64,000 bases of DNA from positions 930,001 to 994,000 of the forward strand of contig NZ_CP054492.1 of assembly GCF_015265455.1 (NCBI RefSeq), in the 5' to 3' direction. A program made the position numbers and the translations under genes. Positions within the stretch are counted from its first letter, which is position 1; every line of letters starts with the position of its first letter. Positions 1 through 64,000 of this stretch are shown here, in pieces. The notes under the pieces were generated by a model, which worked only from the letters and a program-made list of their open reading frames with translations, was not told the DNA's origin and did no database searches. Origin of the DNA: Candidatus Sulfurimonas baltica. Lineage in GTDB: Bacteria; Campylobacterota; Campylobacteria; Campylobacterales; Sulfurimonadaceae.

Positions 1-910
1 CTCTTATAAAAACTAAATTTTTTAAAGACCTATCTTCATTTTCACTTGCAAACTCTTTTACATTTTCAAGCCGCTTTACAAATTTAAAACTTGGTGAGAG
101 CTCTTTTATAAGCTCTATAATAAAACTTGCATCTAGCTCAGGGGAGTTGAGACAAGCTAACAGTGTACAATTCTCTGATGCAATATCTGGCAGTTTTTTG
201 ATAATCTTCTCGTAATCTTTTGTAGCCTCAAAACTCCCTTTTTGAAAGCTTGGCGGATCTATAATAATCAAATCATGGGGACCTTTTTTCTTTATTCGTG
301 AGAAAGATTTTAAGATGTTATATGGCAAAAAAGCAACACCTTTGGTATCTATGTTGTTTAAGTGATGATTTTCTCTTCCTGTGGTTAATGCACCTTTGCT
401 CATGTCAATATTTGAAACACTCTTAGCACCGCCGAGTTTTGCCGCAACACTAAAAGCGCATGTGTATGAGAAGAGGTTTAAGACACTTTTATCTTTTGCA
501 TTTACTCTTACAAACTCTCTGCCGTTTTTCATATCAGGAAAATAGCCGCTGTTTTGGTTTGAGAGAAGATTTAGTTTTATCTTCATTCCGTTTTCTACTA
601 CATGTAGATTATCTTGAAGCTCTCCCACTACAACTTCGCTTGGACTCCCTTTAATATATCTTCGCTGAATAACCAAAGTTTTGTGTCTACATGTAGAGAT
701 GAAATTTTTTAACATCTCAACCAACTCAGTCTCTAATTTAGGTTGCATCTCAAAGTAAAGAGCAACACTCAAAATCTCATCAATAGAGTCAATAGTTAAG
801 TGCTTCCAACCCTCATAAAGTTCGCCACGACCATGAAAAAGCCTTTTAAATTCAGTTGATAAATCTTTTGAGTTTTCTTGCAGAAGTGCTTGTATATCGT
901 TTATATTCAA
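1..910 (-). CDS. class I SAM-dependent (RNA) methyltransferase, 3' end outside window
   Basis: About 303 codons are visible; the C-terminus lies beyond base 1. The likely start is a TTG at 910, since no ATG is in frame upstream. After a helical N-terminal part (about residues 1-75) comes NQNSGYFPDM near residue 120, then LNLFSYTCAFSVAA as SAM-binding motif I near 145, and IIIDPPSF near 215 as the catalytic-loop motif IV. The Q-x-SGYF-D and DPPSF pair is typical of the RlmI-like 23S rRNA methyltransferase family, so a cytoplasmic RNA base methyltransferase is likely. The target base cannot be told. A decayed partial copy of this gene lies at 1526-1674. Confidence 0.8.
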   Translation of the reverse strand, partial: MNINDIQALLQENSKDLSTEFKRLFHGRGELYEGWKHLTIDSIDEILSVALYFEMQPKLETELVEMLKNFISTCRHKTLVIQRRYIKGSPSEVVVGELQDNLHVVENGMKIKLNLLSNQNSGYFPDMKNGREFVRVNAKDKSVLNLFSYTCAFSVAAKLGGAKSVSNIDMSKGALTTGRENHHLNNIDTKGVAFLPYNILKSFSRIKKKGPHDLIIIDPPSFQKGSFEATKDYEKIIKKLPDIASENCTLLACLNSPELDASFIIELIKELSPSFKFVKRLENVKEFASENEDRSLKNLVFIR

Positions 911-1040
911 AATTATTCTCTATTTTATATATTTATTTAAAATAATATCAAATATTACATCAAGCTAAACTTTTTATAAGATAATTAAGATAAACTTGCG
1001 TTGGAATATTAATTGCTTAAATTAAACAAAGGATAACAAA

Positions 1041-1394
1041 ATGAAAAACTTCTCTGACTATTCAATATTTGAAAATATTGAAATACAAACAAAAAAAGCG
1101 TTGATGGAAACTATAAATGGTTTGAGTGATAATTTAGTTATTTCTCATATTATGGGTACATATAAGTCTTACACTAGCAAGCCTATAACATTTCAAGATA
1201 TATTGAATCAAGTTGATGATATATTATATGGTGATAATGGCGGACAAGCATCTCTAGCAACACTTCAATGTGCTGAAAATTTTAAAAGAAATTTTTCAAG
1301 TGCCTATTTAGATATTCAAAAAAATAATATAGAATACTCAGCAGGTTTATTGGAGCAAAACAAATCAGTAACTGATGTTGCTTTTTTGGCATAA
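1041..1394 (+). CDS. hypothetical protein, 117 aa
   Basis: I do not recognise this protein. It is soluble, without signal peptide or membrane segment, and rich in Asn, Lys and Ser. The start ATG follows an AAAGGATAACAAA Shine-Dalgarno stretch, and a strong hairpin directly follows the stop, so it looks like a genuine single-gene unit. It stands on the opposite strand to its neighbours and lies between the methyltransferase gene and decayed copies of flanking genes, which suggests it came in with a rearrangement. Confidence 0.6.
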   Translation: MKNFSDYSIFENIEIQTKKALMETINGLSDNLVISHIMGTYKSYTSKPITFQDILNQVDDILYGDNGGQASLATLQCAENFKRNFSSAYLDIQKNNIEYSAGLLEQNKSVTDVAFLA

Positions 1395-1424
1395 AGTAGA
1401 CTTAAGCAAGTCTACTTTATTTAA
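1393..1424 (+). terminator. Rho-independent terminator of the 117-aa gene
   Basis: A perfect 11 bp inverted repeat (AAAGTAGACTT / AAGTCTACTTT, loop AAGC) overlaps the stop codon and is followed by an AT-rich run. Confidence 0.75.
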
Positions 1425-1524
1425 TTATACTTTTTCCCAAAAAATCCCCTGCTGCGTATCCATAATACTAACACCCAAGGCTAAAATCTAATCACGAAGT
1501 TTGTTAGAACTCTCAAAGCCTTTT
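1425..1524 (-). pseudogene. decayed 3' end of a second cysS copy
   Basis: Read leftwards this matches the last 32 or so codons of the intact cysS at 2205: LRD-stop-ILALGVSIMDTQQGIFWEKV against LRDEILALGVSIMDTPNGTFWEKV. The conserved Glu codon has become a stop (TAG). The copy differs from the resident gene at several residues, so it is either an old duplicate or was left by exchange with a related strain. No 5' part of the gene is present. Confidence 0.75.
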
Positions 1525-1525
1525 T

Positions 1526-1674
1526 GATTATCTTGAAGCTCTCCCACTACAACTTCGCTTGGACTCCCTTTAATATATCTTCTCTAAATAACCAAAGTTT
1601 TGTGCCTACATGTAGAGATGGAATCTTTCAACCCTCATAAAGTCCGCCACGCCATGAAAAAGCCTTTTAAATCC
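1526..1674 (-). pseudogene. decayed partial copy of the methyltransferase gene
   Basis: Bases 1526-1625 are nearly identical to 607-706 of the methyltransferase gene, and 1628-1674 to about 807-853, so about 100 bp between the two parts is deleted. Several point changes and a 1-base loss break the frame. It directly abuts the cysS remnant, giving an artificial order of cysS 3' end then methyltransferase piece. Confidence 0.75.
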
Positions 1675-1690
1675 AATGCTATTATGTGTT

Positions 1691-2230
1691 TTATATATGT
1701 GCAGTTTTATTAGAATAATTTCTAAGGGCAACTCTAGAAGCCTTGTCAACAAGAGTAAAAACATTGTCTATACTGTTTTTTACACTACTTTTTTTATGCC
1801 CTTTTACTTTAACAAATTCACATCTCAATAAATCAGTAAACTTATAAAACTCAATATAGAGCTCACGGTTTTTTATCTGCTTGTTATTCTTTGATATGTA
1901 GTTGTTCTTTTCAAAACGCTCTCGTCTGTCTTTTAGACCTATAATATTCTGACAATCTGTATATATTGTAATCTCATGAAGCTCCGGAGTTATTTCACTT
2001 AGTGCCCATAGTAAAGTTTCCAACTCTAGTTTAGTTGAGGAGGTGTTTTCAAATTTTTTAGTTTCTACACCTTTTTCATATAAATCTGATGATAATTCAT
2101 CCTCTTGCAGAAGTAAATATGCTCCAAACCCAATATTTGTTTGTGGGTTTACGCTTGCATCTGTAAAAAGAAAAATTTTACTCTTGGTATGAGTGTTTAT
2201 GGAGTTACACCTTTTCCCAAAAAGTTCCAT
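1691..2230 (-). CDS. RNase H-like protein
   Basis: 179 aa with the RNase H fold motifs in order: LFTDASVNP (Asp24), STKLELETLLWAL (Glu69 or Glu71), TIYTDCQ (Asp92) and LVDKASRVALR (Asp162), with VKGHK (His145) before the last Asp. All acidic catalytic residues expected for a two-metal RNase H are there. It would cut RNA in RNA-DNA hybrids in the cytoplasm. The ATG at 2230 lies inside the 3' end of cysS (26 bp overlap), so it is translationally coupled to cysS. The protein is diverged from housekeeping RNase HI and may be an extra family member. Confidence 0.75.
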   Translation of the reverse strand: MELFGKRCNSINTHTKSKIFLFTDASVNPQTNIGFGAYLLLQEDELSSDLYEKGVETKKFENTSSTKLELETLLWALSEITPELHEITIYTDCQNIIGLKDRRERFEKNNYISKNNKQIKNRELYIEFYKFTDLLRCEFVKVKGHKKSSVKNSIDNVFTLVDKASRVALRNYSNKTAHI

Positions 2231-3605
2231 TTGGTGTGTCCATTATACTAACACCTAAGGCTAAAATCTCATCACGAAGTTTGTCTGAAGTTGCAAAATC
2301 TTTTGCTTTTTTAGCTTCATCTCTTTGCGAAATCAACATGTCGATTTTTTCTTTTGTATCTTCATCAACTCCGAACTGAAAGTACTCAAAAGGATTTTTA
2401 AACCCAAAACCAAGAACTTTTTCTATGTACGATAGATTAGAGATTGTCTCACGCTTAAGCTCTTTATGTTTACCGGTAGTGTCTAAAGTTTCGTTTGCAT
2501 TTGAAATCATCTCATCAATAAGAGCCAAGGCACTCGATACATTCATGTCATCACTCAGTACATGTAAGAGTTCATTATGAAATGTAGTTTGGTCAGAGTT
2601 TTGGGCCAAACCAAATAGACGTTTTTTAAGTCTATATATTTTGTCTAGTCTCTTTTTCGAAGATGCTAAATCTTCAGTGTTAAAGTTGAAGTTACTTCTA
2701 TAGTGAGTGCTTAAAAGGTAAAAGCGCAGAACCTCTCCGTCATACTCTTTTAGGGCATCTTTTAAGAAAAAGCTGTTTCCTAAAGACTTAGACATTTTCT
2801 CTCCATCTATATTTACAAAACCGTTATGCATCCAGTAGTTCGCAAGTTCATGGTTAGTTGCACATCTAGTCTGTGCAGCTTCGTTTTCATGGTGTGGGAA
2901 AAGCAAATCTGCTCCACCACCGTGGATATCAACAGCAAACTCAGCATTTGGCTTTGCAAGATGTTTTTCAATCATCGCAGAACATTCCAAATGCCAACCC
3001 GGACGACCTGCACCAAAAGGGGAAGGAAATGTAATAGTGTTGTCTTTTACGCTCTTCCATAGAGCAAAGTCAGCAGGGTTCTTTTTAGCAGATGAACTCT
3101 CAACTCTTTGTTGCTTCTCATCCTCATCTTGAACTCTTGAAGATAGTTTTAGGTACTCGCTGTCACTTGCGGTATCAAAGTAAACATCTCCCTCATCAGT
3201 TCTGTAGGCGTGGTTAGAGTCTATAAGCTTTTGGATTAACTCAGTCATAGCTTCTAGTGATTCTGTAGCTTTTGGTTCAATTGTTGGACGTGATACACCG
3301 ATAGCCTCCATCTCTTTATGAAAAGCATCTGTATAGTAGTCAGTAATCTCTTTAATATCTTTGTTTTGCTCAACTGCTTTTTTAATGATTTTATCGTCAA
3401 TATCAGTAATATTTCTCGCATAAGTTACATCGTAACCATTAGCAGTTAGCACACGGGTTAGCAGGTCAAAAACCAAAGCACTCTTTGCATGACCTAGGTG
3501 GGCATCGTCATAAACGGTAGGTCCGCATACGTAAAGAGAGGCTTTCCCATCTTCTAACGGAATAAACTCTCGTTTTGTTTTTTGTACTGAATCGTAAATA
3601 TACAT
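2205..3605 (-). CDS. cysS: cysteinyl-tRNA synthetase
   Basis: 466 aa, normal length for the family. It charges tRNA-Cys with cysteine in the cytoplasm. The class I signatures are clear: CGPTVYDDAHLGHAK near the N-terminus (zinc-ligand Cys and the HIGH-type HLGH motif), GGGADLLFPHHENE with further zinc ligands, and EKMSKSLGN (KMSKS loop). The start ATG follows AAGGAAAATAACT. In Campylobacter, as I remember it, cysS lies next to murJ; here about 1.4 kb of relic-integron DNA separates them. Confidence 0.97.
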   Translation of the reverse strand: MYIYDSVQKTKREFIPLEDGKASLYVCGPTVYDDAHLGHAKSALVFDLLTRVLTANGYDVTYARNITDIDDKIIKKAVEQNKDIKEITDYYTDAFHKEMEAIGVSRPTIEPKATESLEAMTELIQKLIDSNHAYRTDEGDVYFDTASDSEYLKLSSRVQDEDEKQQRVESSSAKKNPADFALWKSVKDNTITFPSPFGAGRPGWHLECSAMIEKHLAKPNAEFAVDIHGGGADLLFPHHENEAAQTRCATNHELANYWMHNGFVNIDGEKMSKSLGNSFFLKDALKEYDGEVLRFYLLSTHYRSNFNFNTEDLASSKKRLDKIYRLKKRLFGLAQNSDQTTFHNELLHVLSDDMNVSSALALIDEMISNANETLDTTGKHKELKRETISNLSYIEKVLGFGFKNPFEYFQFGVDEDTKEKIDMLISQRDEAKKAKDFATSDKLRDEILALGVSIMDTPNGTFWEKV

Positions 3606-3620
3606 GTAGTTATTTTCCTT

Positions 3621-3710
3621 TTAAAAACCAGTTGTCATAAAGTCAACTGCCGAGATAATTTCATCTCTTTTATCTTTTACTGAACAGACTACAGAACCTA
3701 GATTTTCCAT
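3621..3710 (-). CDS. possible 29-aa ORF just upstream of cysS
   Basis: A short frame, ATG at 3710 and TAA at 3621, begins MENLGSVVCSVKDKRDEII and ends 15 bases before the cysS start. The Shine-Dalgarno is weak. It could be the end of a broken gene from the relic integron or a chance ORF. I do not recognise it. Confidence 0.2.
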   Translation of the reverse strand: MENLGSVVCSVKDKRDEIISAVDFMTTGF

Positions 3711-3734
3711 AGAAATACCCGCTTGGTTTCTATG
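3708..3734 (-). repeat. hairpin just after the relE-like toxin gene
   Basis: Perfect 8 bp inverted repeat (CATAGAAA / TTTCTATG, loop 11) starting 3 bases past the toxin stop. It stands where the attC site of the second integron cassette should be, but no clear GTTRRRY core follows. It may be a terminator or a degraded attC. Confidence 0.45.
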
Positions 3735-3736
3735 TT

Positions 3737-3988
3737 TTAGTATACTTCTTTTCTATGGGCTATTCTGATAAGGGTAATCACCAAAATATCATTTTCTTTT
3801 AAATATACTATTCTGTAATTCCCAGCTCTTTTTCTAAACTTACCTTTGTGTTTTCCCTTTAAAGCTTTGTCTGCTGTAAAGACTCCTTTTTCAAGGTCTT
3901 TAATTTTGAAAAAAATAAGTTTTTGATTTTCAGAGTCTATCTTTTCTAGCTCTTTAAATGTAGCTTGAGGAATTATGATTTTGAACAT
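3737..3988 (-). CDS. RelE/ParE-family toxin
   Basis: 83 aa, a typical size for this family. The sequence shows the RelE/ParE fold pattern: FKELEKIDSENQKLIFFKI helix, LKGKHKGKFRKRAGNYRIVY strand-rich basic core, and a C-terminal LVITLIRIAHRKEVY strand. Members cut mRNA on the ribosome or block gyrase; the Arg/Lys-rich core here fits an mRNA-cutting RelE. The start overlaps the antitoxin stop by one base (TAATG), so the two are co-translated. The pair forms the second cassette of the relic integron. Confidence 0.85.
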   Translation of the reverse strand: MFKIIIPQATFKELEKIDSENQKLIFFKIKDLEKGVFTADKALKGKHKGKFRKRAGNYRIVYLKENDILVITLIRIAHRKEVY

Positions 3989-4215
3989 TAATTAAGACCA
4001 AGTCTTTGTGCAACTTCTTCTAGTGAATATACTTCAGTTTTTCCAGCTTTAAGTTCATCAATTCTTTTATCAGAAATCATTTCATCCAATGTGTCAAAAT
4101 ATGTACTAACAGCTTTTTCTATGATATATGTTCGCGACCGGTCTAATTCATGAGCATATGAATCTAAATCAGTTAATAACAGTTCATCCATACGAATATT
4201 AATTGCTTTTTTCAT
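3988..4215 (-). CDS. RHH-type antitoxin of the relBE-like pair
   Basis: 75 aa. The N-terminus KKAINIRMDELLLTDLDSYA followed by RSRTYIIEKAV is a ribbon-helix-helix DNA-binding domain; the C-terminal EEVAQRLGLN part would bind the toxin. It should neutralise the toxin encoded downstream and repress its own promoter, which is well formed at 4237-4265. The start follows AAAAGGATACAAC. A gene pair carrying its own promoter is the usual form of toxin-antitoxin cassettes in integrons. Confidence 0.8.
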   Translation of the reverse strand: MKKAINIRMDELLLTDLDSYAHELDRSRTYIIEKAVSTYFDTLDEMISDKRIDELKAGKTEVYSLEEVAQRLGLN

Positions 4216-4236
4216 GTTGTATCCTTTTGTATCTAC

Positions 4237-4265
4237 ATTATACTACAAAAGTTGATAAATTTCAA
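4237..4265 (-). promoter_or_regulatory. sigma-70 promoter of the toxin-antitoxin pair
   Basis: TTGAAA (-35) and TATAAT (-10) are separated by exactly 17 bases, 22 bases before the antitoxin start codon. Confidence 0.75.
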
Positions 4266-4271
4266 GCATGA

Positions 4272-4339
4272 ATCTAACGTTTGTATAGAGCTATTAAGTG
4301 ACCGCTAGGTAACTTATTAGCTCCTATGTTTTGTTATGG
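4272..4339 (-). other. integron attC recombination site
   Basis: Read leftwards the 68 bp site starts with R'' CCATAAC and ends with R' GTTAGAT, which fits the GTTRRRY core exactly. Between them the L boxes pair as ATAGGAGCTA with TAGCTCTAT, leaving one extra unpaired G, the expected extrahelical base. Unpaired spacers of 5-6 bases lie between the R and L boxes. The stop codon of the preceding gene is inside R'', as is common in cassettes. The R'' box is the exact complement of the first bases of the cassette (GTTATGG at 4812-4818), as expected for the free circular form. Confidence 0.85.
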
Positions 4340-4817
4340 ATTTATTTTTTCATATACATTACCAACTGCTTGTTTTCCTTTTGAAAATCTCATCAATGAA
4401 ATTGAACCTTTATCGATATTGGCTTTTTTCAAATCTTGATTAAAATAATCACATTTAGCACTATCAATTTGCTTATTATCTCTAAAATAAGAAATTACAC
4501 CATTTTCAATTTTATATGTATCACCTTGTGGTACCTCTAACAACTCAAAAGCTTTTTTAATATCAAATGAATTATCACGAGAATATGAATAGAGTGATCT
4601 TATTTCATTGTTCTTTTTAAATACCAAAATTTGATTTTTCATTAAAAAATGACTTAAGCTATCTTTTGAATCTTTATCAATTAATTTTATATGTGTTACT
4701 GACCATGTACCAATTAAATCATTCTTAGTACATTTTCGTACAACTTCATCTGCATTAATAAAATTTAAAAAAATTATGCTTACTATTAAAATAAATTTCA
4801 TACTTTTTACTCCATAA
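4278..4817 (-). mobile_element. intact 540 bp integron gene cassette
   Basis: The cassette runs from the G/TT cut at 4818/4817 (the GTTATGG site next to the integrase stump, i.e. the attI side) to the G of the attC R' core at 4278. It carries one gene, in the normal orientation opposite to the integrase. Its attC R'' (4333-4339) pairs perfectly over 7 bases with the R' that would form on excision. Confidence 0.8.
4334..4801 (-). CDS. secreted hypothetical protein in integron cassette
   Basis: 155 aa. A hydrophobic N-terminus (KFILIVSIIFLNFINA, then DE) is a Sec signal peptide without a lipobox Cys, so the product is periplasmic. The mature part begins CTKNDLIGTWSVTHIKL; the LIGTW motif resembles the opening of small lipocalin-like domains, which is only a hint. 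Two Cys (in RKCTK and AKCDY) could form a disulfide. The Shine-Dalgarno GGAG comes from the first bases of the cassette. Function unknown. Confidence 0.75.
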   Translation of the reverse strand: MKFILIVSIIFLNFINADEVVRKCTKNDLIGTWSVTHIKLIDKDSKDSLSHFLMKNQILVFKKNNEIRSLYSYSRDNSFDIKKAFELLEVPQGDTYKIENGVISYFRDNKQIDSAKCDYFNQDLKKANIDKGSISLMRFSKGKQAVGNVYEKINP

Positions 4818-4956
4818 CTATTTATTCAACGAACATTTTATCATAATAACATACAAGTAACATAAATAAATAACACGGTAAATGTGTGTTAATAAATTAA
4901 ATTTAGTTAAAAATATGACAATTTGTCATAATGTTGCTTAAGTGAAAGGATTGATA

Positions 4957-5025
4957 ATGAGTTTGAAAAAGAAGCTTCTTGATATTGTTCGTGATAAAAC
5001 TAGGTTTAAATATCTCTACATGTAG
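4957..5025 (+). pseudogene. 22-codon stump of an integron-type tyrosine integrase
   Basis: The frame MSLKKKLLDIVRDKTRFKY matches, from memory, the N-terminal helix of integron integrases (LL-x2-VR-x2-IR-x-KHYS pattern) and then ends in a stop two codons later, where the murJ gene begins on the other strand. The start has a good AAAGGATTGATA ribosome site. Its direction, away from the cassettes on the left, is the standard intI layout. The rest of the gene is lost. Confidence 0.7.
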
Positions 5026-6422
5026 ATTTGAATAAAGTCTTTAAAAAGCACAAGTCCTATGGTAAATGCGACAGAACCAACGACAAGGTAGATGGCATTT
5101 TTATTTCGAAGTATATCAAAAAAGTTTTTTAGACCGAATGCTTTTATGGTAAGCGTAAAGCCTACTAAACCGCTGATTGTCCCTGCAAGAGCTAAACCAC
5201 TTGCTCCCATTGGAGAGATAAGAGTTAGAGCAAAGAGAATGTATGAAGCTAGGGAAAATGTTGCTATTTTTGCGGCACGAAGTTGTTGCTCTTTTGCGTA
5301 TAACCATAATAAGAATAGTTTTTGAAGACCATACGGGAGAAGTCCAATCATATACATTTGAAGTACTAGTGAAGTATTTGCCGTATCTTGTGCAGCAAAA
5401 GAACCTCTCTCAAAAAGTAGCCAAGTAATCTCCTTTGAGAGAACGACTCCTCCAATGGCACTGGCTGTGAGTAAAAATGTTAAAAACCAGAAGGCTTTTT
5501 TCAGGTATGCGAGGGCTTTAGCTTCATCATTATTTTTTATATATCTGGCAACACTCGGAAAAAGGGCTATGGAAGTAGCTATAGCAAAAAGAGCAAGGGG
5601 GAGTTGAAATATACGGTTTGCATAGTAGAGATAACTGATTGAGCCAGTTACTAAAAAAGATGCCAAGAAGGTGTCTAAAAATGCACTCACCTGAGGGGTA
5701 GAATTGCCCCAAATTGCAGGAAAAAACTGTTTTTTGAATTTTCTTGTCTCATTTTTGATTTTTATTGACTTGTTTTTTAAATATTTAAAGCCGCCACATG
5801 TAAGCTTGTACAGACCCAACCTTTGTATAGCTATCATATGTGCAAAGAGCTGCAAAACTCCTCCGATAACTACGCCAAAACTAAGGTAATAAACTATCTC
5901 ACTTTGGCTCTTGTCCTCAGAGAGATACAGAGCTAAAATGAGTGAAATATTTAGCAGAGCAGTCGAGAAAGCAGTAGTTGCAAAATGGTGCTTATATTGG
6001 AGCAGAGTACTTAAAAAAGTGACTGAAAATATAAGCGGAAGATACCAAAAATTTATAGCAACATAAGGGGAAGCTATCTCTACTGTTTTATCATCAAAAC
6101 CAACGGCTATAGCTTGTGTTGCAAGACTTGGAAGAAGATTTACAAGCAAAGTAATAACTACTATAATTGATAAAAAAATTACAAAGATATTTGCTACAAA
6201 AACTGATTTGTGTTTAGACCTTGCATAGGCCGGAATAAAGACTTGGGTAAAAGCACCCTCTGCAAAAATTCTTCGAAAAAGATTTGGTAGCTTAAAGGCT
6301 ATAAAAAATATATCACTATAGACGTTTGCACCAAGAGTTGAAGCGGTCAGTAAATCTCTTAAAAATCCTAGAATTCTTGAAAATAAAATTCCAAAACTAT
6401 TGGTAAAAATTGCTTTAAACAT
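5016..6422 (-). CDS. murJ: lipid II flippase MurJ
   Basis: About 468 aa from the ATG at 6422 (FKAIFTNSFGILFSRILGFLRDLL), the conserved MurJ N-terminus with the SRILGFLRD motif. The frame is open further upstream but that part is not MurJ-like and would run into the divergent gene. The protein is almost entirely hydrophobic with about 14 membrane helices and contains the GAFTQVFIPAY and RIF motifs of the MviN/MurJ family. It flips lipid II across the inner membrane for peptidoglycan synthesis. Its last codons lie in the palindrome CTACATGTAG, so the integrase stump on the opposite strand ends in the same Met-stop. Confidence 0.93.
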   Translation of the reverse strand: MFKAIFTNSFGILFSRILGFLRDLLTASTLGANVYSDIFFIAFKLPNLFRRIFAEGAFTQVFIPAYARSKHKSVFVANIFVIFLSIIVVITLLVNLLPSLATQAIAVGFDDKTVEIASPYVAINFWYLPLIFSVTFLSTLLQYKHHFATTAFSTALLNISLILALYLSEDKSQSEIVYYLSFGVVIGGVLQLFAHMIAIQRLGLYKLTCGGFKYLKNKSIKIKNETRKFKKQFFPAIWGNSTPQVSAFLDTFLASFLVTGSISYLYYANRIFQLPLALFAIATSIALFPSVARYIKNNDEAKALAYLKKAFWFLTFLLTASAIGGVVLSKEITWLLFERGSFAAQDTANTSLVLQMYMIGLLPYGLQKLFLLWLYAKEQQLRAAKIATFSLASYILFALTLISPMGASGLALAGTISGLVGFTLTIKAFGLKNFFDILRNKNAIYLVVGSVAFTIGLVLFKDFIQIYM

Positions 6423-6525
6423 GGGCTTCTTTTGAGAATAATTATAACTTTTACGAAAGTTTAACAAATATTTGATTAAAATGTAGAGTTTAATTTTTAA
6501 AAATTTAATTTTGGATAATGAAAAT

Positions 6526-8448
6526 ATGGGATTATTTGGATCAAGCAAAGAAGAATCTACAATATCAAAAAAAATTCGTCCAACAGTTATAAGAACAGAA
6601 AATGTTGCTAAAGAGTTGGTGGAATTAGCAAAAAAAAACAATATTAACACATCAAGTTTAGATTTTACAATATTGGAAGTTCAAACATATAAAAGAATTT
6701 GTAAAGTTGAGCAGGTTAAAGAAGAAGTTGTATGGGAAGAGATTGATAGAGATGAAATATACAAGCTTGATGATGTTACCTCTATATTAAACCCTGACTT
6801 TCAGATAAAACAAGTTTATGAAATAGAGATGTTTTCAAAAGAGAGTGACGGCGACGGTGACATGTTTAAGGATTTTCATGCAGCAGTCGGCGCAAATGCT
6901 ACAAAGTGCAAAGTTTATTTAAGCATAAAAGAGGGCTCAAAGGTTAAAGCAACTCCTAATTTTGAAGTGGAATTTTTAAACTATATAAACAAAAGTAAAA
7001 TTCGTGCCGGAATACTTATTAATATCTTTGATGAGATGCTTGACGAAATGGTATCAAAAGTATCTGCTTTGGTAAAAGTTGACGGAAGCCTAAAATATGA
7101 AAAAAATGAAAATATTCTTATTGCAGAGTCATATGAGCCAATGCAGACAATTGATGATGATTTAATACTCCATTTTGAGCATAAGAAAGAGGCCGGAGAG
7201 AATGATCGCGTTGACTACTCCAGCAGAGGTTTTATTAAGAGTGTCCTCAAGGATGACCTTTTAATTGAGTATGTCAAACCAAAAAAAGGCAAGGCAGGTA
7301 GGAACTGCCGCGGTGAGTTTATGGAACCTAGAGAGCCTGAAGTGACTCATGAGCCAACATTTACCGTAGATGAAACAATAAAAATAGTAGATAATCCTGA
7401 CAATATTCAATACATAGCCAAAGAGAATGGGTATATCTCTTTAGATGGAACAGCATATACTATTAAATCAGATATGGATGTAGAGTCAATTAATTTTAAA
7501 ACAACCGGTTCAATTACATCTGGTTTAGACTCGGATGTTACTCTGAGCGTAAAAGAGAATGATGCACAAAAAGATGCTATCGGTAATGGTATGAGTGTTG
7601 AAGTAAGCGAGATTGATATAAAAGGGAATGTTGGACCAAATGCAAAGGTTCATGCCAGAAGAGCTACTGTAAATGGGCAAACACATGGCACTTCAGAGTT
7701 GCGGGCAGATGATTTAACAATTAATGTGCACAAAGGCTTAGCAATCGGTGGGAATATTAAAATAACACGACTTGAACATGGAACAGTTATAGGAAACAAA
7801 GTTGAAGTTGAGCAAGCTATGGGAGGGGATATTAGAGCCAAAGATATAGAAATAAGTGTATGTACCTCTCATGTCGAAGCTACAGCCTCTCGTCTTATAG
7901 AAATTAAAAAACTTCAAGGTAGTGAGAATATTTTTACAATAGACCCTCTTTTGCAAAAAGAAAAAAAATCTGGACTTAGTGAAAACAAGGCTGAAATTTA
8001 TGAACTTCGCACAAGCATTAATGAAATAGCCAATGAGATGGCTAAATATAAAAAACTTATTAACGATAACATGTCTGCGTATAATGAGGTTAAAAAAAAG
8101 TTAATACACTATAAAAACAATGGTATAAAAATGCCGGCAGCATTTATAAATAAGTATAAACAGTTTCAAAAAATGCAAGAGCATCTGGAATTAATAAAAG
8201 AAGAGAGACAGACTAAAGAGGACAAGCTCACACTTTTAACAACACAAACGGCATCTTTTCAAGATAATATTTTTGATGCAAGGATAATAAATCGTGATAG
8301 ATGGGTTGGACATAACGAGTTGGTTTTTAAACTTGTAGATCCACCAATAGAGCTTAGATTTACCCCATCAGAGGGCTCCAATGATGAAGTGTTTGCTTTA
8401 GTTGAAAACTCAGATGGACAGTATGAAATAAGGGCAATTAAAGAGTGA
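6526..8448 (+). CDS. FapA-like protein (DUF342)
   Basis: 640 aa from the ATG at 6526 ([10 protein letters not shown]); GGAT sits 9 bases before it. A TTG 15 bases upstream is possible but has no ribosome site. The middle (about residues 230-460) is the FapA/DUF342 region with its beta-helix-like repeats such as [23 protein letters not shown] and [11 protein letters not shown]. Residues about 490-580 form a long coiled coil. In Vibrio the FapA family affects flagellar placement and signalling; the role in Campylobacterota is unclear. It lies divergent from murJ and directly upstream of ruvA, a neighbourhood shared with Campylobacter. Confidence 0.85.
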
Positions 8449-8467
8449 AAAAGCAAGTAGAAATAAT

Positions 8468-9034
8468 ATGATAGTTGGATTACACGGAGTTGTTGAGCAT
8501 AAAGAACCAACATTTATACATGTAGAAGTTAGCGGCGTAGTTTATGAGGTTTTTATATCGCTACAAAGTTTTTCAGCAATCAGCAGCAATAAAGTGAAGC
8601 TCTTTACCTCCCATATAATTCGTGAGGATGCCCAACTGCTGTTTGGTTTTTTAGATATGGGCGAGAAGAAGCTTTTTGAGAGGTTAATTAAAATTAGCGG
8701 AGTAGGTCCAAAAGTTGCAATTGCAATTTGCTCTACTTACTCCCCAAATCAGTTTGCAACTATTATAAATAACAAAGATATTAAGGCAGTTCAAAAAGTC
8801 CCAGGTATTGGTCCAAAGAGTGCAGGGCGTATTTTGGTTGAGCTAAACGGCTTTGATATTGATTTGCTTTCATCCTCACAAGAGCCAAAAAGCAGGGCAT
8901 TTAGTGAAGCGAGTGAGGCATTGGAGTCATTAGGATTTAAAAAAGATAAAATCTCTAAGGTTTTAAGTGCGTGTTCTGGAAGTGATACCGCTTCACTAGT
9001 AAAAGAGGCTTTAAAACTTCTTCAAACAATTTAA
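8468..9034 (+). CDS. ruvA: Holliday junction branch-migration protein RuvA
   Basis: 188 aa, normal length. It starts MIVGLHGVV like other RuvA proteins and has the two helix-hairpin-helix DNA-binding motifs ([15 protein letters not shown] and [15 protein letters not shown]). The C-terminal domain III (about residues 140-188, [13 protein letters not shown]) contacts RuvB. As a tetramer RuvA holds the four-way junction open while RuvB drives branch migration. It is followed closely by ddl, hydrolase and murF on the same strand. Confidence 0.95.
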
Positions 9035-9049
9035 TTAAGGAAATATATA

Positions 9050-10087
9050 TTGAAATTAACAATTTTATTCGGTGGAGCTAGTTTCGAGCATGAAATTAGT
9101 ATAGTAAGTGCTATAACTTTAAAAGAGAAATTATCAGATTCTGATTTAAGCTTTGTTTTTTGTGATCAAGATCATACATTCTATTTAATAGAGCCATCAA
9201 AAATGAGAGCAACCACTTTTAGCAAAGGCGAGTATAAAAAAATGCCTAAGCTGGTTCTATCTAAAGGTGCTTTTACTCAAAAAAGTATGTTTAGCTCTAA
9301 AGAGCATGCCGGTATATTTTTAAATCTTATTCATGGAGCAGATGGCGAGGATGGTTCAATTGCGGCTCTGCTGGATTTTTATTCAATTAAATATATTGGA
9401 CCAAGAATAGATGCGAGTGTGTTTTCATATGACAAAAGATATACAAAGTGGTTATGTAATGAGAGAGGGATTAAAAGTGTAAAGTATGAAGAGTTAAGCT
9501 CAAAAGAACACAGTAATATTAAAATACCATATCCAGTTATTATCAAACCTGCTCGTCTTGGAAGTTCCATTGGAGTGAGTATAGTAAAAGAAGAGGGTGA
9601 ACTTGACTATGCCTTGGATAGTGCATTCGAGTATGACAAAAGTGTTATCGTTGAGCCTTTTTTAGAGGGTGTAAAAGAGTATAACCTAGCTGGATTTATG
9701 GCGAATTCTGTGATGCATTTTTCTATAGTAGAAGAGCCTCATAAAGAGGAGTTCTTAGACTTTGAAAAAAAATATATGGACTTTTCAAGAAGCGACAGAG
9801 CTTTAAAAGCGGATATAAGTGCTGAGCTAGAATCAAAATTAAAGAAAACTTTTATAAAAGTTTATAAAAATCTTTTTGAAGGATCACTTATAAGATGTGA
9901 TTTTTTTGTGGTAGAGGGTGAAGTGTATCTAAATGAGATTAATCCTATTCCTGGCTCTATGGCAAATTATCTTTTTGAAGATTTTCAAGCTTCTATTGAA
10001 CTTTTAGCAAACTCATTACCGCATGCAAAAAGGGCAAAAGTTAATTATGACTATATTCACTCAATCACAAAAGCAAAAGGTAAATAA
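9050..10087 (+). CDS. ddl: D-alanine--D-alanine ligase
   Basis: 345 aa, TTG start with a good AAGGAAATATATA ribosome site. Motifs in order: LFGGASFEHEISI (substrate-binding HE-S), LIHGADGEDGSIAALLDF, IKPARLGSSIGVS (ATP-grasp nucleotide loop), and LNEINPIPGS (metal-binding N-E-N and the conserved NPIPG). It joins two D-Ala with ATP to make the dipeptide that MurF then adds to the peptidoglycan precursor. Both genes are in this operon. It ends in a TAATG overlap with the hydrolase gene. Confidence 0.96.
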   Translation: MKLTILFGGASFEHEISIVSAITLKEKLSDSDLSFVFCDQDHTFYLIEPSKMRATTFSKGEYKKMPKLVLSKGAFTQKSMFSSKEHAGIFLNLIHGADGEDGSIAALLDFYSIKYIGPRIDASVFSYDKRYTKWLCNERGIKSVKYEELSSKEHSNIKIPYPVIIKPARLGSSIGVSIVKEEGELDYALDSAFEYDKSVIVEPFLEGVKEYNLAGFMANSVMHFSIVEEPHKEEFLDFEKKYMDFSRSDRALKADISAELESKLKKTFIKVYKNLFEGSLIRCDFFVVEGEVYLNEINPIPGSMANYLFEDFQASIELLANSLPHAKRAKVNYDYIHSITKAKGK

Positions 10088-10824
10088 TGGCAGTTAAGTC
10101 TATACAGTTTAATCATCATACTTTAGATATAAGTTATGAGATATTAAATCCAAAGGCAAAAATTGATTTAATAGTTTTACACGGTTGGGGCAGTAATAAG
10201 GGTTTGATGAAAAACTCATTCGGACCTTATATGAATAGTTTTCGTCATATTTATATTGATTTGCCAGGGTTTGGTAACTCTACATGTAACTTAACGCTTA
10301 CTACAAAAGATTATGCAAGAGTGGTAGAGCTTCTGATGGTTCACTTAAATGCTTCTAAAGACATAATAGTGGGGCACTCTTTTGGTGGTAAGGTTGCACT
10401 TTTACTTGAACCAAAAGTACTTGTATTGCTCTCTAGTGCCGGTATTTATGTTAAGAAATCATTTAAAGTGTATGCTAAAATAACTCTATTTAAAATGCTT
10501 AAAGTATTTGGTTTAGCAAGGCTTAGAAATTTATTTGTGGCAGATGATGCAAAATCTTTAAGTGAGCCGATGTATCAAACTTTTAAAAATGTAGTAAATG
10601 AAGATTTTTCATATGAGTTTTCTCAGTATGGAGGCAAAGCTCTTCTTTGTTGGGGTAAGGAAGATACAGCCACACCGCTAAGCAGTGCACACAAGATAGA
10701 CGAGCTTATATCGGATTCTCATCTCATAGCCTACGAAGGTGGACATTTCTTTTTCATGGACCATTCACAAGATATTTCTGATCATATACAAAATACATTT
10801 CTAAAAACGCTGGAACATAAATAA
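10087..10824 (+). CDS. alpha/beta-fold hydrolase
   Basis: 245 aa. LHGWGSNKG forms the oxyanion-hole loop, VGHSFGGK carries the nucleophile Ser, LCWGKEDTATP the acid Asp, and GGHFFFMD the catalytic His, so the triad is complete. No signal peptide. The gene sits between ddl and murF with start/stop overlaps on both sides (TAATG each), the same order as in Campylobacter. A link to cell-wall metabolism is suggested only by position; the substrate is unknown. Confidence 0.85.
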   Translation: MAVKSIQFNHHTLDISYEILNPKAKIDLIVLHGWGSNKGLMKNSFGPYMNSFRHIYIDLPGFGNSTCNLTLTTKDYARVVELLMVHLNASKDIIVGHSFGGKVALLLEPKVLVLLSSAGIYVKKSFKVYAKITLFKMLKVFGLARLRNLFVADDAKSLSEPMYQTFKNVVNEDFSYEFSQYGGKALLCWGKEDTATPLSSAHKIDELISDSHLIAYEGGHFFFMDHSQDISDHIQNTFLKTLEHK

Positions 10825-12269
10825 TGGAAAATATTGAAACTTTATCGGCTTTTGTTACAAATGTGCTTTTTGTAACTGTTTTAGGATGGTACCTAATAAC
10901 AAATCTGCAGTGGTATGATTACAAACTCTCTCGCGTACTTTTCAAGCATCATAAGCCGCATTGGCATATTTTTTACTTTTTTATCCCCTTTATTGCTTAC
11001 TATACAACAGGAAGTTTTTTTATAATTTTCTTCTTATTTGCAGTTTTGCCAGCCATGTTTATCTGGCACAAAAGATTGGATAAAAAACTAGTCTTGACAT
11101 GGAGAGTGAAACGTTTTTTAATTCTTCTGGTCTCTTTGGTTCTTTTTCAGGATGTTCTTTGTACTTTAAAGTCTGCATGTCAAACTTATGGTGTTTTTAT
11201 GCCTTTGGCCGTTGCATATGTAGGTAGTATTATGATAGAGAAGTTTCTTTTTGCCGCATTTGAAAAAGAGGCGAAGAAAAAACTCAAAAGTATGAAAAAC
11301 TTAAAAATAGTTTGCATAACAGGAAGTTACGGGAAAACAAGCATAAAAAACTTTGTTGCCGAAATTTTGGGTAAAAAATACAGAGTATATGCAACTCCTA
11401 GAAGCGTGAATACGCTTGGTGGAATTATTAAAGATGTCAATGAGTCTTTGCCCGAAGATACAGAGATTTATGTTTGTGAAGCCGGAGCAAGAGAGAGTGG
11501 TGATATCTATAATATTACAACATTTTTAGAGCCTCAAACTGTTGTTGTCGGAAAAGTTGGACTAGCACATGTAGAGTATTTTAAAACTCTTAAAAATATT
11601 ATTGCAACAAAGCTGGAGATTATGAAATCTCCAAGACTTGAAACCGCATTTATTCATACTTCTGTTACAGATGAGCCACATGACAGAGTCACTTTCTTTG
11701 GTGATGAAATCAAGAATATGCAAGCTACTTTATCTGGAACCGATTTTGACTTAGAGTGTGAAGGTGAAATCTTATCTCTTCATACGGATATACTAGGCTC
11801 ATTTCAGTCTATGAACATCGCGGTTGCGGTGAAAATCGCAAAATCATTTGGTATGAGCAGTGATGAGATAAAAAAAGCTGTTTCAAAACTAAAACCGGTA
11901 GAGCATAGACTTCAAAAGATTCTTGCAGGCGGTAAGATAATTTTAGATGATGGCTATAACGGCAACATAGATGGAATGCTTGAAGGTGTAAGACTTTGTT
12001 CACTACACAGTGGCAGAAAGGTGATAGTAACTCCAGGACTTGTTGAGAGCAGTGATGAGCTTAATCTTAAACTTATAGAAGCAATTAATAATGTTTTTGA
12101 CATTGTTATTGTGACGGGTTCACTAAATGTAGAGCTATTTGATAAAAATTTAACTGTTAAAAATAAAACAATGTTACATGACAAGTCTAAAATTCAAGAT
12201 GTTTTAGCACATCAGACAAAGGCGGGAGATATAATTCTTTTTGCAAATGATGCACCGAATTTTATCTAA
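10824..12269 (+). CDS. murF: UDP-MurNAc-tripeptide--D-Ala-D-Ala ligase MurF, with membrane N-terminus
   Basis: 481 aa. Residues 1-145 carry about four hydrophobic segments. The Mur ligase part follows: CITGSYGKTSIKNF is the ATP loop (about 166-173), then TPRSVNTLGG, CEAGARESGDI, and the C-terminal domain with LDDGYNGNIDGM. It adds D-Ala-D-Ala to the UDP-MurNAc-tripeptide. The membrane segment is unlike the soluble E. coli enzyme and would place the reaction at the inner membrane near MraY; I recall similar N-termini in Campylobacterota. Co-transcribed with ddl. Confidence 0.9.
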   Translation: MENIETLSAFVTNVLFVTVLGWYLITNLQWYDYKLSRVLFKHHKPHWHIFYFFIPFIAYYTTGSFFIIFFLFAVLPAMFIWHKRLDKKLVLTWRVKRFLILLVSLVLFQDVLCTLKSACQTYGVFMPLAVAYVGSIMIEKFLFAAFEKEAKKKLKSMKNLKIVCITGSYGKTSIKNFVAEILGKKYRVYATPRSVNTLGGIIKDVNESLPEDTEIYVCEAGARESGDIYNITTFLEPQTVVVGKVGLAHVEYFKTLKNIIATKLEIMKSPRLETAFIHTSVTDEPHDRVTFFGDEIKNMQATLSGTDFDLECEGEILSLHTDILGSFQSMNIAVAVKIAKSFGMSSDEIKKAVSKLKPVEHRLQKILAGGKIILDDGYNGNIDGMLEGVRLCSLHSGRKVIVTPGLVESSDELNLKLIEAINNVFDIVIVTGSLNVELFDKNLTVKNKTMLHDKSKIQDVLAHQTKAGDIILFANDAPNFI

Positions 12270-12283
12270 GATGGATTTGTAAA

Positions 12284-12763
12284 ATGATAGATAAAAGCCT
12301 GAAATATTTGGGATATTTTACTGCTTTTATCTTAGGCTTGCTGGTTTTACTTGTCGTTTATGATGCAACTGTAAGATACTTATTTTCTGGTGGCTCTATT
12401 GCCCTTCAGGAGTTGGAGTGGCACCTTTTTGATATTGTTATTCTTTTTGGTATTGCTTATACATTAAGAGAAGATGCACATGTAAGGGTAGATATTTTTT
12501 ACGCCACATTTTCTGACAAAACAAAAGCACTCATAAATACTGTTTCTTCTCTTTTTTTTATCTTCCCTTTTTCAGTTTTGATTATCTATATAGGTTTAGA
12601 TTTTGTTTCCCAAAGTTTCATTCAAGATGAGTGTTCTTCAAATCCAGGAGGTTTGGATTATCGTTTTTTAGTGAAGTCACTTATGCCGTTATCGTTTATA
12701 TTTTTGGCTCTTCAGGCTATTAAGGATACAAAAACTAATTTCTACATGTGGAAGTCATTATGA
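12284..12763 (+). CDS. dctQ: TRAP transporter small permease (DctQ family)
   Basis: 159 aa with four membrane helices. The motifs VRYLFSGGSIALQELEWHL and REDAHVRVDIFY are hallmarks of DctQ proteins. It forms the inner-membrane complex with the large permease encoded next. It starts 14 bases after murF, so it may be read from the same transcript. No solute-binding protein (DctP) gene is in the window, so the substrate cannot be judged. Confidence 0.9.
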   Translation: MIDKSLKYLGYFTAFILGLLVLLVVYDATVRYLFSGGSIALQELEWHLFDIVILFGIAYTLREDAHVRVDIFYATFSDKTKALINTVSSLFFIFPFSVLIIYIGLDFVSQSFIQDECSSNPGGLDYRFLVKSLMPLSFIFLALQAIKDTKTNFYMWKSL

Positions 12764-14043
12764 CAGCGCTACTAATGTTTGTAGTTGTTTTAGCACTGCT
12801 GCTTATCGGAATTCCAGTCGCCTTTGTGTTTGGAACCGTAGCAATAGCTTTTGCATTTCTTATCCCTGAACTTGGTTTTGATGTTTTTTCAGTTTTACCT
12901 TTTAGAATATATGGAATTATGTCTAACACTACTCTTATGGCAGTCCCTATGTTTATTACAATGGGGTTAGTGCTTGAAAAGTCCAAAATGGCTGAGAAGC
13001 TTTTAGTTTCGATGAGTTCTCTTTTTCGTGATGTAAGGGGAGGGCTAGCTGTCAGCGTTGTTTTGGTTGGGGCAATGCTAGCTGCATCAACGGGCATAGT
13101 CTCAGCTTCTGTTGTTATGATGAGTGTCATAGCACTTCCTCTTATGTTAAAAGCAGGGTATGACAAAGGTTTGGCTTCGGGAACTGTTGCCGCTTCAGGG
13201 ACTCTAGGACAAATTATACCGCCATCTATTATCTTGATTATTTTAGGTGATGTTATGAGTGTTAGTGTTGGGGACCTTTTTATAGCAGCAGTACTTCCTG
13301 GGCTTGTGCTTGTAGGATTGTATATATTTTATATTTTAATCCGCTCTTACTTTTCCCCAGAGCTGGCACCGATACCTAAAAATATTAAAAGAGTTAGTAT
13401 CAAAGAGGCTATTTTTTCCATAGTTCCACCACTCCTTTTGATGGTCTCTGTTTTAGGAAGTATATTTGCCGGAGTTGCTTCACCTACAGAATCGGCAGCG
13501 TTTGGCGTTATAGGTGCACTAGTACTTAGTGCGTTCAATGGATCATTAAACTTTGAGATGTTAAAGTATGCTTCGCTGGAGAGTGTTAAACTCACAGGTA
13601 TGATTTTTATGATTCTTATAGGAGCTACTGCATTTTCTCTTGTCTTTAATGAACTTGGAGGTTCAGACCTTATATTGGAGTTTTTTAGCCAGGATATAGG
13701 AGATGTATGGGTTTTTATAGCCGTTGCAATGCTTAGTATCTTTATACTCGGTTTTTTTATAGACTTTATAGAGATATCTTTTATAGTCGTCCCTATCTTA
13801 GTTCCGGTCATGGAGGCTTTTGGGATAGATCCTATTTGGTTTGCTGTCTTAATTGCTCTAAACTTACAGGCCTCATTTTTAACACCTCCGTTTGGACTCT
13901 CTTTGTTCTTTTTAAAGGGAGCTGCTGGAGATACAATCAAAACAATAGAGATATATAAAGGGATAGTACCATTTATACTTTTACAACTTTTGGGACTTGT
14001 TTTGGTTGTAATATTTCCAAATCTTGTGTTTGCATTTCTTTGA
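12760..14043 (+). CDS. dctM: TRAP transporter large permease (DctM family)
   Basis: 427 aa, about 12 membrane helices, with the DctM signatures PMFITMGLVLEKSKMAEKLL, GTLGQIIPPSIILII and a C-terminal PFGLSLFFLKG. The start chosen is the ATG at 12760 in an ATGA overlap with dctQ; an ATG at 12748 in frame is the alternative. It drives sodium-coupled uptake of an organic acid or similar solute together with DctQ and a periplasmic binding protein. An IS3-family element sits 21 bases after the stop and may have replaced further genes of the operon. Confidence 0.92.
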   Translation: MTALLMFVVVLALLLIGIPVAFVFGTVAIAFAFLIPELGFDVFSVLPFRIYGIMSNTTLMAVPMFITMGLVLEKSKMAEKLLVSMSSLFRDVRGGLAVSVVLVGAMLAASTGIVSASVVMMSVIALPLMLKAGYDKGLASGTVAASGTLGQIIPPSIILIILGDVMSVSVGDLFIAAVLPGLVLVGLYIFYILIRSYFSPELAPIPKNIKRVSIKEAIFSIVPPLLLMVSVLGSIFAGVASPTESAAFGVIGALVLSAFNGSLNFEMLKYASLESVKLTGMIFMILIGATAFSLVFNELGGSDLILEFFSQDIGDVWVFIAVAMLSIFILGFFIDFIEISFIVVPILVPVMEAFGIDPIWFAVLIALNLQASFLTPPFGLSLFFLKGAAGDTIKTIEIYKGIVPFILLQLLGLVLVVIFPNLVFAFL

Positions 14044-14104
14044 TGTCCACCTATTTAGGTAAACTGGAGTGGTAACTTAAATTCATACTCTTTATAATAC
14101 ATTA

Positions 14105-14971
14105 TTAAGCAGCTGTTTCCATTTGCAACACCAAGTTCATCTCCTCAAACTTAGAAGGAGATACATTTCCTAGATAACTATGACTTCTTACTCTATTATA
14201 ATAAAATTCTATATACTCAAATATTTCTCTTTTTGCTTGATTTTTAGTATAAAAATAGGTTTGATATACCAAGTCAGATTTTAGAGTTTTGAAGAAGCTT
14301 TCAGCAACTGCGTTATCCCAGCAATTACCCTTTCTGCTCATGCTTGCAGTTATGCCATTGTTTTTTAATAAATCTTTATGACTATAAGATGCATACTGGC
14401 TACCTCTATCTGTATGCCACAATAGCCCTTGAGGTGGATTTCTATGTTGTATAGCCATATTTAATGCATTATTTACAAGTGAAACTTTCATAGTATCATC
14501 CATAGACCACCCTACAACTTTTCGGGAGTATAGATCTATGACAGTAGCAAGGTATAGCCATCCTTCTCCTGTTGATATATAGGTAATATCACCCACATAT
14601 TTAGTATCTGGTGCAGATGCATAAAAATCTCTATTGAGTAGATTTGGTGCTATTGGTAAATTATGATTAGAGTCAGTTGTATTTTTATATCTTCTTTTCA
14701 TTTTTACTATTAGACCAAGAGTCTTCATTATGTTAGAAATTCGCTTTCTAGATACTAACAAGCCATACAACTCTTTTAATTTGTCCTGTATCCTTCTTGT
14801 CCCGTAGTTCTTTCGACCTTGAACAAATATAGCTTCAATTAAATTATTGAGCTGAGTATCTTCTTTTTTGATGATACGGCCGGCTTTTATCCAATGGTAA
14901 TAAGATGATTTATCTACCTTAAGAACCATGCACATCTGTTTAACACTGAAACTCTGTTGATGTTTTTGCAT
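14105..14971 (-). CDS. IS3-family transposase OrfB, copy 1
   Basis: 288 aa from the first ATG. After a HTH_21 part (VDKSSYYHWIKAGR) comes the rve integrase core with the DDE triad: VGDITYISTGEGWLYLATVIDL (D), LLWHTDRGSQYAS (D) and NAVAESFFKTLKSDL (E). It is made mainly as an OrfAB fusion by -1 frameshifting at A_AAA_AAG (15016-15022) near the orfA end; the frame after the shift continues without stop into this ORF. It catalyses IS transposition. Confidence 0.95.
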   Translation of the reverse strand: MQKHQQSFSVKQMCMVLKVDKSSYYHWIKAGRIIKKEDTQLNNLIEAIFVQGRKNYGTRRIQDKLKELYGLLVSRKRISNIMKTLGLIVKMKRRYKNTTDSNHNLPIAPNLLNRDFYASAPDTKYVGDITYISTGEGWLYLATVIDLYSRKVVGWSMDDTMKVSLVNNALNMAIQHRNPPQGLLWHTDRGSQYASYSHKDLLKNNGITASMSRKGNCWDNAVAESFFKTLKSDLVYQTYFYTKNQAKREIFEYIEFYYNRVRSHSYLGNVSPSKFEEMNLVLQMETAA

Positions 14972-14982
14972 CCATGCGTACT

Positions 14983-15282
14983 TTATAGAGTTTCTTTGGC
15001 AAAGTACGCCGTTGCCTTTTTTAAGATGTCACGCTCTTGTTTAAGTAGCTTATTCTCGCGTCTAAGGCGTTTATTTTCTTCATCTAGAGTTTCACCAAAG
15101 TGAGATGTTTTTATGCTTTGTGTTGCTATATTATGTTCTTTTTTATAGCTATTAATCCAGTTGTATAATGTCTTTGGATTTATATCTAAGTCTCCTGCAA
15201 CTTTTGAGACGCTCTCATTATTGTTGAGAATTAATTGCACTGTTGAGTCTCTAAACTCTCTATTAAATTTACTGTTTCTCAT
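14983..15282 (-). CDS. IS3-family OrfA (HTH), copy 1
   Basis: 99 aa. A HTH_Tnp_1 domain (RDSTVQLILNNNESVSKVAG, DLDINPKTLYNWI) is followed by a leucine-zipper coiled coil (LDEENKRLRRENKLLKQERDILKK). The slippery heptamer A_AAA_AAG lies in the ILKKATAY codons. It recognises the IS ends and regulates transposition. Confidence 0.95.
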   Translation of the reverse strand: MRNSKFNREFRDSTVQLILNNNESVSKVAGDLDINPKTLYNWINSYKKEHNIATQSIKTSHFGETLDEENKRLRRENKLLKQERDILKKATAYFAKETL

Positions 15283-15356
15283 GATTTCCCTTATTCATTT
15301 TATTTTAACTTAGAATTGTTAATTTCTTAGTATGAATTTAGGTTACCACTCCAAAC

Positions 15357-15466
15357 TAGATTCCAAGTCAAGCTTGGAATGACGACATTATCGTACTTGG
15401 AATGACAACATTCCGTCACTCTGAATGACGACATTCCGTCACTCTGAACTTGATTCAGAGTCTAGT
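15357..15466. repeat. cluster of short palindromic repeats
   Basis: The stretch right of the IS contains several related units around GGAATGACGACATT and TCACTCTGAA, and one hairpin TCACTCTGAAC / GATTCAGAGT. The same hairpin, reversed, occurs at 20771-20797. It looks like a dispersed intergenic palindromic element, perhaps ending as a bidirectional terminator. Confidence 0.7.
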
Positions 15467-15562
15467 TGCTAATTATTCAGATAGCTTAATTAAATATATT
15501 TGAGATATAAGCAATTTAAACTATAATACTTTAAAGCTTGTTATTAACCATAGGAGGATAAA

Positions 15563-16054
15563 TTGGAAGATATTTTATATGCACCTTGGCGGGAAGAGTA
15601 TATTAATAATAAAAAAATAAAGGGTTGTGTATTTTGTCATATTAGTTCACATGCACAAGATGATGAAGAGCAACATGTGCTCTACAGAGATGAACACTGT
15701 TTTATTGTTATGAACAAATACCCATATACTCCGGGGCATTTTATGATTATTCCACATGCACACATCGATAAACTTGAAGAGTTAGATAGCAAAGTGTGGC
15801 TGCATATAAGTGCTATGGCTCAAAAATGTGTCAGGCTTTTAAAAGAGGGTTATGGCGCGCAGGGCGTAAATATCGGTATGAACTTAGGTGTTGCAGGCGG
15901 GGCAGGGATTGCAGAACATATTCATATGCATCTTGTTCCAAGATGGTCACGTGACACTAACTTTATAACTTCTATTGCAGATACCAGAGTCTATTCAAGC
16001 GACTTTGAAAAAATATACAGAAAAATTAAAAGTTTGCTGCCAAAATATATTTAG
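15563..16054 (+). CDS. HIT-family hydrolase
   Basis: 163 aa. TTG start preceded by a strong AGGAGGATAAA. CVFCHISSH near the N-terminus looks like a zinc site, and EHIHMHLVPRW is the histidine-triad motif (H-x-H-x-H). HIT proteins of this type hydrolyse AMP from nucleotidyl compounds such as Ap4A. In Campylobacter, as I recall, the same gene lies by murF, so it likely belongs to the ruvA-murF run, now separated by the TRAP genes and the IS. Confidence 0.9.
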   Translation: MEDILYAPWREEYINNKKIKGCVFCHISSHAQDDEEQHVLYRDEHCFIVMNKYPYTPGHFMIIPHAHIDKLEELDSKVWLHISAMAQKCVRLLKEGYGAQGVNIGMNLGVAGGAGIAEHIHMHLVPRWSRDTNFITSIADTRVYSSDFEKIYRKIKSLLPKYI

Positions 16055-16149
16055 TTTTTTTTAGATTTAAGTATAAAGAAAAATAGTGCCGCAACAGCAA
16101 TAAATACAACAGTTCTGATTGTTAATGTAAGTCCGTCTATCTCAGGCAT
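16051..16149 (-). CDS. small single-span membrane protein, 32 aa
   Basis: ATG at 16149 to TAA at 16051, overlapping the end of the HIT gene on the other strand. After MPEIDGLTLTIRT comes one hydrophobic helix (VVFIAVAALFFFIL) and a basic end KSKKN, a credible membrane miniprotein with inside-positive C-terminus. The ribosome site (AAGAGATATT) is modest. Unknown role. Confidence 0.45.
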   Translation of the reverse strand: MPEIDGLTLTIRTVVFIAVAALFFFILKSKKN

Positions 16150-16194
16150 AATATCTCTTTTTGTGTAGTGTTTGTTTGAGTGATATTTGTAGTG

Positions 16195-16269
16195 TGGATG
16201 GGGATACAGGATTCGAACCTGTGAATGGTAGCACCAAAAGCTACTGCCTTACCACTTGGCGAATCCCCA
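16195..16269 (-). tRNA. tRNA-Gln (anticodon TTG)
   Basis: A full cloverleaf: acceptor TGGGGAT / ATCCCCA, anticodon stem GTAGC with loop TTTTGGT, T-arm CAGGTTCGAATCCTG, and an encoded CCA. A second tRNA-Gln at 63439 differs in the anticodon stem. Confidence 0.95.
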
Positions 16270-16348
16270 TTATTTGTTATAGCTTGTATAACGGGTGAAA
16301 TTATAAAGAGAGTGTCCTTATAATTTCCTTAACTTTATGTAATTTTAG

Positions 16349-17167
16349 CTATAAAAGCCCATCATTATCCATTATCTCTATCTCTTGTTTGGCAGTAAAA
16401 ACAGTTTTTGTGTCAGGTGACAAATCTAGTGAATGATTTTTTCCGTCATAGTCAATTTGATTTAAAATAAGTTTCATAGTCTCTAAACGCGCCTTATGTT
16501 TGTCGCTTGAACGTATTACGTACCATGGTGCCTCGTTGTGACATGTATCTTTTAGCATACGGTATTTAGTCTTTGTAAACTGCCCCCACATGCTTTGTGC
16601 CTGCAAATCAATTTCGCTTAGTTTCCATTGTCGAAGAGGGTCTGTTCTACGTTGCTCAAACCTCTCTGCCTGCTTCTCTTTTATAACGCTAAAGTAAAGC
16701 TTGACAACTACTGTTCCCTGTTGGACCAAAGATTCTTCAAATGGGACAACATGTTTCATAAAAAGCTCATGCTCCTCTTGAGAACAAAAACCAAAAACAG
16801 GTTCTACCATCGCACGGTTATACCAACTTCTGTCAAAGAGTACTATTTCTCCTCCATGAGGAAAATGTTTAATATATCTTTGAAAATACCATTGTGTTCT
16901 CTCCTGCTCGCTAGGACGCCCTAAAGCAACAATACGGTAATGTTTTGGATTCATATATCGGCTAACACTGCCAATAACACTCCCTTTGCCCGCCGCATCA
17001 CGCCCCTCAAAAAGAATGATAAGCTTGAGGCTATGGTTCTCTATGTGTTGTTGAAGTTTCACAAGCTCAGCCTGATATGGCTCAAGTGCCAGCGATTCAG
17101 AGTATGTACTAATAGCCTCTTTGTATTGCTCTTCTGTCAAGTCGTATTTTTGCATTTTGTAATCCAT
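16349..17167 (-). CDS. ppk2: polyphosphate kinase 2 family protein
   Basis: 272 aa. FEGRDAAGKGS (about 54-63) is the Walker A loop and VLFDRSWYNRAM (about 109-120) the Walker B plus lid start; LGRPSEQERTQWYFQRYI is the conserved PPK2 stretch between them. The enzyme moves phosphate between polyphosphate and nucleoside (di)phosphates in the cytoplasm. A second ATG four codons in (MQKYDLTEEQY) could be the start. The upstream region is 220 bases of very AT-rich DNA that ends at an IS5-family element. Confidence 0.93.
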   Translation of the reverse strand: MDYKMQKYDLTEEQYKEAISTYSESLALEPYQAELVKLQQHIENHSLKLIILFEGRDAAGKGSVIGSVSRYMNPKHYRIVALGRPSEQERTQWYFQRYIKHFPHGGEIVLFDRSWYNRAMVEPVFGFCSQEEHELFMKHVVPFEESLVQQGTVVVKLYFSVIKEKQAERFEQRRTDPLRQWKLSEIDLQAQSMWGQFTKTKYRMLKDTCHNEAPWYVIRSSDKHKARLETMKLILNQIDYDGKNHSLDLSPDTKTVFTAKQEIEIMDNDGLL

Positions 17168-17388
17168 AATATATTAAAAGTTTGTGTTTAAAAAGAATAT
17201 TTTTTTTGATAAAAAAATTATATTGGAACTATATCCGTTTTTTTCATTTTTATGAAAATTTTTCTAAATTTTTCTATAAAATTCACTATAAAACATACAG
17301 ATTTATTCCTAGAATATGGACTTAGCAGAACCTTGGAAAATTTATACTGCAAAATATAAAAAACGATGTATGATTTCATATATATTAA

Positions 17389-18642
17389 GGGCACCTCTTA
17401 AAACCACTAAAAAAGTAGCCTAAATCAACCCGTTTTATTTTTTTTAACTTTTCAAACTTTTTTGTAAGAAAAATTACCTAAGTTTTTAAGATTTTACTCT
17501 TAAAAACTCAAGTAATCCATCTTGTTTTACTCTTCTTTTACATTATTTTCACTTTTTGAAGCCTAACTAACTGTTCATATCTAAAAAGATTATAGGTTAG
17601 ATTCAAGAACCCTATATTTGATTCAATTCGTTTTATTCCTATTGAAGTCATATGCAGGGCGTCATTCATTGAATTGGTCATGAATCCAAATATATGTTCC
17701 ACTCTCGCTCTTATTTTTGACTTCATAGAATTGGCAAGCTTTTGTTGCGCGTCTAGTGGATTATTTCTATATCCTTTTTCGTGCACATGACTTTTACATT
17801 GCTTAGTTTCAAGGTACTCTTCGATCTTCGCGCTTCTGTACGCACTATCAGCGTATAAAATATTATCATTTTCATTTACAATAGACTCTAACTCTGTGGA
17901 ATCATGAGGGGCTGCACTACTAACACTAAATTTCGTTATGAGTTTAGTTTTAGCATCCGCGTTTACATGATTCTTGTAGCCATAGTGTCTTTCATTGTTT
18001 TTGGTCATCCATTTAGCATCTGTATCTTTTTGAGAAAGTTTCGCTTTGTTCTTTGCAAATTCTAAAGGAATAGCACCTTTTTTAATATCCGCGTTATCTT
18101 CTCTTGAGTTTCTTTGTCTTGGAGCATCTACAAATGAAGCGTCTACCATACTTCCTTCTCGAGCTACTATTCCTTTGTTGACTAATTGAGATGTGAATAG
18201 CTCAAAAAGAGTTTTTGAAAGCTTCTTTTCTTTTAGGTTCTCTTTAAAAAGCCATATGGTCTTCTCGTCTGGAACATTATCGCCTATTTGAAGTCCTAGA
18301 AACTGCATAAAGGACAATCTGTCCTTTATTTGAAACTCTGTTTGTTCGTCTGAGAGGTTATAGTATTTTTGGAGTATTACTATCTTGAACATCATCAACT
18401 TGTCATAAGGAGGTCTTCCTCCTGGCGCTTTTGGCTCTACGTATAGCGCTTCTTCAATCGGCGCTCTAAATATTTCCCAGTTGATAACTTTGTTGAGTTT
18501 ATTCAATGGTGGTTGATGTTGGTTTATTTTTTCCAATTGAAATTCGTAATCAAACAATCCAGCCATTTTTCTTCTCTCTTTTTTCTTTATTTTATCAAAT
18601 TATTGGTTAAGGGCTAATTTCTCTTAGTTTTTAGAGATGCCC
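17389..18642 (-). mobile_element. IS5-family insertion sequence
   Basis: 1254 bp. The imperfect inverted ends begin GGGCACCTCTTAAAAC and GGGCATCTCTAAAAAC. Flanks are TTAA at 17385-17388 and 18643-18646, a 4 bp YTAR target duplication typical of the IS5 group. One transposase gene is inside. It sits 22 bases before the DUF2156 gene and so splits that gene from its original promoter. Confidence 0.92.
17538..18566 (-). CDS. IS5-family DDE transposase
   Basis: 342 aa. An N-terminal DUF772-type domain (GRPPYDKLMMFKIVILQKYYNLSDEQTEFQI, LGLQIGDNVPDEKTIW) precedes a DDE_Tnp_1 core with VDASFVDAP (D), ILYADSAYRS (D) and KSKIRARVEHIFGFM (E of the Y-R-E region). No frameshift or stop, so it is probably active. 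Confidence 0.95.
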   Translation of the reverse strand: MAGLFDYEFQLEKINQHQPPLNKLNKVINWEIFRAPIEEALYVEPKAPGGRPPYDKLMMFKIVILQKYYNLSDEQTEFQIKDRLSFMQFLGLQIGDNVPDEKTIWLFKENLKEKKLSKTLFELFTSQLVNKGIVAREGSMVDASFVDAPRQRNSREDNADIKKGAIPLEFAKNKAKLSQKDTDAKWMTKNNERHYGYKNHVNADAKTKLITKFSVSSAAPHDSTELESIVNENDNILYADSAYRSAKIEEYLETKQCKSHVHEKGYRNNPLDAQQKLANSMKSKIRARVEHIFGFMTNSMNDALHMTSIGIKRIESNIGFLNLTYNLFRYEQLVRLQKVKIM

Positions 18643-18664
18643 TTAATATAAACAAAGGATTTTA

Positions 18665-19645
18665 ATGGCTAATTTAACAGTAAACAATCAAACACTCAAG
18701 CCTTTTATACTTGACTCAAAACCTATTATGGAAAAGTATCTTTTAAAACTTGAAGTAGACATAAGTGACTATACATTTGCAGCAAATTATATTTGGCTTG
18801 CAAACAGTAGCGGATTTTATGCAATCATAAACAAATGTTTTTGTCTATTCGTAATGACGGGAGGGGAACTCACCATGTTGCTTCCTCCACTAGGAAAGAA
18901 AAAATATATTACAGATGTGATAATTGAGTGTTTTGAGATTATGAATTCCAACAACAGTTCTCCTTATTATGCCCGCATAGATTATGTGCAGGAGTCTATG
19001 GTTGAAGAGTTTGTTCACTCTACCGATGAAGCTGAGAGTATGTTTGTGATGCTGGAGAACTATATCTTAGAAAAAAAACTTGTTGACTATATCTATTCGG
19101 TTGACAGCCTGATTGAACTGCGTGGAAACAGCTACCACACAAAACGTACAGAGATTAATAAGTTTACAAAGTCGTATCCTGAACATGTTATTGAAAAGCT
19201 TGATAGCGTTAAACATAAAGATGAGATAATAAAACTATTTAATAAGTGGGTCTCAGACAGGGTGAAATACATGCCGGGAGAGGAAGCGGAAAACTTCCTT
19301 GAAGGGATTCATCAGGAGCGTTTTGCGATTAAACAGATGTTGAAATATTATGATGAACTCTCTCTTATTGGCTTGGTTATATATATTAACGGTGAGCTAA
19401 AAGGGTTTACGGTAGGAGAGCGCATTAGTCATGATACAGCGAGTGTCATAATAGAAAAGACAGATTTTGAAATTCTTGGATGTGCTCAGTTTATCTTCCG
19501 TGAGTTTTCCAAAATGCTTAAAGAGCATTATAATGCAGTCTATATCAATGTTGGTGATGATATGGGATTTGAGAATCTTCGTAAGGTTAAGATGTCCTAC
19601 CGTCCATTTAAGCTTGTTCCGAAATATACAATTTATCAAAAATGA
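18665..19645 (+). CDS. DUF2156 (LPG-synthase-C-like, GNAT-fold) protein
   Basis: 326 aa. The tandem acyltransferase-like pattern of DUF2156 is visible: LIELRGNSYHTKRTEINKF, YMPGEEAENFLEG, LYINGELKGFTVGERI and VIIEKTDFEILGCAQFIFREF. The family resembles the C-terminal domain of MprF lysyl-phosphatidylglycerol synthase but here stands alone, without the flippase part; its substrate is unknown. The stop overlaps the next gene by four bases (ATGA), so it forms an operon with a GNAT enzyme and a membrane protein. Confidence 0.85.
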   Translation: MANLTVNNQTLKPFILDSKPIMEKYLLKLEVDISDYTFAANYIWLANSSGFYAIINKCFCLFVMTGGELTMLLPPLGKKKYITDVIIECFEIMNSNNSSPYYARIDYVQESMVEEFVHSTDEAESMFVMLENYILEKKLVDYIYSVDSLIELRGNSYHTKRTEINKFTKSYPEHVIEKLDSVKHKDEIIKLFNKWVSDRVKYMPGEEAENFLEGIHQERFAIKQMLKYYDELSLIGLVIYINGELKGFTVGERISHDTASVIIEKTDFEILGCAQFIFREFSKMLKEHYNAVYINVGDDMGFENLRKVKMSYRPFKLVPKYTIYQK

Positions 19646-20091
19646 TAATTCGCAAAGCAAGATTATGTGATGTCTCTAAGCTTTATGCCTTAGAGGGTGA
19701 ACTTTTTTCGGAGGAGAACTTTCCACTCTCTCGAAGTTCTTTTGCTTACCATGTGCGAAATAACATGTTATATTTAGCGGAGGTAAATGGTAGTATCGCA
19801 GGATATGTTTTGGTGTTAATAAAGCGAACCAATGCCAAACTGTACTCCATCGGAGTTAGCGAGGCTTATCGTGGAAAAAAAATAGCTGAGAAACTATTGG
19901 AATTAGTATCTAAAGAGTTGATATCTTTGGGTTTTAAAAAAACTACTCTCGAAGTGCGAACAGACAATAAAATAGCCATTGCTTTATATGAGAGAGTTGG
20001 CTTTAATATAAAAAAGAGACTTGAAGCCTTTTATTTAGATGGGTGTGATGCCTATCTTATGGAGTTAGAGTATGGCGATAAAACACTATAA
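19642..20091 (+). CDS. GNAT acetyltransferase, RimI-like
   Basis: 149 aa. The acetyl-CoA site is clear: LYSIGVSEAYRGKKIAEKLLEL is motif A with the R-x-x-G-x-A loop, and TLEVRTDNKIAIALYERVGF is motif B, both close to RimI. It may acetylate the N-terminus of a protein; the neighbouring DUF2156 protein has a related fold. Start in an ATGA overlap with the upstream gene and 20-base overlap with the downstream gene. Confidence 0.88.
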   Translation: MIIRKARLCDVSKLYALEGELFSEENFPLSRSSFAYHVRNNMLYLAEVNGSIAGYVLVLIKRTNAKLYSIGVSEAYRGKKIAEKLLELVSKELISLGFKKTTLEVRTDNKIAIALYERVGFNIKKRLEAFYLDGCDAYLMELEYGDKTL

Positions 20092-20728
20092 AGAACTATA
20101 TAGAGAGCTTGGAAACAGTAAGTTACTTAAGCTACAGGTTGTTGTTCTTTTTTTAACAACTTATATTGACTGGGTTATTATGCCCTATATTACAAAGCTT
20201 GAAGGGACATATTTACCTGTATTTATGATAAGTTTATATATGCTTATCGGTGCAACTGACGGACTGATTCAACCGCTGTTTAAGAAGATTAGGATTTACC
20301 GTATATATCTTTTTGTAATTATATTAGATGTTATACAGATATGCAGTTATATGCTCTCTGAGATGGATATGGTGGTGTTTACATATACAATATTGAGTAT
20401 CTTTACTCTGCAAGCGATAACATTTGAAATTTCAAGAATTCATACTGTTGATTTTATGAAAGATGATATAGAAATTAAAGATTATCTTATGTTAAGGTCA
20501 TTCGTTGTCTCCGTTGCCATGATAGGCGGTGCGGTTAGCGCTATGATACTTGACTTTTTTGATGTTAAACTCTCTAGTACGCTATCATTGCTTGGTATAC
20601 TTGGTGTGTTTGCAGTATTTATTGAGTATAAATTATATGCAAAATTTAAAAATATCATACAAAATGAAGAGACTATAATAGAGAGACAAAAAGTATTATT
20701 GAATGAAAAAATTACATTTTCCGAGTAG
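20072..20728 (+). CDS. hypothetical membrane protein, about six helices
   Basis: 218 aa. About six hydrophobic segments (for example LQVVVLFLTTYIDWVIMPYI, LPVFMISLYMLIGATDGLI, LSSTLSLLGILGVFAVFIEY) and a charged C-terminal tail. The pattern recalls half of a 12-helix MFS-type carrier, but I see no decisive motif. The start (GGAG before ATG at 20072) lies inside the end of the GNAT gene, so the three genes form one operon. Confidence 0.7.
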   Translation: MAIKHYKELYRELGNSKLLKLQVVVLFLTTYIDWVIMPYITKLEGTYLPVFMISLYMLIGATDGLIQPLFKKIRIYRIYLFVIILDVIQICSYMLSEMDMVVFTYTILSIFTLQAITFEISRIHTVDFMKDDIEIKDYLMLRSFVVSVAMIGGAVSAMILDFFDVKLSSTLSLLGILGVFAVFIEYKLYAKFKNIIQNEETIIERQKVLLNEKITFSE

Positions 20729-20770
20729 TTGTTACATGTAATTAAACTCTTTGAATAATTAGTTATGAGA

Positions 20771-20797
20771 CTCTGAATCAAGTTCAGAGTGACGAGT
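20771..20797. repeat. dispersed palindromic repeat
   Basis: GACTCTGAATC and GTTCAGAGTGACGA form an imperfect hairpin that is the reverse complement of the unit at 15433-15460. It lies between the three-gene operon and mscS and could terminate transcription. Confidence 0.65.
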
Positions 20798-20890
20798 TAT
20801 CTAGTTTATGAATTAATCTGAGGTTTTAATTAAACTATTTATATTTTTTTGTGTTATAGTTGTGCCAATATTTATTCAAAGGTGAACACA

Positions 20891-22708
20891 ATGAAATTAT
20901 TTATAATTATGCTCCTTAGCAGTTATGTTTTGTATGCAGCAACAATAGACACAAAACTGTATGAAAACACAGAGAATGAGGCATATTATACAGAGATACA
21001 AAAACAGATTGAAAGTGATGAGAAGAGTAAATTAAAGTCTTTAGAAATATCAGAAGAAGAGAAGCTGCATTTGTCGAGAGTGCGAAGTGCATCATCGCAA
21101 AAAAATCAAATTGAGCTATATGATTTAAAATCAGTGTCAAAAAAACCACTGACTTTCAACAATTACTATTACGCTATTAATGCTGCCGCTTCAGTGCGTG
21201 TTAAACAAAATTTAAATCGTAAAATGCTCCGTGAAGTTAATAAAAAATCAATCTTTTTAAAACAGGCAATAGAGAACATTGTTGAAGCTGATAAACCAAA
21301 ACTCCTCTCTTACCAGTTGCAATACGCATATTATAAACTTCAGGAAAAAAATATAGAGGCAAAACAGAAGCTGCTAGATGCTCATGAAGAAGAGATAATA
21401 TCAACCCTTTTTAATGTTTTTTCGCTGCTAGAGTGTGATTTTGATTCTGATATAGATATAAAAATGAAGCTAACAGATAAAGAGATTGAAAAAATATCTT
21501 TGGAAAAAATTTCTTTAGAGATTGATCTTGAAAAGGCGCTGATTGAGGATAGTGCTAAAATTGAACGTATCAAAAAGAAAATACAATCTTATGAAGCACA
21601 ATACCAAGAACAGCTAAACAAAAAAATTATGCTTCAGATTGAACAATCTCTTTGCATGTTGAAGAATAAAAGAAGTAAAACATTTTTTAAGTTAATTGAT
21701 GGAATTGAAATTCATATAAAAGAGGTTTCTACAGAATTTTTCCCAGTTTATGTAGAAGAGTTTAAGATACTCAGAGAAATAGCAAAAGAAGTTCTCGGCT
21801 CTACAAAACTTTTTTTTAGTTCAACACTTTATGAGAGCAGGGAGATTTTGTCACAAATAAAAGGTTATTTCACATCTCCATTATTCGTATTTAACGAGCA
21901 ACCAATAAGCTTGTCAAGTTTGATTAAAGCTATAATCTTGATTATATTTGGTTTGATAGTAGGTAGGTTTTATAAAAGATGGGTTGCCCGTATCTCTCGA
22001 AAATGGCCGGATATGAGTCAGATGTCAGTGCGTCTAGCCTCAAATATAGGCTATTATTTGATTATTGCTATCTCCTTTATTGTTGCAATGGGGAGTTTGG
22101 GAATAGATATGACATCTATCTCTTTGATTGCAGGAGCATTGTCAATCGGTATCGGTTTTGGACTTCAAACCGTTGTCTCAAATCTGATAGCCGGAATCAT
22201 ACTAATGTTTGAGCGTACTATACGCATCGGGGATACAATTGAGATAAATGATACAATGCGTGGCAGAGTTACAGATATGCGTATCCGTTCAACTACTATT
22301 AAAACATTTGATAATATTGATATAGTTATTCCTAACTCATCGTTTATTCAAAATAATGTTATTAACTGGACACTTGATGACATCTCAAGAAGAGTGCATA
22401 TTCCCTTTGGTGTAGCATATGGGACAGATGTGGACATTGTTAAGAAAGTAATATTAGATGAACTTGAAAATTGCAATCTTACATATATTAGAGATGATAT
22501 AAATAAGAAGCCTGAAGTGTGGATGATAGCTATGAACAGCAGTAGCGTAGATTTTGAGTTGTTAGTGTGGGTAGATTGGGACAATAAGTTCCGTCCAAAT
22601 TCATTAAAGTCAGATTTTCTAATCTTAATATACAATACACTTAATAAGAATGGGATACAGATTCCATTCCCGCAACTTGATTTACATGTAAGGCACATGC
22701 CATTATAA
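20891..22708 (+). CDS. MscS-family mechanosensitive channel with large periplasmic domain
   Basis: 605 aa from the ATG at 20891, chosen because CAAAGGTGAACACA precedes it and KLFIIMLLSSYVLYA makes a signal peptide. Residues 20-330 are charged, largely coiled coil and likely periplasmic. Membrane helices follow from about 335, then the MscS pore helix SIGIGFGLQTVVSNLIAGIIL and beta domain ERTIRIGDTIEI. It opens under membrane tension to release solutes in osmotic downshock. A corA-like gene follows after nine bases. Confidence 0.9.
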   Translation: MKLFIIMLLSSYVLYAATIDTKLYENTENEAYYTEIQKQIESDEKSKLKSLEISEEEKLHLSRVRSASSQKNQIELYDLKSVSKKPLTFNNYYYAINAAASVRVKQNLNRKMLREVNKKSIFLKQAIENIVEADKPKLLSYQLQYAYYKLQEKNIEAKQKLLDAHEEEIISTLFNVFSLLECDFDSDIDIKMKLTDKEIEKISLEKISLEIDLEKALIEDSAKIERIKKKIQSYEAQYQEQLNKKIMLQIEQSLCMLKNKRSKTFFKLIDGIEIHIKEVSTEFFPVYVEEFKILREIAKEVLGSTKLFFSSTLYESREILSQIKGYFTSPLFVFNEQPISLSSLIKAIILIIFGLIVGRFYKRWVARISRKWPDMSQMSVRLASNIGYYLIIAISFIVAMGSLGIDMTSISLIAGALSIGIGFGLQTVVSNLIAGIILMFERTIRIGDTIEINDTMRGRVTDMRIRSTTIKTFDNIDIVIPNSSFIQNNVINWTLDDISRRVHIPFGVAYGTDVDIVKKVILDELENCNLTYIRDDINKKPEVWMIAMNSSSVDFELLVWVDWDNKFRPNSLKSDFLILIYNTLNKNGIQIPFPQLDLHVRHMPL

Positions 22709-22717
22709 AGGATAACT

Positions 22718-23512
22718 ATGGAAAATTTAGAACAGTTGATTGACACATTACACCTAGAGGATTTAGCAAACGAGTTGCATCCATCTTTTTTTGATGAAAA
22801 TGATGGTTATGATATGCTTATTGTTAGACTTCCCGTTATTAAGGACAAGCTAGAGGTTAACTCTACGGGTTTTGTACTAACTTCAAATAGTAGTTACATG
22901 TATGATAAAAACAAAAAAACATTTAAGGATATTGGTGATAGATTTGGGGGTCCACACAAAATTACAGATAGTATATTAGACGGTTTTTTAAAATCTTTTA
23001 CAGGTTACCAAGATAAAGTTGTGGATATGGAAGAGCTTTTATATGATGATAATGTGACTGATGATTTTATGAAAAATTGGCTTGACCTTAAGCGTGACAT
23101 ACTTCGAATAGAGAGGGTTTTACTAAGAGCATCACTGATTATGAGCGAGGTAATTGAAGCTTACAACAAAGAAGAAAGTTTCCCAATAAATAGCTATATT
23201 GACCTGCATGAGCACATGGAGAGGACAAAGCGTTCTGCTGAACTTCAGCTCTCAAAACTAGATTATATTTATAATTTTTACACTGCACGTACAAACGAAA
23301 AGATGAATAAGATGGTTTATCTTCTTACTCTTATATCAGCTGTATTTCTTCCTCTTAATCTTGTAGTAGGTTTTTTTGGTATGAACACAAGCGGTCTCCC
23401 TTTTGCAGATGGCAAGAGTGGGACTGTAAGTGCAGTTTTGCTTATGGTTTCTCTTCTTACTGTTACATCAGGTGTGCTTTATTTTAGTAAAGGTAAAACA
23501 GATAAGGGATAG
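22718..23512 (+). CDS. corA: CorA-family divalent cation channel
   Basis: 264 aa, shorter than E. coli CorA but within the family range. The C-terminus has two membrane helices with the signature loop FFGMNTSGLPF (GMN selectivity motif). The N-terminal cytoplasmic part and the long helix (EHMERTKRSAELQLSKLDYIYNFYTARTNEKMNKM) fit. It takes up magnesium or a similar cation. The subfamily is uncertain; ZntB-like efflux is not excluded. Confidence 0.88.
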   Translation: MENLEQLIDTLHLEDLANELHPSFFDENDGYDMLIVRLPVIKDKLEVNSTGFVLTSNSSYMYDKNKKTFKDIGDRFGGPHKITDSILDGFLKSFTGYQDKVVDMEELLYDDNVTDDFMKNWLDLKRDILRIERVLLRASLIMSEVIEAYNKEESFPINSYIDLHEHMERTKRSAELQLSKLDYIYNFYTARTNEKMNKMVYLLTLISAVFLPLNLVVGFFGMNTSGLPFADGKSGTVSAVLLMVSLLTVTSGVLYFSKGKTDKG

Positions 23513-23585
23513 TCTTATAATTACATTACACCTTTCACATTAAAGTTGTATAATCCATTTTAATATATATAAATTAAGGCAGATA

Positions 23586-23648
23586 ATGGGACAAAATAGA
23601 TTCTTTGAAACAACTAAAAAGGGTATACACCTGATTGAGGTTATTTAA
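23586..23648 (+). CDS. 20-aa ORF with prepilin-like motif upstream of mnmH
   Basis: [20 protein letters not shown] then stop. AAGG stands at a good distance before the [15 protein letters not shown] looks like the type IV prepilin cleavage site (K-G/-x-x-L-I-E-V). The stop overlaps the mnmH start (TAATG). It may be the remnant of a pseudopilin gene, or a translated leader coupling mnmH expression. Confidence 0.4.
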
Positions 23649-24733
23649 TGCCTCAAATCAATGATTTTAAGTCAATAGTTTTAAATAATACACCTCTGAT
23701 TGATGTTCGTGCTCCTGTTGAGTTTGAAAAAGGTGCTTTTAACAATGCCATAAACCTTTTGCTTATGAATGACAAGGAGAGACACCTTGTTGGTATTCGT
23801 TACAAAGAAAAAGGAAACTCTGAGGCAATAAAACTCGGACATGAATTGGTTTTCGGAACAAAAAAAGATGACAGAATAAAATCATGGCTTGATTTTATAG
23901 AGACAAACCCAAATGCTATGCTTTATTGCTTTAGAGGGGGACAACGCTCTAAAATATCTCAAGAGTGGATTCGTGAGGCCGGATATAATATCACACGTCT
24001 TAAAGGTGGCTATAAAGCATTTAGAAACTACCTGTTGACACAACTTGAAGAGTCACCTAATCATTTTAAACCAATTATACTTGGCGGACGTACCGGCTCC
24101 GGAAAAACAATACTACTCAAAAAAATACAAAATTCCGTTGACCTTGAGGGTTTGGCAAATCATAGAGGATCATCATTTGGCAGAAAACTAACGCCTCAGC
24201 CAAGTCAGATTAATTTTGAGAATAATCTAGCTTATGATATTATCAAAAAACTCGACATAGGATTTAAGCATCTGGTATTTGAAGATGAAGGAAAAAACAT
24301 AGGAAGTGCATATATGCCAAATAGTTTGGCAAAATATCTTTTAACAGCTCCCCTTGTTATTTTGGAGACATCTATGAAAGAGAGAATAGATACGACATTT
24401 AATGAATATGTAACCGATGCACAGAAAATGTATGCAGATGGAGGGTTTGTTGATGCGCTTGGTGTGTGGAGAGATGATATACTAAGTGCAATGAGCAGGA
24501 TAAAAAAAAGAATCGGCAGCGAGAGATATCTACATGTAACTACTATTTTTGAAAAAGCATATAATGAACAGATTAGAAGCACAACACTAGACGCACATAA
24601 AGAGTGGGTTGAGTATCTTTTAGTAGAGTATTATGACCCTATGTATGACTATCAAATACTTAAGCGCTCAGAAAAAGTGAAGTTTAGAGGTTCGAGCGAA
24701 GAGGTATTTGCATATTTAGCACTTTTTGAGTGA
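23648..24733 (+). CDS. mnmH: tRNA 2-selenouridine synthase
   Basis: 361 aa. The N-terminal rhodanese domain carries the active Cys in [11 protein letters not shown], and [16 protein letters not shown] (about 151-160) is the P-loop of the C-terminal domain. It replaces sulfur by selenium in the 2-thiouridine of the wobble base of tRNA for Lys, Glu and Gln, using selenophosphate. selD is not in the window. Two tRNA-Gln genes with TTG anticodon, a substrate type, are in the window. Confidence 0.94.
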
Positions 24734-24756
24734 TATATAAGTGCAGAGACTAAGTT

Positions 24757-25632
24757 TTAAAATTTAATTGGTAGGTAATAACTTATATCAAATAAATTTT
24801 CATTATTTAGATAATTGTTTTTATGGTAAACAATAAATGAAGGTTTTGTTGTTGTTTCATATTCACTATCAACAAGCCAATCATGATATACCCATTGTAT
24901 AAATCTTAGTACATCTTCTCCTTTGCCCTGCAAATCAAACTTTGCATATACGCCGTCGGAAATTTTAAAATTTGGCAATCTTTTTGTAAACACTTCCTCT
25001 TGTTCATCTGTTATTATGCAAGCTATGTATTGACAGTTATTAAGATCTGTTATGGTTGGATTATCGTGCAGAAGAGCTACCATTTGATATTTTTTTACAT
25101 TATGATTCAAAATCAGAGTATAGAGTTTTTGCCAAGTCTCTTTTACATTGTTAATATATCCGTTGTTGCGTATATAGTAACTTTTTATAGATGGCATATT
25201 AACTATTGTTGCACAAAGTTTTGAGAAATCTACACTGGAATTTGTAGATATGTTAGACGCTTGTAAAATAGAGTTTGAATAGTTTATATATGCACCGTTT
25301 CTCCAATCTTTGGGTCCAACTTCAAATTTGTTTTTAAAAGCTTTTATAAATGAGGAATGAGAACTATATCCACATAGCTTAGCTACTTCTGATATTGTAG
25401 AGTATTTATTGGTTAAGAGAAGGCTGGCAGCTTTTTGTAATCTTATTGATTTAATGCTCTCATAGATATTTTTGCCAAATGTATTTTTAAATACTTTATG
25501 CATATGAAATTTACTTATACCAAAATTGTCACTTAGTTCATACATGTCAATGTTTACATCTATATGTGTATAAATATAATACATTATGCTATTGGCTATT
25601 TTAGTATTTTTTTCTAAAGTATTTTTATTCAT
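24757..25632 (-). CDS. AraC-type regulator with GyrI-like effector domain
   Basis: 291 aa from the ATG at 25632 (MNKNTLEKNTKIAN). The frame extends 13 codons further to a TTG, but that part is hydrophobic and unlike a regulator. Two HTH motifs are clear: LSDNFGISKFHMHKVFKNTF and ISEVAKLCGYSSHSSFIKAFK with DWR at the end. Residues about 140-291 have the GyrI/SOUL-like effector pattern ending FDISYYLPIKF, a small-molecule sensor. It is divergent from the biotin carboxylase gene with a 149 bp gap, so that gene is a likely target. Confidence 0.85.
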   Translation of the reverse strand: MNKNTLEKNTKIANSIMYYIYTHIDVNIDMYELSDNFGISKFHMHKVFKNTFGKNIYESIKSIRLQKAASLLLTNKYSTISEVAKLCGYSSHSSFIKAFKNKFEVGPKDWRNGAYINYSNSILQASNISTNSSVDFSKLCATIVNMPSIKSYYIRNNGYINNVKETWQKLYTLILNHNVKKYQMVALLHDNPTITDLNNCQYIACIITDEQEEVFTKRLPNFKISDGVYAKFDLQGKGEDVLRFIQWVYHDWLVDSEYETTTKPSFIVYHKNNYLNNENLFDISYYLPIKF

Positions 25633-25781
25633 AAAAAAAATTATAGCAAGTTTAGATAACAAAAATGACAATTATGGACAATAATTACTGTATTTATGAA
25701 CAAATAAATTGACAAAAAATAAGAAGAGTTTTAGTTTTTAATTGATTAGAATATCGTTTTAATTAAGTATGAGGATATATT

Positions 25782-27251
25782 ATGAAAAAAATTTCTAAAA
25801 TATTAGTAGCCAATAGAGGAGAAATAGCCCTTAGAATTATAAGAGCATGTAAAGAACTTGAAATAAAATCTGTAGTTGTATTTTCTGAAGCTGATGCAAA
25901 TGGAGTATGGGTTGCAAGAGCCGATGAGTGTTACCCTATAGTTGGCAACTCAGTAGATGCGTATCTGAAATATGACAAAATAATTAATATAGCAAAAAAA
26001 ACAAACTGTGATGCTATCCATCCTGGTTACGGCTTCTTGTCAGAGAGTGCTGAATTTGCACAAGAGTGCGAAGATAATGGGTTGATTTTTATAGGACCAA
26101 AACCAAAACATATAGAACTCTTTGGTGATAAAATGGCTTCAAAAGTTGCTATGAAAAAAATAGGCGTTCCAGTTTTAGAAGGGACAAATTCCCCGATAGC
26201 AGATGAAGAAGAGGGTAGAAAAATTGCTGGGGAGATAGGTTATCCAGTCATAATAAAAGCAGCATTTGGTGGTGGTGGAAGGGGTATGAGAATTGTCCAT
26301 ATTGCTGAAGATTTTTCAAAAATGTTTGACTCCGCTACCAACGAATCTATAAAATATTTTGGTAAAGGGGATGTTTTTATAGAAAAATATGTTCAAAATC
26401 CTAGGCATATTGAGATTCAAATTGTTGCTGACCAATATGGAAATGTAGTCCATTTAGGCGAAAGAGACTGTTCTATTCAGCGACGACATCAAAAGGTTAT
26501 AGAGATAACACCATCACCATTGTTAAGCGATGAAGTTAGACAAAGACTTTGCAATATCTCCGTAAATGCTATGAAAGAGCTTGGATATGAGAGCGTAGGT
26601 ACTGTAGAATTTTTAGTTGATGAGAAAGATAATATATACTTTATAGAGATGAATACGAGAGTTCAAGTTGAACATCCAATAACTGAGATAGTTACAGGAG
26701 TCGATATTATTCAAAGAATGATAGAGATAGCTGCCGGTGACAAGCTAAAATATTTGCAACATGAGATACAGTTTAGAGGATATGCTATAGAGTTTAGAAT
26801 CAACTCTGAAGATCCTCAGAAAAATTTTATGCCAACGGTTGGAGTGGTTAAAAAATATTTAACACCTGGTGGTCCTGGAGTAAGACTAGACACCAGCCTA
26901 TATAGTGGGTACGAACTGCCTACATGTTATGACTCTATGCTTGGAAAGCTGATTGTTTGGGCTCTTGATTGGAAGGGTGCAGTTGCTAAAGCTAGGAGAG
27001 CATTGGATGAGTTTCATATAGAGGGCTTCAAAACTAATATATCACTTCATAGAGAGATAGCAAGAGATGAGAATTTTAAAAATGGAAAATTTGACACGGG
27101 ATATTTAGATATAAATATGAATAAGTTTAATTTAGATGCAGAGAGTTCAATTGCTAATGAAGAGGAAAAAGCTCTAAAAATAGCAGACCTTATTAAACAA
27201 CTCAAAGAGAACAACCTAGTGTCACTTGAAAATAATTTCACTCTTTATTAA
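25782..27251 (+). CDS. accC: biotin carboxylase (acetyl-CoA or pyruvate carboxylase subunit)
   Basis: 489 aa. It begins ISKILVANRGEIALRIIRA and has IHPGYGFLSE, the ATP-grasp loop AAFGGGGRGMRIV, and FIEMNTRVQVEHPITE, all diagnostic of biotin carboxylase. It carboxylates biotin on a carrier protein with ATP and bicarbonate. No carrier or transferase gene is adjacent, so whether it serves acetyl-CoA, pyruvate or 2-oxoglutarate carboxylase cannot be fixed. The C-terminus has about 30 extra charged residues. GAGGATATATT precedes the ATG. Confidence 0.9.
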   Translation: MKKISKILVANRGEIALRIIRACKELEIKSVVVFSEADANGVWVARADECYPIVGNSVDAYLKYDKIINIAKKTNCDAIHPGYGFLSESAEFAQECEDNGLIFIGPKPKHIELFGDKMASKVAMKKIGVPVLEGTNSPIADEEEGRKIAGEIGYPVIIKAAFGGGGRGMRIVHIAEDFSKMFDSATNESIKYFGKGDVFIEKYVQNPRHIEIQIVADQYGNVVHLGERDCSIQRRHQKVIEITPSPLLSDEVRQRLCNISVNAMKELGYESVGTVEFLVDEKDNIYFIEMNTRVQVEHPITEIVTGVDIIQRMIEIAAGDKLKYLQHEIQFRGYAIEFRINSEDPQKNFMPTVGVVKKYLTPGGPGVRLDTSLYSGYELPTCYDSMLGKLIVWALDWKGAVAKARRALDEFHIEGFKTNISLHREIARDENFKNGKFDTGYLDINMNKFNLDAESSIANEEEKALKIADLIKQLKENNLVSLENNFTLY

Positions 27252-27274
27252 GCTATTTTATTACTATTGTACAT

Positions 27275-27307
27275 CTTAACCCACAAATGAAGTTTTTTTG
27301 GGTTAAG
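27275..27307 (+). terminator. terminator between accC and the convergent TPR gene
   Basis: Nine-base-pair inverted repeat CTTAACCCA / TGGGTTAAG; a run of seven T lies in the loop side. It is placed between two converging genes and may act in both directions. Confidence 0.55.
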
Positions 27308-27323
27308 CAGTTGCCTTTGTAAA

Positions 27324-28169
27324 TTAACCTTGAATCTTTTTGAAATCTTCACTCTCTTTTATATTTTCAAACAATACTTCGCCATCAATCTCATCTTTTA
27401 AATGGGGAGATTTTTCTATGGCTGTTTGTAAGTCTTCAATTGCCTCATTCTTATTGTTAAGAGCCGCATTTGCGCAAGAGCGCTGCCAGTAAGCGTACCC
27501 GTATTCTGGGTCAATTTCTATGGCTTTATTACTAAGACTTAAGGCCCACTCGTACTCATCTATGTCAATAACTGCATCTGCTTTATAAGCATAAACTTCC
27601 GCATCATTGCTATTTACTTTTAAAATTTCATCATAAAGGTCTATTCTCGATTGTGGATTTGTCTCCAAATTTGAGCGCATCCATAAAGAGTGGATATACT
27701 GTGTGTTATATATTTTGTTTTGATTATCCAATATTTTTTTAGATTGTTGTGTCAGTGTCTCTTGTAGAGTTTGCATCTGAGCATTATATTTTTGCGTAAT
27801 TGCATCTAATCTGGTTTCAACTATCTCTTCAGTTTTTCGTTTTACATCTCTAAGTGAGTTCCATCCGGCAAAAATAAGTATAGATGTTGCAGCAGCAATT
27901 AGGTAAAACATATTGCCGATTGTGTCAGTAATATATCTGGCTGCTCTGTCTGTTTGCTCAACTTCTGCTCTTGAAATTCTTTTTTCAACCTCATTTTTAA
28001 TTTTCATATTCTCCATTCGCAAATCTTTAAGTTCATCCATAATGTATCGCTCAATCAACGGTTTTTTTAACTCTTTATCAAGACCTTTGATTTGAGGAGT
28101 GTCAGCATTTACTGAGGTGTAGAAAATTAAAAAAGAAAGAAGTACAAAAAATTTCAACGCTATATTCAT
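27324..28169 (-). CDS. TPR protein with signal peptide and membrane helix
   Basis: 281 aa. N-terminal signal (LKFFVLLSFLIFYTSVNA), a membrane helix around residues 88-105 (MFYLIAAATSILIFAGW), a coiled coil to about 150, then two to three TPR units (DAEVYAYKADAVIDIDEYEW, YGYAYWQRSCANAALNNKNE). Likely an inner-membrane protein-interaction scaffold. Its exact partner is unknown. It is the last core gene before the genomic island. Confidence 0.8.
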   Translation of the reverse strand: MNIALKFFVLLSFLIFYTSVNADTPQIKGLDKELKKPLIERYIMDELKDLRMENMKIKNEVEKRISRAEVEQTDRAARYITDTIGNMFYLIAAATSILIFAGWNSLRDVKRKTEEIVETRLDAITQKYNAQMQTLQETLTQQSKKILDNQNKIYNTQYIHSLWMRSNLETNPQSRIDLYDEILKVNSNDAEVYAYKADAVIDIDEYEWALSLSNKAIEIDPEYGYAYWQRSCANAALNNKNEAIEDLQTAIEKSPHLKDEIDGEVLFENIKESEDFKKIQG

Positions 28170-28280
28170 AGAGAGCCTTTGGTAAAAAATTGGATTTATT
28201 ATAACAAATGCCGCTTAATATTAAATATGGCAAAAATTGACGTTTAATGTGGCTGTTTGTTGGGTTTGAAAAGTATTTTG

Positions 28281-28327
28281 ATTGGTTGCGGAAACAGGAT
28301 TTGAACCTGTGACCTTCGGGTTATGAG
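28281..28327 (-). other. left attachment site: 3' half of tRNA-fMet
   Basis: These 47 bases are identical to 63531-63577 and, over 46 bases, to 63349-63394. They cover the 3' half of tRNA-fMet from the CCA end to the anticodon loop; the 5' half is missing, so it is not a functional tRNA. This is the classic scar of a tyrosine integrase inserting at a tRNA 3' end. Confidence 0.9.
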
Positions 28328-28502
28328 TTCTTTTAAATGGTTTTCTTATGTTGTGTGATGATGTCTCAAAGTGACCTATACAGTCATATATCGCACTTTT
28401 AAAAATCTTACTAACTATGTCAATTTGTGCCATTATATAGTATGAAATACTAAAGACCCTATGAAATACCCTAGAAAAATATGATTTACTTAGGCAGATA
28501 TA

Positions 28503-28754
28503 TTATGCAATCTTAATTTTATTGGACTCAAGAAAATTAGCAACATCTAAAAGATCAAATACGACCTTACTATGTTCTTTCGATCCTAGCTTTTTCCATT
28601 GAGGCACACCAACACCAATTGCCATATAACGATTAACTGTTGATAATGAGACTCCAAGGACATACTTTGCCAACTCTTCTTTTGTAATTGCAAATTTATT
28701 AAAGTGTTGAACTAATAAATTGTATCTATTTTCACTATATTGTAAATTATTCAT
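28503..28754 (-). CDS. excisionase/AlpA-like HTH protein (left-end paralog)
   Basis: 83 aa from the ATG at 28754 (GAAGGTATTCAC before it). ELAKYVLGVSLSTVNRYMAIGVGVPQWKKLG is a MerR/AlpA-like helix-turn-helix, and the C-terminal VVFDLLDVANFLESNKIK is a hallmark of such excisionase-like regulators. It is strongly similar along its length to the protein at 62392-62637 that precedes the integrase. Here no integrase follows, so this is probably what is left of a second, older element at the same att site. Confidence 0.8.
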   Translation of the reverse strand: MNNLQYSENRYNLLVQHFNKFAITKEELAKYVLGVSLSTVNRYMAIGVGVPQWKKLGSKEHSKVVFDLLDVANFLESNKIKIA

Positions 28755-28874
28755 GTGAATACCTTCTTCTTTAAAATACATTATTATATGCTTGTAGATT
28801 TCAATTGTACTTCAAACTATAACATACTTGTAATATTTATCCGATTATCGTATAATAACAAAAAGGAGTGTTTC

Positions 28875-29261
28875 ATGAAAACAAAAGATATTAACAGTGT
28901 ATTTGGTGTTGCTCCTGCCACACTATTTGATTGGAATAAGCCTGAACATAAGAAGCATCAGCTTGCGAAACTTTTAAAAAGCCTTGAACTAGAAGAGGTC
29001 TTGAGTATATTAGAAAAAAGTAATCCAAAACCTAAACCTATGATGCTATTATCAACGGTAAACTGTTCTATAGGCGATAAATCAAAACACTATACACTTA
29101 CAAGTTTGAAAAAACTGTTTTATAAAAAAGAAGAGTTAAATATATATGATAAATATGCACTTAAAACTATCAAAAATGAAGCGATGGAAACTGAGATAGA
29201 AGATTTTATACACTACTATAAAATTCCGATTGATAGAGTGCAGAAGTTGTTATCAGCATGA
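28875..29261 (+). CDS. HTH-type partner of the AbiEii-like toxin (probable antitoxin)
   Basis: 128 aa, AAAGGAGTGTTTC before the ATG. The start KDINSVFGVAPATLFDWNK looks like a short helix-turn-helix. It overlaps the nucleotidyltransferase gene by four bases (ATGA), which is how type IV AbiE antitoxin-toxin pairs are arranged. It is shorter than AbiEi and the antitoxin role is inferred from position only. Confidence 0.6.
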   Translation: MKTKDINSVFGVAPATLFDWNKPEHKKHQLAKLLKSLELEEVLSILEKSNPKPKPMMLLSTVNCSIGDKSKHYTLTSLKKLFYKKEELNIYDKYALKTIKNEAMETEIEDFIHYYKIPIDRVQKLLSA

Positions 29262-29965
29262 TAGACAATATAGAGTTTGTAAAAGAACACTACAGCGACC
29301 AGATTAATGCTTTAAACGGTTTTATTCGAGATGCGTATCCATATTTACCAGATAAAAATAATTCTCTTATTCGTTTTGGTGGCGGTACTGCTTTGGCTAT
29401 ATATTATTTTCAACATAGACTTAGTTTTGATATTGATCTGTTTGTAACTGATGTGCAAGTTCTTAACTATCTGAGCCCAAAACATTGGATAGAAGAGACT
29501 TCCATTTTTAATGGTGATAAATATATTGACTTATCTAATCATATTAGAGTACTTTTTAGAGAAAATAATATAAAGGTTGATGTATTGGTGTCTCAAGATA
29601 ATATCGCTGATTGTTTAGTAGATGACTCAAATAGTCTATTCTCATCTACTGTTTATGTTGAAAGCATAGAAGATATAATCGCTAAAAAAATTGTATATAG
29701 ACGTAATGATAACTTAACAAGAGATATTATAGATATAGCTATTGCCATAAAATACGCAGATAATATTTTAAAAAATCTTTATGATAAAGAGCATATTACG
29801 CTAAATGATGTGAGTGAATTATATGAATCTTTGATGGCGCTTGATACTAAAATTTTTCATGAAGAGATAGAAATTGTAAAGCCTTTTGAAAAATATATGG
29901 ATGTTGCAACAGATGCACCTGAAATAATTAAAATTGAGTGTCTTAAAATTCTCAAATTGAAGTAG
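29258..29965 (+). CDS. AbiEii/AbiGii-type nucleotidyltransferase toxin
   Basis: 235 aa. IRFGGGTALAIYYFQHRLSF followed by DIDLFV is the signature of AbiEii toxins (GG-T-AL and the metal-binding D-x-D of the polymerase-beta fold); KVDVLVSQ may hold the third Asp and IEDIIAKKIVYR the later conserved Lys/Arg. AbiEii proteins act in phage abortive infection; related MenT enzymes add nucleotides to tRNA. It is the middle gene of a three-gene unit. Confidence 0.8.
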   Translation: MIDNIEFVKEHYSDQINALNGFIRDAYPYLPDKNNSLIRFGGGTALAIYYFQHRLSFDIDLFVTDVQVLNYLSPKHWIEETSIFNGDKYIDLSNHIRVLFRENNIKVDVLVSQDNIADCLVDDSNSLFSSTVYVESIEDIIAKKIVYRRNDNLTRDIIDIAIAIKYADNILKNLYDKEHITLNDVSELYESLMALDTKIFHEEIEIVKPFEKYMDVATDAPEIIKIECLKILKLK

Positions 29966-29974
29966 GGTGATTAT

Positions 29975-31075
29975 ATGAGTAACAATATTGATTTTATAGC
30001 CAGTAGATTACCAGACCTAAAAGATTATTCCTACTTAGAAGACTTAGCTGGGGTGGAGTTCTATTATACGGCTATATACGAATTGTTTTTACGTAATAAA
30101 CATAATAAAAAAGTTATAGACGAAATTATTAATTTTTATGAAGTTAATAAAAAAAATATCAACCAATATCTCGAAGAACGAGATATTGGTGACACATTAG
30201 AGTTTTATGTTAAAAGTAATGCTCTTGATGGCCCAAAAGATGGATTCGGCGCATACTCACAATTAAGTGATATGGTTAAGTCATATAAAGGACTACCCTT
30301 TAAGCATTATGATGATGATCATGTCTATTTAAACAAGAACATAAATAGTAAAATATTTGATATTATAAATTTTGTATATGAAGTAACTGAGATAACTAAA
30401 ATTCATCGTAATGAGTCAAATGTAAAACTAAGTGATTACATCTATATAGAACATAATAGTAGAAATATTGTCTATGTAAAAGAAGAAGGCGATTTGATCT
30501 ATAAAGAAGTTATATCAGTTGCTAATGTAGATGAAACTTCAGATCTTGATAATGAATCATGGTTTATCTTGACTCATGTAAAAGCTGAGATTAATTATGA
30601 TAAAGTTAAAAAATATTTAGCACATAATAAACATTCAATATCAAAGCATGTATCAGTAAGTGTTAATAATAGTAAATATCCAGTTGTTAATACGGTAGAG
30701 AATAATTCAATAACTATTGGCAGGGATGTATTAAATGAGTACAATCAAGGGATGGCGTTTTCTTTATTAACTCAGGAGTCTTTTTTAGTAAGAGAAATTA
30801 CCACAAAGAAAATAGATAAACATAAAGACTATTTGCGAAATATGCTCAAGACTAATACTAAAGATGCATTTATGTTTGAGATGTATATTTATGATGCAAA
30901 AATTATCTATGATAAAGTTATAAAAAAAGAGTTAAAGGACAATCATCTTGGTATCAAGGATGAATTTTGGATCACTATGTCGGATAAGATTTCAGGCATT
31001 AATTATAGAACTATCCAAAATAATCATACAAGCGTAAAAGCAATTATTGAAGATGAATTATATCTCTTTGTATAG
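29975..31075 (+). CDS. unknown protein in the AbiEii-like operon, 366 aa
   Basis: I do not recognise this protein. It is soluble, acidic and basic residues mixed, no membrane segments. It starts nine bases after the toxin gene (GGTGATTAT before ATG), so it is the third gene of the unit. A third protein is not part of classic AbiE. It could be an accessory effector or simply a cargo gene. Confidence 0.65.
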   Translation: MSNNIDFIASRLPDLKDYSYLEDLAGVEFYYTAIYELFLRNKHNKKVIDEIINFYEVNKKNINQYLEERDIGDTLEFYVKSNALDGPKDGFGAYSQLSDMVKSYKGLPFKHYDDDHVYLNKNINSKIFDIINFVYEVTEITKIHRNESNVKLSDYIYIEHNSRNIVYVKEEGDLIYKEVISVANVDETSDLDNESWFILTHVKAEINYDKVKKYLAHNKHSISKHVSVSVNNSKYPVVNTVENNSITIGRDVLNEYNQGMAFSLLTQESFLVREITTKKIDKHKDYLRNMLKTNTKDAFMFEMYIYDAKIIYDKVIKKELKDNHLGIKDEFWITMSDKISGINYRTIQNNHTSVKAIIEDELYLFV

Positions 31076-31549
31076 AGAAATTTGGACACAATGTACTTTG
31101 ATATTACAAAATAGTTTCGGATACGAACATACGGGTCTATTACGAACACACTTCTTTTCCTATAACTTCCGGAAATAGTGGGAAATAAAGGCTTCTTTAT
31201 TTTAAAATTTCCTCAAAAACAGGAAATTAAGTGAAGTTTAGTGACCGTTTTTGGTACCGTTTTAGTACTTTGAAAAGTTGTTCCAAAATTCCTAAGGATT
31301 TATGGAAAATTACGATTGTGACTTTTTGAACACTTTGTGGAACATGGAAACTCTATATAGCTGACATTGTTCCAAATATAAGTTTAAGATATAAAAACTA
31401 ATTTTTATTATCGTTGAATTTTAATGTTTTTTTTAAAGTAGTCTTTTGATTTTTCTTTTTTTCATAAGATACCTATTACCCGTTTTTGGGTGTAGAGATA
31501 TCTTATAGTTTTATTTGGTTTATTTCAAATAAAGAGAACTTTTATTAAA
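31076..31549. other. 474 bp non-coding stretch
   Basis: No credible ORF on either strand. It holds several short GGAAAT/TTCC-type repeats near 31170-31240 and one clear hairpin at 31464-31506. Otherwise nothing recognised. Confidence 0.5.
31464..31506. terminator. 43-base hairpin, possible terminator
   Basis: ATAAGATA pairs with TATCTTAT on the outside and ACCC with GGGT around a GTTTTT loop inside, with a short bulged middle. It lies between two converging genes. The following T-run is weak, so the terminator call is tentative. Confidence 0.45.
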
Positions 31550-32524
31550 CTATTTTTTCAATTTTACTTCAAACTCTTGGCAACCTGAATCTATATTTCC
31601 ACGATATATTTTATCATTAATAATATACCCTTTCATTCCAACAGTGCTATAACCATTTGGATTATAAATCCATTTTCCAGGCATAAAATTTAACTCTTTC
31701 GTTTCTTTATTATATATTCCATATAATTCAAATTCTCCTCTTCCATTACCACTAAATTTAAATGTTGCTTTAATATCTTCACTATCAACATATTTAATAT
31801 TTACATCTAAATTCGTTTTTCCTTGACCACAAATATAATATCCTCTCCAAGTTTGATTTTTTGATAGTACTTCTTTTATAGAAGTGACCTTTTTTATTTG
31901 AATGTTTTCATCCATCTCTAACTCATAAGGAAGGATAGTCCCCACAGCATTAAAACAATAAGAAGCAGTATCAAAGTCAAATTTATCATTACTTATTACA
32001 AACTCATGTATCAGTTGTTCTGATTGTTCGCCACTTAATTTTAAAGAAGCTTTATATTGAGATATCATCTCTTTATATGCTCCATATTTTGCTTGTTGTT
32101 TTATATCTTTCATTGCAACTGCTGGGTCATTAAAACAAAAGTGTGTTAAAGATACTTTTTTAGGTCTATATTTTTCTAAATCTTTTTTAGTTATATAAAC
32201 ATTTACATCTGTACAAATTTCACCAAGGTTTTTACCATTATAAAATGATGGATTGCCTTTTACTCTTACTGCACCAACTGCACGAGACTTTATAGCATCA
32301 CTTACTAATTTACCATTTTCAATATCTGTTTTTGAAACTATTAATGTTCCATATAACTCTTCAAGAGATTTTTGTTTTGCTTTTTCAATTAGTATCTTTT
32401 TTTGTTCATCCAAAGTTTTGTTTGGATAAACAGATTGTTGAATACAACTTGTTTTTGAAGTTTCTAGTTTATCTTGTGCATTAGCTACTGTTAATAGCAT
32501 TAATAGTGATAGTAGTAGTTTCAT
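31550..32524 (-). CDS. secreted protein with LPP20/FlgT-like N-terminal domain
   Basis: 324 aa. Signal peptide KLLLSLLMLLTVANA then QDK. Residues about 40-115 (EKAKQKSLEELYGTLIVSKTDIENG, AVGAVRVKG, CTDVNVYITKKDLE) show the A-K-x-x-A-x-x-x-L repeat pattern of LPP20/FlgT N-domains, also seen at 33248 and 35376. The C-terminal part is beta-rich with several Cys. Periplasmic or surface; function unknown. Confidence 0.7.
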   Translation of the reverse strand: MKLLLSLLMLLTVANAQDKLETSKTSCIQQSVYPNKTLDEQKKILIEKAKQKSLEELYGTLIVSKTDIENGKLVSDAIKSRAVGAVRVKGNPSFYNGKNLGEICTDVNVYITKKDLEKYRPKKVSLTHFCFNDPAVAMKDIKQQAKYGAYKEMISQYKASLKLSGEQSEQLIHEFVISNDKFDFDTASYCFNAVGTILPYELEMDENIQIKKVTSIKEVLSKNQTWRGYYICGQGKTNLDVNIKYVDSEDIKATFKFSGNGRGEFELYGIYNKETKELNFMPGKWIYNPNGYSTVGMKGYIINDKIYRGNIDSGCQEFEVKLKK

Positions 32525-32811
32525 TTTTTTCCTTGTGTGTATTTTAATTTAGATTTATGAACATAAGTGAACATTTTTTTATATCTGAGTATTGATGTGC
32601 AATTATAGCGTTTATATTTATTAATGCCAATAAAAATTAAGACAAGCATATTGCTTAGTTTATTTTAACTTCTATCTGTTATTTTAGTTCTACATTTTGA
32701 TAAGCTCGGCTTACAAGATGAGCTGAAACTTAGTAAAAATAGAATATTGGATGTAGTTTTTATATACGTTAAATAAAAATTTAAATACAATAAGCAAATT
32801 ATTTAGGAATT

Positions 32812-33237
32812 ATGATGAATATATTTTACTTTTTAATAATATCGTCAATTTTATTTTTCAGCGGCTGTGTAAAGCAGAAACAAATTACTGTAACAAATAG
32901 TATGCAAGTTAAAACTATAGAAAAAAATTCAAAACCAGTATGGATAAGTAATCCTAACTATAAAGGTTACAATGGTGTCGTCGGTTATGCTGAAAAACAG
33001 CGTAACAAAAAACTTCAAAAAAAGATAGCACTTATTACTGCTAAGGCGAGGTTGTCCGCACAGTTAAATATACATGTTGAGAGTATAGTTACTTTATACA
33101 GCAGCTCTAAAGATAACACTCAAGAGGTTCATTCTAGCTCACACCAGACATCTTCTAATCATATTCAAAATGTTATTGTTAAAGATGAGTATATAGATAA
33201 AGATGGTGCCCTATATCTTTGGCTAATAACAAAATAA
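32812..33237 (+). CDS. LPP20-family lipoprotein
   Basis: 141 aa. A lipobox FFSGC near residue 19 ends the signal peptide, so it is lipid-anchored. KPVWISNPNYKGYNGVVGYA followed by ITAKARLSAQLNIHVES is the LPP20 core (P-x-W-x-x-P, G-x-G-x-A, A-x-x-x-A-x-x-x-L). LPP20 relatives include Helicobacter LPP20 and the Vibrio/Campylobacter flagellar protein FlgP. It starts a run of secreted-protein genes on the plus strand. Confidence 0.8.
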   Translation: MMNIFYFLIISSILFFSGCVKQKQITVTNSMQVKTIEKNSKPVWISNPNYKGYNGVVGYAEKQRNKKLQKKIALITAKARLSAQLNIHVESIVTLYSSSKDNTQEVHSSSHQTSSNHIQNVIVKDEYIDKDGALYLWLITK

Positions 33238-33247
33238 AAGGATTTTT

Positions 33248-34183
33248 ATGAAAAAATTTACACTCTTAGTTTTATTACTTTGCTTAAGCCTTCAATCACG
33301 CGACGTTATAGATGACACTGGTTTATGTAAAATAAACTGGACAGAGGGGCATATACTTTGTGAAGGTGAATCAGCTGAAGGTCAAAGTAGTTTTGCTGCA
33401 AAAATTTCTGCAAAAGTAATAGCACAAAGAAATCTCCTTGAAGTTGTTAAGGGTGTGCAGATAGATTCAGAGATTACTATCGAAGACGGAATGCAGACAA
33501 GTGATATTATTTCCAGTCGTGTTCAGGGAGTTATTCGTGGTGGTCAAATTATCTCAAATAATTATAATAACTCTAACAAGAGCTCTATAGCAACTATAAA
33601 ACTTAAAATGGGTAAAGATCTTTTATCTGCGTTGTTAAGCGATCCAAAAAAACTTTCATGGAATGAAAAAATACAAAAATACTGGAATGATTTTTCCATT
33701 ATTTCTGAAGCACATGCAAGCGCTGTTTATATGCAAAAAGAGCGAGAGACTATACAGAAGCTTCTTGAAGATTTACGAACGCAAGGAAATAGCTCTGGCG
33801 TTGTTTACTTAGAAAATGTCTTAAGTTCAATGACAAAAAATAACCATACAGGTATTTTAATAGACATTAGTCAATTAGATAGTTTTAAAAAGGCGATGAT
33901 AGTTCGTCTTGTTGATGAAAATGGAAAAGAGATTTACCCAGCAAATTTAGTAAGTAAAAACATGCTAATGAAACGTAATACATCAGTAGGATATATGTTT
34001 GGTTATGAAGAAGCGCGAAACGATAAACGTGTTTTTCATATACCTTTAGAGATTAAACCAGATAGTGTTTACCGAAATAAAAAATCAAATATTGTTATCA
34101 ACAAAAAGCAGTTAGCTATGATAAATGCACTTGATGCAGATGTTTTAAAGCAAGCTAAAATAATACTTGTTTTAGGAGACTAA
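33248..34183 (+). CDS. secreted FlgT/LPP20-like protein
   Basis: 311 aa. Signal peptide KKFTLLVLLLCLSLQSRD. Residues about 35-125 (CEGESAEGQSSFAAKISAKV, LLEVVKGVQIDSEITIEDGM) are of the LPP20/FlgT N-domain type. The rest (HTGILIDISQLDSFKKAMIVRL) is unassigned. Eleven bases after the lipoprotein gene and overlapping the next start (TAATG), so co-transcribed. Confidence 0.75.
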   Translation: MKKFTLLVLLLCLSLQSRDVIDDTGLCKINWTEGHILCEGESAEGQSSFAAKISAKVIAQRNLLEVVKGVQIDSEITIEDGMQTSDIISSRVQGVIRGGQIISNNYNNSNKSSIATIKLKMGKDLLSALLSDPKKLSWNEKIQKYWNDFSIISEAHASAVYMQKERETIQKLLEDLRTQGNSSGVVYLENVLSSMTKNNHTGILIDISQLDSFKKAMIVRLVDENGKEIYPANLVSKNMLMKRNTSVGYMFGYEEARNDKRVFHIPLEIKPDSVYRNKKSNIVINKKQLAMINALDADVLKQAKIILVLGD

Positions 34184-35166
34184 TGAAGAAATTATTTTTT
34201 ATAATTTTATTTTTATTCTCATTTGTTCAGGCAGATGCTGCTTTCGATAAAGCCTTGTCTTCTGAACTAAGAGCAGAAGTATACGCTCAAAATCTTCTTG
34301 ATGGTGGTTATGAAAAAGAGGCTGATGAATTTTTAGTTAAAGCACTAGATAGTTACCCTGAAAATGTAACACTCTTGATGTTTAGAGGAACAGCACTTTT
34401 TAATCTAAAAGACCTTGAAAGTGCAAAGAAATACTTTATGATGGTATTAGAAAAAGACTCTACAAATGAGCAAGCATCTGAATTTATTGGATTAATTGAG
34501 GGCCAGGAAGAAGCAAAAGAAAATAAAGCAGTAAGTAGCCTAATCGAGTATCTAAGTGATAAGGGTCTTGACTTTGTAATGATTTTTCTCGCATTTCTAG
34601 GCGGTGAGATAATTGCTCGTAAATATAATACATGTACAACACATGAAACAATGTCAGCTATTAGAAAATTTCTTCAGCGACAAGAATTATCTAAATCTTT
34701 TACATCTCGTATAACTTTCTCACTACAACAATGCTGTTTCTCACGCGCTATGTTTAGCTTCTGTTCTTTGCTGGAAATATTGGTAACACTGACTATAGTA
34801 TTCGCCTTACTGATTGTGTGGTTAATGGTGGAATTTTTATTTGAGATAACTGTCTTTTTAGATGAATCTCTAAATACACTCACGTCTGATGCTATTTGGA
34901 GTCACTCTGTTGGCTTATTTTTATGGTTGGGAGTTATTACTTTAGTGCTTCGTTTTTTGATGAAAATGACAGAGTATAATAATAAAGAAGAAAAATATGT
35001 GATTGAACTTTCAGAGCATATTGAGAAACTTTATACTAATCAATCCTATGGACGTTTTTATGATGCATTGGATTATTTATCAGATAAAGACTACCAATTT
35101 TTAAAGGATTTTATACATAGTGATGATGTGCAAGAAACTATAGAAAAATATTTTCATAAGACGTAA
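34183..35166 (+). CDS. TPR membrane protein
   Basis: 327 aa. Signal peptide (FIILFLFSFVQADA), TPR units at about 45-105 (ADEFLVKALDSYPENVTLLM, AKKYFMMVLEKDSTNEQ), then three hydrophobic stretches at about 128-145, 195-225 and 243-262. A layout like many bacterial scaffold proteins at the inner membrane. It is third in the LPP20 operon and resembles in layout the core gene at 27324. Confidence 0.75.
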   Translation: MKKLFFIILFLFSFVQADAAFDKALSSELRAEVYAQNLLDGGYEKEADEFLVKALDSYPENVTLLMFRGTALFNLKDLESAKKYFMMVLEKDSTNEQASEFIGLIEGQEEAKENKAVSSLIEYLSDKGLDFVMIFLAFLGGEIIARKYNTCTTHETMSAIRKFLQRQELSKSFTSRITFSLQQCCFSRAMFSFCSLLEILVTLTIVFALLIVWLMVEFLFEITVFLDESLNTLTSDAIWSHSVGLFLWLGVITLVLRFLMKMTEYNNKEEKYVIELSEHIEKLYTNQSYGRFYDALDYLSDKDYQFLKDFIHSDDVQETIEKYFHKT

Positions 35167-35184
35167 TGAAAATTAAATTTTGCC

Positions 35185-35242
35185 ATCATAGCTATAACAT
35201 CATGTGACATAAGCTGTCGTTACACGATGTTATAACTATGAT
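35185..35242. repeat. 24 bp inverted repeat with 10-base loop
   Basis: Arms at 35185-35208 and 35219-35242 differ at three positions, all C/T-type changes that still allow G-U pairs in RNA. No T-run follows. It lies 18 bases after the operon's third gene. Confidence 0.75.
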
Positions 35243-35375
35243 GCACCTGTGTTTTAATTAAGTCTAATTTCATAATAAAAAAGATTATTCAAATAATCAA
35301 TTTTAGAAACTCATTAATCAAGCTCATGTAAAGTTATTTATAAGTACAATTTAGCCAAAAATAGGAATTTAATTA

Positions 35376-35846
35376 ATGAAACTTACTCTTATAGGTTTAC
35401 TCTTTAGTTATAGTCTTCTTGCCCAGACAATAAAAGACATAAATGCAGAAGCTTCTTTAGCAATTGTGAACATAAATTCTCAAGAAGCACAGCAAATGGT
35501 ACTTAGACGAGCAAGAGCAAATGCGATAGAACAGGCTAATGGAATAGAAGTAAAGTCTACAACACTCATTAAAGATGGAGCACTTGCTATGGACTTTTTA
35601 AAGACTTATACAAGTGGAATAATAGTGAATGAGAAAGTGATTTGGCTTCCAATGACTACCTATCAGCTTAATGAAACTCAAGCACCTATCCCAGAATATC
35701 ATGTAAAAATTGTCGCTGATGTAAAGATAGTAAAGAAAAAAACAGATTTGCATTTTTTTGCTACACTGAATAAGACTGTTTTCATAAATGGTGAGAACTT
35801 AACTCTTTCCTTACTTAGTTCAGATGACGCTGAATTCGCTATATTT
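35376..35846 (+). pseudogene. secreted LPP20/FlgT-like gene, cut off by IS3-family copy 2
   Basis: 157 codons remain: signal peptide KLTLIGLLFSYSLLAQ, then the A-R-x-x-A N-domain (RRARANAIEQANGIEVKSTT, AMDFLKTYTSGIIV, VKIVADVKIVKKK). At codon 158 the frame enters the IS and stops 11 codons later. No continuation of the gene is found on the other side of the IS, and no target duplication flanks the IS, so the 3' part was lost in a rearrangement. Confidence 0.8.
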
Positions 35847-35886
35847 TGGAGTGGTAACTTAAATTCATACTCTTTATAATACATTA

Positions 35887-36753
35887 TTAAGCAGCTGTTT
35901 CCATTTGCAACACCAAGTTCATCTCCTCAAACTTAGAAGGAGATACATTTCCTAGATAACTATGACTTCTTACTCTATTATAATAAAATTCTATATACTC
36001 AAATATTTCTCTTTTTGCTTGATTTTTAGTATAAAAATAGGTTTGATATACCAAGTCAGATTTTAGAGTTTTGAAGAAGCTTTCAGCAACTGCGTTATCC
36101 CAGCAATTACCCTTTCTACTCATGCTTGCAGTTATGCCATTGTTTTTTAATAAATCTTTATGACTATAAGATGCATACTGGCTACCTCTATCTGTATGCC
36201 ACAATAGCCCTTGAGGTGGATTTCTATGTTGTATAGCCATATTTAATGCATTATTTACAAGTGAAACTTTCATAGTATCATCCATAGACCACCCTACAAC
36301 TTTTCGGGAGTATAGATCTATGACAGTAGCAAGGTATAGCCATCCTTCTCCTGTTGATATATAGGTAATATCACCCACATATTTAGTATCTGGTGCAGAT
36401 GCATAAAAATCTCTATTGAGTAGATTTGGTGCTATTGGTAAATTATGATTAGAGTCAGTTGTATTTTTATATCTTCTTTTCATTTTTACTATTAGACCAA
36501 GAGTCTTCATTATGTTAGAAATTCGCTTTCTAGATACTAACAAGCCATACAACTCTTTTAATTTGTCCTGTATCCTTCTTGTCCCGTAGTTCTTTCGACC
36601 TTGAACAAATATAGCTTCAATTAAATTATTGAGCTGAGTATCTTCTTTTTTGATGATACGGCCGGCTTTTATCCAATGGTAATAAGATGATTTATCTACC
36701 TTAAGAACCATGCACATCTGTTTAACACTGAAACTCTGTTGATGTTTTTGCAT
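35887..36753 (-). CDS. IS3-family transposase OrfB, copy 2
   Basis: 288 aa, identical to the copy 1 protein with only a silent base change seen near 36118. The DDE residues are intact. It is made by frameshifting from orfA at A_AAA_AAG (36798-36804). Confidence 0.95.
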   Translation of the reverse strand: MQKHQQSFSVKQMCMVLKVDKSSYYHWIKAGRIIKKEDTQLNNLIEAIFVQGRKNYGTRRIQDKLKELYGLLVSRKRISNIMKTLGLIVKMKRRYKNTTDSNHNLPIAPNLLNRDFYASAPDTKYVGDITYISTGEGWLYLATVIDLYSRKVVGWSMDDTMKVSLVNNALNMAIQHRNPPQGLLWHTDRGSQYASYSHKDLLKNNGITASMSRKGNCWDNAVAESFFKTLKSDLVYQTYFYTKNQAKREIFEYIEFYYNRVRSHSYLGNVSPSKFEEMNLVLQMETAA

Positions 36754-36764
36754 CCATGCGTACT

Positions 36765-37064
36765 TTATAGAGTTTCTTTGGCAAAGTACGCCGTTGCCTT
36801 TTTTAAGATGTCACGCTCTTGTTTAAGTAGCTTATTCTCGCGTCTAAGGCGTTTATTTTCTTCATCTAGAGTTTCACCAAAGTGAGATGTTTTTATGCTT
36901 TGTGTTGCTATATTATGTTCTTTTTTATAGCTACTAATCCAGTTGTATAATGTCTTTGGATTTATATCTAAGTCTCCTGCAACTTTTGAGACGCTCTCAT
37001 TATTGTTGAGAATTAATTGCACTGTTGAGTCTCTAAACTCTCTATTAAATTTACTGTTTCTCAT
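36765..37064 (-). CDS. IS3-family OrfA, copy 2
   Basis: 99 aa. It differs from copy 1 by one residue (NWISSYKKE instead of NWINSYKKE). HTH plus leucine zipper as in copy 1. Confidence 0.95.
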   Translation of the reverse strand: MRNSKFNREFRDSTVQLILNNNESVSKVAGDLDINPKTLYNWISSYKKEHNIATQSIKTSHFGETLDEENKRLRRENKLLKQERDILKKATAYFAKETL

Positions 37065-37135
37065 GATTTCCCTTATTCATTTTATTTTAACTTAGAATTG
37101 TTAATTTCTTAGTATGAATTTAGGTTACCACTCCA

Positions 37136-37774
37136 GACAGCATAAAAGTATTTATCTTCTCAAACCTTATGCCTGTTAATTCGGAATCAATCATGGGACA
37201 TATTGATGGCTTCTTGGCAAACTCTGCAAAAATGGGAGTCATAGGTTTGGCTATGATTTTGGTAGCCTCACTTTTATTTTTCAAAAACTTTGAGTACATT
37301 GCAAATAAGATTTTTCATGCTAAAAAAAGAACTCTTTGGGAGTCGATTACAACTTACTGGACAATGCTGACTCTGACTCCTATAGCACTTGGAGTCTCTT
37401 TTTATATAACCGGTTATGTAGCAAACCTCGTCTCTTCAAATGAGTATATACCAGGCTTAAACATACTTCCTTTTATTCCGTATATTATTATATGGGGTTT
37501 ATTCTTTCTAATTTTTCAAATAGGTGCAAACACCAAGATTCATCCTAAAGCCTCTTTAATAAGTTCATTTATTATCTCCATAATCTTTAGTATTTCCAAA
37601 AATGCATTTATTTACTATGTGTTTTTTAACAAGTCCTACACAACTATGTATGGCTCTTTTTCAATTCTTATGTTTTTATTTTTATGGATTTACGTCTCAT
37701 GGATTATTTTTATTTACGGTTTAAAGCTGTGTTATATGATAAATCGAGTATATCAAAACAGAGAGAATCGCTAA
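37136..37774 (+). pseudogene. 3' part of a yihY-family membrane protein gene
   Basis: Open in frame from the first base after the IS (GAC AGC ATA). It encodes the C-terminal about 212 residues of a YihY/UPF0761 membrane protein: LAMILVASLLFFKNFEYIAN, RTLWESITTYWTMLTLTPIA, FLIFQIGANTKIHPKASLI, and further helices. The 5' part lies at 44527-44718, on the same strand but 7 kb downstream. Joined at the shared GAC codon the two give one 275-codon protein, normal for this family. Confidence 0.9.
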
Positions 37775-37904
37775 AGTAAACTAAAGGTCTTGAAATATAA
37801 ACAATATAAAATAACATTTATAATTATTTATTATTACTTTATCTTATCAATTTGATTATTTGTGTTAAATGTGATACAATCTCGAAAAATTTTAAAGGAT
37901 GAAA

Positions 37905-38321
37905 TTGAACAAAAAACTTATAATTGCATTACCACTAATTAGTGCTGTAATGTTTAGTGGATGTGCTACTCTATTTGGAGGCGGCGGAAAGCAAACTCTT
38001 AGTATAAATAGTGATAAACCAATGCCAATAACTATAGCTTATGCTGATGGAAGTAGTCCACAATATGTAACTACTCCTGCAACAATATCAGTTGAGAGAA
38101 GAAATAGGGATATAAAAATATCAAGTAATGCAGGTGAATTTCAGCCTGTTACGGTCAAAAAATCAGTTAATGGATGGGTTGTTGCTAATATTTTAGGTGG
38201 TTTTGCTTCAATTCTTTCTACAACTACTGATGCTGCTTCAGGTGCATTGTGGAAATATGATGATGCTGTAAACATACACAGTAATGGTGGTGTACAAAGT
38301 AACACAGAGATAAGTTATTAG
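37905..38321 (+). CDS. small lipoprotein
   Basis: 138 aa from the TTG at 37905; an ATG two codons upstream touches the AAAGG ribosome site and is less likely. Lipobox FSGC near residue 20, then ATLFGGGGKQTLSINSDKP, which resembles small periplasmic beta proteins with a PEGA-like pattern. Two glycine/alanine-rich hydrophobic stretches follow (ANILGGFASILSTTTDAASG). Function unknown. Its stop codon overlaps the next gene's probable ATT start. Confidence 0.75.
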   Translation: MNKKLIIALPLISAVMFSGCATLFGGGGKQTLSINSDKPMPITIAYADGSSPQYVTTPATISVERRNRDIKISSNAGEFQPVTVKKSVNGWVVANILGGFASILSTTTDAASGALWKYDDAVNIHSNGGVQSNTEISY

Positions 38322-40107
38322 AAGATTCTTTCTTCTAATAAGCCTTTCAGTCCTTTTATACGCTTCTCCTCAAAATACTTTAAAATCAGCTCATAAGTTT
38401 AAACTCTATGAAAAAAATGAGTGGAAAGCACTTCTTCACTATAATGGCAACATTAATATTACAGACAAAACATTTATATTAAGTGAAGAGTTTTCACTAC
38501 AAAATGAGCTAGACGATACTATTAATGGATTTTATAACTCAACACATGAGTATGAAGATATTAATAACCATCCGCAATGCAAATTTCCCGCAAGATTACT
38601 ATTTATTACACATGAGCTAAATATATCTAAGCAAGAGTTTCCAGAAATACATTGTACAGATTTCAATACTTATAAAATGAAAGCTCCTGCAGATAAAATT
38701 TTTATAACTTATGCTTCGGAAAATGTAAAAAATCCTCCAAGTATGATGGGGCATACATTTTTAAAATACAGTGGTGAAAATCATCAAGGACGAAAAGTTA
38801 ATCATGCCGTCACGTTTTACACAGTATTAGATACTGTAAATTTACTTAGCTTGGCTTATCAAAATATATTTTCAGGAATGCCTGGAATGTTTGCTTTGCA
38901 ACCATATCAACATATAGTTAAAGAATATACAGATAAAGAGAATAGAAATGTTTGGGAATTTGAACTAAATTTATCTGAATATAGAAGAAAATTAATTTAT
39001 TATCATATCTGGGAATTAAAAGATATTGATATGAAATACTTTTTTACAAGCTATAACTGCTCCACAGTTATTTATTACACTTTATCATTAGTAAATCCAA
39101 AAATATATGATGACAAAAAGTTTTGGGTAACTCCACTAGACACAGTCAAATTTTTATACAAGTATAATTTGATAAAAAAAAGTGAATTATTACCAAGCAA
39201 TGAATGGCTAATAAAAATGTTAACAGAACATTTAAATGACAACGAAATTGATAATATAAAAAACATTGTTAAGCATAAAGAATATACTGAAATATCAACA
39301 TTAGATTTTTATTCATTAAAACTACTTGAAGCATACAGTACTGTAAAATACAAAGAAAATGATATAAGTACAGATGAATTTAAAAATCTAAAGCATAATA
39401 TTCAAAAAGCTGAGCAAGAAGATACTAATACTTTTGATATATCAAAATATAAAACACCAAGTAAAATTCCTAATGAAAGGCAATTTGGCATAGGGTACAA
39501 ATATATAAATGAGGATGACTACTTAAAACTATCTTTCTTGCCAGCTTCTCATCTCTTAAATGATTATAACCGTGAATATTTTGGTGAAAGTGAATTAAAA
39601 ATATTTAATTTATCTGTTTTGCTCAACAAAGATACTATTGAATTAGAAGAATTAACACTATATGGAATGAAATCTTATATTCCTTATGACACCCTAACAG
39701 ATGATTTATCGTACCAATTTGAATTAGCTGTTAAAAAAGAGTACAGTGAAGATATGAGCTATGTAGATACTGTTAAAATTGACGGTGGTATAGGGATAGA
39801 TTTTTTACTAGGAAATGATATAAATTTATTTGCTATCTTAAATTTCGGACTTGGATATAATGCAAATGATAATACTCATGTTTTTTTCAATCCACAAGTT
39901 GGTGGAATGATATATGAAATACTTAATATGAAAAGTTTGGCTTATTACCAGCCACTGTTTGTTAATGATAATAAAGTTTATGACAAATATGTATTCAATC
40001 ATAATATATTTCTTTTTAAAGATTATAAACTTTATTTCAATTTTGAAAAAGTATGTGCAGAAACAGAGTTTATAAATTATGAATTTGGAATTAACAAACT
40101 GTTCTAA
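38317..40107 (+). CDS. DUF4105 periplasmic/outer-membrane protein with probable ATT start
   Basis: 596 aa if started at the ATT at 38317. The reading frame opens after a stop at 38311 and has no ATG, GTG or TTG until codon 121, yet codons 2-20 encode a good signal peptide (RRFFLLISLSVLLYASPQ) and the sequence is coding throughout. The ATT overlaps the lipoprotein stop (ATTAG) as in a coupled start. The DUF4105 (Lnb N-terminal) domain is clear: PSMMGHTFLKYSG, HAVTFYTVLD, FFTSYNCSTVIYYTL with the conserved Cys. The C-terminal third is beta-rich. Confidence 0.75.
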   Translation: MRRFFLLISLSVLLYASPQNTLKSAHKFKLYEKNEWKALLHYNGNINITDKTFILSEEFSLQNELDDTINGFYNSTHEYEDINNHPQCKFPARLLFITHELNISKQEFPEIHCTDFNTYKMKAPADKIFITYASENVKNPPSMMGHTFLKYSGENHQGRKVNHAVTFYTVLDTVNLLSLAYQNIFSGMPGMFALQPYQHIVKEYTDKENRNVWEFELNLSEYRRKLIYYHIWELKDIDMKYFFTSYNCSTVIYYTLSLVNPKIYDDKKFWVTPLDTVKFLYKYNLIKKSELLPSNEWLIKMLTEHLNDNEIDNIKNIVKHKEYTEISTLDFYSLKLLEAYSTVKYKENDISTDEFKNLKHNIQKAEQEDTNTFDISKYKTPSKIPNERQFGIGYKYINEDDYLKLSFLPASHLLNDYNREYFGESELKIFNLSVLLNKDTIELEELTLYGMKSYIPYDTLTDDLSYQFELAVKKEYSEDMSYVDTVKIDGGIGIDFLLGNDINLFAILNFGLGYNANDNTHVFFNPQVGGMIYEILNMKSLAYYQPLFVNDNKVYDKYVFNHNIFLFKDYKLYFNFEKVCAETEFINYEFGINKLF

Positions 40108-40127
40108 ATAGTGAATATAGCTAAAGC

Positions 40128-40540
40128 TTACAAACTTAAAATAGCATAAACAAAAACACCAAAACTCATTACAAGTAAAATCCACATGCCAGCTTTTTTA
40201 TATATAGCAACAAACGATAAAATAATCTGTAAAGCCAAGTAGTAATAACTTAGAGATATCTGTGTCGCAGAATCTGACAGCTGTGTAAAACTCTCCAAAA
40301 CTCTATCAAATAAATCTCCAAAACCAATGAAATGCAATAAAATACTAAGTGGATAAAATAGAGTAAAAAGTGTTGTCCACAAAATTGAGAGCGGATGGTA
40401 GATGCTAAAGCTTCCAAATATTGCTAAGGAAAAAGGTAACATCAAGATGTAAACCCAAAATGGCATAAGTATAAATTGCCAAATTTTACTCAGATGTTTA
40501 AAGTGAATGAGAAATAAGAAGATATAAAAAACTCCGCTCA
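40128..40540 (-). pseudogene. 3' fragment of comEC/rec2-type membrane gene
   Basis: About 137 residues, hydrophobic, with ILMLPFSLAIFGSFSIYHPL and LFYPLSILLHFIGFG, the pattern of the ComEC competence membrane domain's C-terminal helices. The N-terminal two thirds are missing. The coding pattern ends near 40540 where a porin-like fragment begins on the opposite strand. ComEC forms the DNA uptake channel; this piece cannot. Confidence 0.6.
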
Positions 40541-40951
40541 TATGGAGATGGATATTTAATTCAGTCAAGTGAAAAAAGTTTAACAGAAATTGGTTTTGAT
40601 TTAAAACCAAGTTGGGAACTCACAAATAATCTTTATTTTGGGATTCCTTTTGGTTTTAATTATGGAATAGTTGAAATAAATAGTCCTTATGTGGACAGTG
40701 CTACATGGAGTAGAATTGGCTATAAAGTAGGTGCTTCACTTAGTTATGTAGTAGCAGATCAAATTGAGCTTTTAGCTGGATATGACTTTAAAGGTGCAAT
40801 TTGGCAACCGATTGAAGCATATGATGGGTCTTCGTATACGATTACAACAACTAGCTCTGGCTCTGGCATATATTTCGGTGTAAACTTTTGGTTTGGAAAT
40901 GCAGCGCAAAAAGCAGCTCCAACAAGTAACTCTTCTGAAATAGCTTACTAG
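40541..40951 (+). pseudogene. 3' fragment of an outer-membrane beta-barrel gene
   Basis: The frame reads YGDGYLIQSSEKSLTEIGFD and goes on with alternating strands, GIYFGVNFWFGN near the end, a barrel-type C-terminal region. The signal peptide and N-terminal barrel are missing. It starts exactly where the comEC fragment ends, so this point is a rearrangement junction. Confidence 0.65.
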
Positions 40952-40959
40952 TAAATTTT

Positions 40960-40982
40960 AAACAGGTTTTTAAAGCCTGTTT
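40960..40982. terminator. bidirectional terminator
   Basis: AAACAGG / CCTGTTT hairpin with loop TTTTTAAAG, between the barrel fragment and the convergent caspase gene, overlapping the latter's stop codon. Confidence 0.65.
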
Positions 40983-42474
40983 ATTTCTCTAAAACAACTC
41001 TAAACCCTGTCGCTTTATCTCTTAAATCTATTTCTGCTAAATCTCTTTTATAAACTCTCATATCTTCATAAGAGCTGTACCAAGAACCGCCACGAACTAT
41101 TTTTTGAGTAGAATCTAAAATAACGGCATGAGCATTTGATGATTTGTCAGCATATAAATAGTTATCATATTTTACATAATCATCTTGCATCCATTCTCTT
41201 ACATTGCCTAAAATATCATGTACACCAAAACTGTTCGCAAGTTTTTTACCAATAGGATAAGGATGAGATTTTGCATTCTCTTCATACCAGGCATATCTAG
41301 TTAAGAGTGCATCGTCATTTACAGTTCCATAGTTATAGTTTTGCTTGTCTCTAGCTACATATTCCCATTCTGACTCACTAGGGAGTCGGTAGAGTTTACC
41401 ACTTTTTTTACTTAGCCATCGTGTATATTCCATCGCATCTTGCCAACTCACATTTATAACCGGTTGTTTTCCTCTGCCAAAAGAATCGTCTTTTGGTTTT
41501 TTCCAGCCTGTATCAAGGCAAAAAAGATCATACTCTTCAAAGCTAACCTCATATACTCCAATATAAAAATCTTTTTCTATAGTCATCTCATGGGCTGGAG
41601 AAGTGTCAAAATCAGAGTTATTCCCTTTTACGTATTTATCCGCTTTTATCATAACAAGTTCTGGTTCTATATAGCGAGTATGTCTTTTAAAATCAACTGT
41701 TTGAATATTTGCTTTAGCTAAGTTTTTTTTCTTTAATGCTCTCGTGGTAGATTTGTTAGTTGAAAAATAAAAAGGCTCTAAAATCTCACTGTAAGTACTT
41801 GGTCTTTGCTTGCCATTCGTTTGTGTGTAAACATCGCTTCTTACTTGTTTAAACAGAGCTTCAATATCTACATCTTGTGTATTTATATTATTTGCAAGAG
41901 CCAAGGCAAAGGGGCTATTAGTATTTTTATCTCCGTCTAATGCTCTTTGTCCTGCTTGGGTGGAATAAGCAACAAATAAGCCATCTGGATTTACAAATGG
42001 AGCCAGACCATGATTTTTAACCTCAAAGTAATTATTTCTACATGCATCTAAAATTATTATATTTGTATTATTTTTCACTTCTTTGAGTAGCCTAACAACT
42101 TTGTCAACTTCCAATGCACTATATTTAATCTCATTTTCATCTTGAAGGTCTAAATCAATAGGTAATAAATAGTTTTTCCCATTTACCTGTATGCCATGAC
42201 CTGCAAAATAAAAAAGTCCGACACTATCTATGGATAATTCTTTTTTAAATTTATCTAATCCACTATTTATATCTTTTAAAGTGGCATTTTCAAGATATAT
42301 GGTGAAAAACCCTGATTTTTCGAGAGTAGATTTGAGTAATTGTGCATCATTGACTGGATTGAAGAGTTTATTATCATCTTTGTAGTCGTTATTTCCAATA
42401 ATGAGGGCTACTCTTTGCGAGGCATTGAGTGTTAAAGAGGCTAAAAGAAATAAAAATATGATTATATCTTTCAT
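40981..42474 (-). CDS. secreted caspase-like peptidase fused to FGE/SUMF1-like domain
   Basis: 497 aa. Signal peptide (FLFLLASLTLNA), then a caspase (C14) domain at about 21-230: RVALIIGNNDY, FYFAGHGIQ with catalytic His93, IIILDACRNN with Cys145, FVAYSTQAGQ. A formylglycine-generating-enzyme-like (FGE-sulfatase) domain follows from about 265: FYIGVYEVSFEEYDLFC, PVINVSWQDAMEYTRWLSKK, YRLPSESEWEYVAR, VRGGSWYSSYEDMR, TGFRVVLEK. The catalytic Cys pair of true FGE is not obvious, so this part may bind rather than oxidise. It is last in a three-gene secreted operon. Confidence 0.88.
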   Translation of the reverse strand: MKDIIIFLFLLASLTLNASQRVALIIGNNDYKDDNKLFNPVNDAQLLKSTLEKSGFFTIYLENATLKDINSGLDKFKKELSIDSVGLFYFAGHGIQVNGKNYLLPIDLDLQDENEIKYSALEVDKVVRLLKEVKNNTNIIILDACRNNYFEVKNHGLAPFVNPDGLFVAYSTQAGQRALDGDKNTNSPFALALANNINTQDVDIEALFKQVRSDVYTQTNGKQRPSTYSEILEPFYFSTNKSTTRALKKKNLAKANIQTVDFKRHTRYIEPELVMIKADKYVKGNNSDFDTSPAHEMTIEKDFYIGVYEVSFEEYDLFCLDTGWKKPKDDSFGRGKQPVINVSWQDAMEYTRWLSKKSGKLYRLPSESEWEYVARDKQNYNYGTVNDDALLTRYAWYEENAKSHPYPIGKKLANSFGVHDILGNVREWMQDDYVKYDNYLYADKSSNAHAVILDSTQKIVRGGSWYSSYEDMRVYKRDLAEIDLRDKATGFRVVLEK

Positions 42475-42534
42475 TATATTTCCTAGTGATGATTTTTTGA
42501 GTTAAATGAGAGTATCACCCCGAGGGAAGGGTGA

Positions 42535-42984
42535 CTATGATCTACTAAAGAAATAGAAATAATACTTTTCTACACCGTTAGTTGAATGCTTTAATGTTAA
42601 AACTTTATTCGCACTATATAGAATTGCTGTACGTTGAAGTACTGTGATTCCAAGTGGTACTTGAGTTTCTATTCTCTTTGTTAATCTATTATATTTACTA
42701 TATTTCAATACTTCATCATTTGATTTAACTACTTGAATCAGCTGATGATTATCAACAAAAGAAGAACTTGGTACATTCGGTGCAACAGGTTCTCTTTTAA
42801 TAATATTTTGTTTCTTTACTTCTTTTGCAATCTTAACCGTATCCGCTTTTTTAGCTGGTTCAGATTTTTCTACTTTAAAGTTAGCTTCTAGAGAATCAAC
42901 ATTAGTTTGAAACTCTGAAGCTAAAGCAAAAGCGTTGACACTAAAAAAAGTAATTAAACCTACTGTTAGTGCTAAAACTTTCAT
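42535..42984 (-). CDS. secreted hypothetical protein, 149 aa
   Basis: Signal peptide (VLALTVGLITFFSVNAFA), then a Lys/Pro-rich linker (EKSEPAKKADTVKIAKEVKK) and a small C-terminal domain of about 60 residues rich in Lys, Tyr and Val. Not recognised. Start overlaps the upstream stop by one base (TAATG). Confidence 0.65.
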   Translation of the reverse strand: MKVLALTVGLITFFSVNAFALASEFQTNVDSLEANFKVEKSEPAKKADTVKIAKEVKKQNIIKREPVAPNVPSSSFVDNHQLIQVVKSNDEVLKYSKYNRLTKRIETQVPLGITVLQRTAILYSANKVLTLKHSTNGVEKYYFYFFSRS

Positions 42985-44369
42985 TAATTGTTGCCTTTTG
43001 AATCTTGTAAACCTATAACGTTAAATAGTTTTGATGTCATCATATCTGCTACTATTGCAGCTAATTCTTGATCATCACCAACATTGTCTGCATGAATAGT
43101 CATACCAAATTCAAAAGCTTCTTTGTCAAGTAGTAAATTGTTAAAAGCAATAGAAGTGAACTCTGTACTTGAACTGTTGTTGTCAAGTATCATTTTATCG
43201 CCAGTTTTTGTGTTTCTGTCATAGTTAGATTTTGTAGTAATATATCCATTAACTACAATTTTATATGTAATTGTATTTTGTGCTGAATCTTTAACTACTT
43301 CTACTGATGGATAAATAGTTAGAATTTTGTCAGCATCGTCTGGATTACTTTGTATTCTATAGCTATTATTTGTAAAATATTTTTTAATTTCAGAGTCTAC
43401 AGCACTTTCAAATGCTCTATCTGTCTTTTGTTGAAAAATAGTTCTATAATAAAATGAATTTTTTGATGCAAAATAGTCATTTAAAAAGTCTTTAACATTT
43501 TTTGAAACAACGAAATTATCTAAAGTAATACTAAAGGGCTTAGAAAATCCTTCTAATCTTACATATTTTGAAGGAGTAATATCACCATTTGATGGTAAGT
43601 CAATTGTCGCATCACTAAATCCATCTTTAGTTGCTTTGTATCCTACTGTGATTTCACAACTTTCTTTTACTTTTAGTGTGTTACCGCAAGAATTTTTTTC
43701 TATTGAAAAACTATTTTTATCTGGACCTTTTATAGATGGTTGGCCAAGTGATAGAGTTTCAATACCATTGTTTTTGACTTTAATGTATTGAAGTTTATTT
43801 GCAGAATTAAAGTTTAGTTTAATTATTCTTTCAACTTTTGTAGTTTCTGAATCTATTTTTGTTACAACACCACTAAACTTATTTACAGCTTCCGCAGTAA
43901 CTGAAATATCTTTGATTTTTTTCTTTGTGTCATCAGAGTCAATTGCAATTTTTGCATCAAAACGACCAATATTATTACCTAAAAATTGAAGATTTAACTT
44001 ACAATCCGCTTTTCCATTAATGATACTAGGACAGTTGCTATCTAGTTTAAACAAACTTGGCTGACTTGTAATAAGCTTAATACTATTAATAGTTAATGGC
44101 ATTTCACCCTTATTCTTTAATATTATGTCAGCGTTAGAGTTTGTTGTATTGTTCAAGTTTATTGAGTAGTCTGCTTTTTCAGGTTCTTTTAACTCTGTTT
44201 TTTTTGAAATACTATTAATGCTTAGTTCTTGAGGTGTTTTTGGAGAGACTTTAGATACCTTTGGCGTAGCCTGTGTTTGTGTAACCTGTGGTTTTGGAGC
44301 GACACAGCCTGTAAATAATAGCAAAGTCGAAAGACTTATTAGCTTTATTGTTGTTGATTTGTTATGCAT
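42984..44369 (-). CDS. lipoprotein with Ig-like (ASPM-SPD-2-Hydin type) repeats
   Basis: 461 aa from the ATG at 44369 (AAGGAAAAAA before it). Lipobox LLFTGC, a Thr/Gln/Pro linker, then two tandem Ig-like repeats with the choice-of-anchor pattern: LKNKGEMPLTINSIKLI, FKLDSNCPSIINGKADCKLNLQFLG and VKNNGIETLSLGQPSIK, FSIEKNSCGNTLKVKESCEIT. The C-terminal about 190 residues, up to ELAAIVADMMTSKLFNVIGL, resemble LpoB/CsgG-like lipoprotein folds. Likely anchored in a membrane facing the periplasm, first gene of the caspase operon. Confidence 0.75.
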   Translation of the reverse strand: MHNKSTTIKLISLSTLLLFTGCVAPKPQVTQTQATPKVSKVSPKTPQELSINSISKKTELKEPEKADYSINLNNTTNSNADIILKNKGEMPLTINSIKLITSQPSLFKLDSNCPSIINGKADCKLNLQFLGNNIGRFDAKIAIDSDDTKKKIKDISVTAEAVNKFSGVVTKIDSETTKVERIIKLNFNSANKLQYIKVKNNGIETLSLGQPSIKGPDKNSFSIEKNSCGNTLKVKESCEITVGYKATKDGFSDATIDLPSNGDITPSKYVRLEGFSKPFSITLDNFVVSKNVKDFLNDYFASKNSFYYRTIFQQKTDRAFESAVDSEIKKYFTNNSYRIQSNPDDADKILTIYPSVEVVKDSAQNTITYKIVVNGYITTKSNYDRNTKTGDKMILDNNSSSTEFTSIAFNNLLLDKEAFEFGMTIHADNVGDDQELAAIVADMMTSKLFNVIGLQDSKGNN

Positions 44370-44526
44370 TTTTTTCCTTGTTTTTGTTTTATTTTGGGGC
44401 ATAGTACCTAAATATTAATAAAATTTAAGTAAACAGAGTCTAATTTTTTCTATTATTTAAAAAGTTAATATTAAGAATGTAATTACTGTATAATTTGTGG
44501 TTCAAAATATAGAGAAGGTAACCCAC

Positions 44527-44718
44527 ATGCCAGAAACGAAAAATAAAATAATAAAATTATTTAGACACGTAAAATTCTTTATCAATACTTTTTTTGATAA
44601 AGAGTTAACCCTTTTTGCTGCAAGTCTTAGTTTTTATACTATTTTCACAATCATTCCTTTACTTTTAATAATGTTGACTCTTTTAACATCTTTGCCTAGT
44701 TTTGCCGAGCACTATGAC
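44527..44718 (+). pseudogene. 5' part of the yihY-family gene, cut by IS3-family copy 3
   Basis: 64 codons from the ATG at 44527 (AGAAGGTAACCCAC before it): PETKNKIIKLFRHVKFFIN, ELTLFAASLSFYTIFTIIPL, SLPSFAEHYD. The AASLSFYTIFTIIPLLL stretch is the typical YihY start. It ends at GAC, which is both the IS target site and the codon at which the 3' part at 37136 resumes in frame. Confidence 0.9.
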
Positions 44719-44757
44719 TGGAATGGTAACTTAAATTCATACACTTTTTTATAAATT

Positions 44758-45624
44758 CTAAGCAACCATTTCCATTTGTAACACTTTGTTTATTTCTTCA
44801 AATTTAACAGGTGATAAGTTTCCAAGATAACTATGTGATCTGACTCTGTTATAATGAAATTCTATATATTCAAATATCTCTTGTTTTGCCTGCCTCTTCG
44901 TATAAAAATATGTCTGATACACTAAATCACTTTTGAGTGTTTTAAAGAAGCTCTCAGCCACTGCATTATCCCAGCAGTTGCCTTTTCTGCTCATGCTTTG
45001 AATTATAGAGTGTTTTTCCAATAAATCTTTATGTGCATAAGAAGCATATTGACTCCCTCTATCTGTGTGCCATAGTAACCCTTCGGAAGGGTTTCTATGC
45101 TTAATAGCCATGCTTAAGGCATCATTTACAAGTGAAACTTTCATAGTGTCATCCATAGACCAACCGACAACTTTTCTTGAGTATAAATCAATCACAGTAG
45201 CCAGATAGAGCCAACCTTCACCTGTATGGATATATGTAATATCTCCTACATATTTTTCATCTGGAGCAGATGCATAAAAATCCATGTTTAGGAGATTAGG
45301 AGCTATTGGTAAGTTATGATTAGAATCTGTCGTATTTTTATATCTTCTTTTCATGTTCACTTTTAGACCCAGTTCTTTCATGATACTGGAGATACGCTTT
45401 CTTGATACTAATACACCGTAGAGTTCTTTTAGTTTGTCTTGAATTCTTCTTGTGCCATAGTTTTTTCTACCTTGAATAAATATAACTTCAATCAAATCAT
45501 TGAGTTGCTCGTCTACTTTTTTAGTAATGCATCCAGTTTTTATCCAATGATAATAAGATGTCCTATCTACCTTGAGCACTTTACTCATAAGATTAATACT
45601 AAAACTTTTTCTATGTTCATACAT
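44758..45624 (-). CDS. IS3-family transposase OrfB, copy 3
   Basis: 288 aa, same domain order as the other copies with DDE motifs YVGDITYIHTG, LLWHTDRGSQYAS and NAVAESFFKTL. It is joined to orfA by the frameshift heptamer A_AAA_AAG at 45669-45675. Confidence 0.94.
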   Translation of the reverse strand: MYEHRKSFSINLMSKVLKVDRTSYYHWIKTGCITKKVDEQLNDLIEVIFIQGRKNYGTRRIQDKLKELYGVLVSRKRISSIMKELGLKVNMKRRYKNTTDSNHNLPIAPNLLNMDFYASAPDEKYVGDITYIHTGEGWLYLATVIDLYSRKVVGWSMDDTMKVSLVNDALSMAIKHRNPSEGLLWHTDRGSQYASYAHKDLLEKHSIIQSMSRKGNCWDNAVAESFFKTLKSDLVYQTYFYTKRQAKQEIFEYIEFHYNRVRSHSYLGNLSPVKFEEINKVLQMEMVA

Positions 45625-45635
45625 CCAGGCGTACT

Positions 45636-45935
45636 TTATAGAACTTCTTTGGCGAAGTACGCGGTCGCCTTTTTTAAAATGTCACGCTCTTGCTTTAAAA
45701 GCTTTACCTCTCGTCTGAGGCGTTTATTCTCTTCATCTAGTGTCTCTGTTGAAGATGATGTATTTACAACTCTCATTGGTATTCTATGCTCTTTTTTATA
45801 ACTGCTCATCCAGTTATATAAAGTCTTTACATGTATATCTAAATCAGCTGCTATCTTTGAGACACTCTCGTTATTATTAAGTATTAATTGAATTGTGGAA
45901 TCTTTAAATTCTTTGGTGTATTTACTAGTTCTCAT
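45636..45935 (-). CDS. IS3-family OrfA, copy 3
   Basis: 99 aa, HTH (DSTIQLILNNNESVSKIAAD) plus leucine zipper (LDEENKRLRREVKLLKQERD). Diverged from copies 1 and 2 mainly in the middle (HRIPMRVVNTSSSTE). Confidence 0.94.
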   Translation of the reverse strand: MRTSKYTKEFKDSTIQLILNNNESVSKIAADLDIHVKTLYNWMSSYKKEHRIPMRVVNTSSSTETLDEENKRLRREVKLLKQERDILKKATAYFAKEVL

Positions 45936-46010
45936 GGACTACCTTTATTCGTTTTATTTTAACTTAGAATTATTTAAATTCTATGTATGAAATAAGGTTA
46001 CCACTCCACT

Positions 46011-46403
46011 ATAATTACTACATTTATCGCATATAGACAATGGAAAATTGAAAAAATAAAATTAACACATGATTTATTTGAAAGAAGATTTAAGGTGTAT
46101 GAACAGTTTCAAATATATAAGTCTTATATCCTTCAATCAGGCACTAGCAGTTTAGAAAAATATTCACTATTCATTTCTAATACTTCTGAATCAGTATTTA
46201 TTTTTAATGAAGATATTGCTATATTAAAAAGAAGTTTTGAAGAAAATAGTATGGAGCTTTTGGCACTCAATGAAGAGTTAGAATCAAATCAATGGTCAAA
46301 AGAAGAAAAAACCAAAAAAATTAATAGAAAACTAGAGCTTCAAAAATGGTTTTTACATAATAAAATTGAAAAGGATTTTTCAAAATATATGAAACTCAGT
46401 TAA
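46011..46403 (+). pseudogene. hypothetical protein gene missing its 5' end
   Basis: The frame is open from the IS end: IITTFIAYRQWKIEKIKLTH then DLFERRFKVYEQFQIYKSYI, a pattern of proteins with one N-terminal membrane helix and a helical cytoplasmic part. The start codon and the first part of the helix are cut off by IS copy 3. A GTG at 46095 could restart translation. Confidence 0.65.
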
Positions 46404-46667
46404 TTATAGACAGCCTTAAAATCTAAAATTAGTAGTGTTCAATAATCTGTGTCAGCATCGGATAATTCCTAAAATTGTAGGTTTTGGAGCAAATCGCTTC
46501 AACCTAAAAGATTACTAAGCTACTAGGTATCTCACAAAGTGTACTTCCTAATACACTTTCTCAAAAATCCTCAAACTCACTAAACAATATGTCTTCGTAA
46601 GTGAATTTTTAAACGTGTATATGAATCTTTAAAATATGATAATCTTAAAAACATAAGGTTGTCAATA

Positions 46668-46967
46668 ATGATACTCATACCTCCCGAACTCTTAAATAGT
46701 CTTCCAAACCTCTACGATACAGAAAACACAAAAGACCCAATATGTCACATCAAACTTTTCACACCAGATGCTAACTGGACTTGGTACATCACCGAGATAT
46801 CTATAAAAGACTTTACATGTTTCGGCTATGTTGTTGGTCACTCTTCAGAACTTGGCTACTTTTCTCTACAAGAATTAGAATCAGTTCGTGGTCCTCTAAA
46901 TTTACCTATTGAGCGTGATATTCACTTCACGCCAACACCGCTATCAGAAGTAAAGAAGCTCCACTAA
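46668..46967 (+). CDS. DUF2958 protein
   Basis: 99 aa from the ATG at 46668 (AAGG nine bases before). ELLNSLPNLYDTENTKDPIC, WTWYITEISIKDFTCFGYV, ELGYFSLQELESVRG and IERDIHFTPTPLSEV match the DUF2958 pattern, a family common on plasmids and integrative elements; function unknown. It overlaps the next gene by one base (TAATG). Confidence 0.8.
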   Translation: MILIPPELLNSLPNLYDTENTKDPICHIKLFTPDANWTWYITEISIKDFTCFGYVVGHSSELGYFSLQELESVRGPLNLPIERDIHFTPTPLSEVKKLH

Positions 46968-47215
46968 TGAACAATACAAAGTTAAAGAAGTTAGAGAGAA
47001 AATTAGAAAATGGTGAAACGATTGAGTTTGAATATAATGGACTTTTTTATGAGATATTTGAATCTGTAACTTCTGAAGGTTATATCGTTAACGTTTACTC
47101 AAGTGATGAGAAAGATGAAGATAATTATTATCTTGAAGAAAATGAAATTGATGGCGGTCTTTGCACTGGAAACGCTAGAGACGCTATTTATTTTATGATA
47201 GGAGAGGAAAGATGA
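46967..47215 (+). CDS. hypothetical protein, 82 aa
   Basis: Small acidic soluble protein, not recognised. Between DUF2958 and another small gene, with overlapping starts and stops (TAATG and ATGA), so the three are one operon. Confidence 0.65.
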   Translation: MNNTKLKKLERKLENGETIEFEYNGLFYEIFESVTSEGYIVNVYSSDEKDEDNYYLEENEIDGGLCTGNARDAIYFMIGEER

Positions 47216-47460
47216 AATATTTAGTCATAGTAATTAGCTATAACGATATTCAAGTTATAAAACCTTTTGAGACTCTTATTAAAGCTCAAGCTGCAGCTAT
47301 AGAATTGGCAAACGAGTTTTTTTCTAAAAATGCAGTTGCTAAGTTTTTTGATGGGTCTAAAATAGAGAACATGGGTAACGTCCACGAGTATTATGCTTCA
47401 CAAATTTATCATGATTTTGAGGATAGCGTAAACATTGTTATTGAAGAGGTACATTTATGA
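47212..47460 (+). CDS. hypothetical protein, 82 aa
   Basis: Small soluble protein, not recognised. Starts in an ATGA overlap after AGAGGAAAG. Last gene of the DUF2958 operon. Confidence 0.6.
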   Translation: MKYLVIVISYNDIQVIKPFETLIKAQAAAIELANEFFSKNAVAKFFDGSKIENMGNVHEYYASQIYHDFEDSVNIVIEEVHL

Positions 47461-47579
47461 GTACTGACGAATAAAAGTAATTACAGTAAAAATTCATAGT
47501 CAAGATTATCGATAAAATAGATTTATCGCTTTATACTCGAAGCATCTTCTTCCTCAAGAAATGGAGAAGTATTTTGAGT

Positions 47580-47762
47580 TTAATAAAGTTGGTCTCTAAA
47601 GACTTCAAACTGTTCTCCTGTATTGACATCCTCAACTATAGCTACACTATTCACCCCAGTTTTAAAAACGGTAATTATTATAACTTCGCTACCTTGGTAT
47701 GAGTAAGTTTCAGTTGAATCGTTAGTTTCATTGACGTTACTGCTATTTTTATATGTCTGCAT
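47580..47762 (-). CDS. hypothetical protein, 60 aa
   Basis: Start ATG at 47762 after TTTTAAGGAGTATAATT, an excellent ribosome site. Ser/Thr/Asn-rich first half, then a small beta-type core (EVIIITVFKTGVNSVAIVED). Not recognised. Confidence 0.6.
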   Translation of the reverse strand: MQTYKNSSNVNETNDSTETYSYQGSEVIIITVFKTGVNSVAIVEDVNTGEQFEVFRDQLY

Positions 47763-47847
47763 AATTATACTCCTTAAAATAGATTCTCTCATAAAATTTG
47801 AGTTGAAGTTAAAAATATGGCAATTTGTCGAATTTTATAACTTCAAG

Positions 47848-48441
47848 CTACCTAATCAAATTCATCATAATGTCTTCGTCACTGGGCTGAACGTATTTGA
47901 GGGTCGTCTTGATATCAGAATGTCCAATAAATTTACTCATAATCTTTATGTTAACTCCCTTAGCTCCAAAGTCGCTTAAAATACCTTGTCTAAACGAATG
48001 GGAAGTGTAGCCGCTACCAAGAACTTTTAGATATTGATTTACTTGCTGTATGAATGTTATAGGATTTATTCCTGTTCGTTTGTTCTTATTGCTACCTTTA
48101 CAGATAACTCTATTCTCATCATCTTCTATCTCAAAGTCAAATAGTGGTGTAAGGTTCTTTTTGAACTCTTTAGTAAGATAGAGTTTTCTTTCTGATGATG
48201 TTTTTTTTGATAGAACTTTAACCGTTTCATTCTCAAGTAGCTCTTTTATATCTTGTACTCTTAAATCTTGAAGTTCATTTAGTCTCATACCTGTGTGATA
48301 CAGCATTACAAAGGTTCTGAGTAAGTTTAATCTTGTATTCTCTCTAATAGAGTCATCTCCACGAGTTGCAGCCATAATTTTTTTAAACTCAACGATTGTA
48401 ATGTTTTCTTTGATTCTTTTTATAGATTTTGTAGTTTTCAT
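47848..48441 (-). CDS. tyrosine recombinase, catalytic domain only
   Basis: 197 aa. All catalytic residues are visible: Arg in YHTGMRLNEL, Lys in VLSKKTSSERKLYL, H-x-x-R in TSHSFRQG, His in IGHSDIK and the Tyr nucleophile in TLKYVQPS. There is no N-terminal core-binding domain, so it is a small stand-alone recombinase. It may act on DNA near 48.5 kb or be the remnant of another element inside the island. Confidence 0.85.
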   Translation of the reverse strand: MKTTKSIKRIKENITIVEFKKIMAATRGDDSIRENTRLNLLRTFVMLYHTGMRLNELQDLRVQDIKELLENETVKVLSKKTSSERKLYLTKEFKKNLTPLFDFEIEDDENRVICKGSNKNKRTGINPITFIQQVNQYLKVLGSGYTSHSFRQGILSDFGAKGVNIKIMSKFIGHSDIKTTLKYVQPSDEDIMMNLIR

Positions 48442-48644
48442 AATAAACCTCCTAATAAGTCCTTATAAAGGATATATTATAGGGTTTTGGATGCAGACAA
48501 AGTGAAAGAGGTCGAGTAAAGCGACTAAACAAAGGAAACACTATAAAATAGTAGAGTTTATAGTGTTTTAAGCCACAAGAAAAGCCACCATCAAATTAAT
48601 GATAGTGTTTTGCTATAATTTTAAAAATCCTTCAAAGAGTGCTT

Positions 48645-48824
48645 ATGACTTACGGTGAATATTATTATCTTGTTAAGTATGATATGAAACTAGTAGATGG
48701 TAGTTGGATTGCTAAATCTCCAAACATGAAAATTCCTCTTCAAATGTCAAGAGAAGAAGCATCTGTATATTACACTCTAAAATTTAGAGAGTATTGGAAG
48801 AATTTAAATCTCACGCAAAAATAG
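48645..48824 (+). CDS. hypothetical protein, 59 aa
   Basis: ATG at 48645 after AAAGAG; MTYGEYYYLVKYDMKLVDGS. Tyr-rich, soluble, not recognised. It might be a small regulator or cargo gene. Confidence 0.5.
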   Translation: MTYGEYYYLVKYDMKLVDGSWIAKSPNMKIPLQMSREEASVYYTLKFREYWKNLNLTQK

Positions 48825-48860
48825 AGAGTATTAGAAACTTCATTAAATGTGAAAGTGGTT

Positions 48861-49085
48861 TTACTTCTTATTTTGTAACCGCTGTTTATAAGCAGCTGGA
48901 TTTATATATTTTCCACTGCTATCGTTTGTACCGAAGTCATCATCTTTTATAATTGCCTTCACTTTGGGTTGATATGGTGGTGTTCTGACTTTAGATGCTT
49001 TCCCATTTGTTCCAATATTTTTAATCAACCCAGCTTTCAAATTGTTAAGTACTGTTTGTACAATTTCTAAGTTTTCATCATCTAC
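48861..49085 (-). pseudogene. decayed gene fragment
   Basis: Read leftwards: VDDENLEIVQTVLNNLKAGL then KVRTPPYQPKVKAIIKDDDFGTNDSSG, with coding-like composition. An in-frame TAG lies directly before it (sense: MIIE-stop-VDDEN), and no start codon remains in its first 15 codons. Probably the end of a gene that lost its 5' part; family not recognised. Confidence 0.45.
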
Positions 49086-49173
49086 CTATTCAATAATCAT
49101 AAACTTATCAATAACACTACTTTTTCAGACTAACTCCTCGTTATTTGAATAGTAATTTATTGGATGTTGAGGA

Positions 49174-49857
49174 CTACTTTATATCTGTTTTACTTTGCAT
49201 TTCACATTTTATTAAATCAACAATAATTTCTAGAGCCTCTTCTTTCGATGAAATATCTGTTATATTTTTAATTTCTACTTTGGCTCTTTTATACCACCCT
49301 TCATATCCTTTTATCATTTTCCCATCTTCCAAGTACTCGATTTCAACATCAATCCATTCATTGTATTGTATTTTATTTATTTCGTAATTTTTCCAATTAC
49401 CTGTAAGTTGTAATATGCCATCCACATAGTGCCAACCATTCTCATCAGTTAATTTAATATTTTTAGTAGAAATTGGTTCATAAATACCAGCTATACAGAG
49501 CATGGGAGTGTTTTTATTAATATTTACGTCTAACTGTTCTAAAAGAACTGCATAATTTTCATAATCTTTTTCATCATAATCTATACTAACTACAAAAGTA
49601 AAACCAACTACCTTTTCATTATATAAACCGTAACAATTTAAGTAGTAAGCATTATCCCAACCATAAAATAGGCCTTCTGCATCCCAGTAATCTAATTTTG
49701 CTTGTTTTACCCCTGCTTCATTTTTTTTCCATTTTTTAAAATTTTTTGTTGATTCTAATTTTTCACTCATAATATCAAAACATTCTCTAATATCTTTATT
49801 TATTAATCTAAATGCATTTACAATATCAGTAACTTGCTGTTTTTGATTTTTATCCAC
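49174..49857 (-). CDS. unknown protein in WYL-nuclease operon, 227 aa
   Basis: Soluble protein, not recognised. A coiled-coil-like start (DKNQKQQVTDIVNAFRLINK) is followed by a beta-rich middle with many aromatic residues (AEGLFYGWDNAYYLNCYGLY). It overlaps the nuclease-like gene by eight bases, so it is the last gene of a tight three-gene operon. Confidence 0.6.
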   Translation of the reverse strand: MDKNQKQQVTDIVNAFRLINKDIRECFDIMSEKLESTKNFKKWKKNEAGVKQAKLDYWDAEGLFYGWDNAYYLNCYGLYNEKVVGFTFVVSIDYDEKDYENYAVLLEQLDVNINKNTPMLCIAGIYEPISTKNIKLTDENGWHYVDGILQLTGNWKNYEINKIQYNEWIDVEIEYLEDGKMIKGYEGWYKRAKVEIKNITDISSKEEALEIIVDLIKCEMQSKTDIK

Positions 49858-50539
49858 AAAATTCTCCTATATTTATATCTAGTTTTTGATATTCATCTTT
49901 ATACTTAAATCCATTCCAGTAGGTGAACCCCTTAAAGTTAAGATACTCTATAATCTTATTAACTATTTTTTTTTCTGTACCTTCAAGATGTTCAACTTGG
50001 TGTATTAAATACTCATTTACATCATCCCAATGTATATGGTAAATATTATCTAAGCATTTTTTACTATTTATTTTTTCTTTGCTATTATCAATTCTTTTTA
50101 AACTTTGATAATCAGCTGTTAAGTAGATAATAAAATCACTTTTTTTGTTCTCTACCTCTAGATTAAGGTATGTTGCAAGTTGTCCACTTTTTTCATCCTC
50201 AGCTGTACTTTTTTTATCATCTTCAGATTTTCTTTCTTTTTTATTATGCTCATGGCTAAAATATTTAACTTCAATGATAAAAAAATCATCATTATCTAAT
50301 GTTACAATAATATCAGGTTCATAACCTGTCAGAAATTTTTTCCATAGTTCAACTTTTTTAATCTTTCTCTCTTTAAAATCATATAGAATTATGCGCCCAT
50401 GAATATTTTTAGCATTAGCTACTATCTTTAATAAATATTTATTGTCTATTAACTCTAATAGTCCGAATACATTGGAAGATAAGATATCCTCCCATCTTTC
50501 AAGTTTTGGTATTTTATTATTTAGTTCAGCTTCTATCAC
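49850..50539 (-). CDS. PD-(D/E)XK-like nuclease
   Basis: 229 aa. GYEPDIIVTLDNDDFFIIEVKYF has the D-x(n)-E-x-K spacing of the PD-(D/E)XK nuclease core (Asp in EPDIIV, Glu and Lys in IEVKY); QLATYLNL after it is a common Q-motif of this fold. A likely DNA-cutting effector or a recombination nuclease. It overlaps its regulator gene by 14 bases. Confidence 0.65.
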   Translation of the reverse strand: MIEAELNNKIPKLERWEDILSSNVFGLLELIDNKYLLKIVANAKNIHGRIILYDFKERKIKKVELWKKFLTGYEPDIIVTLDNDDFFIIEVKYFSHEHNKKERKSEDDKKSTAEDEKSGQLATYLNLEVENKKSDFIIYLTADYQSLKRIDNSKEKINSKKCLDNIYHIHWDDVNEYLIHQVEHLEGTEKKIVNKIIEYLNFKGFTYWNGFKYKDEYQKLDINIGEFCG

Positions 50540-51464
50540 TATTTAACTCCCTATTATTAAAATAAATCTTCAATTCCTCATCAATTATATCATTAATCCA
50601 TTCAGGCTCTAATACCCTTAAATGAGGTATCCAATATTTGATTATTGGTATTATCTCCATTTCATCAGTTATCTTAACATTAAATTCCATTGTGCCGTCT
50701 TGGCTTAGTGTTTCTATCGTTTGTGTGGGTAAGGCTCTGCGTTTAAAATACTTTGTCGCAATTTTATCAGCATATATTCTCACTTTAAATGGTTCTATGT
50801 CTGCTTTAAACCAGATGTTTATAGAGTTTTCTAAAAGCTCTTCTATCTCATCATCTGTTTCAAAAGTTTGAGTAGTAGGCTGTATATTTGAAAGCGTCTT
50901 AATGTAGTATTTTTGTATACGCTCATCTCTAAATGCAACTAAATACCAAAAGCCTTCATAATTTACTATTTTAAGAGGTTGTATCGTTGCTTTGAATACT
51001 CCTTCTCTTTCATTTTCATAACTGCACTCTAATTCAGTTTTATCTTTTATTGCTTTTTCGATAACCTGAATTTCATTAAACTTGTCACTTATGTCTTCTA
51101 TGTTTAATTTTGTATAGATTGGATTGAAATCTTCATTTTTGATTTTAGATAGTAGCTTATGTGAAGTTGTGGCGAATTTACCACCAATCCCCTCGGTTAT
51201 TTTTTCTATGATGTCTAAAACTAACTGTTCCTGAAGTGATTTAGTTTTCTCAATGCTAAAGCCATCTTGCATTTTCCATTTTCTTTTGTCTTGATAAATA
51301 TGAAAAGCTGATAGTCTTTCATTAAAGTCTCTTTGAATAGTTTTAGAACTAACATTAAATTCCTCAGATAACTCCTTAACAGACAAAGATTCTCCATCGT
51401 TGAGCCTTGCTAAAATCATTGTAAGTCTAGTTAAAATCTTGTCATAGTCGTGTTTATATCCCAC
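50526..51464 (-). CDS. HTH-WYL domain transcription regulator
   Basis: 312 aa, GTG start. N-terminal winged HTH (LSVKELSEEFNVSSKTIQRDF), then a WYL domain near residue 150-190 (EGFWYLVAFRDERIQKYYIK) and a C-terminal WCX-like part. WYL proteins such as BrxR and CapW control phage-defence operons and sense nucleic acid or small ligands. Here it leads an operon with a PD-(D/E)XK protein and an unknown one. Confidence 0.85.
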   Translation of the reverse strand: MGYKHDYDKILTRLTMILARLNDGESLSVKELSEEFNVSSKTIQRDFNERLSAFHIYQDKRKWKMQDGFSIEKTKSLQEQLVLDIIEKITEGIGGKFATTSHKLLSKIKNEDFNPIYTKLNIEDISDKFNEIQVIEKAIKDKTELECSYENEREGVFKATIQPLKIVNYEGFWYLVAFRDERIQKYYIKTLSNIQPTTQTFETDDEIEELLENSINIWFKADIEPFKVRIYADKIATKYFKRRALPTQTIETLSQDGTMEFNVKITDEMEIIPIIKYWIPHLRVLEPEWINDIIDEELKIYFNNRELNSDRS

Positions 51465-51563
51465 ATTAAAACCTTTTGTCAGTTGTTTGTATTATATCTT
51501 CTTTATAAAACTATATGCTTATCTTGCTAAGTATTAATACTTTGAGATTAAAGTAAATTAAAA

Positions 51564-51601
51564 CGGACATAAAGCAGTCTCTCAAATATATTAAACTTCT
51601 G
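51564..51601 (+). promoter_or_regulatory. upstream element A (copy 1) of the LRR gene
   Basis: CGGACATAAAGCAGTC with TATATTA downstream. The element recurs at 52456-52493 with 28 of 38 positions equal, and both copies begin 61 bases before a start codon. GGAC/GTCC makes it partly palindromic. It looks like a promoter with operator. Confidence 0.6.
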
Positions 51602-51624
51602 ATAAATAAACATTAGGATCTAAA

Positions 51625-51996
51625 ATGCAATCAGATGATTTTGTAAATGAGTTACTAGATTGGGCGAATAAACATCAAGTAGATGACATTTTGAAATTAT
51701 GTGATATTAAAAATAACAGTATGAATAAAAATGCTTTATTAAGCTTACAAAGTTTAGATTTGTCTTCTAAAAAATTACATTTACTCCCTGTCTTTCTCTT
51801 TGAGTTAGTATCTATTGAAAATTTAAACCTATCTCATAATCAATTAAAAGAATTACCTCAAGAAATAACACAACTAAAAAAGCTTAAAAATTTAGATATA
51901 TCTTGGAATCATATCGTTCACAATATTGATTTTTTACCATCAAAAATTATATTGAATAGTGCTTGGAATAGACCAGTAAATAAAAAAGATAATTAA
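51625..51996 (+). CDS. leucine-rich-repeat protein
   Basis: 123 aa. An N-terminal helical part (QSDDFVNELLDWANKHQVD) precedes about three LRR units at residues 38-105 (LQSLDLSSKKLHLLPVF, IENLNLSHNQLKELPQEI, LKNLDISWNHI). LRRs bind protein partners. No signal peptide. It leads a two-gene unit, three bases from the next gene. Confidence 0.8.
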   Translation: MQSDDFVNELLDWANKHQVDDILKLCDIKNNSMNKNALLSLQSLDLSSKKLHLLPVFLFELVSIENLNLSHNQLKELPQEITQLKKLKNLDISWNHIVHNIDFLPSKIILNSAWNRPVNKKDN

Positions 51997-51998
51997 CA

Positions 51999-52451
51999 AT
52001 GCTAAGCAGATTGCCAATATTTATAAAAAAAAATATTTCTGATAAAGTTTTATTAGAAAAGTTTGAAGAAATGCAATATGCAACTAGCAATGATAAAATA
52101 AAAATTGATTCAAATCGTTTAAAATTTCTAAACAATATAGATGCTCATTGCATAAATTTTATAGATACTAAGAAATATATTGGTGATGAGTGTATTTATA
52201 ATGTTATAAAAGAAACAAATAGAGATAAAAATATTAAGCAATTAAATAATAGCAATTATATTTTAATATATGTAAAAATTAATCCAAATACATCGCTTGA
52301 AGCTATTGAACATTTTTTGTGGGTACTTAGCACTATTGAAGAAGGTCATAATGTGACATATATTATAAAAAATGATGAGCATTTCTCTGAGGAAACAGCA
52401 GAAAATTTAGTGATAGGCATTAAAAAAATAAATAATCATTATACCTTTTGA
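51999..52451 (+). CDS. FtsZ C-terminal-domain-like protein 1
   Basis: 150 aa. Residues about 85-150 (YILIYVKINPNTSLEAIEHF, LSTIEEGHNVTYIIKNDEHF) follow the pattern of the FtsZ C-terminal domain as I know it from Campylobacterota (GVLVHFHINP, two-residue spacing of ELSEA-type helix, then IIFG-type strand). The GTPase domain of FtsZ is absent. Similarity is by eye; the rest of the protein is unassigned. Confidence 0.5.
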   Translation: MLSRLPIFIKKNISDKVLLEKFEEMQYATSNDKIKIDSNRLKFLNNIDAHCINFIDTKKYIGDECIYNVIKETNRDKNIKQLNNSNYILIYVKINPNTSLEAIEHFLWVLSTIEEGHNVTYIIKNDEHFSEETAENLVIGIKKINNHYTF

Positions 52452-52455
52452 CAAG

Positions 52456-52493
52456 CGGACATAAAGTAGTCCGTTCTATATATTATACTCTTG
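52456..52493 (+). promoter_or_regulatory. upstream element A (copy 2) of the GTPase gene
   Basis: CGGACATAAAGTAGTCCG is a near-perfect palindrome (GGAC-ATAAAGTA-GTCC) and TATATTATAC follows as a possible -10 region. It shares the layout and the 61-base distance to the start codon with copy 1. Confidence 0.6.
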
Positions 52494-52516
52494 AAAATAT
52501 TTAGATAGGAGTTTAA

Positions 52517-53173
52517 TTGAAATCAGTAAAAGAAAAAGTATTTTATACAAAAGAGGAAAAAGTAAAAATATTAACAGATGGTATAAAACACAAGCTAGCT
52601 TTTAAAAGACCAAATCAATATGAAAAAAATATGATATTTTTGGGTTCTAGCGGAGTTGGGAAAAGTACTATTATTATGAAGTTAGCAAAGCGATATACAC
52701 AAAATAATAAGGTTGCTATTGTAAGTTTAGGTAAATTTGACAAGTATGCCAACTGTAGGTTAAGCTCTTTTTGTAAAGATGAAAACATAGAATATATAAA
52801 TATAGATAATATTACAAATGAAAATATTAACCAAGAAAAGTTAAAAGATTATGATGTTGTGTTGATAGATACAGTAGGTAGAGTAGCCAGCGATATTGAA
52901 TTACGCTTTGATATAACACAATACAATTTACTTGATGAAGTCTCTTTTTCTCTTGTTCTGCCATCAACAATAAAATATAAAGATTATATTGATACCTATG
53001 ATGCCTATTCATCGCTATGCATAGAAGGTATTGTAATTAGCAAATTAGATGAGACTAAACACTTTAGCTCTGTTATAAAGTTTTTAAATAAAAATGAGAC
53101 ACCTCATGTTAGCTATATCTCTGTAGGTGCTGGAGAAAGATTTAATGACTATTTAGTTGAATATAAAATATGA
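52517..53173 (+). CDS. SRP-type GTPase (FlhF/FtsY-like G domain)
   Basis: 218 aa, TTG start after TAGGAGTTTAA. G1 GSSGVGKST at 43-51, IVSLGKFDKYANC (switch-like), G3 VVLIDTVGRVASD at about 114-125, G4 ISKLDET at 174-180, and the SRP-specific closing loop SVGAGERFNDY at 202-212. It has only the NG core, without the basic or acidic N-terminal domain of FlhF or FtsY and without an M domain. SRP GTPases form dimers that switch protein targeting. It overlaps the next gene by four bases. Confidence 0.85.
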   Translation: MKSVKEKVFYTKEEKVKILTDGIKHKLAFKRPNQYEKNMIFLGSSGVGKSTIIMKLAKRYTQNNKVAIVSLGKFDKYANCRLSSFCKDENIEYINIDNITNENINQEKLKDYDVVLIDTVGRVASDIELRFDITQYNLLDEVSFSLVLPSTIKYKDYIDTYDAYSSLCIEGIVISKLDETKHFSSVIKFLNKNETPHVSYISVGAGERFNDYLVEYKI

Positions 53174-53595
53174 AAATATTATCAAAGAATGAGTTTAGAA
53201 TAGAACTAGGTAAAATTTTAACTTATGGTAGCAATGATATTACAATAAATACTGAAGATGTTGAAGCGTTTGCAAAAGATAAAGATTCCATAGCTATGTG
53301 CATTGTTGAGGATAGTAGTTTTCATACACTGCAAGAAGCTATAAAGTTAGCTACTTTAAACTTTGAAGCCGATAGTATTTTGGTGTATTTTAAAGTAAAT
53401 GACAAAAAACAGATAATGGAACTTTCAGAAATGATACATAGAATGATTGATAACAATTTATTAATATCTATCTTTGGTGTGTCTTTTGATGATAATATTT
53501 CTGAAAATGATGTAAAGACAACCCTCTTTATAAGTAGCTCTAAAAAACAAAACTTTAACTATTTAAACAATTATATAGTAGAAGAACCAATTTAA
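53170..53595 (+). CDS. FtsZ C-terminal-domain-like protein 2
   Basis: 141 aa, ATGA overlap with the GTPase gene. IAMCIVEDSSFHTLQEAIKL, ADSILVYFKVNDKKQIMELS, MIHRMIDNNLLISIFGVSFD and NDVKTTLFISS line up, by memory, with the FtsZ C-terminal domain (A-L-M-G-I-G, EAV..A, GVLVHFH-x(n)-EISEA, ADVIFGTTTD, VKITIIATGF). There is no GTPase domain. It may mimic FtsZ or cap its polymers; this is inference. Confidence 0.6.
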   Translation: MKILSKNEFRIELGKILTYGSNDITINTEDVEAFAKDKDSIAMCIVEDSSFHTLQEAIKLATLNFEADSILVYFKVNDKKQIMELSEMIHRMIDNNLLISIFGVSFDDNISENDVKTTLFISSSKKQNFNYLNNYIVEEPI

Positions 53596-53609
53596 CAAAA
53601 TCACGCAAC

Positions 53610-53651
53610 AAGAAAGTATAGTTGATGCTTGCGCATCAACTATACTTTCTT
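53610..53651. terminator. strong hairpin terminator
   Basis: A perfect 19 bp stem (53610-53628 with 53633-53651) with the 4-base loop TTGC, followed by TTTAAAA; between the GTPase unit and a convergent small gene. It can terminate from both sides. Confidence 0.85.
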
Positions 53652-53791
53652 TAAAATCCAACTAGACCCAACTTAACCTGTATGTCATACGGAATTGGAT
53701 CTTGAATTTCTTTTATTTTGGAGCTTTTGTTCTTCTCGGCTTCTTCTATAAAAAGCTGCAACTTTTTATTACACAACAATACTTCACTCAT
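53651..53791 (-). CDS. small hypothetical protein, 46 aa
   Basis: ATG at 53791 after AAAAGGATTTACC, TAA at 53651 at the base of the strong terminator. MSEVLLCNKKLQLFIEEAEK, then IKEIQDPIPYDIQVKLGLVG. Good ribosome site plus terminator make it credible. Not recognised; a frame on the plus strand over the same bases has no ribosome site. Confidence 0.55.
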   Translation of the reverse strand: MSEVLLCNKKLQLFIEEAEKNKSSKIKEIQDPIPYDIQVKLGLVGF

Positions 53792-54155
53792 GGTAAATCC
53801 TTTTTATTTATAAGCACCGCTGTAGCTAGTGCTTTTATTAAATATTTGTTCCGCACTGTGAAAATTTATATTTCAAAAAAGCAAGGAAGGGGTATTTCGT
53901 ATACATATGTTAACATATAGAGTCTTCCAGCTAAGAAAACCCACTCCATTACTGCTTTTTATTTTGATACATACAGATACAGAACGGAGATTTATTTTGT
54001 TGTACCTTATAGATTTGTTATTCGGCTTAATCGGGGTTTATTAAACTATATGGATATCAAAGTGTCATTTCTATATTAATTATAATAATTACAATTAGTT
54101 AGGATAGAAATAAATCTATTAGACACAGAGTATTGTGTGAAAAATAGGAGTTGCT
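53792..54155. other. 364 bp without a credible gene
   Basis: No ORF with a ribosome site on either strand. Contains the divergent promoter regions of the 46-aa gene and the DUF4375-like gene. Nothing else recognised. Confidence 0.5.
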
Positions 54156-54815
54156 ATGAAAGCAAGTCAAAAGTTAAAAGATGAAGTTATAAAAAGAGCT
54201 TCAGAGATAAAAGAAGATGGATACCATCAAGCGATATTAAATATTATGTATGAGGAGTGGCAACAAAGAGAAGCTACGTCATATAAAGAGATACTTGAAT
54301 GGTACAAGCAAGAGTTTGGCAATATAGCTAAATTCGCAGTGTTGATTGGAAAGATGAATCAACAAGTAACAAACGGTGGTTTTATACAATATTACCACAA
54401 TGGATATTGTGATGGAAAAAGTGGTTATGCAAATGAGCACGATATAGATTTACCATTACATCAAGAATTAGTGATGTTGTTTAGTCAAAGTGAACTGAGC
54501 GATGAAGCATCACTGGAAGTATTTAAGATACTTCAAGAGTTTCATATTGATATTGATACCGATGAAACGGTAGAAGAGGACGGATATGATGAAAATGAAG
54601 AGTATTACATTGACATAGTTGATAATGAAAATTATGGTGCTGTAGTTAATAGTGAATATCTAAGTAAATTAGATAATGCTTATTACGAAATATGTGATGA
54701 GTTTATGGAGGTGCTAGAGCAGTACTTCAAAAAGAAGATAGAGGATGAAGAAATGACAACTATTACTTCCGTGTGGGATAGTCAGGATGACTATGCCTTT
54801 AGTATAATGAAATAA
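54156..54815 (+). CDS. DUF4375 (DMP19-like) protein
   Basis: 219 aa, good ribosome site (ATAGGAGTTGCT). AVLIGKMNQQVTNGGFIQYY is the N-GG-F-QY motif of the DMP19/DUF4375 family, and EEWQQREATSYKEILEWY before it fits. The C-terminal half is very acidic. DMP19 is a DNA-mimic type name in Neisseria, where the protein regulates a repressor; the acidic tail here would fit DNA mimicry, but this is inference. Confidence 0.7.
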   Translation: MKASQKLKDEVIKRASEIKEDGYHQAILNIMYEEWQQREATSYKEILEWYKQEFGNIAKFAVLIGKMNQQVTNGGFIQYYHNGYCDGKSGYANEHDIDLPLHQELVMLFSQSELSDEASLEVFKILQEFHIDIDTDETVEEDGYDENEEYYIDIVDNENYGAVVNSEYLSKLDNAYYEICDEFMEVLEQYFKKKIEDEEMTTITSVWDSQDDYAFSIMK

Positions 54816-54907
54816 ATATCAGGGCTTATTATAACGAAAACAGTGTACATTTATGGATTTTTAACCATGATGCAGATGAAGAATTAGTATATGAAGAGTA
54901 TAAAAAT

Positions 54908-55006
54908 ATGCTTCATTTAGAACAAAAAATAAACGAAGTTTTAGCTGCAAAGGTAACTTTGCCAAAGATAGAAGATTTATTAAAAATAACAAGGAATGAA
55001 AGATGA
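54908..55006 (+). CDS. possible small ORF, 32 aa or longer
   Basis: From ATG 54908: MLHLEQKINEVLAAKVTLPK. The same frame is open back to 54806 (AYYNENSVHLWIFNHDADEE) but without any usual start codon, so either a gene fragment or a start not recognised. The stop overlaps the next ATG (ATGA). Confidence 0.4.
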   Translation: MLHLEQKINEVLAAKVTLPKIEDLLKITRNER

Positions 55007-55158
55007 ATAAAAATAATCCAAAAGAGGCTTATTATAGCCGAAGAAATAAAACCCAAAAAAGTGGTGATTCAAAAAGAGATAATCACAAAGATAGTGGTTC
55101 GCAAGGTGGTTGCGTTTGCAACTATAATATAAGTACAGATAACAGTAAGGGGAAGTAA
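55003..55158 (+). CDS. small hydrophilic protein, 51 aa
   Basis: ATG 55003 after AACAAGGAATGAAAG. Very Ser, Asn and Lys rich (NKNNPKEAYYSRRNKTQKSG) and a GGCVCNYN motif near the end. Start and stop overlap both neighbours, so it is translated within an operon. Unknown. Confidence 0.5.
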   Translation: MNKNNPKEAYYSRRNKTQKSGDSKRDNHKDSGSQGGCVCNYNISTDNSKGK

Positions 55159-55349
55159 TGAAAAATTATGAAGATTTACCAAGAGAGTTAAAAGCAAAGA
55201 TAGAAGAGATTTGTGAACTTGACCCGTATGGGTTGAGTCCGAAGACACTCTATAAAAATATATATGCTTCAAAAAGTGGAAGTTACGTCAAATTAGCTGA
55301 GATATTTGAAGTTATGCCTTCGTTAGTAAAAGCGATTAAGGAGAGTTAA
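55158..55349 (+). CDS. hypothetical protein, 63 aa (HTH-like)
   Basis: ATG 55158 after TAAGGGGAAGTA. Mostly helical; LSPKTLYKNIYASKSGSYVK and LAEIFEVMPSLVKAIKE could form a small HTH. Followed directly by a terminator hairpin. Confidence 0.6.
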   Translation: MKNYEDLPRELKAKIEEICELDPYGLSPKTLYKNIYASKSGSYVKLAEIFEVMPSLVKAIKES

Positions 55350-55374
55350 AGAAGAGTTATTACGACTCTTCTTT
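55348..55374 (+). terminator. Rho-independent terminator
   Basis: Ten-base-pair stem AAAGAAGAGT / ACTCTTCTTT, loop TATTACG, at the end of the DUF4375 operon. Confidence 0.75.
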
Positions 55375-55436
55375 AATTGTGATGTTGGTGGGGTGGGTGT
55401 TATAGGTGCTAAGATAGACCTTTTAAACCTGGCTGA

Positions 55437-56597
55437 TTATAATGTGGTGAGAGCTGTATCTATATTCTCATCAATATATTTTTCAAAGAATACAGGAGTA
55501 TACATTTTTAAATCATCACGCATAAATTCTAGTATATCTTTATCATTTACTGTATGAAGATAAGTAAAAATATTTGTAAGAGCATTTTTAATGTCCTCTT
55601 CTGTTTGTTCTGGACCTTCGTGAAGATATTGACGCATAATAAAAAAGTCTTTACCATTTAACTCTGTAAGGTTCGAATACTTTTGATAAACACCTGTTTT
55701 AAGGGAATGTATATATGCAACAACAGTACTAATCTCAAACCATCTGTCTTCACTATCTCCTGTAAAGAAACTCCCTTTCTGGATGTTCTCCCATTCAGGA
55801 TCCTCCGGTATATTTTTTTTATTATTATCTAACTCTTCTTGAACAGGGATACCACCTTCAAATGTTTGATAAAAAAATGGTCCAATATCCACAGACATGA
55901 ATGAAAGATTATGAAGAGTATGTAGAAGGGCATATCTATTTTCAACATAAAAACGAGGAGAGCCCTTATAGTTTATAAGGTATGCACCATTAGGTAGTGA
56001 ATCTGTTATAGGTGGAAAATCAAACATAACTTCATCTAAACCTTCTATAGGTTGACCAACTATACAGATATTGCTGCCATCATTACTAATTTCGACTTCA
56101 TTAAGTCCAAGCTCAATCATTTTATCTTTCCATATGGAAGATTTTTTTTCTTCGTTATTTTTATTATAGAGAGTTTGATACATATTATGATGCTCAGGTT
56201 CTATAGTGTCAATATGTAGGTTTGGAACGACATATGAGTCACCATCAAATTTTCCAAAATAGACTAAGGCTATATCTTCTTCTGAAATTTTAAAAAATGG
56301 TATGTTCCCATTAGCAGCACTGATGAGTCCTTGAGCTTCTAATTCTTTGCGAAGTTGTGAACTAATAGTCTTAGGTAACATCATGTTAGAAAAAAGTTGA
56401 AAGATACCTTTTGAGCTAAGTCTTGGACCAGTATGTATATTATTCAGTAACTGATACTGCGTAAAATCAACGATTTGTTGAACTAAGTATTCTGCTGTAA
56501 TGCTTGGTGCAGTTGCTATATTTGTTGTACTAGTTAAAGTACTCTCTGTTGTATTATTTGTAGCGATTTCATTCGCTGTTTCTTCTTGAAAGTTCAT
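55437..56597 (-). CDS. unknown protein after the primase-like gene, 386 aa
   Basis: Start ATG 56597 two bases after the upstream stop (AAGGATTCATAA before it). Thr/Ser-rich N-terminus, then a helical region (EYLVQQIVDFTQYQLLNNIH) resembling winged-helix parts, and a beta-rich centre. Not recognised. It is co-transcribed with the primase-like gene and may work with it in replication of the element. Confidence 0.6.
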   Translation of the reverse strand: MNFQEETANEIATNNTTESTLTSTTNIATAPSITAEYLVQQIVDFTQYQLLNNIHTGPRLSSKGIFQLFSNMMLPKTISSQLRKELEAQGLISAANGNIPFFKISEEDIALVYFGKFDGDSYVVPNLHIDTIEPEHHNMYQTLYNKNNEEKKSSIWKDKMIELGLNEVEISNDGSNICIVGQPIEGLDEVMFDFPPITDSLPNGAYLINYKGSPRFYVENRYALLHTLHNLSFMSVDIGPFFYQTFEGGIPVQEELDNNKKNIPEDPEWENIQKGSFFTGDSEDRWFEISTVVAYIHSLKTGVYQKYSNLTELNGKDFFIMRQYLHEGPEQTEEDIKNALTNIFTYLHTVNDKDILEFMRDDLKMYTPVFFEKYIDENIDTALTTL

Positions 56598-56598
56598 T

Positions 56599-57942
56599 TT
56601 ATGAATCCTTATATTTGTCTTGAGTTTGTAAGCTTTTTTCAAATGCTTTTGCATCTGGTAAAGCGACCTGTGTTTTGATTGAAAGTTTTTTATTCTTTCC
56701 AAAACAGTTTTGTAAATAATTCCATACTTCAATAAATTTGAGCGAGTACACTTCCATCATAAAATTAATGATTGTTCCTGAAAAGTTTGATCCAAAATCT
56801 CGTAAATACCCATCGTATCGGATACTGGCAGAATGGGTCTTTTCCTCTCTCATTTTAAACTTATAGTTAGCGTCAACTTCATATCCTAAGTGTTGCAGTA
56901 ATAAAGAGACTACTCCATCGTTAAGCTTTTGGATGAACTCTTTAGCAATGGGTTTATCAGTTTGCTTTAGATATTTATAGATACTTAGAATTCTTTCTTT
57001 ATCTTCATCCGTACACACAAGTACTCTACTTTGTAAACTTTTATTGTTTGTGTAGTGGGTGGGGTGTGTGTTTAAGGTGGAGTGATTATTTTTATTTGAA
57101 TTTATTTTGGTATGAACTGTTTTATATAAAGGCTCACTTGTGAAATCTATTTTAGATAAGTTTAACACCCCACCATCAGTTATAACGGATGGTGTAAACT
57201 CTTTTTGAAGAGGAGCTTCTAGTATTGGTGTAGCTTCCACAATAATTCTAGATGCATCAGCAACTGCTAAGTCACAGTAGAATCGTTCAAGGTTTGCATT
57301 AGACTTACTCTGTTTGATATAAGCAAGATTAACATCTTCTCTATGAGACCTTCGTTTGATGTACTCAGTCAGATTGTCAATATTAATAACGGTAGTATGA
57401 GATACGACAAAGTAAATATGCCACGATGGCTTATCACTTCTTCTTTCACCTGTTACACTGTTAAAGATACCAGCTGAAGAACTTGGTCTAATTAGTAGTT
57501 GCACTCCTTGTAACTCAGGAATGAGCTTGTAAAGAGACTCTTCTACATCTTGCGGTGTACTCATTTTAAAGAATTTAGGTTGAGACTTATCATAATCAAT
57601 ATCTATAAAATAAAGGGAGTATATGTCATCAATATAATCATATATATCATTAAGATATTTAACCTGGGTTTTGCCTCTATAGATAAAGTCAGGATTCTTA
57701 ACCTTGTTATACTCCTTAGCTGTTTTAGATACACCAGACATACTTTTTGGTAAACCTAATGTAATAGTTTCAAAAACACTCATTTGATTGAGATAAATAT
57801 CAAAATCTTGTAAACTTTGTACTTGTAAAACTTGATATTTTGAATGAAACATTGCAGCACCAATACTTTTAGTAAAATCTTTTTTATAGGTTTTCACTAC
57901 TGGTCTAGATAGAGAAGTAAATTGAGTAAATAGGATTTTCAT
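56599..57942 (-). CDS. AEP-type primase-like protein
   Basis: 447 aa, ATG after TTAGGAGTAAACT. LYFIDIDYDKSQ near residue 90 (D-x-D) and later SWHIYFVVSH (S-x-H-x-x-F) with ADASRIIVEA are the spaced motifs of archaeo-eukaryotic primases. The C-terminal LRDFGSNFSGTIINFMMEVY recalls the segment of CHC2/PriCT-type domains in element primases. It would start replication of the island DNA after excision. Call by motifs only. Confidence 0.65.
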   Translation of the reverse strand: MKILFTQFTSLSRPVVKTYKKDFTKSIGAAMFHSKYQVLQVQSLQDFDIYLNQMSVFETITLGLPKSMSGVSKTAKEYNKVKNPDFIYRGKTQVKYLNDIYDYIDDIYSLYFIDIDYDKSQPKFFKMSTPQDVEESLYKLIPELQGVQLLIRPSSSAGIFNSVTGERRSDKPSWHIYFVVSHTTVINIDNLTEYIKRRSHREDVNLAYIKQSKSNANLERFYCDLAVADASRIIVEATPILEAPLQKEFTPSVITDGGVLNLSKIDFTSEPLYKTVHTKINSNKNNHSTLNTHPTHYTNNKSLQSRVLVCTDEDKERILSIYKYLKQTDKPIAKEFIQKLNDGVVSLLLQHLGYEVDANYKFKMREEKTHSASIRYDGYLRDFGSNFSGTIINFMMEVYSLKFIEVWNYLQNCFGKNKKLSIKTQVALPDAKAFEKSLQTQDKYKDS

Positions 57943-57981
57943 AGTTTACTCCTAAGACACCCACCACACCCATTCCACATT

Positions 57982-58218
57982 TTATGCTTCATTGCTTCTA
58001 CTTAAAAATTTCGCAACACAAACAACACTGAAGCGAATAGAACTTTTTAAACCATCCCCCATTTTTATATATTCTGGTAATTTATTTGAATCAGATGACA
58101 ATAAATTATCTACTGAGCTCAAACTGATACCCATTATTTTTGCAACTTGCTTTTTTGATAATAAAAAAGCTTTATATTCTTTTTCTAGCATCTCTATAAT
58201 TTTATTTTCGTTATCCAT
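57982..58218 (-). CDS. AlpA/excisionase-like HTH protein
   Basis: 78 aa from the ATG at 58218 (MDNENKIIEMLEKEYK). LSKKQVAKIMGISLSSVDNL is an HTH and IKMGDGLKSSIRFSVVCVAKFL is the typical continuation of AlpA-like proteins. The frame extends 20 codons further upstream. It lies divergent from the gene at 58433, with repeated GCTTATTT boxes between them. Confidence 0.7.
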   Translation of the reverse strand: MDNENKIIEMLEKEYKAFLLSKKQVAKIMGISLSSVDNLLSSDSNKLPEYIKMGDGLKSSIRFSVVCVAKFLSRSNEA

Positions 58219-58331
58219 TGGAATCGCTTTATTGTCGTAATTTAGATATATAAAAGTATATTTATATATTCTGGACATTTATTTGTTACAAGAACTTTTC
58301 AACTGCTGTTAAAATCAATGAAAATGAATAT

Positions 58332-58385
58332 GGGGCTTATTTATCGGCTTATAATTTACTAAATCGCCTTATTTGGGGCTTATTT
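58332..58385 (+). promoter_or_regulatory. four GCTTATTT-type operator boxes
   Basis: GGGGCTTATTT at 58332 and 58375, GGCTTATAATTT at 58346 and GCCTTATTT at 58365. The last one touches the -35 box of the promoter that follows, so a bound regulator would repress it. Confidence 0.6.
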
Positions 58386-58412
58386 GACAATATCGAAAAT
58401 ATTGACTATACT
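58384..58412 (+). promoter_or_regulatory. consensus sigma-70 promoter
   Basis: TTGACA and TATACT with exactly 17 bases between, 20 bases before the GTG start at 58433. Unusually good for this AT-rich DNA. Confidence 0.8.
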
Positions 58413-58432
58413 TATTTATATAAGGGGTTGTA

Positions 58433-59062
58433 GTGGAAAAGTATAATAAAGAAACTAAACAGTGTGAACCTCTTGATAGTAAGATGAAGCAGCAGCTTCA
58501 ACCATTCAACCTTTCTACAAGACCTTTAAGTCAGTCACCTATAGATATAAGACATATTCATAAACTAAATAATGAAGATATCACTTCAAACATAGACCAG
58601 CGTTTAGTCAAATATTTTACTCAGTTACTTAAAGATTCAGAGCGAGCTTGCTCTATTGGAGAAAATGTATGTAAATCTCTCAACTCAGAAGAACTTGAGA
58701 TATTTGCAGCACACTTAGAAACATTAAAATTTAAAACTGTAACTCCTACACAATTTGATGATGTAACATCAGGTGTAGTGTCCAAACTGAAAACATTTGT
58801 AGTTTTAATAAAAGCTAGAAATATTACTACTATAGAACATCTAGAAGAGACAAATAAAGGGGTATTTCAAGAACTAAGAGAAGCATTCATGAAAGGGGAA
58901 ATCTTAAAAAACAGGCTTAAAGATTACTTTTTAGTACTCTATGGTGTTAACTTAAGTGCTAAAATTGTGTTGAAAGAGCTTCGTATAATTGAGTCAAAAC
59001 TTTTTTTATATGATAACTTGAAGAACAAGAAGAAGGCTCTTGCGAGCTATCTCCTTCCTTAA
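58433..59062 (+). CDS. hypothetical helical protein, 209 aa
   Basis: GTG start after AAGGGGTTGTA. Predominantly helical (LVKYFTQLLKDSERACSIGE, LEIFAAHLETLKFKTVTPTQ). Not recognised. It is the only plus-strand gene within the replication/integration module and has a strong, operator-covered promoter, so it may be a regulator or replication accessory. Confidence 0.6.
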   Translation: MEKYNKETKQCEPLDSKMKQQLQPFNLSTRPLSQSPIDIRHIHKLNNEDITSNIDQRLVKYFTQLLKDSERACSIGENVCKSLNSEELEIFAAHLETLKFKTVTPTQFDDVTSGVVSKLKTFVVLIKARNITTIEHLEETNKGVFQELREAFMKGEILKNRLKDYFLVLYGVNLSAKIVLKELRIIESKLFLYDNLKNKKKALASYLLP

Positions 59063-59067
59063 TCTCA

Positions 59068-60537
59068 CTATATGACCTGTCTTAAGTTCCATAATAGATT
59101 ATCATGTGTTGTATAAAAATCATTCATGAAGCTATAACCGCCAGCACCCAAGTCCTCCACTTTTGAACAGCCCTTTATGTTTTTTTGCAACTCATCATGG
59201 ATTACTAGAGGTATCACCAAAAGTGGTTCATGTATTTCATGATAAGTGTTTTTATAGTTTCCAACAATATAGTTAGCAGCAACTTTAGATAGATAAGAAG
59301 CTACACCTTCCAATTCAGATAGAGTGTAACTAGTATCATCACTTTTAACAAAATCATTTACTTGTAGTGTTGCTACATATTCAGTTTTGGTATTTAGAGT
59401 GTCGAGGTCATAGTCTTTGGCGTATGTAGTTGGGAATGTTTTTATCACTTTATCCTTGCCATCGTATATATAATCTTCAGGGGTAATAGTTACTTCTGAT
59501 TTGTCGTCTATCTTTTTATATTCAGTTGCCGTTATATTGCCAACACAGTTATAAAACTTTAAATTATATTTTTCTTTCACAGTGGATAGACTGGCATAAT
59601 TTGTATTTGGTTCAAATAATGAATCAAATGTTAATACAACACCGTCTTTAGTATTGATTGGTGCTACCCAACTCTTACTCAGTGCTGCATCTGTAATCAC
59701 ATGGTAGCCATTTGTCGCATCTTTTTGAACTGTAACTAGTTTTTTGTTGCCTTTTAGTTTTGATATTATTATGGAAGATAAAGCTTGTAGTACCCTTGTT
59801 TCCGTCATATCAGATAATTTTTGTACAGGTAGATTCTTCTTTGTGTGATATAAATCAACAATCTTCTGAGGGTCAGTTATGCTAGCCTTATACTTGTAAA
59901 CTGGATTTGTGTAAACAGTTTCATCAACATTAGCTCTTTGCATTTTGTATGTGAGGTGACTAGCATCTGTTTCTACCAGCTGTGATAAGGTACTGTCTTT
60001 AAACACTTCTCTTGCTTTTTTTGTTGAAGTGCCATATTCTTTGTAATCAAAAAATTTAGAGTTAAATTCTATACTGTTAAGTGAAGTTTCAACAGTTAGT
60101 GGTTGAGCTAGTACAAACGCAGAGATTTTTTTAAAAATTTTATACTCATGTTGAAGAAGATCATTATTACTTAATATTTTACGATAAAATATCATGCAGT
60201 CAGAATAGCCGCCTACCTTATCTATTTTATTGGACTCTTCCAATGTTACTTCTTTCCCTATGTCTAAATAGCTAATTTTGAACTGCTGACTATCAATCAG
60301 TTGTATTGTTAGTAGAACTTTTCCTATAGCTTTCATTTCACCACCAAGGTGCAGCAGTAGATCAGAACCTACATAATCAGACTCCATATAGCTATTAAGG
60401 TTGATTTTATAACTGTAAGTGTTAGTTAAAATATTGAAGTCAAAAACAAATAGTTTCAGTGTAGTCAAAAAGTCTTTTAACTTACATAGAAAAGATTCAT
60501 CTGCATGTACTGTGTATGATAAGTGTGATATTTTCAT
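59068..60537 (-). CDS. unknown large protein of the integrase module, 489 aa
   Basis: Start ATG 60537 after TATGGAGATTAT; a longer frame adds 11 codons without a ribosome site. Soluble, mixed alpha/beta, many Lys, Ser and Asp; no signal peptide. Not recognised. It shares its leader hairpin with the gene at 60611, so the two are probably controlled together. It could be a structural or cargo protein of the element. Confidence 0.65.
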   Translation of the reverse strand: MKISHLSYTVHADESFLCKLKDFLTTLKLFVFDFNILTNTYSYKINLNSYMESDYVGSDLLLHLGGEMKAIGKVLLTIQLIDSQQFKISYLDIGKEVTLEESNKIDKVGGYSDCMIFYRKILSNNDLLQHEYKIFKKISAFVLAQPLTVETSLNSIEFNSKFFDYKEYGTSTKKAREVFKDSTLSQLVETDASHLTYKMQRANVDETVYTNPVYKYKASITDPQKIVDLYHTKKNLPVQKLSDMTETRVLQALSSIIISKLKGNKKLVTVQKDATNGYHVITDAALSKSWVAPINTKDGVVLTFDSLFEPNTNYASLSTVKEKYNLKFYNCVGNITATEYKKIDDKSEVTITPEDYIYDGKDKVIKTFPTTYAKDYDLDTLNTKTEYVATLQVNDFVKSDDTSYTLSELEGVASYLSKVAANYIVGNYKNTYHEIHEPLLVIPLVIHDELQKNIKGCSKVEDLGAGGYSFMNDFYTTHDNLLWNLRQVI

Positions 60538-60549
60538 ATAATCTCCATA

Positions 60550-60572
60550 TGCAGCGACTTGGTTTCCCAAGT
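60550..60572 (-). promoter_or_regulatory. leader hairpin, copy 1
   Basis: TGCAGCGACTTG (60550-60561) begins a hairpin ACTTGG / CCAAGT. The same 12 bases with the same kind of hairpin lie at 61146-61167, in both cases shortly before a gene on the minus strand. Confidence 0.5.
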
Positions 60573-60610
60573 CTCTGTTACTCTATTGTTATCAGTAATC
60601 ATAGTAAGAC

Positions 60611-61123
60611 CTACGAAGCCATCGCGATTTCTGCTGCACTTGCTGATACAAAATCAAAGCAAGCTCTATCCGTACCGAGATAGTACAAGTTATCCATACC
60701 ATCGTAAGGAACTTCTTTGATTGTACTCACATTAAGTGTAGAGCCAAGAGCAATAAATTCGTAGCTAGGTTGAACATCTCTGGTGGATTTAACGATGTAA
60801 ATAGTAGTATCTGCCATTAGCTTCGTATGGTAGTTTATAAAATTCTTAACCTCTTTTTTACTACTAGCTTTTACTAAGTCATAGTCGATTGTACGGTCGT
60901 TTACGTTGTCCATAACACTATGCGTTGCTTTTGTAGCATCATCACCTAAGAACAGACCAGCTAATGCTAACCTATCATCAGTCCATTGTTCCGCTATCAC
61001 ATAAATATTATGCTTTTTAGCATCTTTTAGTATGCCGCTAATAGCGGTTGCTGTACCTGTTGCTATTTTTGAGCCCGTTGCTGAGCTAACTTTTGTATAG
61101 TTTGTTGTTAATGAATTTTTCAT
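60611..61123 (-). CDS. hypothetical protein, 170 aa
   Basis: Start ATG 61123 after CAGGAATTAAAAAAA. Starts KNSLTTNYTKVSSATGSKIA, Thr/Ala-rich, then ILKDAKKHNIYVIAEQW and IYIVKSTRDVQPSYEFIALG in an alpha/beta pattern. Not recognised. Between integrase and the 489-aa gene. Confidence 0.65.
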   Translation of the reverse strand: MKNSLTTNYTKVSSATGSKIATGTATAISGILKDAKKHNIYVIAEQWTDDRLALAGLFLGDDATKATHSVMDNVNDRTIDYDLVKASSKKEVKNFINYHTKLMADTTIYIVKSTRDVQPSYEFIALGSTLNVSTIKEVPYDGMDNLYYLGTDRACFDFVSASAAEIAMAS

Positions 61124-61145
61124 TTTTTTTAATTCCTGATATAAG

Positions 61146-61167
61146 TGCAGCGACTTGAGATTCAAGT
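61146..61167 (-). promoter_or_regulatory. leader hairpin, copy 2
   Basis: TGCAGCGACTTG and hairpin ACTTGA / TCAAGT, 23 bases before the 170-aa gene. A 14-base perfect palindrome GTCTCTTAAGAGAC follows at 61181-61194, just after the integrase gene. Confidence 0.5.
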
Positions 61168-61213
61168 GCTGTTGGGGTAAGTCTCTTAAGAGACGCTAAT
61201 GGGCGTAACTGTT

Positions 61214-62332
61214 TCATATGTAAAGCGCTTGCACGAAATTTGATCCACTATCGGGTGCTAGCTTTGCATAACGCTGTGAAGTTGTGACTTGGGCATGATT
61301 TAACAGAATTTGAATCGTATAAATTGGCGTCCCATTAATAGCTAAAAGAGAAGCAAAAGTATGTCTTAAACTATGGATAACAACTCTGTTCTTCCTATCG
61401 TTACTATCTAGGTTTTCATTAAAAAGACGGTTTAAAATAGAGCGTAATGGTTTTTGGATTACTGTTTGTCCTGTTTTTAATCCGTTGGTACTAATTACAA
61501 AATCGTTAGGTTTTAGTTTGTCTAAAAATGTAATGTCATTATTAAATAAATTTTTTGCAATAAAGCCAGAATAAGTAGAGCCATTCTTTTCATCTTTAAG
61601 AGTTAAAATACCTGTATCTGAGTTTATATCTTTGCGTCTTATAGAAAGAAGTGTGCTTAATCTTGATCCACTGCTTAGTGCAAATTTACAAAAGGTGCTT
61701 AGTAGCGGATTTCCTACTATCTCTTTATCTGAAAGTAGGGTTTTGACTTCTGGTGCACTTAAAAATCGCTCCCTAGCATTGTCGATTTTCACTTTGTTTA
61801 TATTGATAGACTGCATAATATTATAACCTGTATAGCCGCCAGATTTAATGCTGTATGAAATAATTACAGATAATAAGGCATGAATATGTTTAATTGTTGC
61901 ATTGCTAAGACCAGCACTCCTTTTGTTTTTAGTTAGAGCATTAACATCATCTGTGGTTATTTTTGCTAAAGACTTAGAACCCAATGGCTTGTTAAGATGG
62001 TTTTTATATCTATTTTCTTCATTCTTAGTCGATTTCTCTGAAGCTTCTTTATCTCTAAGGTGCTGAAAGTATGTACTTGCGTGTGTATCTAACGTTATGG
62101 GGTTAGTCTTTCTAAACTGACTTACAGATTTATCTCCTAGTCTTATTTTATTTAAAATATCACTTCTCATATTTTTACAAAATACCTCATTGATACCTTC
62201 TGAGCGTTTTCCCACTTTTAATTGTACATTTTTTTTCAGATCTGTATCAAAATAATTAATATAGTATGTGATGTCTGTGCCGTTTTTAAGGTGGTTTAAT
62301 TGTACCCCTGTAAAACGTTTTGATGTAATCAT
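61214..62332 (-). CDS. int: tyrosine-type integrase of the island
   Basis: 372 aa from the ATG at 62332 with a strong AGAAGGGGTACT ribosome site; an alternative ATG at 62392 would add a hydrophobic stretch unlike integrases. Arm-binding N-terminus, core-binding domain (residues about 80-170), then the catalytic part: SGSRLSTLLSIRRKD (Arg), LTLKDEKNGSTYSG (Lys), HSLRHTFASLLA (H-x-x-R), LLNHAQVTTSQRYA (His and Tyr). It lies near the intact tRNA-fMet and should have made the insertion. Confidence 0.92.
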   Translation of the reverse strand: MITSKRFTGVQLNHLKNGTDITYYINYFDTDLKKNVQLKVGKRSEGINEVFCKNMRSDILNKIRLGDKSVSQFRKTNPITLDTHASTYFQHLRDKEASEKSTKNEENRYKNHLNKPLGSKSLAKITTDDVNALTKNKRSAGLSNATIKHIHALLSVIISYSIKSGGYTGYNIMQSININKVKIDNARERFLSAPEVKTLLSDKEIVGNPLLSTFCKFALSSGSRLSTLLSIRRKDINSDTGILTLKDEKNGSTYSGFIAKNLFNNDITFLDKLKPNDFVISTNGLKTGQTVIQKPLRSILNRLFNENLDSNDRKNRVVIHSLRHTFASLLAINGTPIYTIQILLNHAQVTTSQRYAKLAPDSGSNFVQALYI

Positions 62333-62391
62333 AGTACCCCTTCTGTGTTTATATAATAATATAAAGATTGCAGTGACGATGAACTGAATCA

Positions 62392-62637
62392 TTATGCAAC
62401 CTTTACTTTATCAGTGTCTAGAAACAAAGCCACATCCAATAAGTCAAATACAACTCTGCTGTGTTCTTCTGATCCCAGTTTCTTCCATTGAGGTACACCC
62501 GTACCCATTGCCATATATCGATTGACTGTTGAGAGAGATACACCAAGTACTTCTTTAGCCAGTTCAGATTTTGTAATCGTGTACTTCTTAAAGTGTTGCG
62601 TTAATAACTTGTATCGATCTTGTGCAAAATTCTCCAA
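62392..62637 (-). CDS. excisionase/AlpA-like HTH protein (right end)
   Basis: 81 aa, TTG start after AAGGAGAAGAAATT. ELAKEVLGVSLSTVNRYMAM and VPQWKKLGSEEHSRVVFDLL. It stands directly before the integrase gene (stop and a possible start overlap as TAATG), the usual place of a directionality factor. A close paralog lies at the other end of the island (28503-28754). Confidence 0.8.
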   Translation of the reverse strand: MENFAQDRYKLLTQHFKKYTITKSELAKEVLGVSLSTVNRYMAMGTGVPQWKKLGSEEHSRVVFDLLDVALFLDTDKVKVA

Positions 62638-63349
62638 AATTTCTTCTCCTTTTCGTTTTGAATTGGCGTATTGAATTGACGTATTGTAATGTAATAAATT
62701 TTGAATGTAAAGTGTTTTAAATGCCTGTGTACTGGGAATACAACAGCCTTTGTCGTGTAAATATAAGACAAAAAAAAGAGTTGAAATTATTGACTGTAAA
62801 TTATTAGAATAATCACGAAAATCTTATTAATTTTATCGTGAAATATATACTGAAATAGGAATGATGTATTTCGCTACAGCTTTAAAAGAGAAAATCACGA
62901 AATTAATAAAAGTGCTAAATATACTAAATTTGTAACAAAGGTTTTGTGAGAAGAGTAGTATTAAATGCTTTTTCTTAGAAAATAATATCAGGATATATCT
63001 CATATGCTAATGCGTAATATGTAGACTAAATAGAGAAAGTTGATTCGAGAAGACAATAAGGGTAAGAAGACAGTTCAATAATGAAAAATTTAGGTTACAT
63101 AGGAAATAGCCTAGAAAAACATTTTTTACACATTTATCAAAAAGTTGAAAGGTTACTTTTTGAGCCATTTTTAAATTGCTCAATATAGTGTAGTTAGGGA
63201 AAATATTTGTATTCAATAAGAGCAAGGTACTTTTAATATTTTAAAAATGTAAAATTGTGTTTTAAATAAATGATAGTGATTTTCATAGGTTTTTCTAGAG
63301 GATTTATGTTTTGATAAAAGTGATTGAAATGCGTATTTTAGGGGATATT
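62638..63349. other. 712 bp non-coding stretch at the island's right end
   Basis: No credible gene. The hexamer TCACGA occurs at 62813 and 62895 and reversed (TCGTGA) at 62836, possible arm or operator sites for the HTH or the integrase. The rest is AT-rich with no structure recognised. Confidence 0.5.
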
Positions 63350-63426
<77 letters not shown>

Positions 63427-63438
63427 ATATTTAAAAGG

Positions 63439-63513
63439 TGGATGGGGATACAGGATTCGAACCTGTGAATGCTAGCACCAAAAGCTAGTGCCTTACCACT
63501 TGGCGAATCCCCA
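63439..63513 (-). tRNA. tRNA-Gln (anticodon TTG)
   Basis: 75 bases with CCA; acceptor TGGGGAT / ATCCCCA, anticodon stem CTAGC. It differs from the copy at 16195 in the anticodon stem only, by eye. Confidence 0.95.
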
Positions 63514-63532
63514 TCATTTGTATAGTAAAAAT

Positions 63533-63609
<77 letters not shown>

Positions 63610-63792
63610 ACACGTATTAAAAGCAAGTAGTGCGTTTAATGGAGCGGAATTATAGGTTTATTACTTCTATTTGTCAAGTGTTATAGGCTTAAATTTTAAT
63701 ATTCACAATAAAATAAGTTTTATAGTAGCAGTTGAACTCTTTTTAAATAAGTTTTATATATAATAAATGAATAATTTATACAAAGAGAAAAT

Positions 63793-64000
63793 ATGACACC
63801 TATACAAAGAGTATTAGAAGCAATTGATGAAATTAAAAAGGGTAAAATGGTCATCATGTGTGATGATGAAGATAGAGAAAATGAGGGTGATTTAGTTTAT
63901 GCCTCTGCTTTTTCAACTCCTGCGCATGTAAACTTTATGGCTACACATGCGAGAGGACTTATCTGCGTTGCTCTTAGTAAGGCCATAGCTACTAGACTTG
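63793..64000 (+). CDS. ribB: 3,4-dihydroxy-2-butanone-4-phosphate synthase, 3' end outside window
   Basis: 69 codons visible. [20 protein letters not shown] and [15 protein letters not shown] are the RibB start with the substrate- and metal-binding [10 protein letters not shown] loop; [12 protein letters not shown] follows. It makes the four-carbon precursor of riboflavin from ribulose 5-phosphate. It may be fused to RibA further on, as in many relatives. No FMN riboswitch is visible in the 180 bases upstream. Confidence 0.95.

Follow-up and report, generated by a model that had tools for sequence, protein, structure and literature searches.

An integrase-less relic of a chromosomal integron at the murJ-cysS locus of Candidatus Sulfurimonas baltica

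The DNA between murJ and cysS in Candidatus Sulfurimonas baltica is very probably what remains of a sedentary chromosomal integron whose integrase has been deleted. The locus covers positions 3633-5025 of the window, the 64-kb stretch C1:930001-994000 of a closed 2.74-Mb genome whose nearest named relatives are Sulfurimonas species; murJ ends at 5016 and cysS starts at 3605. An earlier note had described a relic integron in this region, with its parts in the standard order and direction. All of these parts are present, at coordinates that are exact or off by a few bases, and the reading is borne out by an attC covariance model, by the match of the integrase stump to integrases and by a sister species (G032) that retains an intact intI at this position. 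We found no evidence against it. On the minus strand, from murJ to cysS, the order is attI core, an ORF of 155 aa, attC, antitoxin, toxin and a CcdB C-terminal remnant that is absent from the earlier description of the locus; a frame of 22 codons on the plus strand heads towards murJ. The features are as follows.

5005..5016, no strand: junction of the intI deletion, with a single TTTAAA (two in G032, 916 bp apart)
4957..5010, plus strand: N-terminal 18 codons of intI, MSLKKKLLDIVRDKTRFK, matching integron-integrase N-termini
4919..4941, no strand: junction of the leader deletion, with a single AACATTATG on the minus strand (two in G032, 124 bp apart)
4812..4835, minus strand: attI, GTTCGTTGAATAAATA-GTTATGG; the same motif lies near intI in ~40 loci
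4278..4817, minus strand: complete 540-bp cassette (TTATGG ... G of R'), bounded by attI and attC
4334..4801, minus strand: cassette ORF, 155 aa, with an N-terminal hydrophobic stretch (by inspection)
4272..4339, minus strand: attC, with R'' CCATAAC, L'' ATA-G-GAGCTA, L' TAGCTC-TAT and R' GTTAGAT (R1 model)
4237..4265, minus strand: promoter TTGAAA-17-TATAAT, an 11/12 consensus match, conserved in homologous cassettes
3988..4215, minus strand: antitoxin, 75 aa, ribbon-helix-helix, RelB-like (NF048017, RHH_1)
3737..3988, minus strand: toxin, 83 aa, ParE/RelE family, full length (PF05016)
3633..3727 (about), minus strand: CcdB C-terminal remnant ending in NLGSVVCSVKDKRDEIISAVDFMTTGF and a stop, matching the C-terminus of CcdB in G021

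The stump ORF has 22 codons (4957-5025, plus strand, with its stop at 5025), as the earlier note had stated, of which codons 1-18 belong to an integrase and the last four are deletion junction and murJ-end sequence. Its N-terminus matches integron integrases, with E=4e-5 against the genome's own intact intI and E 5e-6 against that of G032, and the stump region is identical to the intact G032 gene at 82 of 87 nt. The integrase is destroyed, as claimed: its body has been deleted. A sedentary chromosomal integron demands intI beside attI, and the window retains 18 codons of it; attI is present, and the attC-bounded cassettes oriented away from intI are represented by one complete cassette in minus orientation. 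What the window holds thus derives from such an integron but is not self-sufficient.

G032 groups with the window at 99/97 support in the murJ tree, its murJ being 92% identical, and alignment of the two loci shows that the window corresponds to G032 with 916 bp (the intI body, between TTTAAA copies) and 124 bp (part of the leader, between AACATTATG copies) removed. The TTTAAA copies of G032 lie in the spacer between murJ and the 3' end of intI and in intI codons 17-18 (L035 positions 265 and 1181), and the junction reads CTACATGTAGGAATATTTAAAaat... in G032 and CTACATGTAGAGATATTTAAACCTAG in the window. An intI deletion common to G021 and the window was rejected, as the junctions differ and G032 is closer to the window yet intact. 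A target-site duplication, CTACATGTA (murJ end and cysS start), was also dropped, because the motif is found again at other places in the genome and the deletion model based on G032 accounts for the murJ side without duplication. Separately, a palindrome, TATGACAnTTTGTCATA, lies in the stretch from attI to intI of several platforms (window 4900-4930; L031 12697-12720) and may serve as a regulatory site for the integrase or the cassette promoter.

The insertion site GTTATGG (4812-4818, minus strand), in which crossover is expected between G and TT, is likewise borne out. Throughout the genus its core, AATAAATA^GTT, is kept next to intI, and at ~40 loci AATAAATAGTT or a close variant is found at a distance of ~250-280 bp from where intI starts. 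The corresponding distance is 263 bp in G032 and 140 bp in the window, the latter being short because of the 124-bp leader deletion.

To search for attC sites we used a covariance model (R1) built from 12 attC of relatives' arrays and of an intact array in the same genome, from which the site in the window was excluded. The training set shows strong stem covariation, with 94% of cells paired and 18 double changes where shuffles give 4.9, and the model also picks up, at 41.7 bits, a site in an array (L036) from a different family of the order. With this model, independent of the query site, the window attC scores 73.2 bits (E=1.9e-16 for the 64-kb window and 8.2e-15 for the genome), and its folding gives z=-3.9. 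Apart from the opposite strand of its own palindrome (27.9 bits), no further attC was found within the window at E up to 10. The orientation of the site follows from this difference in score and from the extra base in the R''-proximal arm. Its R''-spacer-L'' (AACAAAACATAGGAGC) is identical to that of one attC in the genome's intact array (L032 3092-3158), and its stem carries one mismatch relative to its nearest relatives. The extrahelical G that had been described is found on the cassette-coding strand, so the bottom strand has C. GTTAGAT fits the proposed GTTRRRY core while GTTATGG departs from strict GTTRRRY, though GTTATNN starts are common in the genus.

The proposed size of 540 bp for the cassette holds, bounded as it is by attI and attC. 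At 7/7 positions R'' (CCATAAC) is complementary to the first bases of the cassette (GTTATGG), a feature that the earlier note considered to be expected only for a real mobile cassette. The exact complement is confirmed, but not its exclusiveness: full complementarity between start and R'' was seen in 20/31 control cassettes and in 8% of mismatched pairs, and is therefore good, not absolute, evidence for a cassette. None of the 31 control cassettes starts with GTTATGG. The 155-aa protein has a weak lipocalin-like similarity below cut-off (PF13648, E=0.056), and its AlphaFold model is uninformative (pLDDT 39). A search of 134 other Sulfurimonas genomes, plasmids and viral contigs gave no clear relative of it and one weak partial match.

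The toxin-antitoxin cassette (3737-4215) was said to have its own promoter, and both the pair and the promoter are there. The toxin scores 27.4 bits against PF05016 (cut-off 23), which places it in the RelE/ParE type II group; the antitoxin reaches 43.5 bits against NF048017 (cut-off 50) and 17.6 bits against RHH_1 (cut-off 20.5). Homologs of the toxin, ~80-90% identical, are found at varied positions in ~20 Sulfurimonas genomes/species. An attC starts 5-6 bp past the toxin gene in L245, L246, L235, L253 and L259, and another lies upstream of the antitoxin in L245, L235, L253 and L259, L246 being cut by a contig end. Judged by these homologs, RelBE is a genuine cassette, which would now be immobile. 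After the toxin gene the homologs read TAAAAGTCTAACAAAACATAG..., whereas the window reads TAAAACATAGAAACCAAGCGGG and then runs into CcdB, so that the attC of RelBE has been deleted. What the earlier note called a cassette has thus lost its attC and is fused to the ccdB remnant.

This remnant matches the CcdB C-terminus of G021 (L089 9581-9886) and also the ccdAB of the six integron-free species named below. A place for ccdAB among the members of the cassette array was rejected: ccdAB stands alone between murJ and cysS in L165, L167, L179, L180, L198 and L225 (gap ~625-665 bp), with no attC or intI between the two genes in these six species, so that it is a resident module and not a cassette. 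It is whole behind the cassettes in G021, reduced to a CcdA piece in G032 and to the CcdB tail in the window. Elsewhere, window 1430-1690 contains a degenerate duplicate of the cysS 3' end (cf. 2205-2300), followed by a duplicate of the sequence at ~598-820.

The earlier note had proposed to look for an intact intI at murJ in related genomes, and one was found. In G032 (L035/L099), murJ is followed after a 6-bp gap by an intact intI (322 aa) placed tail-to-tail, then by attI, three attC, a CcdA remnant and cysS. An integron or its remnants occur at murJ in at least seven other species. Between murJ and cysS, G021/L148 has a stump, attI, a cassette with attC and ccdAB; L151 has intI pieces (by inspection), a toxin-antitoxin pair and a CcdB tail; L158 has intI pieces; L162 and L199 carry the 112-aa cassette family of G032; and L163/G104 has a degenerate intI followed by a transposase-like gene. 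The last of these, inserted past the murJ-side intI relic (L163 11400-12800), belongs to Sulfurimonas sp. D96SM.bin.28 (G104). In many other species murJ and cysS overlap or abut. Across the genus, integrase N-termini are present in 67/135 genomes, and by our own count ~49 integrase frames are full length and ~38 short, some of the short ones from contig ends.

The identity of the relic can be weighed against the reading that the 540-bp unit is an off-target or chance hairpin beside an unrelated ORF, and not a cassette at attI. With one attC in the 64-kb window, the rule of at least two attC for clusters lacking an integrase (CALIN) would miss it, as this reading would have it; however, the 73-bit match, the 7/7 complement, the attI motif in the expected place, the integrase remnant and the intact orthologous integron of G032 leave it practically excluded. 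A larger, though still minor, probability goes to independent arrival of the integron at murJ-cysS in several species, the site being a hot spot. The carriers are scattered over the murJ tree, murJ and cysS abut in many species, and other intI copies occupy many loci, all of which suits repeated arrival; yet the surviving or remnant intI at murJ always has the same place and orientation, and the 112-aa first cassette recurs at murJ in G032, L162 and L199, with a fragment in G021. It is simplest to assume that a chromosomal integron has long been present at murJ-cysS and decayed repeatedly and independently. Its ancestral order was murJ, intI (on the opposite strand), attI, cassettes, ccdAB and cysS. 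After the split from G032, as alignment shows, direct-repeat deletions took away 916 bp with the intI body (at TTTAAA) and 124 bp of the leader (at AACATTATG), and a further deletion took the attC of the last cassette together with most of ccdAB. This left attI, the complete 540-bp cassette with its well-formed attC, and the RelBE-type cassette without attC.

The same chromosome carries an intact integron, 0.78 Mb from the relic (C1:1711576-1726738; L031 11576 to L032 6738), with a 334-codon intI frame, attI and nine attC (1718721-1726738) of the same family as the window attC. Its IntI (C1:1711576-1712574) scores 411 bits against TIGR02249 (cut-off 265) and has no stop; among solved structures it is closest to V. 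cholerae IntI4 (2A3V, E=5e-82), in the alignment with which the catalytic R, K, H-x-x-R, H and Y positions of tyrosine recombinases are conserved. The attI core of this integron, GTTCCTTGAATAAATAGTTGTG, is one base off the window core before the crossover. The gene directly past its attI encodes a protein of 962 aa, in which restriction-modification-like motifs were seen by inspection. The R1 model further revealed a second integron with broken intI fragments and three attC at 1291543-1294545 (C1:1289331-1294545; L033 9331-14545), a CALIN of three attC without integrase between transposase-like ORFs, as judged by inspection (C1:1094028-1095323; L262 4028-5323), and a singleton attC (C1:1463048-1463115; L263 5048-5115). 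The other genome-wide matches are the same palindromes reversed and a marginal one at 1655212 (E=0.19).

The earlier note held that the cassettes are fixed unless an integrase acts in trans. That condition is a live one, given the intact intI elsewhere in the genome, but RelBE is fixed regardless of any integrase because its own attC has been deleted; it would not be excisable and, through addiction, would tend to hold the relic in place. Because the intact IntI adjoins a near-identical attI core and attC of the same family, its action on the 540-bp cassette is plausible, though somewhat less likely than not: the enzyme at 1.71 Mb could still excise or replace this cassette at the window attI, and could capture new cassettes there. 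More tentatively, and on balance doubtfully, the murJ site may be an orphan docking platform fed in trans, with one integrase serving several chromosomal platforms. The case for trans activity is weakened because the 155-aa protein lacks a clear relative in the collections searched, and the different cassettes of G032 could predate the intI loss. That the relic is wholly frozen, with neither the 540-bp cassette nor RelBE moving and the intact integrase not acting here, has a nearly even chance. The lost attC of RelBE and the mismatch in the attC stem of the 540-bp cassette are consistent with it, as are the stable arrays that accompany intI losses in Xanthomonas (PMC12444791); on the other hand, the window attI and attC are almost base-for-base those beside the intact intI.

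Strictly, the relic is neither a CALIN nor an In0. In the definition given in PMC10295459, CALIN are attC clusters lacking an integrase (their origin is discussed in PMC8618304), and the relic resembles them in having an attC-bounded cassette without an adjoining integrase, but differs in its single attC within 64 kb and in the attI and integrase stump that it keeps. For In0, an integrase without attC, the window has an integrase of 18 codons and an attC. Integrase-dead integrons are already known. In Xanthomonas the integrase has been inactivated at a conserved site in many lineages, and the ilvD-intI locus is similar in being fixed beside a housekeeping gene with its integrase inactivated, cassettes remaining and CALINs elsewhere in the genome (PMC12444791). 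Here, however, the phylum and the locus (murJ-cysS) are different, an intact second integron lies on the same chromosome, and attI and one complete cassette survive with 18 integrase codons. The relic is thus ordinary in kind, and its anatomy is well documented. Campylobacterota are among the listed integron carriers (PMC8618304), and for Sulfurimonas autotrophica, of the same genus, an IntegronFinder table reports In0 and CALIN, that is, an integrase and attC clusters; the table comes without the anatomy, locus or orthology given here for the window (PMC10295459). Active integrases carry a fitness cost (PMC3510236). The toxin-antitoxin cassettes of the V. cholerae superintegron resemble RelBE in having their own promoters, and their excision is harmful to the cell (PMC11023631); here a single pair sits in a tiny relic and has lost its attC. 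No description of a murJ-cysS integron was found in the literature searched, and an Rfam search of 3500-5200 returned sub-threshold chance matches alone.

The deletion endpoints document the death of a chromosomal integron through deletions between short repeats, in a phylum for which descriptions of integrons are scarce, and remnants of this kind, with one attC and no integrase, fall outside the usual integron classes. cysS is an essential gene, and no terminator-like site was found in front of it; cassette gain or loss in the array before it may therefore alter cysS transcription. The integrase-less platform shares its chromosome with an intact integrase whose attI core is near-identical, and the genome thereby offers a natural test of cassette exchange in trans.
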